A stretch of 52,571 bases of DNA from an uncultured Verrucomicrobiota bacterium (lineage in GTDB: Bacteria; Verrucomicrobiota; Verrucomicrobiia; Palsa-1439): the NCBI GenBank assembly GCA_903847335.1, contig CAINDI010000113.1:1-52571 (forward strand). Direction: 5' to 3'. This document shows, piece after piece, positions 1 through 52,571 of this stretch (its first letter is position 1; each line of letters begins with the position of its first letter). Below the pieces are notes generated by a model. That model saw only the letters and a list, made by a program, of their open reading frames with translations. It had not been told where the DNA came from and searched no databases. The position numbers and the translations under genes are program-made.

Positions 1-1
1 C

Positions 2-73
2 TGCGCCACCGGTGGCTTCCTCGACGCCGGTCGGTTGAACGATTCGGAACCGGAGTCCCATTTCACGAAGTAA
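2..73 (+). CDS. C-terminal end of an unidentified upstream gene (partial)
   Basis: An open frame runs in from the left edge and stops at TAA (71-73), giving 23 residues that end ESHFTK. Its codons have the C/G-rich third positions typical of the genes here, and it stops shortly before hemW on the same strand. All three plus-strand frames are open for part of this stretch, so the frame choice rests on codon composition alone. No family can be recognised from so short a tail. Confidence 0.35.
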   Translation, partial: CATGGFLDAGRLNDSEPESHFTK

Positions 74-155
74 GAATTCCCGGCGCGGTGACGCGCTCGC
101 GAGAATGATTTCCGGTTTGTGCAATACCGACATGCCGAGTATCTTTCGCAAAAGT

Positions 156-1235
156 ATGGACAAAGTCGAGCATCTCTATTTGCACGTTCCGTTTTGCGCG
201 ACAAAGTGCCGGTACTGCGCCTTTTATTCCGAACCCGGCCAGACCGATAAGATGGAGGCGTTTGTGGCGGCGGTGCTGAAGGAGATGCAGCCGTGGGCGA
301 GCCGGCTCGCACCCAAAACGATTTTCGTCGGCGGCGGCACGCCGAGTTTGTTACCGGCGCCGTTGCTCCGGCCACTCTTGACCGGCTGGCCGCGAAATCC
401 AGAATTGATTGAATGGACGGTGGAATGCAATCCGGCCACGGTATCGCCGGAGAAGATTGCGGTGTTTCAGGAGGTTGGCGTGAACCGGATTTCGCTTGGC
501 GTGCAAGCGCTCGACGACGAGTTGCTGCAAATGCTCGGACGGATTCACACTGCGGCCACAGCGGTGGCGACGTACCGGGAGTTGCGCTCCGCCGGCTTTG
601 ACAATCTCAATCTCGATTTGATGTTCGGTTTGCCGGGGCAGACGCTAGAGCAATGGCGTGACACATTGTGCCGCGCCATCGAATTACAGCCGGAACATTT
701 TTCCACATATTGTCTAAGCTTCGAAGAAGACACGGAGTTTTGGAAACTCTTTCAAGCCGGTCACCTCCGGCACAACTCCGAGCAGGAATTGGCAATGTAT
801 GAGTTGACGATTGACACGCTCGCGGCGGCTGGTTACCGGCAATACGAAATCAGCAATTTCGCCAAACCCGGTTGCGAATGCCGGCACAACATCGCTGGCT
901 GGGAAGGCCGGGATTACCTCGGCGTTGGTCCGAGCGCGTGTTCGACGGTGGGCGACCGCCGGTGGCAAAATATTTCCGACATCGACCGGTATGTGGCCGG
1001 TCCGTGCGCACCGGCCTTTGCAGAACAGCTCACGCCGGAACTGCGCGCCGCCGAGTGTGCGGCATTTGGAATGCGGATGACTAACGGCGTTCCGGCGGAA
1101 TATGTGCGGGGTCGGTTTGACCGGCAAGTGACGCAGTTGCTCCAGGCTGATTTAGCGTACTGGCATGACGACCGGTTGCGCCCGACCCGGCGCGGAATTC
1201 TCTTCGCCGATGAAGTAGCGACAGAGTTTGTGTAA
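156..1235 (+). CDS. hemW: HemW-like radical SAM protein (heme chaperone, coproporphyrinogen-oxidase-like)
   Basis: The protein has the radical-SAM signature CATKCRYC (Cys14, Cys18, Cys21 counted from the chosen start), which binds a 4Fe-4S cluster and S-adenosylmethionine, followed by GGGTPS and the HemN/HemW-type C-terminal half. HemW proteins are cytoplasmic and deliver heme to target proteins. They resemble the anaerobic coproporphyrinogen oxidase HemN, but start close to the LYxHVPFC motif and lack the extra N-terminal HemN segment, as here. In-frame ATGs also exist at 105 and 132. I chose 156 because family members usually begin about seven residues before LYxHVPFC, and because a possible promoter (TTGTGC 117-122, TATCTT 140-145) ends ten bases before it. 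The 359-residue length fits the family. Distinguishing HemW from HemN by sequence alone is fairly safe here but not certain. Confidence 0.85.
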   Translation: MDKVEHLYLHVPFCATKCRYCAFYSEPGQTDKMEAFVAAVLKEMQPWASRLAPKTIFVGGGTPSLLPAPLLRPLLTGWPRNPELIEWTVECNPATVSPEKIAVFQEVGVNRISLGVQALDDELLQMLGRIHTAATAVATYRELRSAGFDNLNLDLMFGLPGQTLEQWRDTLCRAIELQPEHFSTYCLSFEEDTEFWKLFQAGHLRHNSEQELAMYELTIDTLAAAGYRQYEISNFAKPGCECRHNIAGWEGRDYLGVGPSACSTVGDRRWQNISDIDRYVAGPCAPAFAEQLTPELRAAECAAFGMRMTNGVPAEYVRGRFDRQVTQLLQADLAYWHDDRLRPTRRGILFADEVATEFV

Positions 1236-1244
1236 ATTATTTGC

Positions 1245-2204
1245 GTGAATTTGCGGCGCATTCGGGAGTACCTTACCGGCGTTATGGGCAAGCCACCGGC
1301 AGACATTGTAAAAAAACTGGTCGAATCGTTTCATAAGCACGGCGGGATTAATCATCTCGATCAGGCGAATCTTCCGTCGCGCGAAGCGGTGGTGGCCATC
1401 ACACGCAATTTGCTGCGGCTGGTTTTCCCGGGATTTTACGACGACGAAATTCATTCGAATCAAGTCGTCGCTTTCACCACACAACTGGTGGAAACCATCC
1501 GGCAAGAACTGTTGCGCGAATTGTACAAGAGTCTCGTCTACCGGCCTGCTGACAAAAGTAATTTAGCCGGAACAGCCGAACGCATCACGAACGAATTTCT
1601 CGCGGAGCTACCGGCGGTACGCGCGACATTGCAAACCGATGTGACCGCCGCCTATGAAGGCGATCCGGCGGCCATCAGCAATGAGGAAATCATTCTGGCG
1701 TATCCCGGCATCGAAGCGATTGCCGTGCAGCGTATGGCGCATTTGCTGTACCGGCAGCATGTCGCATTGATTCCGCGCATCATGACGGAATGGGCGCACA
1801 ACAAAACCGGCATTGATATTCATCCCGGTGCGCAAATCGGTTCGCACTTTTTTATCGATCACGGCACCGGTGTCGTCGTCGGTGAAACGAGCGTCATCGG
1901 TCAACGCGTGAAGATTTATCAAGGTGTGACACTCGGCGCGAAAAGTTTTCCGAAAGATGCCCAAGGCCGCGTCGTCAAAGGCATCAAGCGCCATCCGAAT
2001 ATCGAAGACGACGTGACGATTTATGCCGGCGCGACAATTCTCGGCGATGTCACCATCGGTCGCGGTTCGATTATTGGCGGCAGCGTCTGGCTGCTCGACT
2101 CCGTGCCGCCCGGCACCGTTGTTTATCACGAAGGTGGTCAGACTAAAATGAAACACGCCGCCAAAGACCGCGACAAAATGGTCGGCCACGCCACCGGCCA
2201 ATGA
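1245..2204 (+). CDS. cysE: Serine O-acetyltransferase (CysE)
   Basis: CysE acetylates L-serine with acetyl-CoA to give O-acetylserine, the first step of cysteine synthesis. The C-terminal half has left-handed beta-helix hexapeptide repeats typical of the family: DIHPGAQIG, FIDHGTGVVVGE, IYQGVTLG, HPNIEDDVTIYAGATILG. The N-terminal half is an alpha-helical region about 150 residues long, as in the larger CysE forms. The start is uncertain: GTG at 1245 has no clear ribosome binding site, and ATG at 1284 (MGKPPADIV) is an alternative that would shorten the protein by 13 residues. The gene overlaps the following cysteine desulfurase by four bases (ATGA), so the two are probably translated together and link cysteine synthesis to sulfur mobilisation. 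Confidence 0.92.
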   Translation: MNLRRIREYLTGVMGKPPADIVKKLVESFHKHGGINHLDQANLPSREAVVAITRNLLRLVFPGFYDDEIHSNQVVAFTTQLVETIRQELLRELYKSLVYRPADKSNLAGTAERITNEFLAELPAVRATLQTDVTAAYEGDPAAISNEEIILAYPGIEAIAVQRMAHLLYRQHVALIPRIMTEWAHNKTGIDIHPGAQIGSHFFIDHGTGVVVGETSVIGQRVKIYQGVTLGAKSFPKDAQGRVVKGIKRHPNIEDDVTIYAGATILGDVTIGRGSIIGGSVWLLDSVPPGTVVYHEGGQTKMKHAAKDRDKMVGHATGQ

Positions 2205-3304
2205 ACCGGATTTACGCCGACTACAACGCCACCACACCGCTAGCTCCGGTGGTGTTGGAGGCGATGTTGCCCTATCTCCGTGACCAATTTGGCAATGCCA
2301 GCAGTGCGCATTTTTTCGGCCGGGAAGCGCGGGCGGCGATTGACGATGCGCGGGTTCGTGTCGCCCGGCAACTCGGCGCGCAGGAAAGTGAAATCATTTT
2401 TACCGGTGGCGGCACCGAAGCTGACAACGCCGTGATTTTCGGTGTGCGCCCCGGTCACATCATCACCAGCGAGATTGAACATCACGCCATCTTGCACGCG
2501 TGCCGGCAGCGGACCGATTGCGAAATTACCTATTTACCGGTCGACCGAGATTGCCGGGTGAATCCCGCCGATTTGCAGCGCGCGCTCCGGGACGACACCG
2601 TGCTCGTCTCCATCATGTCCGCCAATAATGAGACCGGTACAATTCAACCGGTGAAAGAACTCGCCGCCATCTGCCGGCAGCGCGGTGTGCCATTTCACAC
2701 CGATGCCATTCAATCGTTTGGCAAGCAGCCGGTGAACGTGAACGATTGGAATGTGGATTTGCTCAGCTTGAGCGCGCATAAATTTTATGGTCCGAAGGGC
2801 ACCGGCGTGTTGTATTGCCGGCGTGGTGTGAAACTGAATCCATTGCTCGTCGGCGGCAGTCACGAAAACGAGCGGCGCGCCGGTACGGAAAATGTGGCCG
2901 GTATCGTCGGCTTGGCGCGAGCGATGGAATTGCCGGTGGTGAATTTATTTGAGTTAACTGAAACGCTGGCGGCCGGTATTGCGGCGAAGATTCCCGGGGC
3001 GCACCGGAATGGTCACGCGACGTTGCGGGCCGGTAACACGGTGAATTTTAGTTTCGCCGGTTGCGAGACGAGCGGGTTGATTCTCGGTTTGGATTTGGAA
3101 GGTGTGGCGGTCTCGAGCGGTTCGGCGTGTGCGGTCGGTTCGCTGGAGCCGTCGCACGTTTTGACGGCGATGGGTTTGCCGCGCGAGTTGGCACGGGCGG
3201 CGGTGCGTTTCAGTTTTGGGAAAGATACAATGCCGGTAGATGTTAGCCGAGTGTTGGATGCGTTGGTGAAAGTGGTCACGCGTTTGCGCGCTTTTACTGC
3301 TTAA
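2201..3304 (+). CDS. iscS: Cysteine desulfurase (IscS/NifS family)
   Basis: This PLP enzyme removes sulfur from cysteine as a protein-bound persulfide for Fe-S clusters and thio-cofactors. Visible family features are the opening YADYNATTPL, the cofactor lysine in SAHKFYGPKG (Lys194), and the persulfide-forming cysteine in SSGSACAVG (Cys310) on a short loop, as in class I NifS/IscS enzymes. The length of 367 residues is typical for the NifS subgroup. Its start overlaps cysE in an ATGA arrangement, so the neighbouring enzyme supplies the cysteine pathway. No iscU or other scaffold gene follows, so the client pathway (Fe-S assembly or tRNA thiolation) cannot be decided. The iscS symbol is used in the broad family sense. 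Confidence 0.9.
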   Translation: MNRIYADYNATTPLAPVVLEAMLPYLRDQFGNASSAHFFGREARAAIDDARVRVARQLGAQESEIIFTGGGTEADNAVIFGVRPGHIITSEIEHHAILHACRQRTDCEITYLPVDRDCRVNPADLQRALRDDTVLVSIMSANNETGTIQPVKELAAICRQRGVPFHTDAIQSFGKQPVNVNDWNVDLLSLSAHKFYGPKGTGVLYCRRGVKLNPLLVGGSHENERRAGTENVAGIVGLARAMELPVVNLFELTETLAAGIAAKIPGAHRNGHATLRAGNTVNFSFAGCETSGLILGLDLEGVAVSSGSACAVGSLEPSHVLTAMGLPRELARAAVRFSFGKDTMPVDVSRVLDALVKVVTRLRAFTA

Positions 3305-3309
3305 AATTT

Positions 3310-5145
3310 ATGAAAACATTAACCAGCGATGTGGCGATTGTGGGTGGTGGTCTCGGTGGTGTGGCTGCGGCGATTGTGTTGAGTGATTTAGGTGTTTCGG
3401 TCACTTTGACCGATGAGTTTGCATGGATTGGCGGGCAAGTGACTAGTCAAGCGTTGTGTGTGCTGGATGACTTGCACGACCCGATTGCTGAAACCATCGG
3501 AGTGACGCGGCGCTGCGCCGAGTTTCGGTCGCGGGTCCGGGATTGGTACCGGAAGCATTATGAGTTGTCAGCGTTTGCTCGTGGACAATTTCATTTCTGT
3601 CCCGGTAATGCCCGCTGTTCGCATCTTGCAGCGGAACCACAGGTCGCGCATGAGGTTATTCTCGCTTGGCTTCAACCGGCGGTTGCCGCTGGCCGGTTGA
3701 AAATATTGACCGGGTTTGCGCCGGTCTCAGCCGAGCGCAAAAATGATTTAGCACTTTCGGTGACTTGTGCGAATCGAACTTCCGGGGAACAGGTGAAAAT
3801 CGCCGCGAAATTTTTCCTCGATGGTACGGAATGTGGCGATACTTATCCGCTGTTCGGAATTCCTTACCGGATTGGAATCGAATCGCGTTCGGAGTTCGAC
3901 GAGCCGCACGCTCCGGCGCAGGCCGATCCGCGCGGAGTGCAAGCGTTCACCTACGGCATCGTGGTGGAATTTGTGCCGGGAGGAAACTTCGGCATTCCAA
4001 AACCTGTGAATTACGAATACTGGCGAGATCGCCAAGGTTTCTGGCTGAGTTCAGCCGGTGCGACGCAAGAGGAACCCGCTTATTTTTTTACGCCGCGCAT
4101 TCGTCGTGACGGTTTACGGATTATCCCATTTTGGAACTACCGGAGCGTGCTGGACACTCGCAATTTTGTGAAGCGCCCCGGGCTTTATGAGCGCGCGGTA
4201 ATCAATGTGAGTAGTAACGATTTTCACGATGAGGCATTTCTTGAGCATGCAAATCCAGAGAAAGTTTTAGCAGCGGCTAGAGAATTATCTGCTGCGTATC
4301 TTTATTGGCTACAGACCGAAGCACCGCGGGATGAGGGTGGTTATGGTTATCCGGAGCTTCGACCTGCGACGGAATGTACCGGTACGCCGGACGGGATTGC
4401 GCAGGCACCGTATGTTCGAGAAGGGCGTCGCCTCCGGTCGCCGTTTGTCGTGAGTGAATGCGATATTTCCAAGGCTTCGCAACCGGAGGCGCGGGCGCGA
4501 TTGTTTTCCGATTCGGTCGGCTTAGGTGGTTATGCCATTGATATTCACCAAAGTGCGGGACGACCGGAGGCGGGCGTTTGGCAAGACACGCGGCCGTACC
4601 AGATTCCGCTGAGTGCGTTGGTGACATCGGAATTACGGAATTTCGCGGTGGCCGGTAAAGGGATTGGTGTCACGCACATAACGAACGGCGCTTACCGGCT
4701 GCATCCCGAGGAGTGGGCGATTGGTGAAGCTGCCGGACGACTTGCCCAGTACGCGCTGGAACATGGAGTGCACGCTCACCTCAGTGGAAAAGATTTGTTT
4801 TCGTTTCAGCGCGCACTGATTCGGGACGGCACACCGGTGTATTGGTATGAAGATTTGGACAGCCGCGCACCCGGGTTTGAAGCAGCGCAGTTGCTTGCCA
4901 TTCGCGGAGTTTGGCCGGGAAGACCGGATCATCTCCGGTTTGATGGGCATATCAGCTTGTGTCGTTGCCGGGAGGAATTTTTAGCGGCCGTAGATCGCCT
5001 GTCACGCGCCGGTCTGGCGATGGAAGAATTTCGCGAGCCGCACCTGAACTCGCACGGAATCCGCAAGTACGATTTACTTTACAGTCTGCTGAATTGGATT
5101 GACGACCACGGCTGGCCGAAGGATTACCTGACTAGCGGCCGGTAA
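3310..5145 (+). CDS. FAD-dependent oxidoreductase, FAD_oxidored family
   Basis: The N-terminus carries a Rossmann dinucleotide-binding motif GGGLGG (residues 12-17) followed by an acidic residue at the end of the second strand (TLTDEF). The sequence GGQVTSQALCVLDD and the 611-residue length match the large FAD-dependent oxidoreductases common in Planctomycetes and Verrucomicrobia, often mislabelled as xanthan lyase-associated. No signal peptide is apparent. It begins five bases after the desulfurase stop and is probably in the same transcript. The substrate is unknown; neighbours do not indicate one. Confidence 0.8.
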   Translation: MKTLTSDVAIVGGGLGGVAAAIVLSDLGVSVTLTDEFAWIGGQVTSQALCVLDDLHDPIAETIGVTRRCAEFRSRVRDWYRKHYELSAFARGQFHFCPGNARCSHLAAEPQVAHEVILAWLQPAVAAGRLKILTGFAPVSAERKNDLALSVTCANRTSGEQVKIAAKFFLDGTECGDTYPLFGIPYRIGIESRSEFDEPHAPAQADPRGVQAFTYGIVVEFVPGGNFGIPKPVNYEYWRDRQGFWLSSAGATQEEPAYFFTPRIRRDGLRIIPFWNYRSVLDTRNFVKRPGLYERAVINVSSNDFHDEAFLEHANPEKVLAAARELSAAYLYWLQTEAPRDEGGYGYPELRPATECTGTPDGIAQAPYVREGRRLRSPFVVSECDISKASQPEARARLFSDSVGLGGYAIDIHQSAGRPEAGVWQDTRPYQIPLSALVTSELRNFAVAGKGIGVTHITNGAYRLHPEEWAIGEAAGRLAQYALEHGVHAHLSGKDLFSFQRALIRDGTPVYWYEDLDSRAPGFEAAQLLAIRGVWPGRPDHLRFDGHISLCRCREEFLAAVDRLSRAGLAMEEFREPHLNSHGIRKYDLLYSLLNWIDDHGWPKDYLTSGR

Positions 5146-5158
5146 ATTCAAAATTGTT

Positions 5159-5186
5159 TTGACCCTGCGCTGGAAAGTTGTATAGG
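5159..5186 (+). promoter_or_regulatory. Candidate sigma-70 promoter for the tol-pal operon
   Basis: TTGACC (5159-5164), a 16-base spacer and TATAGG (5181-5186) lie in the gap between the FAD oxidoreductase and tolQ. Transcription would begin near 5193, leaving a leader of about 40 bases that contains a strong ribosome binding site. Confidence 0.5.
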
Positions 5187-5220
5187 TATGACAGTCAAGC
5201 TGTTCCCCACGGCTTGCATC

Positions 5221-5227
5221 AAGGAGG
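5221..5227 (+). promoter_or_regulatory. Strong ribosome binding site that fixes the tolQ start
   Basis: AAGGAGG lies eight bases before ATG 5236. The upstream in-frame ATG at 5188 has no such site and sits next to the predicted -10 box, so 5236 is the likely start. Confidence 0.8.
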
Positions 5228-5235
5228 CAGTTAGA

Positions 5236-5970
5236 ATGAATGCAGTAACAACCGGCGGCTTGCTTTGGGCGTTCCAGCAGGCTGACTTACAGGGCAAAGT
5301 GATTGTCGTGTTGCTTTGCGTCGGCTCCGCATTGACGTGGACGCTGATGCTCTCAAAATGGCAACAGTTTCGCCGTGCCCGGAAAACCGGCAGCGCGTTT
5401 CTCCTGCAGTTTCGCCGCGAACGCGATCCGTTGCATCTTTTCATCAATGGTTATCAGTTGCCGGAGTGTCCGCTCTACAACATTTACCGGCTCGGCGCGG
5501 AAGAAGTTTCGTCGCGATTCGGCAATGGGGCGAAGAAAAAAACCGGCCAACAGCCGGCGTTGTTCACCACGGACGCCGGTGTGGCGGTGGCGGAAACTGG
5601 CGTTGTAAATCTCGACACGCTCCGGAATGTTTTAGGGCGCGCGATTGATACCGAAGTGCTGCAACTCGAACAACACGTGAGCTGGCTCGGCACAGCGGTT
5701 CAAGGCGGACCGTTTCTGGGATTGCTCGGCAGCGCGTGGGGTGTGATGAGCGTGTTTGCGCAAATGGGAATTTACGGAACCGTCCGACTCGGCGCAGTCG
5801 CGCCCGGTATTTCAGCGGCGTTGCTGGCGACGGTGGTCGGCTTGCTCGTCGCGGTGCCGTCGTTGTTTGGTTACAACTGGGTCGCGCAAAGCATCCGGCA
5901 TCAGACGATGGAATTGGAAAATTTTGCCGACGAATTTCTGTCGGCAGTTGAACACAATTACACGACGTAA
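5236..5970 (+). CDS. tolQ: TolQ/ExbB/MotA-family proton channel protein
   Basis: This 244-residue inner-membrane protein shows the family layout: an N-terminal membrane helix (VIVVLLCVGSALTWTLML), a cytoplasmic loop, and two C-terminal helices, with the conserved LGLLGSAWGVMSVF and the GISAALLATVVGLLVAVPSLFGYN segment. With the TolR/ExbD protein downstream it forms a proton-driven motor that powers an outer-membrane partner. The company of a TonB/TolA-like protein, TolB and Pal indicates a Tol role (envelope constriction and outer-membrane integrity) rather than TonB transport, though the families cannot be fully separated by sequence. The start at 5236 is set by the AAGGAGG site. Confidence 0.9.
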   Translation: MNAVTTGGLLWAFQQADLQGKVIVVLLCVGSALTWTLMLSKWQQFRRARKTGSAFLLQFRRERDPLHLFINGYQLPECPLYNIYRLGAEEVSSRFGNGAKKKTGQQPALFTTDAGVAVAETGVVNLDTLRNVLGRAIDTEVLQLEQHVSWLGTAVQGGPFLGLLGSAWGVMSVFAQMGIYGTVRLGAVAPGISAALLATVVGLLVAVPSLFGYNWVAQSIRHQTMELENFADEFLSAVEHNYTT

Positions 5971-5973
5971 GCC

Positions 5974-6411
5974 ATGAACCGAACCGTCAGCCGCACGCGC
6001 CGTTACGGACACATGCACGAGATCCGCGAGATCAACGTGATGCCGTTGGTGGATTTGCTGCTGCAACTGTTCATCGCAGTGGTGATTTTCTTTCCGGTGG
6101 TCGAGTACGGCATGAATATCAATCTGCCAAAAGGCACGACCGACACCATCAAACGCGAGCAGACGCGGACGTTGTCCATCGACAAAGCTGGTAATATTTA
6201 TCTGAACGATGTGCGGAAAAGTATGGCGGAGTTGAAGCGTGAATTGCAGCCGCTCGCCAATCACAATCCGCCGGTGACGATTTTGGTGAAAGCCGACGAA
6301 GCCGACAATTACGGCAAGGTCATGGATGTGTTGAAACAATTGCACGCCGCCAAAATCACGCGCATCGCCTTGATGACGCAGGAAGAAAACGCGCCGAAGA
6401 CGGGCCGGTAA
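5974..6411 (+). CDS. tolR: TolR/ExbD-family motor protein
   Basis: The protein has the ExbD/TolR plan: a short cytoplasmic N-terminus, one membrane helix (MPLVDLLLQLFIAVVIFF) carrying the proton-path aspartate Asp27, and a periplasmic domain. Typical family pieces are INVMPLVD near the start and ILVKADEADNYGKVMDV, which matches the usual 'xxDxxxxyxxvxxvl' region. It pairs with the TolQ protein encoded three bases upstream. Its TAA stop overlaps the ATG of the next gene, so the three are probably translationally coupled. Confidence 0.9.
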   Translation: MNRTVSRTRRYGHMHEIREINVMPLVDLLLQLFIAVVIFFPVVEYGMNINLPKGTTDTIKREQTRTLSIDKAGNIYLNDVRKSMAELKRELQPLANHNPPVTILVKADEADNYGKVMDVLKQLHAAKITRIALMTQEENAPKTGR

Positions 6412-7298
6412 TGAATGCGTCCGCTAAACGGTACCGGCGAAATTTCATTATCGCGCTGCTGCTGCACGGCGGCGTGATTGTCGGCATCGTGGCGTGGGAA
6501 CAATTTTTCTCCGATGTGAGTTTTGCCCGTCCCAGCAGCGAAATTATCGAAGCCGATATTCTTGGTGAGTTACCGGCCGGTACCGGGACCGGTCGCGGTT
6601 TGTACAAAGCACCGGAGCCAGCGGGTCCAGCGCCTGCCGTGCCGACTCCACCGGCGCAAAATCTAGCCGAAGATGAAGTCGCGACACCGGAACAAAAATC
6701 TGTCGCGCAATCCAAAGCGGATCCAAACGAAATTGCGATTCCGAAAAAATCGACGACGAAAAAACCAACTGTCGCCAGTACCGGTAAAAAATCAGTAACG
6801 AATACCACTGCGAAAGCCAGTGCGACCACCGGTGCTGGTAAAGGTTCGAGTGCGGAAGATATTAAAAACCGGTTTGCAAAAGCACTGGGTTCTTCGGCGG
6901 GCGGGACGCCGTATGGCGATGGCAAAGCCGCCGGTGGTGGTACCGGTAAGAGTGGGAAGATTGGTTCGCCGAGTGGCACGGCCGATGGTGTGGTGGGCGG
7001 GATTGGTCAGGGCACGCCGAACTGGCAGTATTATCAGCATGTTCACGATGCCTTATACGAAGCGTGGGACCAGCCGGGGACGGCGCTGGATAAACGGTTG
7101 ATGACGACGGTGGCGTTGCGGATTGCGCGGGATGGTTCGGTGACGGAGGCGACGGTGAAGGTGGGTTCGGGGAATAAACTGATGGATGATTCGGTGTTGG
7201 CGGCGGTGCGCAAAGTGCCGCGCCTTGAACCGCCACCTGACACTCTGGTGCGCGGAGCGTATGCAATCATTGCGGTGAACTTTCAAGTGGAGGGATAA
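6411..7298 (+). CDS. TonB/TolA-like energy transducer
   Basis: The order is a basic cytoplasmic start, one membrane helix (FIIALLLHGGVIVGIVAW), a long flexible linker rich in Pro, Ala, Lys, Thr and Gly (about residues 60-200), and a C-terminal TonB/TolA-type domain (ALDKRLMTTVALRIARDGSV, then MDDSVLAAVRKVPRLEPPP). This is the protein that spans the periplasm and carries force from the TolQ-TolR motor. Its position between tolR and tolB is that of tolA, but the C-terminal motif is closer to the TonB C-terminal family, so I leave the symbol blank. The linker is crowded with ACCGGT-type words, giving many Thr-Gly and Ala-Gly pairs. Confidence 0.85.
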   Translation: MNASAKRYRRNFIIALLLHGGVIVGIVAWEQFFSDVSFARPSSEIIEADILGELPAGTGTGRGLYKAPEPAGPAPAVPTPPAQNLAEDEVATPEQKSVAQSKADPNEIAIPKKSTTKKPTVASTGKKSVTNTTAKASATTGAGKGSSAEDIKNRFAKALGSSAGGTPYGDGKAAGGGTGKSGKIGSPSGTADGVVGGIGQGTPNWQYYQHVHDALYEAWDQPGTALDKRLMTTVALRIARDGSVTEATVKVGSGNKLMDDSVLAAVRKVPRLEPPPDTLVRGAYAIIAVNFQVEG

Positions 7299-7299
7299 A

Positions 7300-8487
7300 A
7301 TGAAAAATTGGTTTTGGTTGGCGATTTGTTTGGTGGCGACCGGCGCGCAGGCGCAGGTGGATATCAAAAAGAATTTTGTGAAGAAATCGGTGGTGGTCAC
7401 CAGTTTCACCGGTGGCGCGAATGTGTCGGACGTGTTGAAGAACGATTTGCGATTATCCGGTTCGTTTGACATCAAGGCGGCCGGTGAGCCAGCGGAATAT
7501 TCCGTGAGTGGCAGCGCGGACGCGGCTGGCGTGAAATGTTTTGTGACGCAGACGGCGACGAAAGCGGTGGTGCTGGGACGTGCTTATGCGACCACCGGTA
7601 ATGCGCGAGCGACGGCGCATATCATTGCCGATGACATTGTGCAAACGGTCACTGGCCAGCGCGGGATTGCGCAGACGAAAATCGCGTTCATCTATTCGCC
7701 AAAGCGCGGCGTGAAGGAATTAGCGGTGATGGATTATGACGGCTTCAATGTGCGCGTCCTCACGCACGACGGCCGAATCAGTGGGCATCCGCGTTGGTCG
7801 CCGGACGGACGGAAGATTGCGTACACGAGTTACTGGAAAGGTTTTCCGGATGTGTTGGAAGCGGACTTGGCGACGAATCAGCGCCGGGTGTTGGCGAATT
7901 TTCCGGGGGTGAATTCCGGTGCGGATTATTCGCCAGACGGTCAGACGATTGCGTTGACGCTGAGCAAGGATGGCAATCCGGAATTGTACACGATGAACGC
8001 CGGTGGCGGTGGGTTGCGTCGGTTGACCTACACGAAGGGAGCGGAGTCGTCGCCGACTTGGTCGCCGGATGGTCAGACGATTGCGTATGTTAGCGATGAT
8101 CGAGGTTCGCCGCAGATTTATACAGTGAACCGCTCCGGTGGTGAGCCGACGCGATTGACGGTTTCGCCGGCGTATAACACCGAGCCAGAGTGGTCGCATC
8201 CACCGGCCGGCGCAGATGTAAAACCGATGTTGGCGGTGACGTCGCGGGTGGGAGGTAATTTTCAGGTGGGCGTGTACGATCCCGGCACGCAAGCGATAAC
8301 ACCGAAGGCCGCCGACGGCGATTGCACTGATCCGACTTGGGCGCCGGACGGACATCATTTAGTTTTTGCGAAAATCCACGGCTATCAGTCGCGTTTGTAT
8401 CTGCTTGACGTGCGGACAAATGAACAGGTAGAGTTGCCAGCAATCGCCGGAGAATCATCAGAGCCAGCGTGGGGATCGTGGCACTGA
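7300..8487 (+). CDS. tolB: Tol-Pal system protein TolB
   Basis: TolB is a periplasmic beta-propeller that binds Pal and cycles with the TolA-type protein. A signal peptide opens the sequence (MKNWFWLAICLVATGAQAQ), followed by an N-terminal domain and repeated WD40-like PD40 blades. Each blade carries the W-SPDG-x-x-I-A-x core (HPRWSPDGRKIAYTS, ADYSPDGQTIALT, PTWSPDGQTIAYVSD). The 395-residue length is close to the usual ~400-430. A ribosome binding site (GGAGGGA) overlaps the end of the preceding gene, consistent with coupling. Confidence 0.93.
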   Translation: MKNWFWLAICLVATGAQAQVDIKKNFVKKSVVVTSFTGGANVSDVLKNDLRLSGSFDIKAAGEPAEYSVSGSADAAGVKCFVTQTATKAVVLGRAYATTGNARATAHIIADDIVQTVTGQRGIAQTKIAFIYSPKRGVKELAVMDYDGFNVRVLTHDGRISGHPRWSPDGRKIAYTSYWKGFPDVLEADLATNQRRVLANFPGVNSGADYSPDGQTIALTLSKDGNPELYTMNAGGGGLRRLTYTKGAESSPTWSPDGQTIAYVSDDRGSPQIYTVNRSGGEPTRLTVSPAYNTEPEWSHPPAGADVKPMLAVTSRVGGNFQVGVYDPGTQAITPKAADGDCTDPTWAPDGHHLVFAKIHGYQSRLYLLDVRTNEQVELPAIAGESSEPAWGSWH

Positions 8488-8524
8488 TGCAAACAAAAAC
8501 ATATTTCACGAGAGGAAATTAAGT

Positions 8525-9076
8525 ATGCGTAACCGATTCACAGTCCAAGTCGTTGCCTTAACACTCATCGCCAGTTTCAGCCTGACCGGTTGCAGTTGGT
8601 GGCATAAACATTTCGGACCGAAGACCCCGGCGAATCAAAACAGTAGTGCGCAACCTGGACCGCTTGGTGGCGGAACGAGCGTAAGCACCGACATTCAACC
8701 AGGCGAGCGTCCCGACATGAATGGCCCGATGGATCGGACGCAATTTGCGGCGCAGGTTGTGTATTTTGATCTCGATAGCGCGAAGATTAAATCTAGCGAA
8801 TCCAGTAAAATCGAAGCCATTGCGACTGCGCTGAAAGGTAATGCTAAGAAATTGGTTATTGAAGGGCACACCGATGAACGGGGTACGGCCGAGTACAATC
8901 GTGCGCTTGGTGAAAAGCGTGCCGCTGCGGCTCGGGATGCGTTGGTCGCTGCCGGCGTCGCTGCAGACCGGATGACCACGGTTAGCTTTGGTAAAGATAA
9001 ACCGGTGGAGCCGTTGCACAATGCCGCCGCGTGGTCAAAAAATCGCCGGGCGGAATTCGTCGTTGCCGGGCAATAA
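8525..9076 (+). CDS. pal: Peptidoglycan-associated lipoprotein Pal (OmpA-like)
   Basis: A lipoprotein signal with lipobox LTGC (acylated Cys23) is followed by a short linker and a C-terminal OmpA-like domain. VVYFDLDSAKI and IEGHTDERGTAEYNRALGEKRA are the diagnostic Pal motifs, including the aspartate and arginine that bind diaminopimelate in peptidoglycan. Pal anchors the outer membrane to the wall and partners TolB, encoded just upstream. The binding site AGAGGA precedes the ATG. The length of 183 residues is normal for the family. Confidence 0.93.
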   Translation: MRNRFTVQVVALTLIASFSLTGCSWWHKHFGPKTPANQNSSAQPGPLGGGTSVSTDIQPGERPDMNGPMDRTQFAAQVVYFDLDSAKIKSSESSKIEAIATALKGNAKKLVIEGHTDERGTAEYNRALGEKRAAAARDALVAAGVAADRMTTVSFGKDKPVEPLHNAAAWSKNRRAEFVVAGQ

Positions 9077-9090
9077 CTCCGATGCCGGCG

Positions 9091-9119
9091 TTGACAAAGC
9101 CAATGTGCGAATGTAGCGT
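9091..9119 (+). promoter_or_regulatory. Candidate promoter upstream of tatA
   Basis: A perfect -35 TTGACA (9091-9096) is followed after 17 bases by a weak -10, TAGCGT (9114-9119). It lies in the 66-base gap between pal and tatA, suggesting the tat pair can be expressed apart from tol-pal. Confidence 0.45.
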
Positions 9120-9142
9120 GCGGCAGTAGGAAGGAAGTAATT

Positions 9143-9376
9143 ATGGTACTTGCGACACTCAGTGAATGGCACGTTATTTTAGCGTTGGTGATTGTTCTAC
9201 TGCTGTTTGGCGGTAAGAAATTGCCGGAATTGGCTCGCGGTTTAGGCGAGGCAATGAAGGAATTTAAGAAAGCGCAGCGTGATTTGCATGACGAGGCGGC
9301 GCAGGTCAAGCCGGTCGACCAACCGCAACCGCCGGCAGTGAAGACTGACACGCAAACTCCGCAAAAACCGGCCTAA
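9143..9376 (+). CDS. tatA: Twin-arginine translocase subunit TatA/TatE
   Basis: The 77-residue protein has a single N-terminal membrane helix ([22 protein letters not shown]) ending in the conserved FGxxKLPEL hinge, then an amphipathic helix ([15 protein letters not shown]) and a polar proline-rich tail. This is the pore-forming TatA type that works with TatC to export folded proteins. A ribosome binding site AGGAAGGA (9128-9135) sits seven bases before the ATG. tatC follows six bases after the stop. A TatB role cannot be excluded, since no separate tatB is present here. Confidence 0.93.
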
Positions 9377-9382
9377 GCGGCT

Positions 9383-10174
9383 GTGCTAATTCCCGTCGTG
9401 CTGTCTTGGTTCCGAAAGTCGCCCTCCACGGATGCGGCAGAAGTTAAATCGTTCACTGATCATCTCGATGATTTGCGAGCGATGCTTTTCAAAACGCTCG
9501 CCGCGTTGTTCATCGGTTTCAACATCTGCTTGGTCTATGCCAACCGGTTGCTGCGACTGATTGAGCAGCCGTTGTATCAATCCGTCGCCCAGCCGGAACG
9601 ATTTCTTCAAAGTCTCAACGTCACCGATTCATTTGTGCTCGCCATGAAAATGGCATTTTACGGCGGCCTTGTTTTGACCATGCCGATATTATTGTATTTT
9701 ATCGCGCAGTTTGTTCTACCGGCACTAAAGCCGCGTGAGAAAAAACTGCTCTTACCGGTTTGTTTCTTTGGGGCGCTGCTATTTCTCGCGGGTGTGGCGT
9801 TGTGTTTTTTTTGGGTCGTACCGCAAACACTCAAAGCGTTCATCAAATACAGCGAATGGATGCATATCGAACCACACTGGACAGTCGGTAGCTATGTCGA
9901 ATTCGTCACGCAATTTATGCTGGCGATGGGCTTGACGTTTGAAGTGCCGCTTGTGTTGTTGGTACTTGTTCAGCTCGGGATCGTCAAGGCGGCGACAATC
10001 CGGAAAGGTCGGAAGGTGTTTATCGCTGTCGCCGTTGTAATTTCGGCCATCGTCGCGCCGCCGGATCCATTGTCAATGGTGCTAATGTCGCTCCCGTTGA
10101 TTGCGCTCTTTGAAGTGACAATCTGGGTCGCGTGGTTAATGGATCGGAAGAAACAACCGCAGCTCACACCGTAG
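9383..10174 (+). CDS. tatC: Twin-arginine translocase subunit TatC
   Basis: This is a six-helix inner-membrane protein of 263 residues that recognises twin-arginine signal peptides. The TatC signature segment SFTDHLDDLRAMLFKTL opens the core, and the conserved block AMGLTFEVPLVLLVLVQLGIV and the C-terminal SAIVAPPDPLSMVLMSLP are recognisable. It starts at GTG 9383, with a second in-frame GTG at 9398. The gene sits directly after tatA, forming a minimal tatAC pair. Confidence 0.93.
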   Translation: MLIPVVLSWFRKSPSTDAAEVKSFTDHLDDLRAMLFKTLAALFIGFNICLVYANRLLRLIEQPLYQSVAQPERFLQSLNVTDSFVLAMKMAFYGGLVLTMPILLYFIAQFVLPALKPREKKLLLPVCFFGALLFLAGVALCFFWVVPQTLKAFIKYSEWMHIEPHWTVGSYVEFVTQFMLAMGLTFEVPLVLLVLVQLGIVKAATIRKGRKVFIAVAVVISAIVAPPDPLSMVLMSLPLIALFEVTIWVAWLMDRKKQPQLTP

Positions 10175-10176
10175 TA

Positions 10177-10506
10177 TTAGATTTTCGACTCCGCCGGTGC
10201 ATCTGGTTTCGCGGGTTCTACCGGCGCATTGGATTCTTCGACGAACATCAGTCGCAAATCCGTCAGCGTCGCTTTTAAGATTTTTGTTTCGTCCGGTGTG
10301 AGGTTACCGGTGGTTTTGCGCTCCACCATTTCGAGGAGGTCGATAAAGAGCCGGGCCGCGTCGAGATTTTTCTCGGCTTTATTTGTGGCGGGATTGGCGA
10401 GCTTGCCGAGCGCCATCAGCGCTTGCGTGCCGAACAAGCTGACTAAATCCAGAAACCGACGGGTGTCTTCGCGCGAACCAATTGTATCTTTTTGAACTTC
10501 AGCCAT
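10177..10506 (-). CDS. DUF1844 family protein
   Basis: This is a small protein of 109 residues with the DUF1844 hallmark FLDLVSLFGTQALMALGKL near the N-terminus, then an alpha-helical stretch (DAARLFIDLLEMVERKT, NLTPDETKILKATLTDLRLMF) and a short Pro/Ala-rich tail. The family is widespread in Planctomycetes, Verrucomicrobia, Acidobacteria and Deltaproteobacteria and has no established function. It starts one base after the M16 peptidase gene ends and is the last gene of a minus-strand unit. It meets tatC tail to tail with a two-base gap. Confidence 0.85.
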   Translation of the reverse strand: MAEVQKDTIGSREDTRRFLDLVSLFGTQALMALGKLANPATNKAEKNLDAARLFIDLLEMVERKTTGNLTPDETKILKATLTDLRLMFVEESNAPVEPAKPDAPAESKI

Positions 10507-10507
10507 T

Positions 10508-13096
10508 TTAATTTTCCTTGGTTATCGGATGAACGATGGCGACGGCGTTGGGCTTGTCGCTGAAATACCGGTCGACAACTCGTTGGATGTCCGCCGGTGT
10601 CACGGCTCGGTATTTTTCATCCGCTGTCGCAAAGTTTTTATAGCCAAGTCCGTATAATTCGTCCAGCCCCACCGTCATCGCCAGTCCGCCATTGTCTTGC
10701 AGCGCCACTTTGCGTTGGCCGATGATGCCGGCTTTGGCGCGGTCGAGTTCGTCGGCGGTGAGACCGGTTGTTTTTAGTTTCGTCAGCTCGGCGAAGATTT
10801 CTTTCTCACACAACTCGACTTTCGGCGTAGTTGTGCCGACGTAGAACGCAAAGAATCCTGGTTCGACACCGGCAAGTTGGAGCGCGCCGCAGTAGTAGCA
10901 CAAGCTCAACTCATCGCGCAGTCGGGTAAATAGCCGGGAACCTAAACCCGAATACGATTCACTCAACAAATCGAGTGCATACCGGTCCGAGTTGAAAACA
11001 TCCACGGTGCTAAATCCAATCAGCAGTACGGCTTGTTCTTTCGGTTTCTCGATTTGTTTGCGGACTGACGCGGTCAGTTTTTCTGCGCCGCCGGTTTCGA
11101 AGGTTGGCTTGCCGGGGCGCAACGCGCCAAATTTGGCTTCGATTTTTTTTCGAATTTCAGACGCGGTGACGTTGCCGAAGACGGTAACGACCATATTATC
11201 CGGCACAATATACCGGTGTTGGAAATCGGCGAGGTCGGCCCGCGTGAGCTTGGCGACGGTGGCCGGTGTGCCGAGTGTGTTCAACCGGTACGGGTGCCAG
11301 GAATAAATTGTTTCGCGGAGCAATTGCCGGCAGGAACTCATGACTTGATCTTGCTCGGATTTGATTTCGGCAAGTTGCACAGCGCGTTCACGCGCCAGTT
11401 TGTCGTCTGGGAAAGTTGGATTTTCCACCACGTCGGCCAAAATATCCAACACGAGATCGAGGTCATCGCTCAGGGCGTGAGCGGTAACGCCGAAGCTATT
11501 GTTACCGGAGAAAGCATTGATGGCACCGCCGACATTTTCAATGCTCTCAGCGATTTGATCGCCGGTGCGGATTTTAGTGCCTTTTAAAAGCATTCGCGAC
11601 ATGAGTTTGGTGATGCCGTTGTTACCGGCGGTTTCGGCAAGGATGCCGCCTTTGCAGAAGACACCGAGATCAACAAACGGTAGTTTGCGGTCTTCCCGAA
11701 CGAGCAGGCGCAGACCGTTCGGTAGCTCGAACTTTTGGATTTCAATGCCGGTTTGCTTACCGGTGGTGGCTTCCGGTTTGACATTCGTGCCGGTGGGGTC
11801 GAGCGAGGTGATGGTCAAGTTTTCGTCGGTCAGATATTTTTTGGCGACACGTTGGACATCCGCCGGTGTGACTTGACGGAGCGCGGTGAGATACGCTTCG
11901 GAATAATTCGGATCGCCGACGAGCAATTCGTTGGAGCCGATGTCAGCGGCTTGGCCGGCCATGGTTTTGAGGCGTTCGTAATGGCCGCTCAGAGAAAGTT
12001 TGATTGCTTTCCGGCATTCGTCAGCGGTGATTGGTTGGGTTTGGAATTTTCGAATTTCGGCGCGAATCGCGGCGGTAGCGGCCTCGCGTTTGTCGGGATC
12101 GGTTATGGCTCCAACGCCGAAAAGACCAGGGCAACCGGGTGTGTAGTTGCCGGCACCGATGGAATGGACGAGTCCTTGATTTTGTTGGATTTCGCGATAG
12201 AGACGCGAGCTGCGACCTTGACCGGCAATGATGGAAAGCACATCCAACGCCGGGACGTCGGGATCGGTTGCGGCCGGGACGTGCCAAGCGAGATCAAGAT
12301 GGGTGAGTTGCACCGGCGCATCTTCGTGACGTTCGCGGAGGCTGACTTGCGGCGGTTCGACCGGAATGGTGGCCGGTTCGATGGCGTTCATTTTGAAGTC
12401 TTGGGTTAGTTCGCGGAGGTGCGCTGCGACGGTGGTGGCGTTCACGTCGCCGACGATGACGAAGATGAGGTTGTTGGGAACGTAATATTTTTTGTAGTAG
12501 CTGACGACTTCGTCGCGGGTGATGCGGTTGTAAATATCTGGGTAGCCGATGACAGGGTGCCGGTAGGGATGCGCGATGAAAGCGGTGTTCCATTGCAACC
12601 GGTCGGCGCGGCGGCCGGGATCGTCCACGCCCATCGCCATTTCGCGGAGGATGACTTGTTTTTCTTTGAGAAGCTCGTCCGCTGGGATGGTGGCGTTCAT
12701 CATGCAATCGGCTAGAATATCGACGGCGGTCTGCCAATTTTCCGCCGGTAGGTCGATGTGATAAACTGTTTGCTCGAAAGAAGTGTAAGCGTTCATGTCG
12801 CCGCCGGCGCGTTGGACGGCGTGCGGAATGTCGCCCACGGCGCGGGTGGTGGTGCCTTTAAAAAGCATGTGTTCGAGGACGTGGGAGATGCCGGCCCCCG
12901 TGTATTTTCCCTCGGTAATGCTACCGGCGCGACACCAAGCTTGGGCGCTGACAACGGGCGCGCTGTGGTCTTCGCGGATGAGAATGGTCAGGCCATTATC
13001 GAGGATGGTTTTATGGATTGGTTCAGTGGCCATGGTGATGGTTCCAAATAATGTCGCGGCGCCAACGAGCGCTCGCACGGCGGTAAAGGTTCGCAT
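10508..13096 (-). CDS. M16 family (insulinase-like) zinc peptidase, two-domain
   Basis: The 862-residue protein contains two tandem M16 halves. The first has the inverted zinc motif HVLEH (His72, Glu75, His76) and the third ligand Glu152 at the usual spacing, so it should be catalytic. The second half (from about residue 450, LRLLVREDRKLPFVDLG) has lost the HxxEH (KLMSRM at the equivalent place), matching the active/inactive pairing seen in fused M16 enzymes such as the PqqL type. An N-terminal hydrophobic stretch (VRALVGAATLFGTITMA) could be a signal peptide, implying a periplasmic role. It lies 14 bases after the Minf_1886 gene and just before DUF1844. Confidence 0.9.
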   Translation of the reverse strand: MRTFTAVRALVGAATLFGTITMATEPIHKTILDNGLTILIREDHSAPVVSAQAWCRAGSITEGKYTGAGISHVLEHMLFKGTTTRAVGDIPHAVQRAGGDMNAYTSFEQTVYHIDLPAENWQTAVDILADCMMNATIPADELLKEKQVILREMAMGVDDPGRRADRLQWNTAFIAHPYRHPVIGYPDIYNRITRDEVVSYYKKYYVPNNLIFVIVGDVNATTVAAHLRELTQDFKMNAIEPATIPVEPPQVSLRERHEDAPVQLTHLDLAWHVPAATDPDVPALDVLSIIAGQGRSSRLYREIQQNQGLVHSIGAGNYTPGCPGLFGVGAITDPDKREAATAAIRAEIRKFQTQPITADECRKAIKLSLSGHYERLKTMAGQAADIGSNELLVGDPNYSEAYLTALRQVTPADVQRVAKKYLTDENLTITSLDPTGTNVKPEATTGKQTGIEIQKFELPNGLRLLVREDRKLPFVDLGVFCKGGILAETAGNNGITKLMSRMLLKGTKIRTGDQIAESIENVGGAINAFSGNNSFGVTAHALSDDLDLVLDILADVVENPTFPDDKLARERAVQLAEIKSEQDQVMSSCRQLLRETIYSWHPYRLNTLGTPATVAKLTRADLADFQHRYIVPDNMVVTVFGNVTASEIRKKIEAKFGALRPGKPTFETGGAEKLTASVRKQIEKPKEQAVLLIGFSTVDVFNSDRYALDLLSESYSGLGSRLFTRLRDELSLCYYCGALQLAGVEPGFFAFYVGTTTPKVELCEKEIFAELTKLKTTGLTADELDRAKAGIIGQRKVALQDNGGLAMTVGLDELYGLGYKNFATADEKYRAVTPADIQRVVDRYFSDKPNAVAIVHPITKEN

Positions 13097-13110
13097 GGTG
13101 AGTCTGACAA

Positions 13111-13599
13111 CTAATTTGAGCCGTTGCTCAATTTCTTCGACTTACCGGAGCGGGTTTGTTCCGCGAGCGGTTCGTGCGGTTTGACCGTCCGCGCCGGTGG
13201 TTCGTGCCGGCGTGCGGGCCGGTAGGGGTGAACAAACGCTTCGTCGAAATCAAAACCATTGCGAAAGTCTTCGCGATTGTCTTGGTCAGTTTTTCCGAGG
13301 ATGCCTTTGTCCACCATGTTGAAAACGAGTTCGCCGAAATCTTCGCAGCGGCGAATGCCCCAGTAGTCGAGGACGGTTTTGGCCATTGGGCCGTATTGGT
13401 CGAGTGCGTATTGCCGGAGACCGTTGAGTAATTCTTGGCCGCTGACGTGCCGGTGGACGGGATTGGTTTGTGTGTTCTTCTTCATCAACTTGAGGGTGAA
13501 ATCCAAACCTTCGCGCACGAAGAGATACGCATCCCGGTCATAGCGGGAATCCGCTTGGCGGATTTCATCGACGGCTTCAGCGAAATCTTGTTTGTGCAT
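13111..13599 (-). CDS. Minf_1886 family conserved protein
   Basis: The sequence matches the Planctomycete/Verrucomicrobia conserved family Minf_1886 as I recall it: AVDEIRQADSRYDRDAYLFVREGLDFTL, HVSGQELLNGLRQYALDQYG and YWGIRRCEDFGELVFNMVD. The family's function is not known. The last 45 residues are a charged, low-complexity tail (RPARRHEPPARTVKPHEPL). Its start follows the stop of a 45-residue membrane protein by three bases, and the bases AAAGGA and TAGG upstream can serve as ribosome binding site. Its restricted phylogenetic range is one reason to place the window in the PVC group. Confidence 0.85.
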   Translation of the reverse strand: MHKQDFAEAVDEIRQADSRYDRDAYLFVREGLDFTLKLMKKNTQTNPVHRHVSGQELLNGLRQYALDQYGPMAKTVLDYWGIRRCEDFGELVFNMVDKGILGKTDQDNREDFRNGFDFDEAFVHPYRPARRHEPPARTVKPHEPLAEQTRSGKSKKLSNGSN

Positions 13600-13602
13600 A
13601 TC

Positions 13603-13740
13603 CTAGCGTCCTTTCGGCTCCACTTTCGCATTTAGTGTCGGTGAATGCAACTCCCGCCAACGTTGGACGGCGGTGCCGAGAAGTAATGCGCCGACGAGAA
13701 ACGCCACCACCAGCTGCTCTTGTTTGGTCAAACGGAACAT
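13603..13740 (-). CDS. Small single-helix membrane protein (45 residues)
   Basis: This short ORF begins ATG at 13740 and stops at TAG (13603-13605). It encodes MFRLTKQEQLVVAFLVGALL and a tail ending KVEPKGR. The start is positively charged, then comes one hydrophobic helix (LVVAFLVGALLLGTAV), then a polar C-terminus. The MxRLTxQEQLV opening resembles the N-terminus of ComEA/helix-hairpin-helix proteins in Verrucomicrobia, as I recall, but no DNA-binding domain follows. It ends three bases before the Minf_1886 start, so it is likely the first gene of that unit. A possible promoter (CGACAA/AGTTTA on the plus strand, 13747-13773) ends six bases before the ATG. Function unknown. Confidence 0.6.
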   Translation of the reverse strand: MFRLTKQEQLVVAFLVGALLLGTAVQRWRELHSPTLNAKVEPKGR

Positions 13741-13847
13741 TCGCGGAGTTTATTTCCTTCAGTTTGCCGACAATTGCAATGAAAAGTTTTTTGACATTGC
13801 GCCGGGCTGCTGACACACTCGGCACGTGGCGAGCATTTGAATTAAGC

Positions 13848-16301
13848 ATGGATACCAATGACAATCCCGGAATTGCGTCAGACATAACGACGCCCGAGCC
13901 GGTTCCAGCGAAAACCAGACTGTGGCCGGAGGTGGGCGCCGCTGGGCATTGGGCAGTCATCGTCGCTTTGGGCGCGCTGATTTTGTTGACGTTTGCCAAC
14001 ACGTTGCACAATACCGGATTTGCGCTCGACAACAAATTCATCCTGCTCGAAGACCCCCGGCTGCGTGATAACAAACCGGAAAATATTCAGCAGATTTTTC
14101 AGCAGGATTACTGGTGGCCGAAAGCGGTCAGCGGATTGTACCGGCCACTGACGACGCTCTCGTACATGGTGAATTACACCGTGTTTGGTGACAAGGACAC
14201 TGCCACCGGTTACCACGTGGTGAATTTCCTCATTCACTGGGTGAATGCGATTTTAGTTTATCTATTGGTTTTGATATTGATGGAGAAACTTTGGCCGGCG
14301 TTATTTGTCGCCGCGATTTTTGCCACCCATCCGGTGGTAACTGAATCGGTAACGAATATCATCGGCCGTGCCGATTTGTTTGCCACGCTGACGGTATTGC
14401 TCGGATTTGTCGTGTATGCCAAGAGCACCACGGTGAATGAGGAACCCGAAACTAACTGGCTATCGGTCTTCGGATTAAGCGCTGGAATGGCGGCACTGGT
14501 GGGATTCAGTTACCTGCATCGTTTTCATCTCGAATTGCTACCGGTGGTGTTTCAATCGGTTTGGTGGGTCGTGGGTTGTATTGCGGCAATGATGTTTCTC
14601 GTGTTGTTAATCGCTTCGCTGACAGCCGGTGTGCGCTCGATTTTTTGGTTGTTGCTGCTCATGCTCGTCACCATCGTTGGTGTGTTTTGCAAAGAAAGCG
14701 CGGTGGTCGTGCTCGGCGTGATGCTGCTTTATGATTTCACCTACCGATTGCAGAAGTTGCATCCGAATTGGTTCGTCAACCTCGTCCAAAATTTCTGGGG
14801 ATTTTTCTGGAAAGGTTACATCGCGTTGGTGCCGCCGTTTCTGGCTTTGTGGTATGTGCGTTCCTGGGTTTTTGACCAACTTCGTCCGCCGGAGCTACCG
14901 TTTGTGGACAATCCGCTGGTTGGCGTGGATTTCTTGAGCGCCCGGCTGACGGCAATCAAAGTTCTCGGAAAATACCTTTGGCTGTTGGTTTGGCCGCAGA
15001 CCTTGTCCTGCGACTATTCCTATAATCAAATCCCAATCGTCTCAGCCTCTTTTTCTTCTTGGGAAGATCTGAAGACACTCGTGGTGTTAGGCATTCTGGT
15101 GGGTTTAATTGTGCTGGCGATTTACAATTACCGGCGCAACAAAGCCATTTTCTTTTTCATCATGTTCTTTTTCGGCACACTCCTGCCAACAGCGAATCTC
15201 CTCAAAATTATCGGCAGCATTATGGCCGAGCGATTTCTCTATCTGCCATCGCTGGGATTTGCCGGTGTCATCGTGGTGCTAGTCTATGTGACCTGCAGGC
15301 GGTTCATTCCGCGTTTGGATATTTCGGCGTGGTCACAACGAATCTGGCTGCAGGTTGTCGCTCGTGGAGTGCTGGCGTTAGTAGTTTTGGCGTTTGCCGC
15401 GCGCTCGTTCAAACGGAATTACGACTGGGAAGATGATGTGAGTTTATGGACGCAAGCGGTCGATGCATGTCCGAATAGTTTCAAAACTCACAAATCACTC
15501 GCCTACGCTCTTTACGAAAAAGATACGGACTACCGGAACATCGATCGCATTATTGACGAAGGCGAAAAAGCCGCACAAATCACTGACAAAACTCAAATCG
15601 TTTTCCTCCATCTCGGCGCCTATTACCGGATCAAAGGCGATCTCGTCGCCCAACACACCGCCGATGGTTCGCTCATCGCTTCTCCGGCGAGTCTGCCGTG
15701 GTACCAGAAATCCGTCGCCACCCTCGAACGCGCCATTCCGCTCGACCACGAATTCAACGGCGACAACCGGCGTAAAGAACTTCTGCGCGGCCGCAAACCC
15801 GAAGAAATTCCCGACATCGGCAACCACGAAATTTATTGGAATCTTGGGCTTTCGCACATGCGCCTCGGTAATTACGCTGACGCACTGAAAGCTTACCAAG
15901 CGATGGCGCATCTCGCGCCCGCCAATCCGGATTCCTATCAAAGCATCGCCTCCGCCTACATCTCGGCTGGCCGAAATGAAGAAGCCGCCATCACTTTGCT
16001 TCAGGCTTTACTACTCGACGGCAACCGGCAAGAAGCGCTGCGTTACCTCGTCGAAATTTACAAGCAAATCGACCGCGATGGCTGCGCGCTGATTTTTTCT
16101 CCCGGTCATCCTGTCGCCCAACTCAATGCCGACTGTGCACTCGTCAAAACTCACATCTGCCGCGCCTACGCCAATCTGAATCAAACTTTTCTCGACGCCA
16201 AACAGCCGGCGCTCGCCAAGCAAACTCGCGACAACGCGCTCAACACTTACAAATGCGATGCCGCGCTGTTCAATCCGCCGGCCGTCACGGCCACCAAATA
16301 A
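13848..16301 (+). CDS. TMTC-like polytopic membrane protein with C-terminal TPR repeats
   Basis: The protein starts with a polar stretch, then about ten membrane helices, then tetratricopeptide repeats (for example IYWNLGLSHMRLGNYADALK and PDSYQSIASAYISAGRNEEA). LYRPLTTLSYMVNY, HPVVTESVTNIIGRADL and IIGSIMAERFLYLPSLGF are typical of the TMTC/DUF1736 family, which is related to C-type mannosyltransferases using lipid-linked sugars. The open frame extends upstream to 13635, but that part overlaps the divergent 45-residue gene. ATG 13779 and ATG 13848 are the realistic starts; I chose 13848 because a TTGACA (13791-13796) lies between them. It has a paralogue at 31492-33177. Enzymatic activity is inferred from the family only. 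Confidence 0.8.
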   Translation: MDTNDNPGIASDITTPEPVPAKTRLWPEVGAAGHWAVIVALGALILLTFANTLHNTGFALDNKFILLEDPRLRDNKPENIQQIFQQDYWWPKAVSGLYRPLTTLSYMVNYTVFGDKDTATGYHVVNFLIHWVNAILVYLLVLILMEKLWPALFVAAIFATHPVVTESVTNIIGRADLFATLTVLLGFVVYAKSTTVNEEPETNWLSVFGLSAGMAALVGFSYLHRFHLELLPVVFQSVWWVVGCIAAMMFLVLLIASLTAGVRSIFWLLLLMLVTIVGVFCKESAVVVLGVMLLYDFTYRLQKLHPNWFVNLVQNFWGFFWKGYIALVPPFLALWYVRSWVFDQLRPPELPFVDNPLVGVDFLSARLTAIKVLGKYLWLLVWPQTLSCDYSYNQIPIVSASFSSWEDLKTLVVLGILVGLIVLAIYNYRRNKAIFFFIMFFFGTLLPTANLLKIIGSIMAERFLYLPSLGFAGVIVVLVYVTCRRFIPRLDISAWSQRIWLQVVARGVLALVVLAFAARSFKRNYDWEDDVSLWTQAVDACPNSFKTHKSLAYALYEKDTDYRNIDRIIDEGEKAAQITDKTQIVFLHLGAYYRIKGDLVAQHTADGSLIASPASLPWYQKSVATLERAIPLDHEFNGDNRRKELLRGRKPEEIPDIGNHEIYWNLGLSHMRLGNYADALKAYQAMAHLAPANPDSYQSIASAYISAGRNEEAAITLLQALLLDGNRQEALRYLVEIYKQIDRDGCALIFSPGHPVAQLNADCALVKTHICRAYANLNQTFLDAKQPALAKQTRDNALNTYKCDAALFNPPAVTATK

Positions 16302-16311
16302 ACCGGCGCCG

Positions 16312-16890
16312 ATGCGCTACGAAACTTTCGCTCCGCTCACCGGTTACCCACACGCTTTCACTCTTCGCGATCCCGGTGACGAGACCCGTGCCGCTGATTT
16401 TCCGGTACAAGTCACAAAAGATTTCGGCTATTCCGATTTCGCTGCCGCCGAACAAACTCATGGCAACGGTGTCGCCATCGTCAATCAATCCGGTACCGTT
16501 GCTGGCGTCGACGCGCTCATCACCCGGCAATGCGGTTTACCATTAATTATTCGCTGCGCCGATTGTGCGCCGGTCTTCATCATCGACCGTGCCGCACCGG
16601 TGATTGCGCTCGTCCACTCTGGCAAGAAAGGCACAAACCTCAATGTAGTCGGTGCAACCGTGGCGGCGATGCAACCACGCGCCGGTGTTGCCTTCATCGG
16701 TCCCAGCATCGGTGCGTGTCATTACGAAATGGATTTGTGGACAGAAATCGAAGCGCAACTCCGCGCCGCCGGTATCACAGAAATTCACAACTCGCGCATT
16801 TGCACCGCTTGCCATCTCGACCGGTATTATTCCTATCGCGCCGAACGCGGCCAAACCGGCCGGATGTTTGCGCTCTTGGCGCTAGCTTAG
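16312..16890 (+). CDS. pgeF: Laccase-domain protein, peptidoglycan editing factor PgeF/YfiH family
   Basis: The family motifs appear in order: AAEQTHGNGV, RCADCAPVFI, IALVHSGKKGT, GPSIGACHYEM and CTACHLDRYYSYRAERGQTGRMF, with the histidines and cysteines that bind metal. Members are multi-copper-oxidase-like purine nucleoside enzymes, and in E. coli YfiH affects peptidoglycan side-chain composition. At 192 residues it is shorter than the usual ~240-250, mainly at the N-terminus, and the usual HAGWRG is HSGKKG. Its last nine bases overlap the end of the convergent fmt gene. It starts ten bases after the TMTC-like gene. Confidence 0.85.
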   Translation: MRYETFAPLTGYPHAFTLRDPGDETRAADFPVQVTKDFGYSDFAAAEQTHGNGVAIVNQSGTVAGVDALITRQCGLPLIIRCADCAPVFIIDRAAPVIALVHSGKKGTNLNVVGATVAAMQPRAGVAFIGPSIGACHYEMDLWTEIEAQLRAAGITEIHNSRICTACHLDRYYSYRAERGQTGRMFALLALA

Positions 16891-17748
16891 TTTCCGGCCG
16901 CGAGCGAAAGCGGCAAAGCTCATCCGCTTGCCACCGGCGGGTTGAACTTCCAGCAAGCACAACGCGCCGGTACCGGTGGTGACGATGTCAGCACCGGTCG
17001 TAGTGGAAGAAACCAACTCAACTTTCCAAATCTTCAGCAAAGTTCCATCGCGGTCGGTGAACGCGCCGGGCCACGGATTGAAGGCGCGGATTTGCCGGTC
17101 GATTTCCACGGCAGATTTTGTCCAATCAATCCGGCCATCTTCTTTGGCGAACTTCCGGGCATGAGTGACTTGCGTTTCATCTTGTTGCCGGTGCGGCCAG
17201 TCGGTGAGCGTCAGCGTTTCCGCAAGCAGTTCTGCGCCAAGCGTGGCAAGCCGGTCGTGTAATGTCGCGCCGGTATCGTCGGGGCGAATCGGCGTCCGAC
17301 GCTGGAGAATGATGTCGCCGTGGTCGAGTTGTTCGTCCATGAACATCGTCGTCACGCCGGTCTCAGCGTCACCGGCGAGAATCGCGGATTGAATCGGCGA
17401 TGCCCCGCGCCAACGCGGTAACAGCGAAGTGTGGACGTTGATGCAACCGCGCACCGGAATTTCTAAAAGTGCTTTCGGTAAGATCTGACCGTAGGCGACG
17501 ACGACGATTAAATCCGGTTGCTGAGCGCGAATCGTTTCGACGGCTTCGCGAATTTTGACCGGCTGCGAAACTGGCAAGCCAAGTTTTTCGGCGGTGACTT
17601 TGACCGGCGGCGGCGAAAGTTGGAGTGACCGGCCTTTGGGTTTATCCGGTTGCGTGATGACGCCAATGATTTCGTGACCGGCTAAGCGATGTGCCGCTTC
17701 CAGACACGGACAGGCGAGCTCCGCAGTGCCGATAAACAGAATGTGCAT
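16882..17748 (-). CDS. fmt: Methionyl-tRNA formyltransferase
   Basis: Fmt formylates initiator Met-tRNA with 10-formyl-tetrahydrofolate. The catalytic segment INVHTSLLPRWRGASPIQ with the Asn/His pair and the downstream LDHGDIIL are diagnostic, as is the opening HILFIGTAELACPCLEAAH. The open frame continues upstream, but the ATG at 17748 gives the standard N-terminus and starts one base after the mqnC stop. The protein has 288 residues, slightly short in the C-terminal tRNA-binding domain. No def gene is adjacent. Confidence 0.93.
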   Translation of the reverse strand: MHILFIGTAELACPCLEAAHRLAGHEIIGVITQPDKPKGRSLQLSPPPVKVTAEKLGLPVSQPVKIREAVETIRAQQPDLIVVVAYGQILPKALLEIPVRGCINVHTSLLPRWRGASPIQSAILAGDAETGVTTMFMDEQLDHGDIILQRRTPIRPDDTGATLHDRLATLGAELLAETLTLTDWPHRQQDETQVTHARKFAKEDGRIDWTKSAVEIDRQIRAFNPWPGAFTDRDGTLLKIWKVELVSSTTTGADIVTTGTGALCLLEVQPAGGKRMSFAAFARGRKLS

Positions 17749-17749
17749 A

Positions 17750-18832
17750 TTAGGACGGCAAGTCCTGTAGTTGATACCAGTTATTCCGCCGGTGCGGTTC
17801 GTAGCCAACTTCTGAAACCAGCCGGCGGATGGTCGCTTCGTCCGTGCGGAATGTTGTACCGGCGGAGGAGACGACATTTTCTTCCATCATCACGCTGCCG
17901 AAATCGTTCGCGCCGAATTTCAATGCGACTTGGCCGATTTGCGGACCTTGCGTGACCCAACTCGATTGGACATTCGGAAAGTTATCGAGAAAAATTCGCG
18001 CCACCGCCTGCGTCCGCAAATACTCCTGCGCGCCCACCGGTGCGGCACGCAGCCGGGTGTTTTCGCTTTGAAACGTCCAGCCAATGAACGCCGTGAATCC
18101 GTGCGTCCGGTCTTGCAATTGCCGGAGTAAATTCAAATGCTCAATTCGGTCTTCCACCGTCTCGACATGGCCGAACATCATTGTCGCCGACGAATTTAAT
18201 CCTTGCCGGTGCGCCGCTTCCATCACATCGAGCCATTGCTGACCGGTGCATTTCAACGGCGCGATGCGTTTTCGCACCGCATCCACGAGAATCTCCGCGC
18301 CGCCACCGGGAATTGAGCCGAGACCGGCGGCTTTGAATTGCCGGATCACTTCCGCGACCGGTAGCTTAAAGACTTCGGAAAAATGCGTGAACTCCGGTGG
18401 CGAAAAACCGTGGACATTGACTTGCGGGAAGTTTTGCCGGAGATAGCCGAGCAAGTTCAGGTAGTAATCAATGCCGAGTTTTGGATGATGTCCGCCTTGC
18501 AGTAACACTTGCACGCCGCCGATGGATACCAATTCCCGCACCTTCGCGCCGACTTCTTCCGGCGTCAGGATGTAAGCGTCCGGCACGTCGGCTTCTCGCA
18601 TGAACGCGCAAAAGGTGCAGTAAACATTGCAGATGTTCGTGTAATTGATATTGCGATCCACGATGTAGGTCACGCGCTGGTCCGGATGCAACCGCTGCCG
18701 GACCGAATCGGCCAACGCGCCTAATTCCGGCAAACTCAACGCCCGGTAAAGTTCCCGCGCCTCGTCCGTCGTGATACGAACGCCCGCGAGCACCTTATCT
18801 TGGATGGAATTAACCGCCGGCATGTCTCGCAT
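17750..18832 (-). CDS. mqnC: Cyclic dehypoxanthinyl futalosine synthase (MqnC)
   Basis: This radical-SAM enzyme cyclises dehypoxanthinyl futalosine in the alternative menaquinone pathway. The cluster motif is CNVYCTFC (Cys68, Cys72, Cys75). LLQGGHHPKLGIDYY, GFSPPEFTHF, LGSIPGGGAEIL and MMFGHVET are characteristic of MqnC as opposed to MqnE. The length of 360 residues is right. It lies between dusB (32 bases upstream) and fmt (one base downstream), and a second gene of the pathway, mqnD, is in this window at 49251. A start at M4 (18823) is also possible. Confidence 0.94.
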   Translation of the reverse strand: MRDMPAVNSIQDKVLAGVRITTDEARELYRALSLPELGALADSVRQRLHPDQRVTYIVDRNINYTNICNVYCTFCAFMREADVPDAYILTPEEVGAKVRELVSIGGVQVLLQGGHHPKLGIDYYLNLLGYLRQNFPQVNVHGFSPPEFTHFSEVFKLPVAEVIRQFKAAGLGSIPGGGAEILVDAVRKRIAPLKCTGQQWLDVMEAAHRQGLNSSATMMFGHVETVEDRIEHLNLLRQLQDRTHGFTAFIGWTFQSENTRLRAAPVGAQEYLRTQAVARIFLDNFPNVQSSWVTQGPQIGQVALKFGANDFGSVMMEENVVSSAGTTFRTDEATIRRLVSEVGYEPHRRNNWYQLQDLPS

Positions 18833-18864
18833 CTTGCCTCAACTTCCCGCCGCGCGCAAGTCGG

Positions 18865-19944
18865 CTACCATTTTTCATTTGGACCGCGTGGAACGGCGAT
18901 GGTGGTATCCGCATCAAGCGACCGAGGCCGGTAGGCTTGGCGGAGTTGGCCGTGCTCGTCTAGGAATTGCTGACGCCAGCGCCGGTAGGCGGTGACGATT
19001 TCGTCGAACTCCTGCCGGTGGTTGAGGTGAATCATCCGTTTGTCGAATTCTTTCACCGGGCCGAAGCGCCGAGAATATTGGAGCGAAACTTTGCGGAACT
19101 GCCGGCAACCTTGCGCTTCGCCAAAAACTTCCACCATCCGGTCGAGGTGCTTAGTCATCACAGCGAGGCGTTCATCGAGCGTCGGCTCCGGTAGCTCTTC
19201 GCCGGTGGCGAGAAAATGTGCGGTGTGCCGGAAAATCCACGGATTATAAAACGCGCCGCGTCCGATGCTGACGGCGGCGCAGCCGGTCTCGTCGAACATC
19301 CGTTTCGCGGCGCGCGGCGTGGTGATGTCGCCATTGCCGATGACTGGAACATTTTTCACGGCTTCGACGACGGCGCGGATGCCGGCAAGATTTACTTTGC
19401 CGGTAAAGCCTTGTTCCCGGGTCCGGCCGTGGATGATGATGCCGGCAACTCCGACATCAGCGAGCGCGCGAGCGAGATCGGGCGCGGTGAGATTGTCGGC
19501 GTCCCAGCCGAGCCGCATTTTGCAGGTGACCGGAATCTTGACAGCGTCCACCATCGCTTTGACGAGGCGAATGGCTTTGGCGTGATCGGTGAGCAAAGCA
19601 GAACCGCCACCGTTCCGGCAGACCTTGTGCACCGGACAACCCATATTCACATCAACGAATGGAATGCCGCGCGCTTCGAGAATGAGCGCCGCGTCGCGGA
19701 GTTCGGCTGGTTCTTTACCGAAGAGTTGCACGGCCAGCGGTGAATCGGCTGGGCAGGTTTCAATCAGTTTATTGGCGCTGCGATTTTTGTCGATGAGCGA
19801 GCGAGCGTTGACGAGGTCGGTGGTGCAAAGGCCGACGCCGCCGATTTCGCGGATGGTGAGGCGAAACGGTAAATTGGTGTAGCCAGCCAGCGGCGCGAGA
19901 AACAGATTCGACGCCAGTGGCAGTTTTCCAAGGGCAAACGACAT
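18865..19944 (-). CDS. dusB: tRNA-dihydrouridine synthase (DusB-like)
   Basis: Dus enzymes reduce uridine to dihydrouridine in tRNA using FMN and NADPH. The sequence shows the FMN-binding start LAPLAGYTNLPFR, the active-site NMGCPVHKVCRNGGGSALL with catalytic Cys103, the KMRLGW block, IIHGRTREQGFTG and PVIGNGDI. The 359-residue length and motif wording fit the DusB subgroup. It is the first gene of a minus-strand unit dusB-mqnC-fmt. The C-terminal ~25 residues are charged and not part of the core fold. Confidence 0.92.
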   Translation of the reverse strand: MSFALGKLPLASNLFLAPLAGYTNLPFRLTIREIGGVGLCTTDLVNARSLIDKNRSANKLIETCPADSPLAVQLFGKEPAELRDAALILEARGIPFVDVNMGCPVHKVCRNGGGSALLTDHAKAIRLVKAMVDAVKIPVTCKMRLGWDADNLTAPDLARALADVGVAGIIIHGRTREQGFTGKVNLAGIRAVVEAVKNVPVIGNGDITTPRAAKRMFDETGCAAVSIGRGAFYNPWIFRHTAHFLATGEELPEPTLDERLAVMTKHLDRMVEVFGEAQGCRQFRKVSLQYSRRFGPVKEFDKRMIHLNHRQEFDEIVTAYRRWRQQFLDEHGQLRQAYRPRSLDADTTIAVPRGPNEKW

Positions 19945-20023
19945 GGCGTATCTCTAGCCTGTTGCCGGGCCAAACGCCAGTGCGAGTTTGATTTCTGGCG
20001 CATTTCAGGCATCATAACGATGC

Positions 20024-21433
20024 ATGGAACACGAGACCGGTACGCATCACAAAGCGCTGCACATCAATATCGACGCGACGCGCTATGGGACGTTCGCCGA
20101 AATCGGCGCGGGGCAGGAAGTCGCCCGGTGGTTTTTCAAGGTCGGTGGGGCCGCCGGTACGGTGGCGAAAACGATGTCGGCTTACGACATGGCGGTGTCA
20201 GACGCGATTTATGGTTCGACGAAACGCTACGTCAGCCGGGAACGTTTGCAAGCGATGCTGGATCACGAGTGGAGCTTGTTGTTGGAACGGCTCAACAAGC
20301 AGCGCGGCGAGCAGACAGCATTTTTTGTGTTTGCCGATACGGTCACGGCAAAAAGTTATTCCCGGCAGGAAGAAGGTCACGGTTGGCTTGGAGTCCGATT
20401 TCAGATTGCACCGCACACTGCGCCGTCGGAGATTATTATTCACGCCCGAATGTGGGACCCGGATAATGTCCGGCAGCAGGAAGCACTGGGTGTTCTCGGT
20501 GTGAATCTGATTTATGGCGCGTTTAACGAACATTCCGACCCGGCAAAGTTAATCACAAGTTTGATGGATGAGTTGAGTCGTGACCGGATGGAAGTGGACA
20601 TGATTAAATTTTCCGGCCCGGCTTTCGCCGGCGTGGACAACCGGTTGATGAGTCTCCAACTCGTGCAGCAGCGGTTGACGAATGCGGTGCTATTCACACC
20701 GACCGGAGAAGTCATCGAGCCGGCGGAAGTGCTGCACCACAAAGCGGTGCTGGTGGAACGCGGTAGTTTCCGGCCAGTGACCAATGTGACTCTCGACATG
20801 CTCGAACGTTCGCTCGACCAGATGCGCAGTGAGCTGGATTTAGCGGGGCAGGAGCCGGTGGTGTTGATGGAGATGACACTGCGAAATTTGCTGACGAAAG
20901 GTGAGCATATTGAACACGCCGATTTTTTGGCGCGCGTTGATATGCTCTGTGCGCTGGGTAAGACGGTGATGATTTCTAATTATTCCCGGTTTCACAACGT
21001 CACCACCTATCTGCGCCGGTATACTGCCAGCCGCATCGGCATGGTGCTCGGCGTGCCGACGCTGTTGCCGTTATTCGATGCGCAACACTACCAAGACCTC
21101 GAAGGTGGCGTTCTCGAATCGCTCGGCCGGCTTTTCAAAGGTCCGGTCAAGCTTTACATTTATCCATGGAAAAATAATCGCACCGGTGAACTCGTCACTG
21201 CCGATACATTCCAGATGCCGGTACACCTGCGCCATCTTTATGCTCATCTCCTCGAAAATCATTTTATCGAGCCAATTCGCGAGTTCAACGAACTCGACCT
21301 CGCCATTCTTCCTCGCGATGTGCTGGCCGAACTTCAAGCGGGCCGCTCGGTTTGGGAACAACTCGTGCCGCCGCAAGTCGTCGCCGTCATCAAACAGCGC
21401 GGTTACTTCGGTTACCGTCAGCCTGCTGCCTGA
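20024..21433 (+). CDS. Conserved ~470-residue protein of unknown function (GAGQEV motif)
   Basis: I do not recognise a function. The 469-residue soluble protein has striking blocks that suggest a conserved enzyme: TFAEIGAGQEVARWFFKVGGAAGTVAKTMSA split as AEIGAGQEVARWFF and VGGAAGTVAKTMSAYD, then EEGHGWLGVRFQ, DMIKFSGPAFAGVDNR, MISNYSRFHNVTTYLRRYT and YPWKNNRTGELV. I recall similar proteins in Bacteroidetes carrying unreliable nucleotidyltransferase or TonB-related labels. There is no signal peptide or membrane segment. A possible promoter (TTGATT 19988-19993, CATCAT 20010-20015) ends eight bases before the ATG. It is divergent from dusB and followed by the YyaL-type gene. Confidence 0.75.
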   Translation: MEHETGTHHKALHINIDATRYGTFAEIGAGQEVARWFFKVGGAAGTVAKTMSAYDMAVSDAIYGSTKRYVSRERLQAMLDHEWSLLLERLNKQRGEQTAFFVFADTVTAKSYSRQEEGHGWLGVRFQIAPHTAPSEIIIHARMWDPDNVRQQEALGVLGVNLIYGAFNEHSDPAKLITSLMDELSRDRMEVDMIKFSGPAFAGVDNRLMSLQLVQQRLTNAVLFTPTGEVIEPAEVLHHKAVLVERGSFRPVTNVTLDMLERSLDQMRSELDLAGQEPVVLMEMTLRNLLTKGEHIEHADFLARVDMLCALGKTVMISNYSRFHNVTTYLRRYTASRIGMVLGVPTLLPLFDAQHYQDLEGGVLESLGRLFKGPVKLYIYPWKNNRTGELVTADTFQMPVHLRHLYAHLLENHFIEPIREFNELDLAILPRDVLAELQAGRSVWEQLVPPQVVAVIKQRGYFGYRQPAA

Positions 21434-21478
21434 GCCGCCGGTTGCGTTTTGCATGAAGCGGCGTACGTTTCCGTCGCG

Positions 21479-23374
21479 ATGCACGAACCAAACCATCTGA
21501 TTCACGAAACTAGCCCATACCTCCGGCAGCACGCGCATAATCCGGTGGATTGGTTTCCGTGGAGCGCGGAAGCCTTTACTAAGGCGCGTGCGGAGAATAA
21601 ACCAATTTTTCTGTCCATCGGCTATTCGACTTGTCACTGGTGTCACGTGATGGCACACGAGTCGTTTGAGAATGACGAAGTTGCCGCTGTGCTTAATCAG
21701 TATTTCATCGCCATCAAAGTCGACCGAGAAGAACGTCCCGACCTCGACAAAATCTACATGACCGCCACCCAAGCCACGACCGGTCACGGCGGTTGGCCGA
21801 TGAGTGTTTGGTTGACACACGATCTCCAACCATTTTTCTGTGGCACGTATTTTCCACCGGTAAGATTCCAACCGTTATTGCTGAAGATTCACGAAGTTTG
21901 GGAAACTCACCACGCCGACCTTGTCGCCAAAGCCGGTGAGATTACTGCGACGCTTGCACAATATGTCACGATGAACCGGACCAGCACCGCGGCGCTTGAT
22001 GAAGCTCCATTGCGTGCCGGTTTGGAACAATTTCGCGCCAGCTACGATGCGGTGCACGGCGGTTTCGATGGTGCTCCGAAATTTCCGCGACCGGTCGCGT
22101 TGAATTTTCTCTTTCGCGCCGGTGGTCAAGACATGGCATTGCACACGCTCTGTAAAATGGGCGAGGGCGGTTTGTTCGATCAACTCGGTGGCGGCTTCCA
22201 CCGGTACAGTGTGGACGAACGCTGGCTCGTTTCGCATTTTGAAAAAATGCTCTACGATCAGGCGCAGTTGGTCAGCAGTTATGTGGACGCCTATCAAGTT
22301 ACCGGTGAAGAGTTCTTCGCTGACATCGCGCGCCGGACGTGCGATTACGTATTGCGTGACTTAACCAGTCCGGATGGCGGATTCTACTCTGCCGAAGATG
22401 CCGACAGCGAAGGAGTCGAAGGTAAATTCTACGTCTGGACACACACCGAAATCAAAAACATTCTCGGCGAAAAGGCCGAAGCCTTCTGCCGGGCTTACGA
22501 TGTGAATGCCGCCGGTAATTGGGAACACGGTAACAGCATTCTGCACGGCACCGGTTTTCCTGACGAACGTGAAAAACTTTTTGCAGTCCGCGAAAAACGC
22601 ATTCGCCCGCACCGTGACGAAAAGATTATCACTGCTTGGAACGGGCTGATGATTTCAGCGCTCAGCCGGGCCGCGCAGGTTTTGGACGACACCAAGTATC
22701 TCGCGGCGGCTCAACGCGCCGGCCGGCAACTACTCGTCGGCAAGTTTGTTCGCACCGGTAATGTGCCGGCGATGCTTGACGATTACGCCTGTTTTGCCAA
22801 TGCGCTTGTTGACCTCTACGAAACTGATTTTGATTCCAGTTGGCTGACGCAGGCCGTTGTGCTGACGGAGATAATGCTCCGGCGGTTCTATGACGCAGCC
22901 GCCGGTGGGTTTTTCATGACGGACGGCGCTGATTCGTCGGTGATTCTTCGAGTGAAAGACGAGTATGATGGTGCGGAACCATCCGGTAACTCCATTGCGG
23001 TGCGGTTACTGTTGCGTTTAGCTTTGCTCACGGACCGGTCTGATTTTCGGGAAGCGGCAGAGCAGACATTGACATTGTTCGCGCAACGAATTCACAGCGT
23101 GCCACACGCGGTACCGGAGATGTTGTGTGCGCTGGATTTCGCTCTCGGTAAGCCGAAACAAATTGTCATCGCCGGTGAGCCAGCTGTGACGGATACGCAA
23201 ACCTTGCTCCGTGTCGTGCGTCGCCGGTATCTGCCCAACAGGATTGTGATGCTGGCGCGCGATCAAAAAATACCGCGTCTGATGATGGATGAAAAAGCCA
23301 CGGCGTATGTTTGCGTTGACCGCACCTGCCGTCTGCCGGCGACGGAACCGGAAGAGTTGGCAAAACGAATTTGA
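21479..23374 (+). CDS. Thioredoxin-fold DUF255 protein (YyaL / SPATA20 family)
   Basis: The N-terminal thioredoxin-like domain has the family pattern [19 protein letters not shown], then WxPWSxEAF and a CHWC redox pair (Cys52, Cys55) in [16 protein letters not shown]. An (alpha/alpha)6 glycosidase-like domain follows, with [50 protein letters not shown] and [12 protein letters not shown]. The open frame reaches back to 21449, but ATG 21479 gives the conserved start. At 631 residues it is slightly shorter than the usual ~680. The biochemical role of the family is not established. Confidence 0.9.
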
Positions 23375-23389
23375 TGCATCGTCAGATTC

Positions 23390-23417
23390 TTGCAAATGCG
23401 GCATCGCGCGGTAAGAT
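23390..23417 (+). promoter_or_regulatory. Candidate leaderless promoter of the CBM9-esterase gene
   Basis: TTGCAA (23390-23395), a 16-base spacer and TAAGAT (23412-23417) end only six bases before ATG 23424, so transcription would begin at or next to the start codon. No ribosome binding site is visible. Confidence 0.45.
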
Positions 23418-23423
23418 GCCGAT

Positions 23424-25568
23424 ATGTTTCCACTCGCGCGCTTTCGTGACTTGATACGGATTTTCATTGGAATCCTTTTTTTACTCGGACTGGTATCTGG
23501 TCGAGCTGAGCAGTCACCGGTGTTTGACATCCCGCGGTTGGAAAAAATCACGATGGATGGCCGGGCGGATGATTGGAGCACCAATGGCTTTCGGGTGGAT
23601 GCGATGGTGGATAGCGATGGTGTGGCACGACCGGCGAGTGAATTTGCTTCGCGATTTCGTCTCGGCTGGGATGAGCGTGGATTATTGGTGTTGGTCACGG
23701 TTCATGATCCTACGCCGGTGGAGGAGAAAAATGACGCGCAATTCTATCTTCGGGATTCGGTGGAAATGTTCATCGCGGATCAATCCGGCGGACAGGAGGC
23801 TTTTCAAGTGGTTTTTGTTCCGGGGCGAATTGCTGGACAACGAGAATTACGATTTCATGTGTATGACCGGCGGGCTAGCGACGAACTGAAGAAAACACCA
23901 ATTGTAATTGAAGCGGCCCGGACGGCGGATGCTGAAAATTGTACATTGGAAGTCTGCGTGCCGTGGCAAAATCTCGGCATCAAACCGGAAACCGGGCGCG
24001 AGATTTTGTTTCAACTCTGCGTCAACGATGCTAGTCCGACCGGGCCACGGTTGCAAAGCCGTTGGTATCCCGGTAACTCATACGGTAATACGCGGCTGAT
24101 GTACCGGTTGCGTTTGGCGGAGTCGCCGAGTTCTGCGGTGGTGGTCGCGGCGGGCGCTTCCTACGAGCGACTCCGGCGGACGCAGGTCGGAGTGGTCGCT
24201 ACCGGAGCGCTGACTGGGCAAGTCATTACGGTTCGCGCGGCTGATCGCGAACTTGGTTCGGGTCTGCTGATTGCAGATGGCGATGGGTTTCGACTTCATT
24301 TGGATTTACCCATGCCGGCGCGCGGTAAACCGTATGGACTGCTGACGGTCCAACTCGCCGGTCAGACATTTACTACGCTGCAACTCCCCGATGCTGATGA
24401 GGCGCGACAGCAGGCGTTTGCTCGCGCGGAGTTTAATTTCACTCCTTGTGTGTTTACTGGTGAGACGTTTCCGCCGTGTGATTTTCAGCAGCCGTCATTA
24501 GTAGAAGATGCGGTCGGGCCATATCGCATCAGTAAGGTGACGTTTTATGATGCGGACTTTAACGTGGTTACGACTGCCGAAAAACCGGGCCGGTATGGTG
24601 CGATTACAGAAATTTGCACGGCGGATGGGAAAACCTTCAAAAGATTTAACACGCTGTTTCGTCAGATTGCAGAATGTAAACGGAAAGATGCTCAACAGCG
24701 GTTTACGGTGGAGTTGCCACCGGAGGTGGGCATTGATCCTGAAGTGGTTCGTGAGCAAGCCGCAAAGCTGAATGATTATCTCCGAGAGGAAATTGTGGCT
24801 GGATTTCAACGCACCGCGAATGGCGCAATCGTGTTGGCGGGTCTTTCCGAAACAGCGGCCGGTAGCGGTCCAACGCATCGCCAGAACAATGCGCAGGCAC
24901 GCGATGCGGAGTGGTGGTATCGGCTGAAGAAACAAACCGGCGAGATTGCGCCGTTACAGTATCTGACCTATTTGCCGGAGAATTACGATTCGGTATCGAC
25001 GCAACGCTGGCCGGTGGTTTTGTTCCTGCATGGTTCCGGTGAGCGTGGGAACGATTTAAATCAGGTCAAAAAGAATGGGCTGCCACACTTAATCGAAGCA
25101 GGAAAACATTTTCCATTTATCACAATCGCCCCGCAATGTCCGTCGAACGAATGGTGGAATGTGATAGCGTTGCGTGATCTGCTGGATGAAGTCGGCGCGA
25201 AATATCATGTCGACTCCGACCGGGTGTATCTGACGGGTTTGAGTATGGGCGGATATGGAACGTGGAGTTTGGCGACGCGATTTCCGGAGCGGTTTGCGGC
25301 TATCGTGCCGATTTGTGGTGGCGGCGATCCCGAGGCAGTAGCTGATATTAAAAATCTCCCGGTCTGGGTTTTCCACGGCGCTAAAGATCGAGTCGTTTCG
25401 CCTCAGCAGAGTCAGGAAATGGTGGATGCGCTGCAAAAACTGGGTGCGCCGGTGCGCTTCACGCTTTATCCCGAGGCCAACCACAATTCTTGGACGCCTG
25501 CCTACGCCACCGAAGAGTTATACACCTGGTTACTTCAACAACATCGTGGTCAACTGCCGGCCCATTGA
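23424..25568 (+). CDS. Secreted CBM9-like domain / esterase fusion
   Basis: A signal peptide (FIGILFLLGLVSGRA, cut near residue 28) is followed by a carbohydrate-binding family 9-like beta-sandwich (about residues 30-230: MDGRADDWS, RDSVEMFIADQSGG, RWYPGNSYGNTR), a poorly conserved middle part, and a C-terminal alpha/beta hydrolase. The hydrolase shows WPVVLFLHGSGERG (oxyanion region) and the nucleophile elbow GLSMGGYG (Ser607), with likely partners Asp655 (GAKDRV) and His687 (ANHNSW). This resembles feruloyl/acetyl esterases of polysaccharide breakdown. Export and sugar binding suggest removal of esters from a plant or algal polymer, but the substrate is inferred. No glycoside hydrolase is adjacent. 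Confidence 0.85.
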   Translation: MFPLARFRDLIRIFIGILFLLGLVSGRAEQSPVFDIPRLEKITMDGRADDWSTNGFRVDAMVDSDGVARPASEFASRFRLGWDERGLLVLVTVHDPTPVEEKNDAQFYLRDSVEMFIADQSGGQEAFQVVFVPGRIAGQRELRFHVYDRRASDELKKTPIVIEAARTADAENCTLEVCVPWQNLGIKPETGREILFQLCVNDASPTGPRLQSRWYPGNSYGNTRLMYRLRLAESPSSAVVVAAGASYERLRRTQVGVVATGALTGQVITVRAADRELGSGLLIADGDGFRLHLDLPMPARGKPYGLLTVQLAGQTFTTLQLPDADEARQQAFARAEFNFTPCVFTGETFPPCDFQQPSLVEDAVGPYRISKVTFYDADFNVVTTAEKPGRYGAITEICTADGKTFKRFNTLFRQIAECKRKDAQQRFTVELPPEVGIDPEVVREQAAKLNDYLREEIVAGFQRTANGAIVLAGLSETAAGSGPTHRQNNAQARDAEWWYRLKKQTGEIAPLQYLTYLPENYDSVSTQRWPVVLFLHGSGERGNDLNQVKKNGLPHLIEAGKHFPFITIAPQCPSNEWWNVIALRDLLDEVGAKYHVDSDRVYLTGLSMGGYGTWSLATRFPERFAAIVPICGGGDPEAVADIKNLPVWVFHGAKDRVVSPQQSQEMVDALQKLGAPVRFTLYPEANHNSWTPAYATEELYTWLLQQHRGQLPAH

Positions 25569-25576
25569 GGAACGGC

Positions 25577-25605
25577 TTGCCGTCCGCAGTTGCGCCGGCT
25601 AAGAT
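25577..25605 (+). promoter_or_regulatory. Candidate leaderless promoter of the hexapeptide-repeat gene
   Basis: TTGCCG (25577-25582), a 17-base spacer and TAAGAT (25600-25605) end six bases before ATG 25612. The same -10 (TAAGAT) and the same distance to ATG occur upstream of the preceding gene. Confidence 0.45.
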
Positions 25606-25611
25606 AAAAAT

Positions 25612-26277
25612 ATGTTTCGTCCCGAAGAATTTCTCGATCTGAAACAGTTTGCGTTCCCAGAGCTTTTTGATGCCGACGCGAATGTGTGGGAAGCGTTGCG
25701 CAAGTTGCCGGAGTTTGTGAAATGTCACTTGCGTCCCGGTAACTTGGGTACGGTGACCGGTACGGCTTTTATCGGTGAGGCGGTATTTATCGGAAAGGGG
25801 ACTGAGATTGAACCCGGTGCAATCCTCAAAGGCCCGGCGATTATCGGCGCGAACTGTCAGATTCGGTCGAACGCCTACATTCGCGAAAATGTCATCGTCG
25901 GCGACGGCTGTGTCCTCGGCAATGCATGCGAGTTCAAGAACAGCGTTCTATTCAATGGTTGCCAAGTCCCGCACTTCAGTTATGTCGGCGATTCAATTCT
26001 CGGTTACAAAGCCCATCTCGGTGCTGGTGTGATTTTGTCAAACGTCAAATCAGTCGTCGGGAATGTGAAAGTTGGTCAGCTAGATACCGGCTTGCGGAAG
26101 TTCAGTGCAATTCTCGGCGATGGTGCAGACATCGGTTGCAACTGTGTGCTCAGTCCCGGCACAATCATCGGACGCAATTCCATTCTCTATCCGAATATTC
26201 TCTGGCGTGGTATCTGCCCGCCGGATTCGATCGTGAAGCTCCGACAGCAGCAGGAAGTTATCGTGCGCCGCCGGTAG
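25612..26277 (+). CDS. Left-handed beta-helix (hexapeptide repeat) protein, GlmU C-terminal-like
   Basis: The 221-residue protein consists of hexapeptide repeats (AFIGEAVFIGKGTEIEPGAI, IRENVIVGDGCVLG, AILGDGADIGCNCVLSPGT) like the acetyltransferase domain of GlmU or the C-terminal part of sugar-1-phosphate nucleotidyltransferases. The N-terminal nucleotidyltransferase domain is absent. Such stand-alone proteins are often annotated as UDP-N-acetylglucosamine diphosphorylase, which would be wrong without the uridylyl domain. A sugar acyltransferase role is likely but not shown. The last 20 bases overlap the end of the convergent Nudix gene. Confidence 0.8.
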   Translation: MFRPEEFLDLKQFAFPELFDADANVWEALRKLPEFVKCHLRPGNLGTVTGTAFIGEAVFIGKGTEIEPGAILKGPAIIGANCQIRSNAYIRENVIVGDGCVLGNACEFKNSVLFNGCQVPHFSYVGDSILGYKAHLGAGVILSNVKSVVGNVKVGQLDTGLRKFSAILGDGADIGCNCVLSPGTIIGRNSILYPNILWRGICPPDSIVKLRQQQEVIVRRR

Positions 26278-26812
26278 TGCGCTGGTCGTTCAGCCAGTAA
26301 AAGCCGCCGATGACAATTCCGTGGGTGATTTTGCCGGTGCGAATCAAATCCGGGATTTCCGCGAGCGGCACCAGTCGAACGATGATGTCTTCGGCGTGAT
26401 CGAGTTTTAATTCCGCAACCCGCCGGCAGCCGGTGGCGAGAACGTAATACTGCCGGTTGTTTTGGATAGCCGGGTTCGGATTCACCGTACTGAGTAATTC
26501 GATTTTGTCCGGTGCGTAACCGGTTTCTTCGAGTAGTTCGCGCCGGGCACTTGCTTCCGGTGACTCACCAGCATCCATTAATCCGCCGGGCGTTTCGAGT
26601 TCGACAGTGCGCGTGCCGTGTCGCCATTGCTCTACCATCACGACTTGGTTGTCGGGAGTGAGCGGAATAATGTTCACCCAGTTCGGCTGTTCCAACCGGT
26701 ACATGTCGTGGGGTTGGCCGGTGCGCGGATTGACAGTCACATCGTGATACACCTGAAAGATGCGACAGTCGAGAAGCTGCTGGGAACTTTCAATTTTCCA
26801 AGGCCGAATCAC
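26258..26812 (-). CDS. Nudix hydrolase (ADP-ribose pyrophosphatase-like)
   Basis: The Nudix box GX5EX7REUXEEXGU is complete: Gly77, Glu83, then RELLEETGY (Arg91-Tyr99). The upstream WRHGTRTVELETPGG matches the ADP-ribose/ADP-sugar pyrophosphatase subgroup, where the extra glutamates shape the active site. The 184-residue length is typical. It overlaps the thioredoxin gene by four bases (ATGA) and closes the minus-strand series dxr-rseP-ispG-thioredoxin-Nudix. Actual substrate is unknown. Confidence 0.9.
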   Translation of the reverse strand: MIRPWKIESSQQLLDCRIFQVYHDVTVNPRTGQPHDMYRLEQPNWVNIIPLTPDNQVVMVEQWRHGTRTVELETPGGLMDAGESPEASARRELLEETGYAPDKIELLSTVNPNPAIQNNRQYYVLATGCRRVAELKLDHAEDIIVRLVPLAEIPDLIRTGKITHGIVIGGFYWLNDQRTTGGAR

Positions 26813-27216
26813 TTGGCGGTAACTTGCTCTAATTTTTTAAGAAACTCCGCCGCCGGTAAGTAACCACTGATTTGCGTGACGAGTTTTCCGTCAGCACCGA
26901 CAAATCCGATGAAGGGAAAACCGCGCACGCCAAATTGTTGCGCCAGTTTGGCTCCGGCGTCGCCCTTTTCAGGATTAACCTTTACCGAAATGAAATCTTT
27001 GGCGAGCTTGGCTTGCACATCTTTATCGCTGTAGGTGTCGCGGTCGAGGCGTTTGCACCAACCGCACCAGTCGGTATAAATATCCACCATCACGATTTTC
27101 TTTTCTTTCTTCGCCTTTTCCAAAGCGCTGTCGTAGCTCTTCTGCCAATCCACTTCCGCTGCCCACGCGCCAACGGCGAACAAACAAACAGTCATGCTAA
27201 GAATAATCTTTTTCAT
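26809..27216 (-). CDS. Periplasmic thioredoxin-like protein
   Basis: A signal peptide (MKKIILSMTVCLFAVGAWAA) precedes a compact thioredoxin fold with active site DWCGWCKRLD (Cys51, Cys54), of the thioredoxin_7/DUF899-like short type. FGVRGFPFIGFVGADGKLV contains the conserved cis-proline. It probably acts as a thiol reductase in the periplasm, as DsbD C-terminal-like or TlpA-like proteins do. It lies nine bases after ispG and overlaps the Nudix gene, but has no evident functional tie to either. Confidence 0.88.
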   Translation of the reverse strand: MKKIILSMTVCLFAVGAWAAEVDWQKSYDSALEKAKKEKKIVMVDIYTDWCGWCKRLDRDTYSDKDVQAKLAKDFISVKVNPEKGDAGAKLAQQFGVRGFPFIGFVGADGKLVTQISGYLPAAEFLKKLEQVTAK

Positions 27217-27224
27217 TCTGGCTC

Positions 27225-28886
27225 CTATTTTACCGGCGGTTCAATCCACCGGCCATGTTCTTTGATTAGTGCGATGAGTTCATCCACCGCTTGTTCTTCC
27301 GGAATGTGTTGCTTGACCTGCATCTTACCGACCCACAACGAAATCTTCCCCGGTGCCGTGCCGACGTAACCGAAATGCGCGTCCGCCATCTCGCCGGGAC
27401 CATTTACGATACACCCCATAATCGCAATCTTCACGCCTTTCAAGTGCGCCGTCCGCGCCTTAATCTGCGCTGTCACCGTCTGTAAATCAAATAGCGTTCG
27501 TCCGCAGCTCGGACAAGCCACATAATCCGCCTTGAACGACCGGCAACCCGCCGCCTGCAAAATATTATACGCCAGCGTCACCGGCCCGGCCACTTGCACC
27601 GCATCGCCGATACCATCGCACAACAGCGCGCCGATGTTCGTACTCGTGGTTAAAAGATTGCCGGATTCGTCCCGCAATAAAATCGGCCAATTCGGTGCGC
27701 GTACCGCTAATAACCGATACGCCGGAATCATTTCCAAGCCGGTACCGGCGCTGACCGTCAGTAACCGTGCCGGCATTCCGTGAAAATCCGGCGGCACCAA
27801 CGGATTCACTTCCAAAATCTCCGGTGCCTTCAGTGAAAATTCTGCCGCCAAGTCACCGGTGCCTTGTGTTGCGCAAACGCGCACCGGATTGCCGTCGCCG
27901 ATGACGACACCATTAATGTTCACGATCTGCGTGACGCGGCGTTGGTAGTTAAATGGGTCACGGGTTTCAATGACCGACAGCAGCGCCGGAGCTTTACCGG
28001 CCGGTAAATTATATTTGCTCACGAGTTCCCGGCAGACGGGAACTTCATGCAGACTGTCCTCCGTCAAGGAGACGCGGACGGTATCGCCCAGACCATCTTC
28101 GAGCAACGCGCCGATGCCGATGGCGGATTTAATCCGGCCATCTTCGCCGCCGCCGGCTTCGGTGACGCCGAGATGCAGCGGGTAATTCCAATCCGCGCCT
28201 TCCGCGTTGAGCCGAGCCACGAGCAACCGGTAGGTTTCGATCATCACTTTCACGCTGCTCGATTTCATCGAGAGAATGATTTCGTGATAATTGTGCTGCC
28301 GGCAAATCCGAACAAATTCCAACGCACTTTCTACCATGCCGAGCGGCGTGTCGCCATACCGGTTCATAATCCGGTCGGAGAGCGAACCGTGATTCGTGCC
28401 GATGCGCATGGCGCGACCGAGTTGTTTGCACTTGAGTACGAGTGGCGTGAATGCTTTCTCTAGTCGTTCCAATTCGTCGGCGTATTGGTCGTCGCTGTAT
28501 TCACGCGTCGCAAATTTCTTCCGGTCAGCGTAGTTGCCGGGATTGATCCGAACTTTCTCCACCCATTCCGCGGCTTCCATCGCCGCAATGGGAACGAAAT
28601 GAATATCGGCGACGATGGGTGTCTTGAAACCATGGTTGCGAAGTGCGCTGACGATATTCTTCAAATTCTTCGCGTCATTGATGCTTGGCGCGGTGATCCG
28701 CAAAATTTCGCAACCGGCCTCGATAATTGGAATCGCCTCTTTGACGCAGGCGTCCGTGTTCATCGTGTCGGAAATCAACATCGTCTGGACACGAATCGGA
28801 TTATTTCCGCCAACTCCGACGTGGCCAACTTTGACTTCGCGGGTGAGACGCCGTTGCCGGTGAAATGGATTTGTGCAGTAGTTCAT
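27225..28886 (-). CDS. ispG: 4-hydroxy-3-methylbut-2-enyl diphosphate synthase (IspG/GcpE), long form
   Basis: IspG carries out the penultimate step of the MEP isoprenoid pathway with a 4Fe-4S cluster. The N-terminal barrel motifs PIRVQTMLISDTMNTDAC, CEILRITAP, VADIHF and KVRINPGN are clear. The C-terminal cluster ligands are in ACPSCGRTLFDLQ and GCIVNGPGEM. At 553 residues it is longer than the ~370-residue E. coli form because of an inserted middle domain (about residues 270-410), as known from Chlamydia, Bacteroidetes and plants. It overlaps rseP by four bases (ATGA), and dxr of the same pathway is two genes upstream. Confidence 0.94.
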   Translation of the reverse strand: MNYCTNPFHRQRRLTREVKVGHVGVGGNNPIRVQTMLISDTMNTDACVKEAIPIIEAGCEILRITAPSINDAKNLKNIVSALRNHGFKTPIVADIHFVPIAAMEAAEWVEKVRINPGNYADRKKFATREYSDDQYADELERLEKAFTPLVLKCKQLGRAMRIGTNHGSLSDRIMNRYGDTPLGMVESALEFVRICRQHNYHEIILSMKSSSVKVMIETYRLLVARLNAEGADWNYPLHLGVTEAGGGEDGRIKSAIGIGALLEDGLGDTVRVSLTEDSLHEVPVCRELVSKYNLPAGKAPALLSVIETRDPFNYQRRVTQIVNINGVVIGDGNPVRVCATQGTGDLAAEFSLKAPEILEVNPLVPPDFHGMPARLLTVSAGTGLEMIPAYRLLAVRAPNWPILLRDESGNLLTTSTNIGALLCDGIGDAVQVAGPVTLAYNILQAAGCRSFKADYVACPSCGRTLFDLQTVTAQIKARTAHLKGVKIAIMGCIVNGPGEMADAHFGYVGTAPGKISLWVGKMQVKQHIPEEQAVDELIALIKEHGRWIEPPVK

Positions 28887-30271
28887 GGTGTAGTAGTTGC
28901 CGCCGGTTCATTCGTGCTAGTCACGCTGAGCGCCGGTGACCGGTGTGGTAGAAATTTTTGGACATCATTAAACGTGATGTAGAGCATAAACCCAATCAGC
29001 ACCGCCGCAAATCCGGTCGTCACGACGTGGACGAAACGCGCATTCACCGGCTTGCGGATGACGGCTTCAATGAGCGCAAAAACAATGTGACCGCCATCGA
29101 GGACCGGCAGGGGAAGTAGATTAAAAATCGCGAGATTGATGTTGAGCACCACCGCCAGCCACAAACCCCGTCGCATTCCGCCGCTGGCAAATTCGCCCCA
29201 CCAACCGCCGAGAATTCCCACCGGGCCGGCAAAACTTTTGACGGTGACGCCGGTTTGTTTGTGATGCGCAACGGCATAAACGCTGTTGCCGAGCATGTCG
29301 AGGACGTCGCTGAATTGTTCCCACGGTTTTGGACCGGGTTTAACGATTTGCTCGGTAAGTTCGACGCCAATCCGCGCGACTTTTTCCTCCGGTGCCGCAA
29401 CCGGCGTGACAGTTAGCTCGACGACTTTTCCATCGCGAAGCAGTTTGACATGCGTCAGTTTGTCGGCGCGTTTGCTGATTAATTCAATCAACTGCGCCCG
29501 ACTGAAGACCGGAACGCTTTCGATGGCGAGAAATTCGTCTCGTGACTGGATACCAGCGCGGTCAGCCGGTGAACCCGGTCGAGTGCGCACCGCCACCGGT
29601 CGGCCCGGCGGATAAAGGCCGGTCATTTTGATACCAAATTCTTTTTCGTAGGTGGTTTCAAGATTGCATTCGATTCGCTCATCGCCGCGCATGGCGACGA
29701 CATTGACATTCGGCTCCAAACTCAGCGCGACACCGGTGGCGATATCCGTCCATTTGCTGACTTCTTTGCCGTTGATTTGAATGATCCGGTCACCGGCGCG
29801 CAAGCCGGCCAATTCTTCGTGGCTGTTCGGCTCAATCCAGCCGATGACGGTTGAGTGATTCGCCGCCGGCATTCCAATTCGCCAGAGCACCGTGGCAATT
29901 ACAAATGCCAGCACCAAATTCATGAACGGCCCGGCAACCGAGACGAGAATTTTGTCGAGTGGCCGCGCTGCTGGTATTTCGGTGGTGGGTTTTTCGGTCT
30001 TACCTTCAAACGCTTCCATCGGTCCCATTTGCGGCAACATGACGTAGCCACCAAACGGTAACCACGCCACGCCATACTCGATACCAGAGCTTTTCCAACT
30101 GAAAATTCGCGGGCCGAAACCGATGAAAAATCGTTCGACAATCATCCGTCGCCGGCGCGCCATCAGATAATGGCCAAACTCATGGATGAAGATCGTTAAC
30201 CCAAAGAAAAAGATCACCAGTAGCGCTGGGTAAACATAAAGTCGCACCAAATCGAAAAATTTAAACAGCAT
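28883..30271 (-). CDS. rseP: Site-2 zinc metalloprotease RseP (M50)
   Basis: This polytopic membrane protease has the catalytic HEFGH (His30, Glu31, His34) in its first helix and the third zinc ligand in PVLDGGHIVF near the C-terminus. Two PDZ-like domains lie between (GLRAGDRIIQINGKEV and GSPADRAGIQSRDEFL). RseP cleaves membrane-bound anti-sigma factors or remnant signal peptides. ATG 30271 is chosen because GAAGGGAAG precedes it; the longer frame to 30316 lacks such a site. The start overlaps dxr by 11 bases, and the end overlaps ispG. Confidence 0.92.
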   Translation of the reverse strand: MLFKFFDLVRLYVYPALLVIFFFGLTIFIHEFGHYLMARRRRMIVERFFIGFGPRIFSWKSSGIEYGVAWLPFGGYVMLPQMGPMEAFEGKTEKPTTEIPAARPLDKILVSVAGPFMNLVLAFVIATVLWRIGMPAANHSTVIGWIEPNSHEELAGLRAGDRIIQINGKEVSKWTDIATGVALSLEPNVNVVAMRGDERIECNLETTYEKEFGIKMTGLYPPGRPVAVRTRPGSPADRAGIQSRDEFLAIESVPVFSRAQLIELISKRADKLTHVKLLRDGKVVELTVTPVAAPEEKVARIGVELTEQIVKPGPKPWEQFSDVLDMLGNSVYAVAHHKQTGVTVKSFAGPVGILGGWWGEFASGGMRRGLWLAVVLNINLAIFNLLPLPVLDGGHIVFALIEAVIRKPVNARFVHVVTTGFAAVLIGFMLYITFNDVQKFLPHRSPALSVTSTNEPAATTTP

Positions 30272-31403
30272 GTTCCGCTTCCCTTCGTGCCCAAGCATCT
30301 GCTTCGAGAATCGCATCCAATGGCGGCTGATTGACTGGCCGGTGCGCGTTCATGGTTTTTTCCACCATCGTAAAAATATCTGTAAATCGGATTTTCCCTT
30401 CGACAAATCGCGCCACAGCGACTTCGTTGGCCGCATTGAATACCGCCGGTAGCGTTCCGCCGATGCGCCCGGCGAGGTGCGCCAGTCGGAGTGATGGGAA
30501 TTTATCCTGATCCGGATTTTCAAAAGTCAGCGTTCCGATTTTTGCCAAGTCTGTCGGCGGCATCGAATTCGGTAACCGCTTCGGCCCGACGAGTGCATAT
30601 TGAATCGGGTGCCGCATATCTGGCGCGCTCAATTGCGCCAACATCGACCCATCCTGAAATTCCACCATCGAATGCACGATGCTTTGCGGATGCACCACCA
30701 CATCCACTCGGTCAATCTCGATGTCAAACAGCCACCGCGCCTCAATCATCTCCAGACCTTTGTTGAAGAGTGTCGCCGAATCAATCGTGATTTTTTGCCC
30801 CATGTTCCATGACGGATGTTTCAACGCTTGTGCCAGTGTGATGTGCTTGAAATCTTCCCGGCTCGTCTGCCGGAACGGTCCGCCCGACGCCGTCAGAATC
30901 AATCGCTTCACATCCGTCGGATTCCGGCCTTCGAGACATTGGAAAATTGCACTGTGCTCGCTGTCCACCGGTAACACTTTCACTCCGTGCTTCTTTGCCT
31001 CACTCATCACCAACTCGCCGGCCATCACCAAAATTTCCTTCGACGCCACCGCCAAATCTTTACCGGCGCGAATCGCTGCCAACGCCGGCTCCAATCCCGC
31101 CGTGCCGACAATCGCCACCAGCACAATATCTGCCTCCGGCATCGTCGCCAACTCCACTAGACCTTTTTCGCCAGTCAACACCGGTGACTGGATGCGCTGT
31201 TCCAACTCGCGCGCTTTATCTCGGTCGGTCATCGCGACGGCTTTCGGGTGAAATTGCTGAATGGCCTTTTCCATTCCGGCCACATTTTCGCGCGATGCCA
31301 TGCCGACGATGCGCACATAGTCCGGCAAATCCGCCGCGACTTTTTGCGTGCTGACGCCAATCGAGCCAGTCGCGCCAAGGAGAACGATGTTTTTAGGTTT
31401 CAT
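30261..31403 (-). CDS. dxr: 1-deoxy-D-xylulose 5-phosphate reductoisomerase (Dxr)
   Basis: Dxr converts 1-deoxyxylulose 5-phosphate to methylerythritol 4-phosphate with NADPH. The coenzyme motif LLGATGSIG, the metal/substrate segments DSEHSAIFQCLEG and TASGGPFR, and HPSWNMGQKITIDSAT are all present. ATG 31403 is the standard start (MKPKNIVLLG); the frame continues to 31505 without conserved residues. Length is 380 residues. Together with rseP and ispG it forms one overlapping minus-strand unit. Its usual neighbour cdsA lies beyond an opposing gene. Confidence 0.95.
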   Translation of the reverse strand: MKPKNIVLLGATGSIGVSTQKVAADLPDYVRIVGMASRENVAGMEKAIQQFHPKAVAMTDRDKARELEQRIQSPVLTGEKGLVELATMPEADIVLVAIVGTAGLEPALAAIRAGKDLAVASKEILVMAGELVMSEAKKHGVKVLPVDSEHSAIFQCLEGRNPTDVKRLILTASGGPFRQTSREDFKHITLAQALKHPSWNMGQKITIDSATLFNKGLEMIEARWLFDIEIDRVDVVVHPQSIVHSMVEFQDGSMLAQLSAPDMRHPIQYALVGPKRLPNSMPPTDLAKIGTLTFENPDQDKFPSLRLAHLAGRIGGTLPAVFNAANEVAVARFVEGKIRFTDIFTMVEKTMNAHRPVNQPPLDAILEADAWARREAEHAV

Positions 31404-31455
31404 CTGAGCACGCGGACAATACCGGCGAAGTGGAACAATCTCAAGTGTTTCTCGC

Positions 31456-31483
31456 TTGACCGGCTCGCCGCTTGCCGGATACT
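31456..31483 (+). promoter_or_regulatory. Candidate near-leaderless promoter of the second TMTC-like gene
   Basis: TTGACC (31456-31461), a 16-base spacer and GATACT (31478-31483) end eight bases before ATG 31492. Transcription would start about two bases before the codon. Confidence 0.45.
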
Positions 31484-31491
31484 GGCGGCGC

Positions 31492-33177
31492 ATGCTGCGA
31501 AGCAAACTTTGGTGGTTCGTGTTGCCGGTGCTGACAGTCTTGCTGTTCAGCCCGGTTTACCGTGCTACTTTCGTGTACGACGACTCGGATTTTGTCGTCG
31601 AAAACCCGTTGTTGAATGCGCCACACCTCGACGTGGTTGCGGTTTTCACCACGTCGTATCCACCGCAACATCCGGAGCAAAAACTCTACCGGCCGCTGGT
31701 GATATTATCCTACGCGCTCGACAAAGCTGTGACCGGCAAACCAGCCGGCTTTCACGTGACCAACGTGCTCTGGCATCTGGCAGTGGCGACAATGCTGGTG
31801 CTTTTGCTCCGGCAACTCGGCACGCCAGCCACCGGTGCGCTACTGGCAGCGGTAGCATTTTTTGCGTGGCATCCATTGACGACAGAATCCGTGGCGTGGG
31901 TGGCCGGGCGAGCGGAATTAATGGCGGCATTTTTTGTGTTGGCGTCGCTGATTGCATTTATTCGTAACCGGCCGGTACTCGCCGGGCTGGCGTTTGCAGC
32001 AGCGTTGTTGTGCAAGGAAAGCGCGATTATGACACCGGCTTTAGCGGTATTGCTTGCGTGGCGGTGGCCGGCGAAACGCCGGTGGCAATTGTGGGCCGGT
32101 TACGCCGGCATCGCGCTGGCGTATCTGGCGTGGCGACAATATCTCTTTGCCGGCGTGCGACTGGAACAAGTGGCGTTCAACGGTTTCGCCGACGCGTGGA
32201 CGCAACGGCTCGTCGCCGGTAAAGTTTTACTCCGGTACCTTGGATTGGCGTTCGTGCCGTACCGGCAATCGGTGTTTCACGATGTCCAAGTCGAAACTTT
32301 CCGCAGTGCGCTGGCGGTGGTGTTGCTCGCCGGCGTGACGATGTGGTTGTGGTGGCGGCGTGACCGGTATCCGAATTTGGTTTTGGGTTGGGCGTGGTTT
32401 TTCGTGGCGTTGCTGCCGGTTTCAAACTTGATTTTACCCATCGGTAGCGTGATGGCGGAACGATTTACTTATTTGCCATTAATCGGCATGAGTCTGGTGC
32501 TGGCCGGAATGCGTGGCCGCTGGTGGCCGGTGATTTTGGCGTTGGTCTTGATTCATCACGCCGGTAAAACTTGGGCGCGGTGCTGGGATTGGCAGACGGA
32601 CCGGAAATTGTGGAGCAGCGCGGCGCAAGTCGAGCCGGCTTCGTTTTTACCACCGGCGCAACTTGGTTTCGCAGCGCTGGCAGAGAATGACCGACCGGCG
32701 GCAGTTGCGGCATTTGACCGGGCGTTGGAGTTGTTGGCGACACAGCCGGTAAAACTCCGGGAGAAATTTGAGCCGCGCATCCGCATCGCACAAACCGGCG
32801 CGGAATTGGAATTGGTGTATTCACTCGCTCGGCAACACCGGTTGGCTGAGGCGCAGGCCGGTTATTTGAAAATCTTGCGCCGGCATCCCGGCGATGTGTG
32901 GGCGCGCCGGGCATTGGCCGATTGTCAATTGGAGCGACGCGATTTTGCTGCGGCAGCGGTCGGGTTGACGGAATTGGTCCGGGAGTTTCCGAGCGATGCG
33001 CGGTTGCGAGCAAAATTTGGGAGTGCGTTGAGTCAGACTGGGCGGATTGCGGAAGCGTGTCAGCAATTGGAGCGAGCGGTGGAGTTGGATCCCGGTACGG
33101 CGATGTACCGGCAGCATTTAGCAGTGTTACGCGAGCACCAAGCGCATGTAGATGTAGAGCAGCGGCGCGGTGAATAG
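31492..33177 (+). CDS. TMTC-like polytopic membrane protein with TPR repeats (paralogue)
   Basis: The layout repeats that of the protein at 13848: a membrane part with VYDDSDFVVENPLLN, LYRPLVILSYALDK, HPLTTESVAWVAGRAEL and LPIGSVMAERFTYLPLIGMS, then C-terminal TPR-like helices (residues ~390-560). The acidic DDSDF near the first loop matches the position of the catalytic acid in lipid-sugar-dependent glycosyltransferases, so a mannosyltransferase-like role is plausible but unproven. It is oriented against its neighbours, between cdsA and dxr, and its last 51 bases overlap the end of cdsA. ATG 31492 is favoured over 31456, which lies in the predicted -35 box. Confidence 0.8.
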   Translation: MLRSKLWWFVLPVLTVLLFSPVYRATFVYDDSDFVVENPLLNAPHLDVVAVFTTSYPPQHPEQKLYRPLVILSYALDKAVTGKPAGFHVTNVLWHLAVATMLVLLLRQLGTPATGALLAAVAFFAWHPLTTESVAWVAGRAELMAAFFVLASLIAFIRNRPVLAGLAFAAALLCKESAIMTPALAVLLAWRWPAKRRWQLWAGYAGIALAYLAWRQYLFAGVRLEQVAFNGFADAWTQRLVAGKVLLRYLGLAFVPYRQSVFHDVQVETFRSALAVVLLAGVTMWLWWRRDRYPNLVLGWAWFFVALLPVSNLILPIGSVMAERFTYLPLIGMSLVLAGMRGRWWPVILALVLIHHAGKTWARCWDWQTDRKLWSSAAQVEPASFLPPAQLGFAALAENDRPAAVAAFDRALELLATQPVKLREKFEPRIRIAQTGAELELVYSLARQHRLAEAQAGYLKILRRHPGDVWARRALADCQLERRDFAAAAVGLTELVREFPSDARLRAKFGSALSQTGRIAEACQQLERAVELDPGTAMYRQHLAVLREHQAHVDVEQRRGE

Positions 33178-34023
33178 AAAACTGTCGAGCATGTCGAGCG
33201 CGCCGCCGTGACCCGGTAAAATGTCGCTGGAATCTTTGACGTTGGCTTCACGTTTGATGAGCGATTCGGCGAGATCGCCAATGACCGCCGCTGTGCCGAG
33301 CAGGAGACCGATGGCGAGCGCGTGGGTGAGATTCATACCGGAGGCGACGATGCCGGTGCTGAGTTGGCGCGGCCAGTATAAACACATCACGGCGCCGCCG
33401 ACAGCGAAGGCGAGACCGCCGATGGTGCCTTCCCAAGTTTTCTTCGGGCTGATGCGCGGAATCATTTTGTGCCGGCCCAGCGTGGAGCCGACGAGGTAGG
33501 CGCCCATGTCGGTGAACTTTGTGACGACCACGAGCAGCATGACGAAATACCGGCCGTTCACGTCGGCGAAGTTGATGCGGGTGATGAAATTGCCGAGCCA
33601 CGCGACGTAAATGAGGCCGAACAGCGTGATCGCCATTGTCTCGATACCGGCGGGATTTGTTTTTTCCGGGAATTGCCGGATGAAAACGCCGAGCGCGAAG
33701 ACGAGCAGAATCAGGATGTCAAAATCATAGGACAACTCCAGTCGTTTAGTCTGCCGGTAGAAAAACCAGCTACCGGAAATCATCACCACCGTGCCGATGA
33801 CGCCCCAGATTTTGTAGGAGCGCAAACCTTTCGCTTCGCAAATCCGGTAAAACTCCCAGATCGCGCGGGCGATGAAGAGATTCATGAACAAGTAGAGTGC
33901 TGTTGGTGGAAGCCAAAAAATGACCGCCAACATGATACCCCACAAGACGAGCGAGCTAATTAGCCGCCAGCCGAAGCCGGAGCGCGGATTCACACTGGTG
34001 ACGGTTTGGATCGGTTCGCTCAT
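33127..34023 (-). CDS. cdsA: Phosphatidate cytidylyltransferase (CdsA)
   Basis: CdsA makes CDP-diacylglycerol from phosphatidate and CTP, the branch point for membrane phospholipids. The multi-helix protein carries the C-terminal signature SLIKREANVKDSSDILPGHG followed by GALDMLDS; the usual DRxD is DMLD here. KTWEGTIGGL is another family block. Length 298 residues. Its ATG overlaps the uppS stop by four bases. Its final 51 bases run antisense to the end of the TMTC-like gene, an unusual overlap for an essential gene. Confidence 0.93.
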   Translation of the reverse strand: MSEPIQTVTSVNPRSGFGWRLISSLVLWGIMLAVIFWLPPTALYLFMNLFIARAIWEFYRICEAKGLRSYKIWGVIGTVVMISGSWFFYRQTKRLELSYDFDILILLVFALGVFIRQFPEKTNPAGIETMAITLFGLIYVAWLGNFITRINFADVNGRYFVMLLVVVTKFTDMGAYLVGSTLGRHKMIPRISPKKTWEGTIGGLAFAVGGAVMCLYWPRQLSTGIVASGMNLTHALAIGLLLGTAAVIGDLAESLIKREANVKDSSDILPGHGGALDMLDSFLFTAPLLYIYMRLVLA

Positions 34024-34751
34024 TTTGCTTTGGGCGGATTGACGAGGCCAAACCGGCGGCTGCGTTGACTGTAATCTTCCAATGCTTTCAGCAATTCTGG
34101 TTTACGGAAGTCCGGCCAGAGTACTTCGGTCACGTACATTTCGGCGTAGGAAATTTGCCAGAGGAGAAAATTGCTAATCCGCATTTCGCCGCTGGTGCGA
34201 ATCAGTAAATCTGGGTCCGGGATGCTACCGGTATAAAGATTTCGCGCAATGACCACTTCATCAATGTCCGCAATTTCGAGGTGACCGGCTTTCACTTCAC
34301 GAGCGATGCCGCGCATCGCGTCCACGATTTCTGCTCGGCCGCCGTAGCTCAACGCCAGCACGAGCGTCATTCCGGTATTCTTGCTGAGCGTCTCGATGCT
34401 TTTGTTTAATTGTTTTTGCGCGCTCGCCGGTAGGTCATGGGTGCGGCCGATGACCGCGAGCCGGACGTTATTCGAATTCAGCTCCGGGATTTCTTGTTTG
34501 AGAAAAAATTCCAAGAGGTACATCAGCGCTGCGACTTCGGTGCGCGGACGTTTCCAATTTTCCGAAGAGAAAGCGTACAGTGTCAGATATTCCACGCCGA
34601 GTTCGCTACAGGAGCGCACCATGGCGCGGACACTTTCCATTCCGATGCGATGACCTTCAGCGCGCGGCAGGCCGCGTTGCTTAGCCCAGCGACCGTTGCC
34701 ATCCATGATGATGGCAATGTGCCGGGGAATGTTTTGGGACGGTTGGGTCAC
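34020..34751 (-). CDS. uppS: Isoprenyl (undecaprenyl) diphosphate synthase
   Basis: This cis-prenyltransferase makes the C55 lipid carrier for wall and polysaccharide units. Diagnostic motifs are IAIIMDGNGRWAKQRGLPR with the catalytic Asp, GVEYLTLYAFSSENWKRP, SYGGRAEI, and the C-terminal DLLIRTSGEMRISNFLLWQ. Length is 243 residues. It overlaps purA upstream and cdsA downstream by four bases each (ATGA), so all three are probably translated together. The uppS-cdsA order is widely conserved. Confidence 0.95.
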   Translation of the reverse strand: MTQPSQNIPRHIAIIMDGNGRWAKQRGLPRAEGHRIGMESVRAMVRSCSELGVEYLTLYAFSSENWKRPRTEVAALMYLLEFFLKQEIPELNSNNVRLAVIGRTHDLPASAQKQLNKSIETLSKNTGMTLVLALSYGGRAEIVDAMRGIAREVKAGHLEIADIDEVVIARNLYTGSIPDPDLLIRTSGEMRISNFLLWQISYAEMYVTEVLWPDFRKPELLKALEDYSQRSRRFGLVNPPKAK

Positions 34752-36019
34752 AGGAAAATAGTTTCGGCCCGGCGCGGGCCAACACTGACGATCCCGAGCT
34801 TAGTGCCGCTGAGTTGCGCGAGCTTGTTTAGATAGAGCCGCGCTTTTTTCGGCAGGTCATCGAAATTACGAACGAGCTTGGTCGAGGTTTGCCAGCCGTC
34901 GAATTCTTGATAGACCGGTTTGCAATGCAGCAAGGCGTCCACATCGGCCGGAACGGTTTCAACGAGCTTGCCGTCGAGCTTATAGGCAACGCAAACTTTG
35001 ATTTTCGGCAACGTGTCGAGCACATCCATTTTGGTGACGGCGAGTTCGTCAATGCCGTTCAACATCACGGAAAACCGGGTGGCCACGGCGTCGAACCAAC
35101 CGCACCGGCGCGGGCGACCGGTGGTGGCGCCGAATTCTTTGCCGGTCTCGCGGAGCATTGCGCCGCTGGCGTCGAGCAGTTCTGTCGGGAATGGACCTTC
35201 GCCGACGCGGGTGGTGTACGCTTTCATCACGCCGACCACGCGGCCAATCCGATGCGGCGGAATACCGGAACCAGCGCAAGCGCCACCGGCGGTGGTGTTG
35301 GAACTGGTGACAAATGGATAAGTGCCGAAATCAATATCGAGCAATGTGCCTTGCGCGCCTTCGAGGAGAATTTGGCGTCCGTCGCGTTCGTACCGGTTGA
35401 GCAATGTCACGGTGTCGGCAATGTGCCGGCGCAATTTCTTGGCCGCGGCGAGATATTCGGCGTTGATTTTGGCGAAGCTCAATGGTTTCGCGCCGAAGGT
35501 GCGGGCGATTTCGTTGGTCTCGCGAACTTTGCGGCGGAGTTTTTCGGAGAAGCTCGCCGGTGAGAGTAAATCGACGACGCGGATGCCGGTGCGTCCGACT
35601 TTGTCGGAATACGCCGGGCCGATGCCGCGTTTGGTGGTGCCGATTTTGCCTTTACCTTTTTGTTCTTCGCGCAGGGCGTCGAGCAACCGGTGGTATGGAA
35701 GAACGAGATTGGCGCGGTCGCTGACGAGGAGATTGCCGTTGATGGCAATGCCGCGCGCTTGGAGGTGGTTGATTTCTTCCAGCAAGGCGAGCGGGTCGAC
35801 GACGACGCCGTTGCCGATGACGTTCAGCTTGCCGGGGTAAAGAATACCGGAGGGAACGAGGTGGAGAACGTATTTCTCGTTGCCGACCTCGACGGTGTGC
35901 CCGGCGTTGTTGCCGCCCTGATACCGGACGACAACGTCGGCCTGCTCGGTCAAGACGTCAATGATTTTGCCTTTGCCTTCATCGCCCCATTGGGCGCCAA
36001 CTAAAACAGTGGTTGCCAT
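34748..36019 (-). CDS. purA: Adenylosuccinate synthetase
   Basis: PurA joins IMP and aspartate with GTP in AMP synthesis. The P-loop-like VLVGAQWGDEGKGK starts the protein, followed by RYQGGNNAGHTV, TTKRGIGPAYSDK, EGAQGTLLDIDFGTYPFVTSSN and TTGRPRRCGWFD. With ATG 36019 it has 423 residues, normal for the family; the open frame further upstream is unsupported. It heads a purA-uppS-cdsA unit. A candidate promoter ends nine bases before the ATG. Confidence 0.95.
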   Translation of the reverse strand: MATTVLVGAQWGDEGKGKIIDVLTEQADVVVRYQGGNNAGHTVEVGNEKYVLHLVPSGILYPGKLNVIGNGVVVDPLALLEEINHLQARGIAINGNLLVSDRANLVLPYHRLLDALREEQKGKGKIGTTKRGIGPAYSDKVGRTGIRVVDLLSPASFSEKLRRKVRETNEIARTFGAKPLSFAKINAEYLAAAKKLRRHIADTVTLLNRYERDGRQILLEGAQGTLLDIDFGTYPFVTSSNTTAGGACAGSGIPPHRIGRVVGVMKAYTTRVGEGPFPTELLDASGAMLRETGKEFGATTGRPRRCGWFDAVATRFSVMLNGIDELAVTKMDVLDTLPKIKVCVAYKLDGKLVETVPADVDALLHCKPVYQEFDGWQTSTKLVRNFDDLPKKARLYLNKLAQLSGTKLGIVSVGPRRAETIFL

Positions 36020-36028
36020 AACTGGCGC

Positions 36029-36058
36029 ACGATACCCGAACCGTGAAGCTGCTGGCAA
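36029..36058 (-). promoter_or_regulatory. Candidate near-leaderless promoter of purA
   Basis: Read on the minus strand, TTGCCA (36053-36058), an 18-base spacer and TATCGT (36029-36034) lie nine bases before the purA ATG at 36019. Confidence 0.35.
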
Positions 36059-36090
36059 GCGACAAGAATACACGATTTCGGAAATCTATC

Positions 36091-36118
36091 TTGTCAATTG
36101 GATGTTTGGCGGTATGCT
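36091..36118 (+). promoter_or_regulatory. Candidate promoter of the sugar transferase gene
   Basis: TTGTCA (36091-36096), a 16-base spacer and TATGCT (36113-36118) would start transcription near 36125, giving a leader of about 50 bases with AGGAG at 36143-36147. This AGGAG is too far (28 bases) from ATG 36176 to be a standard binding site. Confidence 0.45.
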
Positions 36119-36175
36119 AAATCCGTGGATGTGAGAATAATTAGGAGCAGGCGAATCAGGTTTACCGAATAATTT

Positions 36176-37615
36176 ATGTTACTTTCTCGACATACTCGAA
36201 TGCCTCGCAGCAAGGTGTATTTAGTGCTGAGCGATAGCGTATTCACTGCGGTGGCAATGTTGATCTCGGTCGTCCTCCGGTTGGGTTACGATAACGGCTT
36301 AGCTTATTTCGATATTCACTGGCGCGCCGTTGTCATCTCGTGGGTTTTCTTTGGGTTGTCGTATTACGTCACCGGATTGTATGACACGGAACGACTGCAT
36401 CAAATCGGTCGTACGCTAATCGGAGTCGTCGTGGCGGTCGGTGCCGGGATGATTTTGATGATGGCGTTTTTCTACGCGACGCTTTCATCGGAGCTGATTG
36501 GCCGTGGAATTTTCGCCGGGTACGGATTGTTTGTTTTTGCAGCGGTCTTGCTGACGCGCTTAATCTATCTCGGTGCTAGCCGGCGTGGAATGATGGCGCA
36601 ACGGTGCTTAATCATTGGCACGGAAGGCGAGGCGCGGAAGGTAATTGAATTGGTGGCCGGTTGCGGCCGCGCGGATATTCGGATTCTGGGTTTAATTCAT
36701 TGCGGCCGCGAACAAGAAAAAGTCGGTAAATTTATCGGTGACTATCCAATTCTCGGCACGCTCGAATCAGTAGAGCGCTTTATCGAACTTTACGATGTTG
36801 AACGTCTGATTATTGCCGCTTCGACAGAATCCGAACCGGACTTGCTGCGCCGGCTGCGCGCCTTCCGGTACCATGGAATGGCATTGGTGGATTTCGTTTC
36901 GCTGTACGAAGAATTGGCGCAGGAAATTCCCATTGATCACATCAACGATGAATGGCTCTTCCACGCCTCGATGAATAATTCGCGTATTCATATTCGCCGC
37001 ATCAAACGCCTGACGGATATTTTGGTGGCAATGTTAGGTTTGGCGCTGACGTGGTGGTTGATGTTGTTGACCGCGTTATTGGTTAAAATTACCTCCAAAG
37101 GTCCGGTCTTGTTCCGGCAGGAACGTCTCGGTCGCGACAGCCGGCCGTTCATGCTCATGAAATTCCGAACGATGCGTGAAGATGCCGAAAGCCTGACCGG
37201 TCCAGTCTGGGCGACTGAAAACGATCCGCGTGTGACTTCGGTTGGCCGGTGGTTCCGCAAATTCCGGCTCGACGAACTACCGCAGCTCTTCAATGTTCTC
37301 CGTGGCGACATGAGCTTGGTCGGTCCGCGTCCGGAGCGCGCCGTCTTCATCAAAAAACTCGCCGAAGAATTGCCGTTCTATTCCGAACGCTTGCTGGTAC
37401 CACCGGGAATTACCGGTTGGGCGCAAGTCATGGCGCCGTACGCCGCCAGTATTGAAGATTCCAGGCGCAAACTTCAGTTTGACCTTTATTACATCAAGCA
37501 CATGTCGCTTTTTCTCGACCTACTGATTTGCATTCGGACTGCTCGCACGATGCTCTTTGGTCGTGAGCGGACGAAACCGGTGTATGCCGGTATCTCGAAT
37601 AATCCACCGGCATAA
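36176..37615 (+). CDS. Polyprenyl glycosylphosphotransferase (exopolysaccharide initiating sugar transferase)
   Basis: Four N-terminal membrane helices and a CoA-binding-like central domain (LIIGTEGEARKVIELV) are followed by a fifth helix and the catalytic bacterial sugar transferase domain: RIKRLTDILVAMLGL, GPVLFRQERLGRDSRPFMLM, KFRTMREDAE, RKFRLDELPQLFNVLRGDMS and LVGPRPERAVF. Such enzymes load the first sugar phosphate onto undecaprenyl phosphate to start polysaccharide assembly. The form resembles those in exosortase/PEP-CTERM gene sets, and a PEP-CTERM protein lies 2.3 kb away. Length 479 residues. The uppS gene on the other side of the intergenic region supplies its lipid carrier. Confidence 0.92.
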   Translation: MLLSRHTRMPRSKVYLVLSDSVFTAVAMLISVVLRLGYDNGLAYFDIHWRAVVISWVFFGLSYYVTGLYDTERLHQIGRTLIGVVVAVGAGMILMMAFFYATLSSELIGRGIFAGYGLFVFAAVLLTRLIYLGASRRGMMAQRCLIIGTEGEARKVIELVAGCGRADIRILGLIHCGREQEKVGKFIGDYPILGTLESVERFIELYDVERLIIAASTESEPDLLRRLRAFRYHGMALVDFVSLYEELAQEIPIDHINDEWLFHASMNNSRIHIRRIKRLTDILVAMLGLALTWWLMLLTALLVKITSKGPVLFRQERLGRDSRPFMLMKFRTMREDAESLTGPVWATENDPRVTSVGRWFRKFRLDELPQLFNVLRGDMSLVGPRPERAVFIKKLAEELPFYSERLLVPPGITGWAQVMAPYAASIEDSRRKLQFDLYYIKHMSLFLDLLICIRTARTMLFGRERTKPVYAGISNNPPA

Positions 37616-37627
37616 TTTTCGATTCCC

Positions 37628-38467
37628 TTGAAAGAATATCTCGACCTCGTCAACTTAGTTTTAGCCAATGGTACGCTCAAAAAGAGCCGCACCGGTATCG
37701 ACACCATTTCCTATTTCGGCGCGCATTACCGGGTGAATCTGGCGAATGGATTTCCGTTGCTCACCACCAAAGAAATCGTCTGGAACTCGTTGCTCCATGA
37801 ATTGCTCTGGTATCTCTCCGGTGAAGACCACATTCGCAATCTCCGGCAACACACCAAAATTTGGGACGCGTGGGCTGACGAAGCCGGTAATCTCGATACC
37901 GCCTATGGCCGGTACTGGCGGCGTTTTCCGCATCCGTACCGGGACAAAGACGGTCACTGGCAAGTCCGGGAAGTTGACCAAATCCAATTTGTTCTCGACA
38001 CACTCCGCACCGAACCGACCAGCCGCCGGATGGTTGTCACCGCGTGGGAACCCGGCAACGCGACAACCAGCAAGTTGCCGCCGTGCCATTACAGCTATGT
38101 TTTCAATGTTCAAGATGGTCGGCTCAATTGCCATCTCACGCAACGCAGCGGCGACATCGCGCTCGGAATTCCATTCAATCTCGCGTGCTACGCCACGCTC
38201 ACACAAATCATTGCCGAACAAGTCGGCCTCGCCGTCGGCTGGTTTAGTCACACTATCGTGGATGCGCACATCTACACCGCCGCCTCCGGTAGTGGCAAAG
38301 AAGAATACGATCATGTCCCCGGTCTGCGTGAACAACTGAAGCGCGTGCCGGGACCGTTGCCCCGGCTGATTATCGCAAAGAAAGCGTTACCGGAACTCAA
38401 GTTTGAAGATTTCAGCATCGAAGGGTACCGGTCGCAGCCGCGCATCAAATTCAAAGTCGCCGTATGA
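37628..38467 (+). CDS. thyA: Thymidylate synthase (ThyA)
   Basis: ThyA methylates dUMP with methylenetetrahydrofolate, producing dTMP and dihydrofolate. The opening KEYLDLVNLVLANG, the folate-site RTG, the catalytic LPPCHYSYVFNV (Cys153), and QRSGDIALGIPFNLACYA are all present. The predicted start is TTG at 37628, aligned to the usual family N-terminus, with no visible ribosome binding site and no nearby ATG that would preserve the conserved start. Length 279 residues. It overlaps folA by four bases, coupling dihydrofolate production to its recycling. Confidence 0.95.
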   Translation: MKEYLDLVNLVLANGTLKKSRTGIDTISYFGAHYRVNLANGFPLLTTKEIVWNSLLHELLWYLSGEDHIRNLRQHTKIWDAWADEAGNLDTAYGRYWRRFPHPYRDKDGHWQVREVDQIQFVLDTLRTEPTSRRMVVTAWEPGNATTSKLPPCHYSYVFNVQDGRLNCHLTQRSGDIALGIPFNLACYATLTQIIAEQVGLAVGWFSHTIVDAHIYTAASGSGKEEYDHVPGLREQLKRVPGPLPRLIIAKKALPELKFEDFSIEGYRSQPRIKFKVAV

Positions 38468-38922
38468 ACATCGCCATCATCGTCGCCATCGCCGAGAATC
38501 TTGTCATCGGCGACGCCGGTAAGATTCCGTGGCATATCAGCGACGACCTCAAACGGTTCAAGCGTCTTACACTCGGCCATCCGATTATCATGGGCCGAAA
38601 AACTTACGACTCACTTGGAAAACCGTTGCCGGGCCGGCGTAATCTTGTGCTCACACGCGGTGCGCCGATTGCCGGTGTCGAATGTTTTTCTAGTCTTGAT
38701 GCCGCGCTGAAAACTTGCCGGGACGAAACTGTTTTCATCATCGGCGGCGCGGAGATTTACCGGCAAGCTTTACCGGTGGCAAATGCGCTGTTCATCACGC
38801 ACGTTCACCAACAAGTCACCGGTGATACACATTTCCCAGAATTCGACCAGCAACGCTGGCGCGAAGTCGCTCGCGAAGACCATCCGGATTATTCGTTTGT
38901 AGATTACCGGTCGCTTGATTAA
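38464..38922 (+). CDS. folA: Dihydrofolate reductase
   Basis: FolA reduces the dihydrofolate made by ThyA back to tetrahydrofolate. Family motifs are AIIVAIAENLVIG, GKIPWHISDDLKRF with the catalytic Asp, IIMGRKTYDSLGKPLPGR and VFIIGGAEIYRQAL. Length is 152 residues. It starts within the thyA stop (ATGA). Its stop overlaps the stop of the convergent gene by four bases. Confidence 0.95.
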   Translation: MNIAIIVAIAENLVIGDAGKIPWHISDDLKRFKRLTLGHPIIMGRKTYDSLGKPLPGRRNLVLTRGAPIAGVECFSSLDAALKTCRDETVFIIGGAEIYRQALPVANALFITHVHQQVTGDTHFPEFDQQRWREVAREDHPDYSFVDYRSLD

Positions 38923-39311
38923 TAGCCGAGATCGAAGGTGTACCGGAGGACGTTGTGGCAATGCACGGAGTCGATGACGGTCTTGCTTTGCCAGCCTTTG
39001 CAGGAGATTGCGCCGGTGACATTTTTGCGGCGTTTCGTGATGGCCTCTTCTAATTCTTTGGTTAGATCAAAGTCGCCACGGATACATTCGCTGTTGGGAC
39101 AATTGAAAAGGAGCACAGATTTGGCGTGTTCAATGTTGACCTCGTATTTGACTTGGCTGTTTTTTGTGACGCCATCGTGGTCGAAATATGCCAACCCAAC
39201 GGTAAGAGATTTCAATTTTTGGAATTGGGTGGCAAGCGATGGTGCGGCCTGAATGCGTTGGCTGGCTTTTTCACGGTGTTCAAAACGGGGACCTACTCTT
39301 TGACGATACAT
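38919..39311 (-). CDS. Conserved Cys/His-rich small protein of unknown function
   Basis: The 130-residue protein resembles, from memory, a conserved hypothetical family in Acidobacteria and Verrucomicrobia. No named domain is recognised. It has an arginine-rich start (MYRQRVGPRFEHREKAS), then FNCPNSECIRGDFDL, SCKGW and HCHNVLRY. The pairs CPNSEC and the later Cys/His residues look like a possible metal site. There is no signal peptide or membrane segment. It is transcribed toward folA and lies beyond the terminator that ends the RRM gene, so it probably has its own promoter, which I could not identify. Confidence 0.75.
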   Translation of the reverse strand: MYRQRVGPRFEHREKASQRIQAAPSLATQFQKLKSLTVGLAYFDHDGVTKNSQVKYEVNIEHAKSVLLFNCPNSECIRGDFDLTKELEEAITKRRKNVTGAISCKGWQSKTVIDSVHCHNVLRYTFDLGY

Positions 39312-39393
39312 ATGGAACCGACCTGTTTACTGGGTTGTCTAGCCAATTTACCACATTTGTGCGGCCTTGTATCTATCAATCCGTACAGAAATA

Positions 39394-39425
39394 AAAAGGG
39401 CATCCCGGTTACAGGATGCCCTTTT
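39394..39425 (-). terminator. Strong intrinsic terminator after the RRM gene
   Basis: A perfect 12-base stem (AAAAGGGCATCC at 39394-39405 against GGATGCCCTTTT at 39414-39425) encloses an eight-base loop. On the minus strand the stem ends in TTTTTAT, so it should stop transcripts from the RRM gene. On the plus strand it is also followed by T residues inside the stem and could act weakly in that direction. Confidence 0.9.
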
Positions 39426-39448
39426 CGGATTATACCGCGAGTCGGTTT

Positions 39449-39769
39449 TTAGTACCGGCGCGAACGATTGTCGTCGCGACGGCCACCGCCACCACCGCCG
39501 AAGTCGCCACGGGGACGTTCTTCACGGGGTTTCGCTTCGTTGACGGTCAACGCGCGACCATCAAGTTCTTTGCCGTTAATATCGGCAATTGCCTTAGTGG
39601 CTTCTTCCTGCGAGCTCATTTCCACAAATCCGAACCCACGGGACTTGTTGGTGAACTTGTCCACGATCAGGTTGCAAGCGGTGACGTTACCGGCCTGTTT
39701 GAACAGGTCGAGAATATCGCCTTCGGTGGTGTTGAACGACAGGTTTCCTACGAATAGCCTGGTAGCCAT
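39449..39769 (-). CDS. RRM RNA-binding protein with Gly/Arg-rich tail
   Basis: A single RNA recognition motif spans about residues 3-82, with RNP2 LFVGNL (5-10) and RNP1 RGFGFVEM (44-51). The tail is short and rich in Gly, Arg and Asp (GGGGGGRRDDNRSRRY). Proteins of this kind are common in cyanobacteria and in Verrucomicrobia/Planctomycetes, often cold-induced and thought to act as RNA chaperones. The gene stands alone, with its own terminator and a long upstream gap, which suits separate regulation. Binding targets are unknown. Confidence 0.92.
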   Translation of the reverse strand: MATRLFVGNLSFNTTEGDILDLFKQAGNVTACNLIVDKFTNKSRGFGFVEMSSQEEATKAIADINGKELDGRALTVNEAKPREERPRGDFGGGGGGRRDDNRSRRY

Positions 39770-39831
39770 TATGTGTATCTTTCTGCTGCGGTTAGGAGGT
39801 CTCAGTGACTGTTCTCGAACTCGAGTTTAGG

Positions 39832-39859
39832 ATCATCACCGAGCAAAATCGTCTGACAA
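39832..39859 (-). promoter_or_regulatory. Candidate promoter of the RRM gene
   Basis: On the minus strand TTGTCA (39854-39859), a 16-base spacer and GATGAT (39832-39837) predict a start near 39825 and a 5' leader of about 55 bases. The leader has no obvious Shine-Dalgarno site before ATG 39769. The rest of the 39770-39937 gap shows nothing else I can name. Confidence 0.35.
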
Positions 39860-39937
39860 TCTACCAATCTCACTGCAACTGCTACTATCTGCGAGCACCT
39901 TCACCATACCCTGCTTTCCTAGAATAGCAACAGAAAG

Positions 39938-40672
39938 TTACGCGAATTTAGTACGCCATTTACGACCGGCGAAACCTAATACCAGTCCGCCGATGCACAA
40001 CAAAAACCCAGTCGAAGGTTCCGGTACGGCGGCGACTGTTGGAGTGTAGGTGTATTGGATATCAATCGTTGCTGCACCTTGCGAGGTCGTTCCCAGCCAG
40101 AAGTTGCCGGGTTTGTTGTGAGTTGTAATGGTATCTGACTCATTCGCTGCGACTTGGAAGTCAGTTTGTCCAAGGCCAATGAATGCCGCTAAAGTCGGCG
40201 CGGTGGTGTAAGTGAAAACCTGCGATTGCGTAGCGTTAACAATTGGAATTGTAGCACCGGAGGTACCGGAGCCATCAGTCGTACCGTCATATTTTGGCAT
40301 AGATGGAATTACCATTCCATTAGTCGCGGCGGAAGTGGCCATGGAAAGATAACTCTGCGCACCTTGAGTAATATCTAGGGTTTGATCCATTGCGTAGTTG
40401 GCTGTAAACGCCGTGGAAGGTTTGGTGAGATTGGTGTTTTCATATTGCCAACCACCCACTAATTCACCGGTGACAGTGATCTGCACGCTTTGTAAGTGAC
40501 CGAGACTTGGATCGAAAAGATTCAAAAGTAAATCTTGGGCGTAAGATGTATCTGTGAGTGAAATCGTGGCGGATTCATCAATGATTGCAGCCGACACGTT
40601 AACCGTGCTGAAGAGTCCTACAAAAAGACCAATCAGTCCCACGGCGATTGCAACATGACGATAGCTTCTCAT
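39938..40672 (-). CDS. PEP-CTERM sorting-domain protein, choice-of-anchor E type
   Basis: The protein has a signal peptide (VAIAVGLIGLFVGLFSTVNVSAA), an extracellular beta-rich region that looks like a choice-of-anchor E domain (LTDTSYAQDLLLNLFDPSLG, VQITVTGELVGGWQYEN), and the C-terminal sorting tag VPEPST-hydrophobic helix-AGRKWRTKF. In this system an exosortase recognises the PEP motif and transfers the protein to the cell surface or matrix together with exopolysaccharide. Length 244 residues. It is rich in Thr/Ser/Asn, and its base composition is less GC-rich than its neighbours. No exosortase gene is in the window. Confidence 0.9.
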   Translation of the reverse strand: MRSYRHVAIAVGLIGLFVGLFSTVNVSAAIIDESATISLTDTSYAQDLLLNLFDPSLGHLQSVQITVTGELVGGWQYENTNLTKPSTAFTANYAMDQTLDITQGAQSYLSMATSAATNGMVIPSMPKYDGTTDGSGTSGATIPIVNATQSQVFTYTTAPTLAAFIGLGQTDFQVAANESDTITTHNKPGNFWLGTTSQGAATIDIQYTYTPTVAAVPEPSTGFLLCIGGLVLGFAGRKWRTKFA

Positions 40673-40804
40673 TCGCGAAGAATAGTGGACGACGAATCAT
40701 GCTCTTCAGGGAGCGGTTGCCATGTGAAATGACAACAATCCAAACATGGGAAGGAATCCAAACGAGGGAAACATCTGCGGGTCATCAAGAACCCATGGCG
40801 GGTT

Positions 40805-40833
40805 CATATAAGAGAAGTGGTGTGAAATGTCAA
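40805..40833 (-). promoter_or_regulatory. Strong candidate promoter of the PEP-CTERM gene
   Basis: On the minus strand a perfect TTGACA (40828-40833), a 17-base spacer and TATATG (40805-40810) predict a start near 40798. The resulting leader is about 125 bases long, much longer than elsewhere here, and contains two GTTTGGATT copies. It may hold post-transcriptional control. Confidence 0.6.
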
Positions 40834-40850
40834 TAACTTGTGAATAACTT

Positions 40851-42683
40851 TTACTTCGCAATCAGTCCAGTTTGCAGCGCCGCCAGAATACCGGCGGCAC
40901 CACCGGGCGACATGAGATATAGCCCAGCCCAGCCTTCTTGCTGAACTCGCTGCACCTGCTCCACGGCAATTTCAAGGCCAACCTTTGCCTGATCGGTCGG
41001 ATTGGATTTAGTGGCTAACCGCTGGAGGATTTTATCCGGCAAAACCACACCGGGCACTTGCGCCACGCGCTGGGCTTGTTCCAAACTCGTCAAAATCATA
41101 ACGCCAATCAAAATCGAATGTTTTGTCCGCAACGATTCCAGCGCCGCCAGCGGTTCCGCGCGAAACGCCGGTTGTGTCATCACATAATCCGCACCGTGAT
41201 CGAGCTTCTGCCGGAGGCGGTCGAGTTCACGTTTGCCATCGACGGCTTCCGGTTCAAAGCCCGCACCAATCGTAAAATGAGTACGCGGGTCAGCCTGTTT
41301 ACCGAGTGGCGCGCCGCCAAAGTCCACACCGGCGTTCAGGCACGAGTTTGTCAATCGCACCAGTGCCACCGAATCTAAATCAAACACTGCCGTCGAGCGC
41401 GGATACGTCGGCGACATCTTCGGCGGGTCGCCGGTGATGAAAAGAACATTATGAATCCGGTTCGCGTGAAATCCAATCAGTCGGCTCTGAATTCCCATCA
41501 GATTCAAATCGCGGCCGGTAAAGTGCGGAATCAACTCCAACCGGTCGCCAATCTGATTCCGAACCAGATGAATGAAATCTCCCGGCGGCATCAACGGAAT
41601 TCCGCGCGAGCCATCGGTGAAATCCACCGCATCCGCCAGACCGCTGTCGGCAAGTTGGCGGATGAAATCAATCTTACCGGCGACCAGTTTCTCATCCGTT
41701 CCGCGCGGCGGCAAAATTTCAACGCTGACGACAAACTTTCCGGCTTTCAATTTTTGAGAGAACCGGCCGTTTGCTGATTTTTCGACATCACCGGCCGGCG
41801 GACGAGTTGATTTTATTTCAACGCCACCGGTGACGCCGGCTTGTCGCGACCGGAGATAATTGTGCATTTCGCGAAGATGTGGCGGGTGCATTTCGCAGCA
41901 ACCACCAATCAATCGCACGCCGCGATCCATCAAGCTCCGCGCCAACCGGCCCATATATTCCGGATTCACTGAACTCATGAACCGGTTGCCGATTCGCTGA
42001 AATCCACCGGCGTTCGGCATCACTACTAGAGGCAACGGCGCATCCGGTACCGCGTCTACAAATGCGCTCGCATCCCACGGCGCACAGCAATTCACGCCCG
42101 CGACCGCTGCGCCGATTTCCGCCATCCGCTGGACAAACGCCGCCGGTAAAATTTCTGGGCTGAATGTCATTTCCGCGATAATCGGCGGTGCGCCCGGTAT
42201 CGACCGGATGAGCGCGATGAGTAATTCCAGTTGTGGTTGCGAGCTAAAAGTTTCCAGCAACAACGCATCAGCACCGGCGGCAATCAAATTTTCGATTTGT
42301 TCCCGGTAACATTCCGCGATGGCGGTGGGTGTGAGTAAAACTCCGGCGGCCGGGCCGATGGAAGCGAGCGTGAAGACCGGTTCCGTCCCGGCGGTGCGCG
42401 CGAGATTCACGCCGGCGCGATTTAATTCTGCCACGCGGTGTTCCATTCCAAACTGCCGCAACTGATGTCGGTTCGCGCCAAAGGTATTAGTTTTGAGACA
42501 GCGTGCGCCGGCGGCGAGATAATCCCGGTGGACGCGACGGATGAGGTCCGGTTGATCGGTGTTGAACGCTTCGTAGACGTGATTCGTCTCGGACAATCGT
42601 CCGGTGAGTTCAAACAAATACGAACCCATCGCGCCGTCAGTGAGCAACGGTTGCGTTTTTAACGTGGTTAAAAAATCCGCCAT
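40851..42683 (-). CDS. Bifunctional homocysteine S-methyltransferase / methylenetetrahydrofolate reductase (YitJ-type)
   Basis: The N-terminal half (to about residue 290) is a homocysteine methyltransferase: LLTDGAMGSYLFE, TNTFGANRHQL and the zinc-binding GGCCEMHPPHL. The C-terminal half (about residues 310-600) is a MetF-type reductase: VVSVEILPPRG, DFTDGSRG, VLFITGDPPKMSPTY, FDLDSVALVRLTN and YVMTQPAF. The fusion produces methyltetrahydrofolate and could use it or another methyl donor to make methionine. The cobalamin-binding domains of MetH are absent. A promoter lies directly before the ATG. A second MTHFR gene sits 5 kb away (47444-49000). Confidence 0.92.
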   Translation of the reverse strand: MADFLTTLKTQPLLTDGAMGSYLFELTGRLSETNHVYEAFNTDQPDLIRRVHRDYLAAGARCLKTNTFGANRHQLRQFGMEHRVAELNRAGVNLARTAGTEPVFTLASIGPAAGVLLTPTAIAECYREQIENLIAAGADALLLETFSSQPQLELLIALIRSIPGAPPIIAEMTFSPEILPAAFVQRMAEIGAAVAGVNCCAPWDASAFVDAVPDAPLPLVVMPNAGGFQRIGNRFMSSVNPEYMGRLARSLMDRGVRLIGGCCEMHPPHLREMHNYLRSRQAGVTGGVEIKSTRPPAGDVEKSANGRFSQKLKAGKFVVSVEILPPRGTDEKLVAGKIDFIRQLADSGLADAVDFTDGSRGIPLMPPGDFIHLVRNQIGDRLELIPHFTGRDLNLMGIQSRLIGFHANRIHNVLFITGDPPKMSPTYPRSTAVFDLDSVALVRLTNSCLNAGVDFGGAPLGKQADPRTHFTIGAGFEPEAVDGKRELDRLRQKLDHGADYVMTQPAFRAEPLAALESLRTKHSILIGVMILTSLEQAQRVAQVPGVVLPDKILQRLATKSNPTDQAKVGLEIAVEQVQRVQQEGWAGLYLMSPGGAAGILAALQTGLIAK

Positions 42684-42691
42684 GCGGCTTC

Positions 42692-42720
42692 TTGATACAA
42701 CAGACCGGCGGCAGAGTCAA
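42692..42720 (-). promoter_or_regulatory. Candidate near-leaderless promoter of the YitJ-type gene
   Basis: On the minus strand TTGACT (42715-42720), a 17-base spacer and TATCAA (42692-42697) end eight bases before ATG 42683, leaving a leader of about two bases. There is no ribosome binding site. Confidence 0.5.
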
Positions 42721-42743
42721 AACCGGTTACGCGCCGCCGGTGA

Positions 42744-43658
42744 TTAGTTTTGTGTGAGTTGATTCGCGTCGAACACAATCGGGAAGTTTTCACCTTCGAC
42801 CACGGCGCCTTTCGGGATCGGCGGCGTGCCCGGCATCAGCGGCTTGTCGGTGTCAGAACGCACATCCGGTCGGATGAAGTTTAGCACCACTCCGCGGCGT
42901 GGGTTGGGCGAAGTATTTGGATATGAGCCGTGCAAAGTGAGGCAATGATGAAACGATGCCTCACCAGCCTTGAGCATCATCGGCACCGGTTTGAATTGCG
43001 CGAGTTGTTCGGGAGACAGCACCTGCTTGATGGCTTCCATATCTTCCATGCCACCGGTGAGCTTGACGGTCGGCAACAGATTCCAGCGGTGCGAACCGGG
43101 AACGACATGGACGCAGCCGTTCTCTAAAGTGGTGTCATCCAGCGCAACGAAACAGGTGATGTGTCCCACCGGTACCGTGCGTGTCCAATACGAATAATCC
43201 TGATGCCATGCCACCACGCCACCGTGCCGGGCGGGTTTGTAGAAAAGCTGGTCGTGCCAGAACCGCACCCGGTTCGTGCCGAGCAATTGACTGAGCGGAA
43301 CCGTCATCTCCGCATTGAACAGCAGGTCGTGAAACGCGTCGTCCACAAACCAAGCACCTTGAAAATAAATCATCTGCTGATTCTTGGTCGCGCCACCGGC
43401 GGCTGCGGTCAATCCAATCAGTTCGCTCCGGCGCGGAAAATCGTCGGCCACCATCTGTTCCAACCGGTCGCGCAAACATTGGAGTTGGCGTTCCTCCAAA
43501 ACTCGAATGCCTTTGAGATAACCATTGGTCTCGTAGAACCGCACTTGTTCCGGCGAGAGGGTGTATTTCGGAATCTCCTCCGACCGAGTAGCTGCCGTGA
43601 ATAATTGGCCCGCTGGCCGATGAATTTTTCGATAATCAATCAGATTGGTCGTGCCCAT
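42744..43658 (-). CDS. Phytanoyl-CoA dioxygenase family (PhyH) Fe(II)/2-oxoglutarate oxygenase
   Basis: The iron-binding facial triad is visible: WHQDYSYW (His152, Asp154) and TLHGSYPN (His243), with the 2-oxoglutarate-binding arginine at PNPRRGVVLNF. GCVHVVPGSHRWN is the usual PhyH segment. Length 304 residues. The family hydroxylates or demethylates many small molecules, and Verrucomicrobia/Lentisphaerae carry many copies. The substrate cannot be read from sequence. It lies 33 bases after the MFS gene at the end of the one-carbon cluster, so a link to C1 release is possible but only inferred. Confidence 0.88.
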   Translation of the reverse strand: MGTTNLIDYRKIHRPAGQLFTAATRSEEIPKYTLSPEQVRFYETNGYLKGIRVLEERQLQCLRDRLEQMVADDFPRRSELIGLTAAAGGATKNQQMIYFQGAWFVDDAFHDLLFNAEMTVPLSQLLGTNRVRFWHDQLFYKPARHGGVVAWHQDYSYWTRTVPVGHITCFVALDDTTLENGCVHVVPGSHRWNLLPTVKLTGGMEDMEAIKQVLSPEQLAQFKPVPMMLKAGEASFHHCLTLHGSYPNTSPNPRRGVVLNFIRPDVRSDTDKPLMPGTPPIPKGAVVEGENFPIVFDANQLTQN

Positions 43659-43690
43659 GCCGGTACCGATACTTCAACCCGAATCGGGAG

Positions 43691-44887
43691 TCAAGGTGAG
43701 CCAGGTTCATATTTTTTAGAATTGCTTAACAACAATGAGAATAAAAATCCCAACGCCAATAAGCCGGCGCCGATTCCAAATGCGTCGCTGGCGGCTTGCG
43801 TTCCGAAGTGGTCTTTGAGGAATGCCACCATTTGCGGGCCGACAATTCCGCCGGCCGACCACGCCGTTAGGATACAGCCGTAAAGCACCGGCATCCGCAC
43901 CGGGCCAAACGTGTTCAGCACAAACGCAGGCATCACGCCGAAGCCGCCTCCGTAACAAAGCAGCACATAACAAATCAGCGCGCCGAACAACCAAGGGTTA
44001 CCGGTGAAGATGAGCGCGACAAACGCGATGACTTGCGTGGCCAGCATCACACGGAACGTGGCGAGTTGACCGAGCCGGTCCGACAGACCGCCCCAGAACA
44101 GCCGGCCCAAACCATTGAATAATGAGCTAACCGCAATCAACGTCGCGCCGGCCATCGCCGGATTTGGGCCACGCCACAAATCCTGCAACAGCGGCGATTG
44201 GAAACTGATGATGGCGATTCCGGCGACAATGTTGCAAAAGAACACCAGCCACATCAAACCAAACTGTCGCGACCAGACCGGCGCGATCCCCGCGAGGTTG
44301 ACGGAAGCGACCGGTGTCCCCGGTGGATTCCGCAGGCCAGCCGCAGCAAACAAACTGATCGTACCGACAATCAAGCCGATACCGGCAAAAACCAGCGGTA
44401 GTTGATGTTGGCAAGCGGCGTCGAGTGCCGGTGCGATGACTTTGCTCATCAGCAGTGCGCCCAAGCCGAAACCCATGACCACCATGCCGGTGACTAAACC
44501 TTTTTTATCGGGAAACCATTTCGCCGCAGTCGCCACCGGCGTGACATAGCCAAGTCCTAAGCCGATTCCGCCAACAACTCCGTAGCCGAGCCACAACAGC
44601 GGCAGCGATTTCAAATGCAACGCCAGCGCCGCGAGCAGATAGCCAGCGCCGTACAGCAAGCTACCGGTGACCGCGAGTTTGCGTGGGCCGAATTTCGGAA
44701 GCAAGACGCCGCCGACCGCCGCCGCTACGCCAAGAAAACCGATGGCGAGACTGAACGCCCACGCAACTTGCGTGTTGCTCCAACCGTAACCGGTGACGAG
44801 CGGTTTCTGGAAATAACTCCAAGCGTACACCGCGCCGAGGCACAGTTGTAGCAATGTGCCGGCACCGGCAATGAGCCAGCGCTTCAT
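43691..44887 (-). CDS. MFS transporter, oxalate/formate antiporter (OFA)-like
   Basis: Twelve membrane helices are predicted. The OFA-type opening is WLIAGAGTLLQLCLGAVYAWSYF split over the first helix, with GYGWSNTQVAWAFSLAI next. The family members move oxalate, formate or other monocarboxylates. The ORF extends to 45106, but that part overlaps fhs in another frame and lacks hydrophobic character; ATG 44887 matches the family start. It shares one base with the fhs stop (TGATG), so the transporter is translationally coupled to formate-tetrahydrofolate ligase. This supports formate as a candidate substrate. Length 398 residues. Confidence 0.85.
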   Translation of the reverse strand: MKRWLIAGAGTLLQLCLGAVYAWSYFQKPLVTGYGWSNTQVAWAFSLAIGFLGVAAAVGGVLLPKFGPRKLAVTGSLLYGAGYLLAALALHLKSLPLLWLGYGVVGGIGLGLGYVTPVATAAKWFPDKKGLVTGMVVMGFGLGALLMSKVIAPALDAACQHQLPLVFAGIGLIVGTISLFAAAGLRNPPGTPVASVNLAGIAPVWSRQFGLMWLVFFCNIVAGIAIISFQSPLLQDLWRGPNPAMAGATLIAVSSLFNGLGRLFWGGLSDRLGQLATFRVMLATQVIAFVALIFTGNPWLFGALICYVLLCYGGGFGVMPAFVLNTFGPVRMPVLYGCILTAWSAGGIVGPQMVAFLKDHFGTQAASDAFGIGAGLLALGFLFSLLLSNSKKYEPGSP

Positions 44888-46563
44888 CAGAACAAGCCGA
44901 CGATTTCGCCCGCTTCGTTGATGTCGATGATTTCCGCCGACGGAATTTTTGGCAAGCCCGGCATCGTCATGATGTCGCCGGTCAAGACGACGACGAATCC
45001 GGCTCCGGCGGAAAGTTTCACGTCGCGAATCGGCACGTCGAAGTTTTTCGGACGGCCGAGCAAGGCCGGGTCGGTGGAAAGCGAATATTGCGTCTTCGCC
45101 ATGCACACCGGCAGATGCGCGTAGCCAGCGGCTTCGAAATCTTTGATTTTCTGACGGACTTTTACGTCGGCCATGATGTTGTCGGCGCCATAAATATTTT
45201 GCGCGATGGCGCGAATTTTATTCCAGAGACCCATCTCATCGGTGTAGAGGAACTGGAAATTATTGGAACGCGGTTGCTCCGCAAGTTCGACGACAGCTTT
45301 CGCCAGATTTTCCGCACCGGCACTGCCGCGCGCCCAGTGGTCGGCTTTGACGGCGCGAACGCCGAGAGTTTTGCAGTGGTTCTCAATGACGGCGACTTCC
45401 TCCGGTGTGTCAGCGGTGAAATGATTAATCGCAACCACCACCGGTAGGTTGTAGAGCCGAATATTTTCGATGTGTTTTTCGAGATTGGCGATGCCTTTTT
45501 CGACGGCGGACGGATTCGGTTTTCCGAGGTCAGCTTTCAGAACTCCGCCGTGCATTTTGAGCGCCCGAACAGTGGCGACGATGACAACGGCACTCGGTTG
45601 CAAGCCGGCCTTCCGGCACTTGATATCGAGGAATTTTTCTGCGCCGAGGTCGGCACCGAAGCCGGCTTCGGTCACAGCGTAATCGGCGAGCCGGAGACCT
45701 AATTTGGTAGCGAGGACGCTGTTGCAACCGTGCGCGATGTTGGCGAATGGTCCACCATGAACGAATGCCGGATTGCCTTCGAGCGTCTGGACGAGATTTG
45801 GTTTGAGCGCATCTTTCAACAAGACGGTCATTGCGCCGTGAGCTTTGAGGTCGGCAGCAGTGACGGGCTTTTTCTCGCGGGTGTAAGCGACGACAATTTT
45901 GCCGAGACGTTCCCGGAGTTCTTTGAGCGATTCGGAGAGACAGAAAATCGCCATGACTTCGGAGGCGACGGTGATGTCGTAGCCGGATTCGCGCGGGATG
46001 CCGTTGGCGTTGCCGCCGAGGCCGAGAACGATGTCGCGGAGAGCGCGGTCATTCATGTCCACGACGCGCCGCCAGACGATGCGATTCACGTCGATGCCGA
46101 GTTTATTGCCTTGCGTGAGATGGTTATCGAGGAGCGCGGCGAGTAAATTGTGCGCGGCACCGATGGCGTGAAAGTCACCGGTGAAGTGAAGATTGATGTC
46201 TTCCATCGGAATCACTTGCGCGTAACCACCACCGGCGGCGCCACCTTTGACGCCGAAACACGGACCGAGCGATGGTTCGCGTAGACAGATGACGGCGCGT
46301 TTGCCGATGCGGTTCAACGCATCGCCGAGACCGACGGTGCAGGTGGTTTTACCTTCACCGGCGGCAGTCGGATTGACAGCGGTGACAAGGATCAACTTGC
46401 CGGTCGGCGCGTTGTCGAGGCTATGGAAGTAATCGAGCGAGATTTTGGCTTTGTAATGGCCGTAATGCTCAAGGTCGGCATCGGGAATGCGGAGCTTCTT
46501 GGCAATCTCTCCGATGGGTTTGATTTTGGCAGCGCGCGCGATTTCAATATCGGACAGTGGCAT
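44887..46563 (-). CDS. fhs: Formate--tetrahydrofolate ligase
   Basis: Fhs activates formate with ATP to 10-formyltetrahydrofolate, the entry of formate into the folate C1 pool. The nucleotide-binding segment [20 protein letters not shown] and [28 protein letters not shown] and [17 protein letters not shown] are characteristic. Length 558 residues is standard. A ribosome binding site AAAAAGGA precedes the ATG. It lies 15 bases after the pterin methyltransferase gene and one base from the transporter, in a cluster resembling part of the methyl branch of the Wood-Ljungdahl pathway. Confidence 0.95.
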
Positions 46564-46578
46564 AATGAGATTTCCTTT

Positions 46579-47442
46579 TTAGGCGTAGAATTCTTGGACG
46601 CGCATGATGACGTCGAAACCTTCCAGCTTCAGACAATCGGTGAGGCATTGCAGCGCCGGAGCGTCGGTCGTAAGCATTTCGTATTTGCGTTTGACCGAAC
46701 CGATGACGTGATCCATTCCGAGCGGCATGGCCAGCGTGAGGAACGCGCTTTCGAGCGGGCCTTTCGTCGGTGAACCATCGGCGCGTTTCGGCGGCAGCAT
46801 GACGGTGAAATTGCTGAGACCCACTGACATGTGGACGCCCTTGAAGTTTGCGTCGTCGTGAATTAGGCGGATGGATTTCATCAACCGGAGAAACTGGTTT
46901 TCAGAATCAGCGCCAATCGGTGAGATGCCGGCGTCAATGATGCAATCGCTGACTGCGATGCTATGTTTCTTGGCTTCGGCAATCATCTGTTTTGCGGTCG
47001 CGTAGGTCTGGTTGGCGTCGTGATTTGGCTGGCCGGTGCCGTTTTCATTGCGCTCGGTGACGAGGAGAATCGGCCTGAATGCGATAATCTTTTTCAAGTC
47101 GAACATCTCTGGTCGCAACGGCGAAATGGAATTCAGTAACGGGATTTTGCCACCGGCGCGATTGAGGTCGTAGGCTTTGAGACCAGCTTCGGCCATGACT
47201 GGATCGGGTGTGTCGATGGAGAGCGGCTTCGCGGTGACGCTCTGAACTTGCCGGACCATTTCCGCGAGAAATTCCGGCGAACGCTTGCCGACGTTGACGT
47301 CGATGTAGGTTGCGCCGCCGGCGTCTTGCGACTTAGCCAGTTCTTTCAAGCCGGCGATGTCGTTGGCTTCGTAAAGTTTTTTGGTGGACGGAACGGAATC
47401 GTTGATGGATTCTCCGATGATACTGAGGCCGGGTAGTGACAT
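46579..47442 (-). CDS. Methyltetrahydrofolate methyltransferase (AcsE/DHPS-like pterin-binding)
   Basis: The 287-residue protein has the pterin-binding TIM-barrel pattern of methyltetrahydrofolate:corrinoid methyltransferases: IIGESINDSVPS, ATYIDVNVGKRSPEF, KPLSIDTPDPVMAEAGLKAY, KIPLLNSIS and DAGISPIGADSENQ. AcsE/MtgA enzymes move the methyl group between methyltetrahydrofolate and a cob(I)amide protein. The open frame extends to 47541, but ATG 47442 has an AAGGAG site seven bases upstream and begins with the conserved part. No corrinoid protein (AcsCD, MtxC) is in the window, so the acceptor is unknown. It is not a folate-synthesis DHPS by motif. Confidence 0.85.
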   Translation of the reverse strand: MSLPGLSIIGESINDSVPSTKKLYEANDIAGLKELAKSQDAGGATYIDVNVGKRSPEFLAEMVRQVQSVTAKPLSIDTPDPVMAEAGLKAYDLNRAGGKIPLLNSISPLRPEMFDLKKIIAFRPILLVTERNENGTGQPNHDANQTYATAKQMIAEAKKHSIAVSDCIIDAGISPIGADSENQFLRLMKSIRLIHDDANFKGVHMSVGLSNFTVMLPPKRADGSPTKGPLESAFLTLAMPLGMDHVIGSVKRKYEMLTTDAPALQCLTDCLKLEGFDVIMRVQEFYA

Positions 47443-47443
47443 A

Positions 47444-49000
47444 TTATTTCTCCTTTTTTGCGTGATGATCGCGGTTGCGGTAAGTGTTCGCCCAAGCCGA
47501 AGTGCCTTCGAGGCTGGCATTGTAAAATACGGCCGGGCCATCGAGCATGTGTTCGGCTTCGCCGTAAGCTTTCAGTCGGTCGTAAGCGCGCGCCCAGAGA
47601 CAATCTTTGTCGTCGAGTTCGCACCGGCCTTCCGCCGAACCGCCGCACGGACCGTTGCGGCCGGTTTTGGAACAAGCTTTGCGCGGGCAAAGATACGCGG
47701 TGTCCGGTAGCGAGCAATCGCCGCAATCTTTGCAGCCGAATGCCATTTCTTTCGAGACGCGTTCGATGCTGTGCAATGCTCGAGACGCCAGATTATCGCC
47801 GTTTTTTTCGAGCTGAGTGTAAATTTTTTGCATCGCCGGATAAAATCCTTCGCCGGCGACGAAAAATTTCTCGTGAATTTTTCGCGTGAGCCGGTAACCC
47901 AGCGGCGCGGGATTTTCCAACGCCTTCCGGTACTCGCGATTCAATTGCGTGACGTCGCCGAGACCGGTGGCGGGGTCGGCTTCAAAAAGGTAAAATTCAT
48001 CCGGTTTCGAATACTGAATTTCTTTGGCAAATTCTTTCCAGTCGTTTTCGCCGTAGCTCTGCGCTAGCTCGATAATTTTGCCGAACGATTCCGCTTTACC
48101 GAGACCGCCGAGATAGCCACCGGCGAAGCCTAAGCCTTTGAACACGGCGAGTTGTTTCGCGGCGAGTTCGTTGAAAAAGCTCCGGCCTTTGTCGGGACCG
48201 GCGGCGTATTTCTCAATGAGCGCAAAAAGTTTATCGCTGACGACACAGCCGGGGATTTTGTTTTTGTTGAACAAACCGGCGACGGTTTTGTTGAGGACGT
48301 AGACATTGCCGATGACCGGCGCTTGGACTTGCGCCCATTGCATGAAAAGTTTGATTTCGTAAAACTTTCGCATGTCGTAGCCGAGTTGCGAAATTACCCA
48401 CTCGGCGCCGCAATGGATTTTGCGGGCGAGTTTGAAATATTGCGGCATCAATTCGCGTTCTTGGCGTTTGAATGGCGAAACGGCGCAGCCGGTAAAGAAT
48501 TTTGTCTGTGGAAATTTTTCGGTCTTACCGCCGGGACGCTGAACTTCGAGACCGTCGTTCATTGCTTTGAGCATGGCAATGAGGCTGACAGAATCTAAAT
48601 CAAAGACCGGTCGCGCTAAACCGCCGTAGCCGGTGATTGGATAATCACCGGTGAGGGCAAGCAAGTTATCAAAGCCTTCAAGTGCATACCGCCACGCGGC
48701 GGATTCAAGACCGTTTCGGTTCAGGTCTTTGCAAGTAAGATGAATCGCCACCGGGACTGATTGACCAGCCAGCATACCGGCAATCCAGTCGGGCGGAAGC
48801 ATTGGATTGCCGCCGGGGTTATCGGTAATGGAGAGCCAGCCGATGCGTGGGTCTTGGGCAAGCGCTTTGCCGAGATCGATGAGTTTGTGTTGTTCGCCGG
48901 GAGCCGGAATGCCGCGCGTGCTGACCAATTCCGCGCCGTACACGAAGCGTCCGCCGGTAATGGCGGCTCGAAAAGTCTCTCGATTACTAATTGGATCCAT
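47444..49000 (-). CDS. Methylenetetrahydrofolate reductase fused to a MetV-like Cys-rich domain
   Basis: The N-terminal ~320 residues follow the MetF barrel (GRFVYGAELVSTRG, LSITDNPGGNP, HLTCKDLNRNGLESAAW, NLLALTGDYP, FDLDSVSLIAMLK). The C-terminus has the cysteine-rich MTHFR_C/MetV domain: CKDCGDC at about 423-429, then CPRKACSKTGRNGPCGGSAE and RCELDDKDC. In acetogens such as Moorella, MetF and MetV are separate proteins of a ferredoxin- or NADH-linked reductase complex; here they form one chain of 518 residues. It is the first gene of the cluster with the pterin methyltransferase, fhs and an OFA transporter. A candidate promoter lies about 80 bases upstream. Confidence 0.88.
   Translation of the reverse strand: MDPISNRETFRAAITGGRFVYGAELVSTRGIPAPGEQHKLIDLGKALAQDPRIGWLSITDNPGGNPMLPPDWIAGMLAGQSVPVAIHLTCKDLNRNGLESAAWRYALEGFDNLLALTGDYPITGYGGLARPVFDLDSVSLIAMLKAMNDGLEVQRPGGKTEKFPQTKFFTGCAVSPFKRQERELMPQYFKLARKIHCGAEWVISQLGYDMRKFYEIKLFMQWAQVQAPVIGNVYVLNKTVAGLFNKNKIPGCVVSDKLFALIEKYAAGPDKGRSFFNELAAKQLAVFKGLGFAGGYLGGLGKAESFGKIIELAQSYGENDWKEFAKEIQYSKPDEFYLFEADPATGLGDVTQLNREYRKALENPAPLGYRLTRKIHEKFFVAGEGFYPAMQKIYTQLEKNGDNLASRALHSIERVSKEMAFGCKDCGDCSLPDTAYLCPRKACSKTGRNGPCGGSAEGRCELDDKDCLWARAYDRLKAYGEAEHMLDGPAVFYNASLEGTSAWANTYRNRDHHAKKEK
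47450..47455 (-). promoter_or_regulatory. Ribosome binding site that decides the methyltransferase start
   Basis: AAGGAG on the minus strand lies seven bases before ATG 47442 and inside the last codons of the upstream MetF-MetV gene, which ends at 47444. Confidence 0.8.
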
Positions 49001-49062
49001 GTTGATTACTTATGTTTTGTTGACCCGCCGTATTGACGACAGGACACGCTGTAATGCTGTAA

Positions 49063-49074
49063 GTTTCGTGAAAC
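49063..49074. repeat. Perfect inverted repeat next to tandem GCTGTAA copies
   Basis: GTTTC-GT-GAAAC (49063-49074) is a perfect inverted repeat at the predicted transcription start of the minus-strand one-carbon operon. Immediately beside it are two direct GCTGTAA copies (49048-49054 and 49056-49062, 8-base period). The arrangement looks like an operator. Confidence 0.45.
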
Positions 49075-49080
49075 ACTAGG

Positions 49081-49109
49081 AAAATAAGGGTTATGCCTTA
49101 ATTTGACAA
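49081..49109 (-). promoter_or_regulatory. Candidate promoter of the one-carbon operon
   Basis: On the minus strand TTGTCA (49104-49109), a 17-base spacer and TATTTT (49081-49086) predict a start near 49074 and a leader of about 75 bases before ATG 49000. The leader has no clear Shine-Dalgarno site. Confidence 0.5.
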
Positions 49110-49139
49110 TGCTCCTGACTCGCGAAAACATACCGGTTA

Positions 49140-49167
49140 TTGACTGATGTGGCGCAGTTGTAAAAAT
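49140..49167 (+). promoter_or_regulatory. Candidate promoter of mqnD
   Basis: TTGACT (49140-49145), a 16-base spacer and AAAAAT (49162-49167) lie in the divergent gap. A second AT-rich element, TATAAA, is at 49176-49181 but lacks a -35 at the right distance. Confidence 0.35.
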
Positions 49168-49214
49168 CTGCAAACTATAAATTTTGTTCGTGCAAACTGC
49201 GGGGCAGACGCCTA

Positions 49215-49234
49215 AAGTTACGGCTCAATAACTT
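49215..49234 (+). promoter_or_regulatory. Small hairpin just before the mqnD ribosome binding site
   Basis: AAGTTA (49215-49220) and TAACTT (49229-49234) are perfect inverted repeats around an eight-base loop. They end one base before AGGAG (49236-49240), which lies ten bases before ATG 49251. The hairpin could tune ribosome access, but only six pairs are available, four of them A-U. Confidence 0.35.
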
Positions 49235-49250
49235 CAGGAGATTTAATTCT

Positions 49251-50087
49251 ATGGCACTCAAAGAGATTACAATTGGCCACAGTCCCGACCCCGATGACGC
49301 ATTTATGTTTTATGCGCTGACGCACGGTAAGATTGATACCGGTGGATTGAAAATTAAACACCACATTGCCGGGATTGAGGAACTGAATCACAAAGCCGTC
49401 GAAGGTGAATTTGAAGTGTCGGCGCTGAGTGTTCATGCCTATGGCTATACGATGGATAAGTATGCGTTGATGAAATGCGGTGGGAGTTTTGGCGATGGCG
49501 TGGGGCCGATTGTGGTGGCGAAGAAGAAAATGGAAATTGGCGAATTGGCGGATGACCGGATTGCGGTGCCGGGGACGATGACGAGCGCGTATTTGCTGCT
49601 GAAATTGCTTCTCATTAATTTCAAATTTGAGGTGGTGCCGTTCGACAAGATTATGGATGCGGTGCTGAATGGCGACGTGGATGCCGGGTTGTTAATTCAC
49701 GAAGGCCAACTCACGCACAAAAAACACGGCTTACACAAAATTGTTGATTTGGGCGAATGGTGGCAGGAGGACATGAACCTGCCGGTACCGCTGGGTGTGA
49801 ATGTGGTTCGCAAAGATCTCGGCAAGGAAATGATGCAGCGTTTGGCGAAGCTGACGCAGGAAAGTATTAACTACGCGATGGCACACCGGACCGAAGCCGT
49901 CGATTACTCCATGAAATACGGGCGCGGCATGGATGTGAAGACGACAGACAAGTTTGTCGGCATGTACGTCAACAAGTGGACGGTGGATATGGGTGAGGAT
50001 GGCCGGCGATCCATCACGCAACTGCTGACGCGCGCTTACCATGCCGCCTTGATTCCGCGGCCGGTGCATTTGGAATTTGTGGAATGA
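49251..50087 (+). CDS. mqnD: 1,4-dihydroxy-6-naphthoate synthase (MqnD)
   Basis: MqnD converts cyclic dehypoxanthinyl futalosine, the MqnC product, to 1,4-dihydroxy-6-naphthoate in the futalosine menaquinone route. It has the periplasmic-binding-protein-like fold and the family start ITIGHSPDPDDAFMFYAL, then EVSALSVHAYGY, PGTMTSAYLLLKL and AGLLIHEGQLTH. Length 278 residues. AGGAG at 49236-49240 supports ATG 49251. It overlaps the O-antigen ligase-like gene by four bases, so the two are coupled although their roles seem unrelated. Confidence 0.94.
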   Translation: MALKEITIGHSPDPDDAFMFYALTHGKIDTGGLKIKHHIAGIEELNHKAVEGEFEVSALSVHAYGYTMDKYALMKCGGSFGDGVGPIVVAKKKMEIGELADDRIAVPGTMTSAYLLLKLLLINFKFEVVPFDKIMDAVLNGDVDAGLLIHEGQLTHKKHGLHKIVDLGEWWQEDMNLPVPLGVNVVRKDLGKEMMQRLAKLTQESINYAMAHRTEAVDYSMKYGRGMDVKTTDKFVGMYVNKWTVDMGEDGRRSITQLLTRAYHAALIPRPVHLEFVE

Positions 50088-52039
50088 GTAGTTCCGGAGG
50101 TCGAGGCGTAAGCACTCGCAGTCATCACGAACCGCTATTCTGGGAATTGCGGCGCAAACCGGTGGTGCAATTCTGTCATCGCGCGATTTTCGCGCTGATC
50201 GTTTTTGTGCTGATCTATTCGGTGGTGATGTATGGAGCCACGCCGGAATGGGTGCAAGGACCGGTGGTTGCGGCGGTAATCTTAGCGGTACTTTTTTGGG
50301 CAATCCGGATTGCGGTAGTGCCGGAGGTCGAGGTGGTATTTTCGGCGCTGGGAACGCCACTCTTTCTTGCCGGACTCTATTTAATTCTCCGGTATGCCCT
50401 GGCCGATATCGAACCAGTGAGCCGGCCGAGCATGTTACTGGCGATTAGTGCGTTGTTGTTTTTCTTTGTCCTCCTCAATGATTTTAGTCACCGGTGGCAA
50501 ATTACGGCGATAGTTTGGATTATCACAATTCTTGGCGTACTGCTGGCAGTCTACGGTTGCGTGCAAGTCTTATGTCATCAAGCCTATGCGTGCGGAACAT
50601 TTCTCAAACCGATGGATTTGGCGGTGTTTTTGCAAATGGCGTTTGCGGTCGCGACGGCGAATTTTTTTCTATCGCACCGGTCGCAATCTGAAAAATTAGG
50701 TTTAGCCTTTGCCGGCATCGCAATTTGCATTGGCTTACTAGTGACATTTTCTATCTGGCATTGGCTTGGTTGGAGCGCGGCGCTCATTGTGGTGGCGCTC
50801 TTTACTGCCTTTAAACGGACTTGGCATTTCCGGTGGGTCGTAGCCGGGGCCTGTGTGCTCGTCGCGGTGACCGGTGCCGTGATTTTTGGAGCGATGTCCA
50901 TCCGGAATCAAAATATTGCTGACGGTAGTGAAGGCCCGATTCTGCAGGCAAAATTATCCGCAGTTGCCGGCTCGCAGCCAGTACCGGAATCCGCGTCGAA
51001 TGCGGAATTGACCCAGCGCGGACTTTGGGATGCGGCGTTGACTATTGGTCAGAATAATTTTTGGGTCGGCGGCGGTGGTGGGATGTTTCCGTGGCTATTT
51101 CCACGCCACCGGACGGTGCAAGGAGTTCCGGAGCGTTGTCCGAATCTCTATCTGCAAGTGTTCGCGGAATACGGTGGGCTAGGCGTGATATTATTCATTT
51201 GGATTGGCGTGGGTTTAGCGCTGGCGATGTTGAGTATCATCCGGTTGCGCGACAAAAAATATTCATCGGAGCGGCTCTCCAATCGTTATGCATTTGTGGT
51301 GACCGGGTTGGCTATTTTGGCGGCGGTCGCAATCAATGCCGGTGTTGACCTGAATTTACAGGTCGGCGGTTTGCTGTTTCCATTGCTTGCAATTATGGCG
51401 ACCACCTTAACCTGTGGCGTGCACCGGCGTGTGAACGAAGATGATCAGCGCGAGCAACCCGGCCACCACCTCACCATCCGGTTGTTTGGTGTCAGCCGAT
51501 TCGTGTTAGTCGCCGGACTTGTCGGACTGGCATTATTTCTAACAGCGGGCGCTCGCCGGACGTATCCAGCGAAATTTTTCCTCCATCGTGGCCGGCAACA
51601 ACTGGCGCGATTGGATTGGGCCGGTGCCGAACAAACTTTCCAGCGAGCGCGTTGGTTTGATGGCCGGAGTTACAAAGTCGCCGAAGCGCTCGGCGATCTC
51701 TACATTGCTCGCGCCACTTGGGATCTTCAACACCGGGCAGCTTTTGGTCAGAAAGCCTATGAGTGGTACAATCGCGCTCTGACGCTCAATTATTATGCCG
51801 CCGACATCCAAGTTAAAATCGGTCGCCTTCAGGATGTGCTCGGTAACTCCACCAAAGCGCAAGCCGCATACCGGCAGGCGCTCGATATTGACCCGTTGAA
51901 TGCCTCCTATCATGTTGCGCTGGGCCAATCGTATGCCCGCGCCGGTGACGAAGATGAAGCGCAACATCAATTCCGTCTCGCCCACAATCTCGGCGCGACC
52001 GAAATTTTACCGGCGCTCGAAATCCCCAGTCCGAATTAA
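50084..52039 (+). CDS. O-antigen ligase/polymerase-like membrane protein with TPR repeats
   Basis: About ten to twelve membrane helices precede a soluble C-terminal part with tetratricopeptide repeats (residues ~510-640: YEWYNRALTLNYYAADIQVK, KAQAAYRQALDIDPLNASYH). The Wzy/WaaL-type loop is seen as WVGGGGGMFPWLF and NLYLQVFAEYGGLGVILFI, where the conserved His is replaced by the NLYLQ form. Such proteins polymerise or attach lipid-linked polysaccharide on the periplasmic side. Length 651 residues. It is the third membrane-plus-TPR protein in the window, after those at 13848 and 31492. It is coupled to mqnD by ATGA and followed by cbiX after one base. Confidence 0.85.
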   Translation: MSSSGGRGVSTRSHHEPLFWELRRKPVVQFCHRAIFALIVFVLIYSVVMYGATPEWVQGPVVAAVILAVLFWAIRIAVVPEVEVVFSALGTPLFLAGLYLILRYALADIEPVSRPSMLLAISALLFFFVLLNDFSHRWQITAIVWIITILGVLLAVYGCVQVLCHQAYACGTFLKPMDLAVFLQMAFAVATANFFLSHRSQSEKLGLAFAGIAICIGLLVTFSIWHWLGWSAALIVVALFTAFKRTWHFRWVVAGACVLVAVTGAVIFGAMSIRNQNIADGSEGPILQAKLSAVAGSQPVPESASNAELTQRGLWDAALTIGQNNFWVGGGGGMFPWLFPRHRTVQGVPERCPNLYLQVFAEYGGLGVILFIWIGVGLALAMLSIIRLRDKKYSSERLSNRYAFVVTGLAILAAVAINAGVDLNLQVGGLLFPLLAIMATTLTCGVHRRVNEDDQREQPGHHLTIRLFGVSRFVLVAGLVGLALFLTAGARRTYPAKFFLHRGRQQLARLDWAGAEQTFQRARWFDGRSYKVAEALGDLYIARATWDLQHRAAFGQKAYEWYNRALTLNYYAADIQVKIGRLQDVLGNSTKAQAAYRQALDIDPLNASYHVALGQSYARAGDEDEAQHQFRLAHNLGATEILPALEIPSPN

Positions 52040-52040
52040 T

Positions 52041-52403
52041 ATGCAACCGCAGACCGGCATCATTCTCGTCACGCACGGTTCCCGACTCGCCGCCGGCAAT
52101 GACGCGCTCCTCCAATTTGCCGTACAACTCCGGCAACGCCTCGGCACTGAACTTATCGAACCGGCGTTTATGGAAATCGCGCAGCCGAGCATTCCGGTGG
52201 CGATTCACAAATTGATTCAGCAAGGTTGCCGGCATATTTTCGGCTACGCCTTATTTCTCGTTCCCGGCACGCATCTGCAAAACGACATTCCGGCGCTGTT
52301 CGCCGAAGTGCTAAAAGACCATCCCGGTGTCACGTGGGAACTTTCGCCCCCGATGCTCACTGAACCGCGACTCCTCGACTTTGTTGCTGACCAGCTTAAA
52401 TAA
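52041..52403 (+). CDS. cbiX: CbiX-like sirohydrochlorin cobaltochelatase (small form)
   Basis: CbiX-type chelatases insert cobalt (or iron, as SirB) into sirohydrochlorin. The 120-residue protein shows GIILVTHGSRLAAGND with the metal-site His12, the segment EPAFMEIAQPSIPVAI, and YALFLVPGTHLQNDIP with the second histidine. The single-domain size corresponds to the short CbiX form that works as a dimer. ATG 52041 begins one base after the previous stop; the ORF upstream of it is a frame overlap. The cobalamin riboswitch just downstream supports a cobalt rather than iron role, but this is inference. Confidence 0.9.
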   Translation: MQPQTGIILVTHGSRLAAGNDALLQFAVQLRQRLGTELIEPAFMEIAQPSIPVAIHKLIQQGCRHIFGYALFLVPGTHLQNDIPALFAEVLKDHPGVTWELSPPMLTEPRLLDFVADQLK

Positions 52404-52410
52404 GAAATAG

Positions 52411-52440
52411 TTGACGGAGTCACAAAGTTACCGGTAGAGT
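52411..52440 (+). promoter_or_regulatory. Candidate promoter of the cobalamin riboswitch transcript
   Basis: TTGACG (52411-52416), an 18-base spacer and TAGAGT (52435-52440) lie just after cbiX. They predict a start near 52447, immediately before the riboswitch. Confidence 0.45.
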
Positions 52441-52453
52441 CCGCGCCAGTTCT

Positions 52454-52571
52454 TTAGGAAAATGCGTCGGCGCAGGGAATGCCGTGAGATTCGGCAACAG
52501 TGGCGCTGCTGTAACTGGATACGAAAGCCCAATTGCCATCCGAATGGAGAAGGCGGGCCGGTAGATTTGAA
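52454..52571 (+). promoter_or_regulatory. Cobalamin (B12) riboswitch, cut by the window end
   Basis: The conserved core is readable: CAGGGAA near 52483, then GCCGTGAGATTCGGC (52490-52504; the GGTGxxAxTCC hairpin variant), CAGTGGCGCTGCTGTAA (52507-52523 region), and AAGCCCAATTGCC, which corresponds to the B12 box. The element senses adenosylcobalamin or a relative and normally switches off B12 transport or synthesis genes. The controlled gene lies beyond the right edge. Confidence 0.85.

Follow-up and report, generated by a model that had tools for sequence, protein, structure and literature searches.

What does the protein encoded at positions 20024-21433 of the stretch of 52,571 nucleotides analysed here (the window) do? 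An earlier note, made from the letters alone, had described a large conserved protein of no assignable function, sitting alone with its own promoter and carrying three invariant-looking blocks. The gene is real: its open reading frame is uninterrupted, starts with ATG and runs for 469 codons, and the protein has a single match within its own genome. A pattern scan of genome contigs gave at least 595 encoding stretches among at least 596 pattern matches, so the frame is not a chance one; the best 80 of these stretches were retained. Upstream, divergent and separated by a gap of 79 bp, lies a gene for a DusB-type tRNA dihydrouridine synthase (dusB), and downstream on the same strand lies an ORF with a DUF255/thioredoxin domain. 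Since the latter begins with a TTG 15 bp after the gene (an alternative ATG is at 21479), co-transcription of the two is possible. A scan for sites of the sigma-70 type between 19700 and 21700 yielded three, compared with 1.0 +/- 0.8 in shuffled sequences. None of these was located in the 79-bp gap to dusB, and the claim of a promoter of its own is therefore unsupported as far as the sigma-70 type covered by the scan is concerned.

An AlphaFold2 model of the protein, computed with the alignment of A1 (a profile of 66 family members), is confident (pLDDT 91.7, pTM 0.90). It depicts a soluble-looking alpha/beta protein and resolves two known folds, those of CinA-C/PncC and of NadD/NMNAT, in the following layout:

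20024-21433, + strand: the whole gene (469 aa), with a CinA/PncC-fold domain, a middle region and an NMNAT/NadD-fold domain as predicted by AlphaFold2.
20036-20533, + strand: N-terminal domain of predicted CinA-C/PncC fold (residues 5-170), matched by VIA-align and Foldseek.
20096-20137, + strand: block AEIGAGQEVARWFF (residues 25-38), at the place of AES31CTGG of PncC, with Ile27 for the catalytic Ser.
20141-20188, + strand: block VGGAAGTVAKTMSAYD (residues 40-55), with Gly42/Ala44 at the PncC phosphate loop and Tyr54 at PncC Tyr58.
20198-20200, + strand: Ser59, at the place of the catalytic Lys63 of PncC, where the hhalign register agrees.
20534-20737, + strand: middle region (residues 171-238), with near-invariant Asp192, Gly198 and Arg207, barely covered by the fold matches.
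20738-21418, + strand: C-terminal domain of predicted NMNAT/NadD fold (residues 239-465), matched by VIA-align, Foldseek and hhalign.
20762-20791, + strand: GSFRPVTNVT (residues 247-256), the T/HxGH site without xGH, with Arg250 at the place of NadD Asp13.
20981-21025, + strand: third block YSRFHNVTTYLRRYT (residues 320-334), within the NMNAT-like domain, with Thr334 in 124 of 125 members.
21050-21061, + strand: GVPT (residues 343-346), opposite the GxD of NadD, with Pro345 for the catalytic Asp109.
21305-21325, + strand: ILPRDVL (residues 428-434), opposite ISSxxIR according to the NadD profile, with Leu for Arg.

The protein belongs to a strongly conserved family of Verrucomicrobiota and Bacteroidota that is found sparsely in other phyla. 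Of 194 genomes drawn evenly from its phylum, 60 contained it, divided between 57 of the 66 genomes of the same class (its own included) and 3 of the 128 from the rest of the phylum. Searches of other phyla with A1 located the family, with seed genomes counted, in 46 of 247 Bacteroidota, 5 of 149 Planctomycetota and 5 of 149 Acidobacteriota genomes; among 246 Actinomycetota genomes the sole match was the seed genome. One of the Acidobacteriota matches (L128, E 9.8e-4) proved to be a chance frame that runs antisense to a different ORF, and it was dropped. The phylum names are those in the record titles of the seed loci; several family records are MAGs with titles at odds with their sequence neighbours, and isolated phylum assignments need care. 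A locus titled 'Klebsiella pneumoniae' (L063), for example, is 94% identical to one from Pedosphaera (L062). Members from cultured organisms include those of Geodermatophilus saharensis (L104) and Pelagicoccus mobilis (L105). The residue counts reported here refer to 125 distinct members, i.e., 132 proteins (131 loci and the window protein) minus seven identical rows; the dropped frame and the loci of other matching genomes are not part of this set.

Database comparison bore out the description of the protein as conserved and unassigned by sequence: it matched 0 families each in Pfam and NCBIfam at E<=1, and at the same threshold 0 of 66 members matched PF02464 or PF01467. The best PHROGs match (E 0.073) was noise, PADLOC returned nothing, and a phmmer search with the window protein found no match in the PDB. 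A few of the 66 members gave weak matches to the NCBIfam models of NMN/NaMN adenylyltransferases (best E 0.0038), and this similarity may be the source of adenylyltransferase labels, if such labels exist; relatives are presumably labelled, for instance, as nicotinate-nucleotide adenylyltransferase or TonB-dependent receptor. When the family profile was searched against the PDB, 11 weak matches up to E 10 were obtained, headed by an unrelated scaffold protein (E 0.078). The presence of PPAT (E 0.12) and NMNAT3 (E 1.4) among them pointed to a nucleotidyltransferase fold. A search of titles and abstract starts in the open PMC literature, a collection without bioRxiv and most subscription journals, gave no description of the family among the matches listed.

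It was structure prediction followed by structural search, as the earlier note had proposed, that brought out the two folds. On the full model, VIA-align superimposed residues ~1-174 on CinA-C/PncC structures with Z 14-16 and 142-152 residues aligned. When residues 1-240 were modelled separately (pLDDT 89.7), the model aligned with ten CinA entries (Z 14.3-16.2, rmsd 2.4-2.8, 144-152 residues), the next-best entries being Maf/ITPase-like at Z ~7 (best 7.1), and all 12 Foldseek matches under 0.001 were to CinA (E 2e-5 to 7e-4). The C-terminal domain (residues 238-465) aligned over 164-205 residues with NMNAT/NadD structures at Z 15-17, including human NMNAT3 (1NUP; Z 17.3, rmsd 3.5, 200 aligned) and S. 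aureus NadD (2H29; Z 16.6), and Foldseek matched it to NMNAT chains at E 2e-6. At the profile level, hhalign aligned this domain end to end with canonical NadD (residues 246-461, P 3.7e-4, probability 36%). The N-domain had no significant match to PncC by hhalign (E 0.25-0.44), so the residue equivalences proposed for it are based on the register, the secondary structure and the fold. PncC, an NMN deamidase, and NadD/NMNAT, a NaMN/NMN adenylyltransferase, represent consecutive steps of NAD salvage, and the predicted folds thus agree with the hint at NAD or nucleotide metabolism in the earlier note.

Residues ~5-170 have the fold and the order of secondary elements in common with PncC/CinA-C (PF02464; PDB 2A9S, 5VU3, 4CT8). 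The register with PncC was derived from hhalign (E 0.32, not significant alone) and from the secondary-structure order of the AlphaFold2 model; in one gap-free hhalign alignment, whose E is not significant, AEIGAGQ stands opposite AESCTGG and Tyr54 opposite the PncC Tyr. According to this register, the place of the catalytic Ser31 (residue 27) is occupied by Ile in 122/125 members and by Ser in none, that of the catalytic Lys63 (residue 59) by Ser in all 125, and the AxGP ribose loop (TGxAGP) is absent from the family. Excerpts of the study on AtCinA report that S31A and K63A have undetectable activity, that Y58 and R145 are the residues that bind the phosphate of the substrate, and that T105A leaves a reduced activity (PMC5384747). 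What has been retained are equivalents of PncC Glu30, Met88 and Tyr58, the last as Tyr54 in 125/125 members, and of Gly46 in 108/125. Thr106, present in 125/125, was placed by eye as a possible counterpart of PncC Thr105; residue 142, looked at with PncC Arg145 in mind, is Arg in 107 and Lys in 12 of the 125.

In exchange for the PncC residues, the family possesses a set of its own. Gly28, Gly30, Gln31, Ala48, Lys49, Ser52, Ala53, Tyr54, Asp55 and Ser59 are found in every one of the 125 members and Glu26 in 124, and residue mapping delineated a near-invariant N-domain set of Glu26, Gln31, Lys49, Ser52, Tyr54, Asp55, Ser59, Thr106, His140 and Asn161. Lys49, Ser52 and Asp55 are specific to the family and, together with Ser59 and His140, make up its invariants relative to PncC. 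The three blocks quoted in the earlier note are all present; the first two are nearly invariant and behave as the active-site-like pattern that it had suspected. The third is much less conserved (position 320 is Tyr in 76 and Phe in 46 of 125 members) and belongs to the second, less constrained of two domains, so the blocks do not add up to the single active site that the earlier note had read into them.

The C-terminal domain shares with NadD/NMNAT (TIGR00482, PF01467; PDB 1NUP, 2H29, 5DEO) its fold, the GxFxP loop and an alignment of profiles over the whole domain, but T/HxGH, GxD and ISSTxxR are all substituted. The xGH of T/HxGH was present in 0/125 members; His256, at the place of the second His of HxGH, occurs in eight, including the divergent members L127, L133 and L030, and Thr253 occurs in 113. 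The Asp109 place, for which the hhalign alignments to NadD and to A3 (see below) give an identical register, holds Asp in 3, Pro in 77 and Asn in 28 of the 125. At the place of the ISSTxxR Arg, the NadD alignment shows Leu434 in 110/125, Arg or Lys in two and a gap in three; the A3 alignment has ISS at its end, at residue 420, and Arg or Lys at 424 in 17/125. No member combines the His, Asp and Arg of NadD. For comparison, E. coli NadD retains 0.62% activity as H19A and 0.038% upon a change of Asp-109, as given in excerpts of PMC1249556. Unlike NadD/NMNAT, the window C-domain has Arg246 and Arg250 flanking its GxFxP loop and is fused behind a CinA-fold domain. Computation therefore shows a CinA/PncC-fold and an NMNAT/NadD-fold domain joined in one chain, with the catalytic signatures of both parents replaced. 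A characterised family with the same catalytic residues, on which the "no assignable function" of the earlier note turned, did not emerge: the folds match and the residues differ, as read against the excerpted mutant data (PMC5384747, PMC1249556).

To what extent are the two halves constrained? Columns with at least 98% identity number 39/164 in the N-domain (residues 7-170), 6/68 in the middle region and 10/224 in the C-domain. As a control, we used 20 genomes that contain the family as well as canonical NadD and CinA, picked as those with all three coordinates listed (190 pairs). The mean pairwise identities were 62.7% for the N-domain, 49.4% for the middle region and 44.9% for the C-domain, compared with 39.9% for NadD and 51.4% for CinA-C. 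The N-domain exceeded NadD in 190/190 genome pairs and CinA-C in 155/190, the C-domain exceeded NadD in 137/190 and CinA-C in 64/190, and in the same genomes 50/164 columns of the N-domain were invariant, as against 24/151 of canonical CinA. Omega, estimated from 28 non-overlapping close pairs, was below 0.2 in both domains where dS was unsaturated, with a single exception, 0.33 for the C-domain. Purifying selection thus acts on both domains. Judged by column conservation, pairwise identities and omega values, the functional core appears to be the N-domain; the C-domain is under constraint too, though through residues other than the usual catalytic ones. That a dead C-domain is simply decaying is ruled out by purifying selection together with its NadD-like level of conservation.

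Replacement of the canonical NAD enzymes is likewise ruled out, as both coexist with the family in nearly all sampled genomes. Of the 194 phylum genomes, 184 passed the curated cut-off for CinA and 185 that for NadD. CinA was matched in every one of the 60 family-bearing genomes, with no E above 1e-31, and NadD in 59 of them with no E above 2e-18; the remaining one (G155) reached only 2.7e-4 for NadD. The window's own genome has both enzymes. With canonical CinA and NadD present anyway, the protein fills no gap in the basic pathway.

A possible origin was indicated by a second group of proteins. Nine Verrucomicrobiota genomes were re-searched with PF02464, and six of them (G003, G029, G032, G035, G127 and G130), from two other families, gave weak matches only (E 2.8e-5 to 2.4e-4). 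The proteins behind these matches are 313-337 aa long, compared with 469 aa for the window protein, or are encoded by two adjacent overlapping genes, and consist of a CinA-like followed by an NMNAT-like domain; the loci are fused in four cases (L177, L178, L179, L181) and split in two (L180, L182). They keep GSFNPVHxGH or GSFNPLHxGH as well as ISSxxxR. A profile built from four CinA-like + NMNAT proteins (A3) detected 10 of the 194 phylum genomes at E<=1e-6, five with fused and three with split genes and two with the N-domain only; a single one of the ten (G159) also holds the window family. By hhalign, the A3 N-domain matched PncC (P 6.4e-8), and the A3 C-domain matched both NadD (P 3e-9) and the C-domain of the window family (P 1.2e-6, probability 91%). 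The two N-domains did not match each other (P 0.46), but a core of 39 residues could be aligned by eye without gaps, and A3, like the window family, lacks PncC Ser31 and Lys63 as judged by eye. Pfam recognises the A3 N-domain weakly as CinA, with two scanned fused proteins just below the gathering score (E 7e-5 and 2e-4) and one split N-domain passing it (E 2e-5). The domain order of A3, assigned by Pfam domains, is that of the window protein, assigned by model and fold search; HxGH and ISSTxxR, kept in A3, are both missing from the window family. This shared order with intact motifs makes it plausible that an NAD-type fusion was the ancestral form and that the window family later lost or replaced its adenylyltransferase residues. 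In plants, At2g01220 is a protein of the same architecture in which HxGH is intact; its locus name had no match in the open PMC literature. The A3 profile returned an empty answer for 247 Bacteroidota genomes, in a search run without a positive control.

The gene neighbourhood did not point to a pathway. We surveyed 65 loci of eight groups over up to ~8 kb per side and considered 25 clusters of neighbours, ranked by group number and excluding single-group clusters. A search among them for an operon partner failed, the top clusters reaching at most four loci in four groups or six loci in three groups; the largest two-group cluster listed comprised 13 loci, of which 12 were from Bacteroidota. 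In a clustering of 109 loci the neighbour clusters were lineage-bound, and one of them probably consists of antisense ORFs of the family gene itself. Neither clustering revealed a neighbour, NAD gene or other, that was conserved across groups and indicative of a pathway.

Our preferred explanation, to which we assign a probability of about 0.5, is a repurposed NAD-salvage fusion, in which a new active site has arisen in the CinA-fold half and the NMNAT-like half has become a non-catalytic nucleotide-binding partner. The protein would descend from, or be a sister of, a fusion of CinA-like and NMNAT domains with HxGH and ISSTxxR preserved. Its N-domain would use the retained Tyr54/Gly42 site to bind a mononucleotide, pyridine-type or other, by its phosphate and would carry out a different reaction by means of its own near-invariant residues; the C-domain, with the GxFxP loop kept and Arg246 and Arg250 beside it, would bind or position a nucleotide, and the whole would act beside ordinary NadD and PncC and not as a substitute for them. 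Arguing for this are the quality of the model and the way in which CinA and NMNAT chains stand out cleanly among its fold matches, the homology that profiles detect between the C-domain and NadD and, more strongly, the intact fusion, the catalytic substitutions in 125 members as read against the AtCinA and NadD mutants (PMC5384747, PMC1249556), the concentration of conservation in an N-domain that surpasses NadD and mostly CinA-C of the same genomes, the coexistence of the canonical enzymes, and the purifying selection on the C-domain as well. Weighing against it are the N-domain's lack of a significant PncC sequence match and the absence of a pathway-indicating neighbour. A single pocket of invariant residues is a candidate arrangement, as is a role of Lys49 in place of Lys63. 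A more tentative part of the proposal, which we hold with less than even confidence, is that the CinA-fold half is an enzyme whose chemistry has not been described for CinA/PncC, with Lys49, Ser52, Tyr54, Asp55, Ser59 and His140 forming the new site and the nucleotide held with the help of the pseudo-NMNAT.

High conservation would also fit a binding or regulatory protein. First among the rivals is a sensor without any catalysis, each of its two domains being a pseudoenzyme; it would bind NMN, NaMN, NAD or ATP and signal to a partner. The loss of both parental catalytic sets, the retention of phosphate-site features (Tyr54, Gly42 and the GxFxP loop) and the presence of the canonical enzymes alongside would all suit such a sensor; no conserved partner gene is found nearby, however, and a dense new set of near-invariant polar residues, in a domain that outdoes CinA of the same genomes in invariant columns, is more typical of chemistry than of a purely sensing role. 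We consider the sensor unlikely, though it deserves to be kept in mind.

Since conservation of the C-domain is at about the level of a real NadD, there is room in it for an unorthodox activity. It could still be an adenylyltransferase for NMN, NaMN or another substrate, with TxxT/N in place of T/HxGH; the fold and the GxFxP loop are kept, the second HxGH His persists in a few members, divergent ones included, and the weak NCBIfam matches are to NMN/NaMN adenylyltransferase models. Given that no member has xGH, that Asp and the aligned Arg are as rare as described and never occur jointly with the His in one member, and that two equivalent single changes cost NadD more than 99% of its activity (PMC1249556), we regard this as improbable. 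Equally improbable is that the folds are shared by distant ancestry only and that the function is unrelated to pyridine nucleotides. The missing PncC match of the N-domain and the lack of a neighbour conserved across groups would allow for it, but one chain joins two folds from consecutive NAD-salvage steps, and in A3, of the same architecture, the two domains resemble PncC and NadD by profile. Least probable, by a little, is an active NMN deamidase that performs the PncC reaction with a rearranged pair of Ser59 and Lys49: the fold is that of PncC and both residues, like Tyr54 at the place of the substrate-phosphate Tyr, are invariant, but the ribose loop and the Ser31/Lys63 positions are gone and canonical CinA accompanies the family in all 60 family-bearing phylum genomes.

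Other proteins also unite two NAD-recycling folds in one chain. COG1058-PncC fusions (full-length CinA) have been described, as has NadM-Nudix, and these have other partner domains and are described as catalytic in both; excerpts of the two reports contain no mention of an NMNAT-CinA fusion (PMC3680494, PMC4246079). Occasional fusions of CinA to other domains are noted and left unanalysed in the excerpted text of PMC3855486, and that of PMC13036487 deals with a cyanobacterial NMNAT for which two histidines are essential and does not mention a CinA fusion. If the CinA-fold half does have an undescribed chemistry, the protein would add to NAD-type nucleotide metabolism in Verrucomicrobiota and Bacteroidota a step or control point that is new and deeply conserved. 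An active N-domain would mean that an old fold has acquired a new reaction, an inactive one a widespread NAD-linked pseudoenzyme. In a family without a Pfam or NCBIfam entry, weak adenylyltransferase similarity carries the risk that the protein is given the name of an enzyme although it lacks the catalytic residues of that enzyme. The earlier reading was partly supported, and the observation on which it was built is confirmed.

A mobile or phage origin of the window family found no support, as tblastn against annotated plasmid and phage records gave no match and, of 22 stretches in IMG/VR that fit two short exact peptide patterns, a search of limited reach, none encodes a relative; for A3, 0 of 17 IMG/VR candidates matched. 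An uncultured 485-kb phage record (LR745208) does encode an A3 relative (86% of the query, 32% identity). A structure search of BFVD returned a 360-aa Caudovirales protein (E 3e-12, rmsd 14.8) and a Terrestrivirus protein (E 2e-8, rmsd 10.4), both of which possibly share the two-domain architecture.

Copies of the window family, that is, relatives of the 469-aa protein of the window, were found in named actinobacterial records (L104, L108 from Geodermatophilus, and L109 from Streptomyces sp. NP160), although the family profile matched only one of 246 sampled Actinomycetota genomes, that one being the seed; this pattern hints at horizontal transfer. Four MAG records, titled Klebsiella pneumoniae (L063), Proteobacteria (L044), Spirochaetaceae (L032) and Acidobacteria (L031), carried copies whose tips fell among those of Verrucomicrobiota in the ordering given by a quick tree, and the L063 copy was 94% identical to a Pedosphaera copy. 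Placement and identity suggest that these bins are mislabelled or contaminated.

Among the aligned members of the window family, residues 440–459 were absent in 3 of 125 (L126 and L127 from Acidobacteriota, and L133 from Planctomycetota) and also in L080, there owing to a contig end. Four Bacteroidota profile matches (G449, G569, G527 and G585) stopped at position 420–430 of 459, and the frames of L127 and G585 each contained an internal stop. Some divergent members thus end short of the last part of the C-domain.

In the A3 family of CinA-like + NMNAT proteins, the two parts are encoded separately, by a pair of genes that overlap, in the Verrucomicrobiota genomes G035 and G127, and gave two adjacent matches in G087. 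This two-gene arrangement is a natural fission or a pre-fusion state. A relative of the fusion is also encoded in an uncultured phage record of 485 kb that carries no annotation.

L180, 1390-1896 and 1886-2446 (+): overlapping CinA-like and NMNAT genes
L182, 943-1482 and 1479-2045 (+): overlapping CinA-like and NMNAT genes
LR745208.1, 82878-83936 (-): phage relative of the fusion

In two related genomes, a stand-alone divergent CinA-like gene of the A3 N-domain type adjoins a more canonical CinA gene in the opposite orientation.

G159 contig C193, 73062-73439 (+) and 73481-73915 (-): divergent CinA-like/more canonical CinA neighbours
G050 contig C132, 25351-25794 (+) and 25804-26247 (-): divergent CinA-like/more canonical CinA neighbours

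Within the window itself, a short ORF overlaps the end of a TPR/TMTC-like gene.

16258-16890 (+): PgeF/laccase-domain ORF, 210 aa, PF02578 match

PF02578 was matched in two stretches, and the ORF stays under the cut-off of the NCBIfam PgeF model; at only 210 aa, the ORF is possibly shortened or mis-started.
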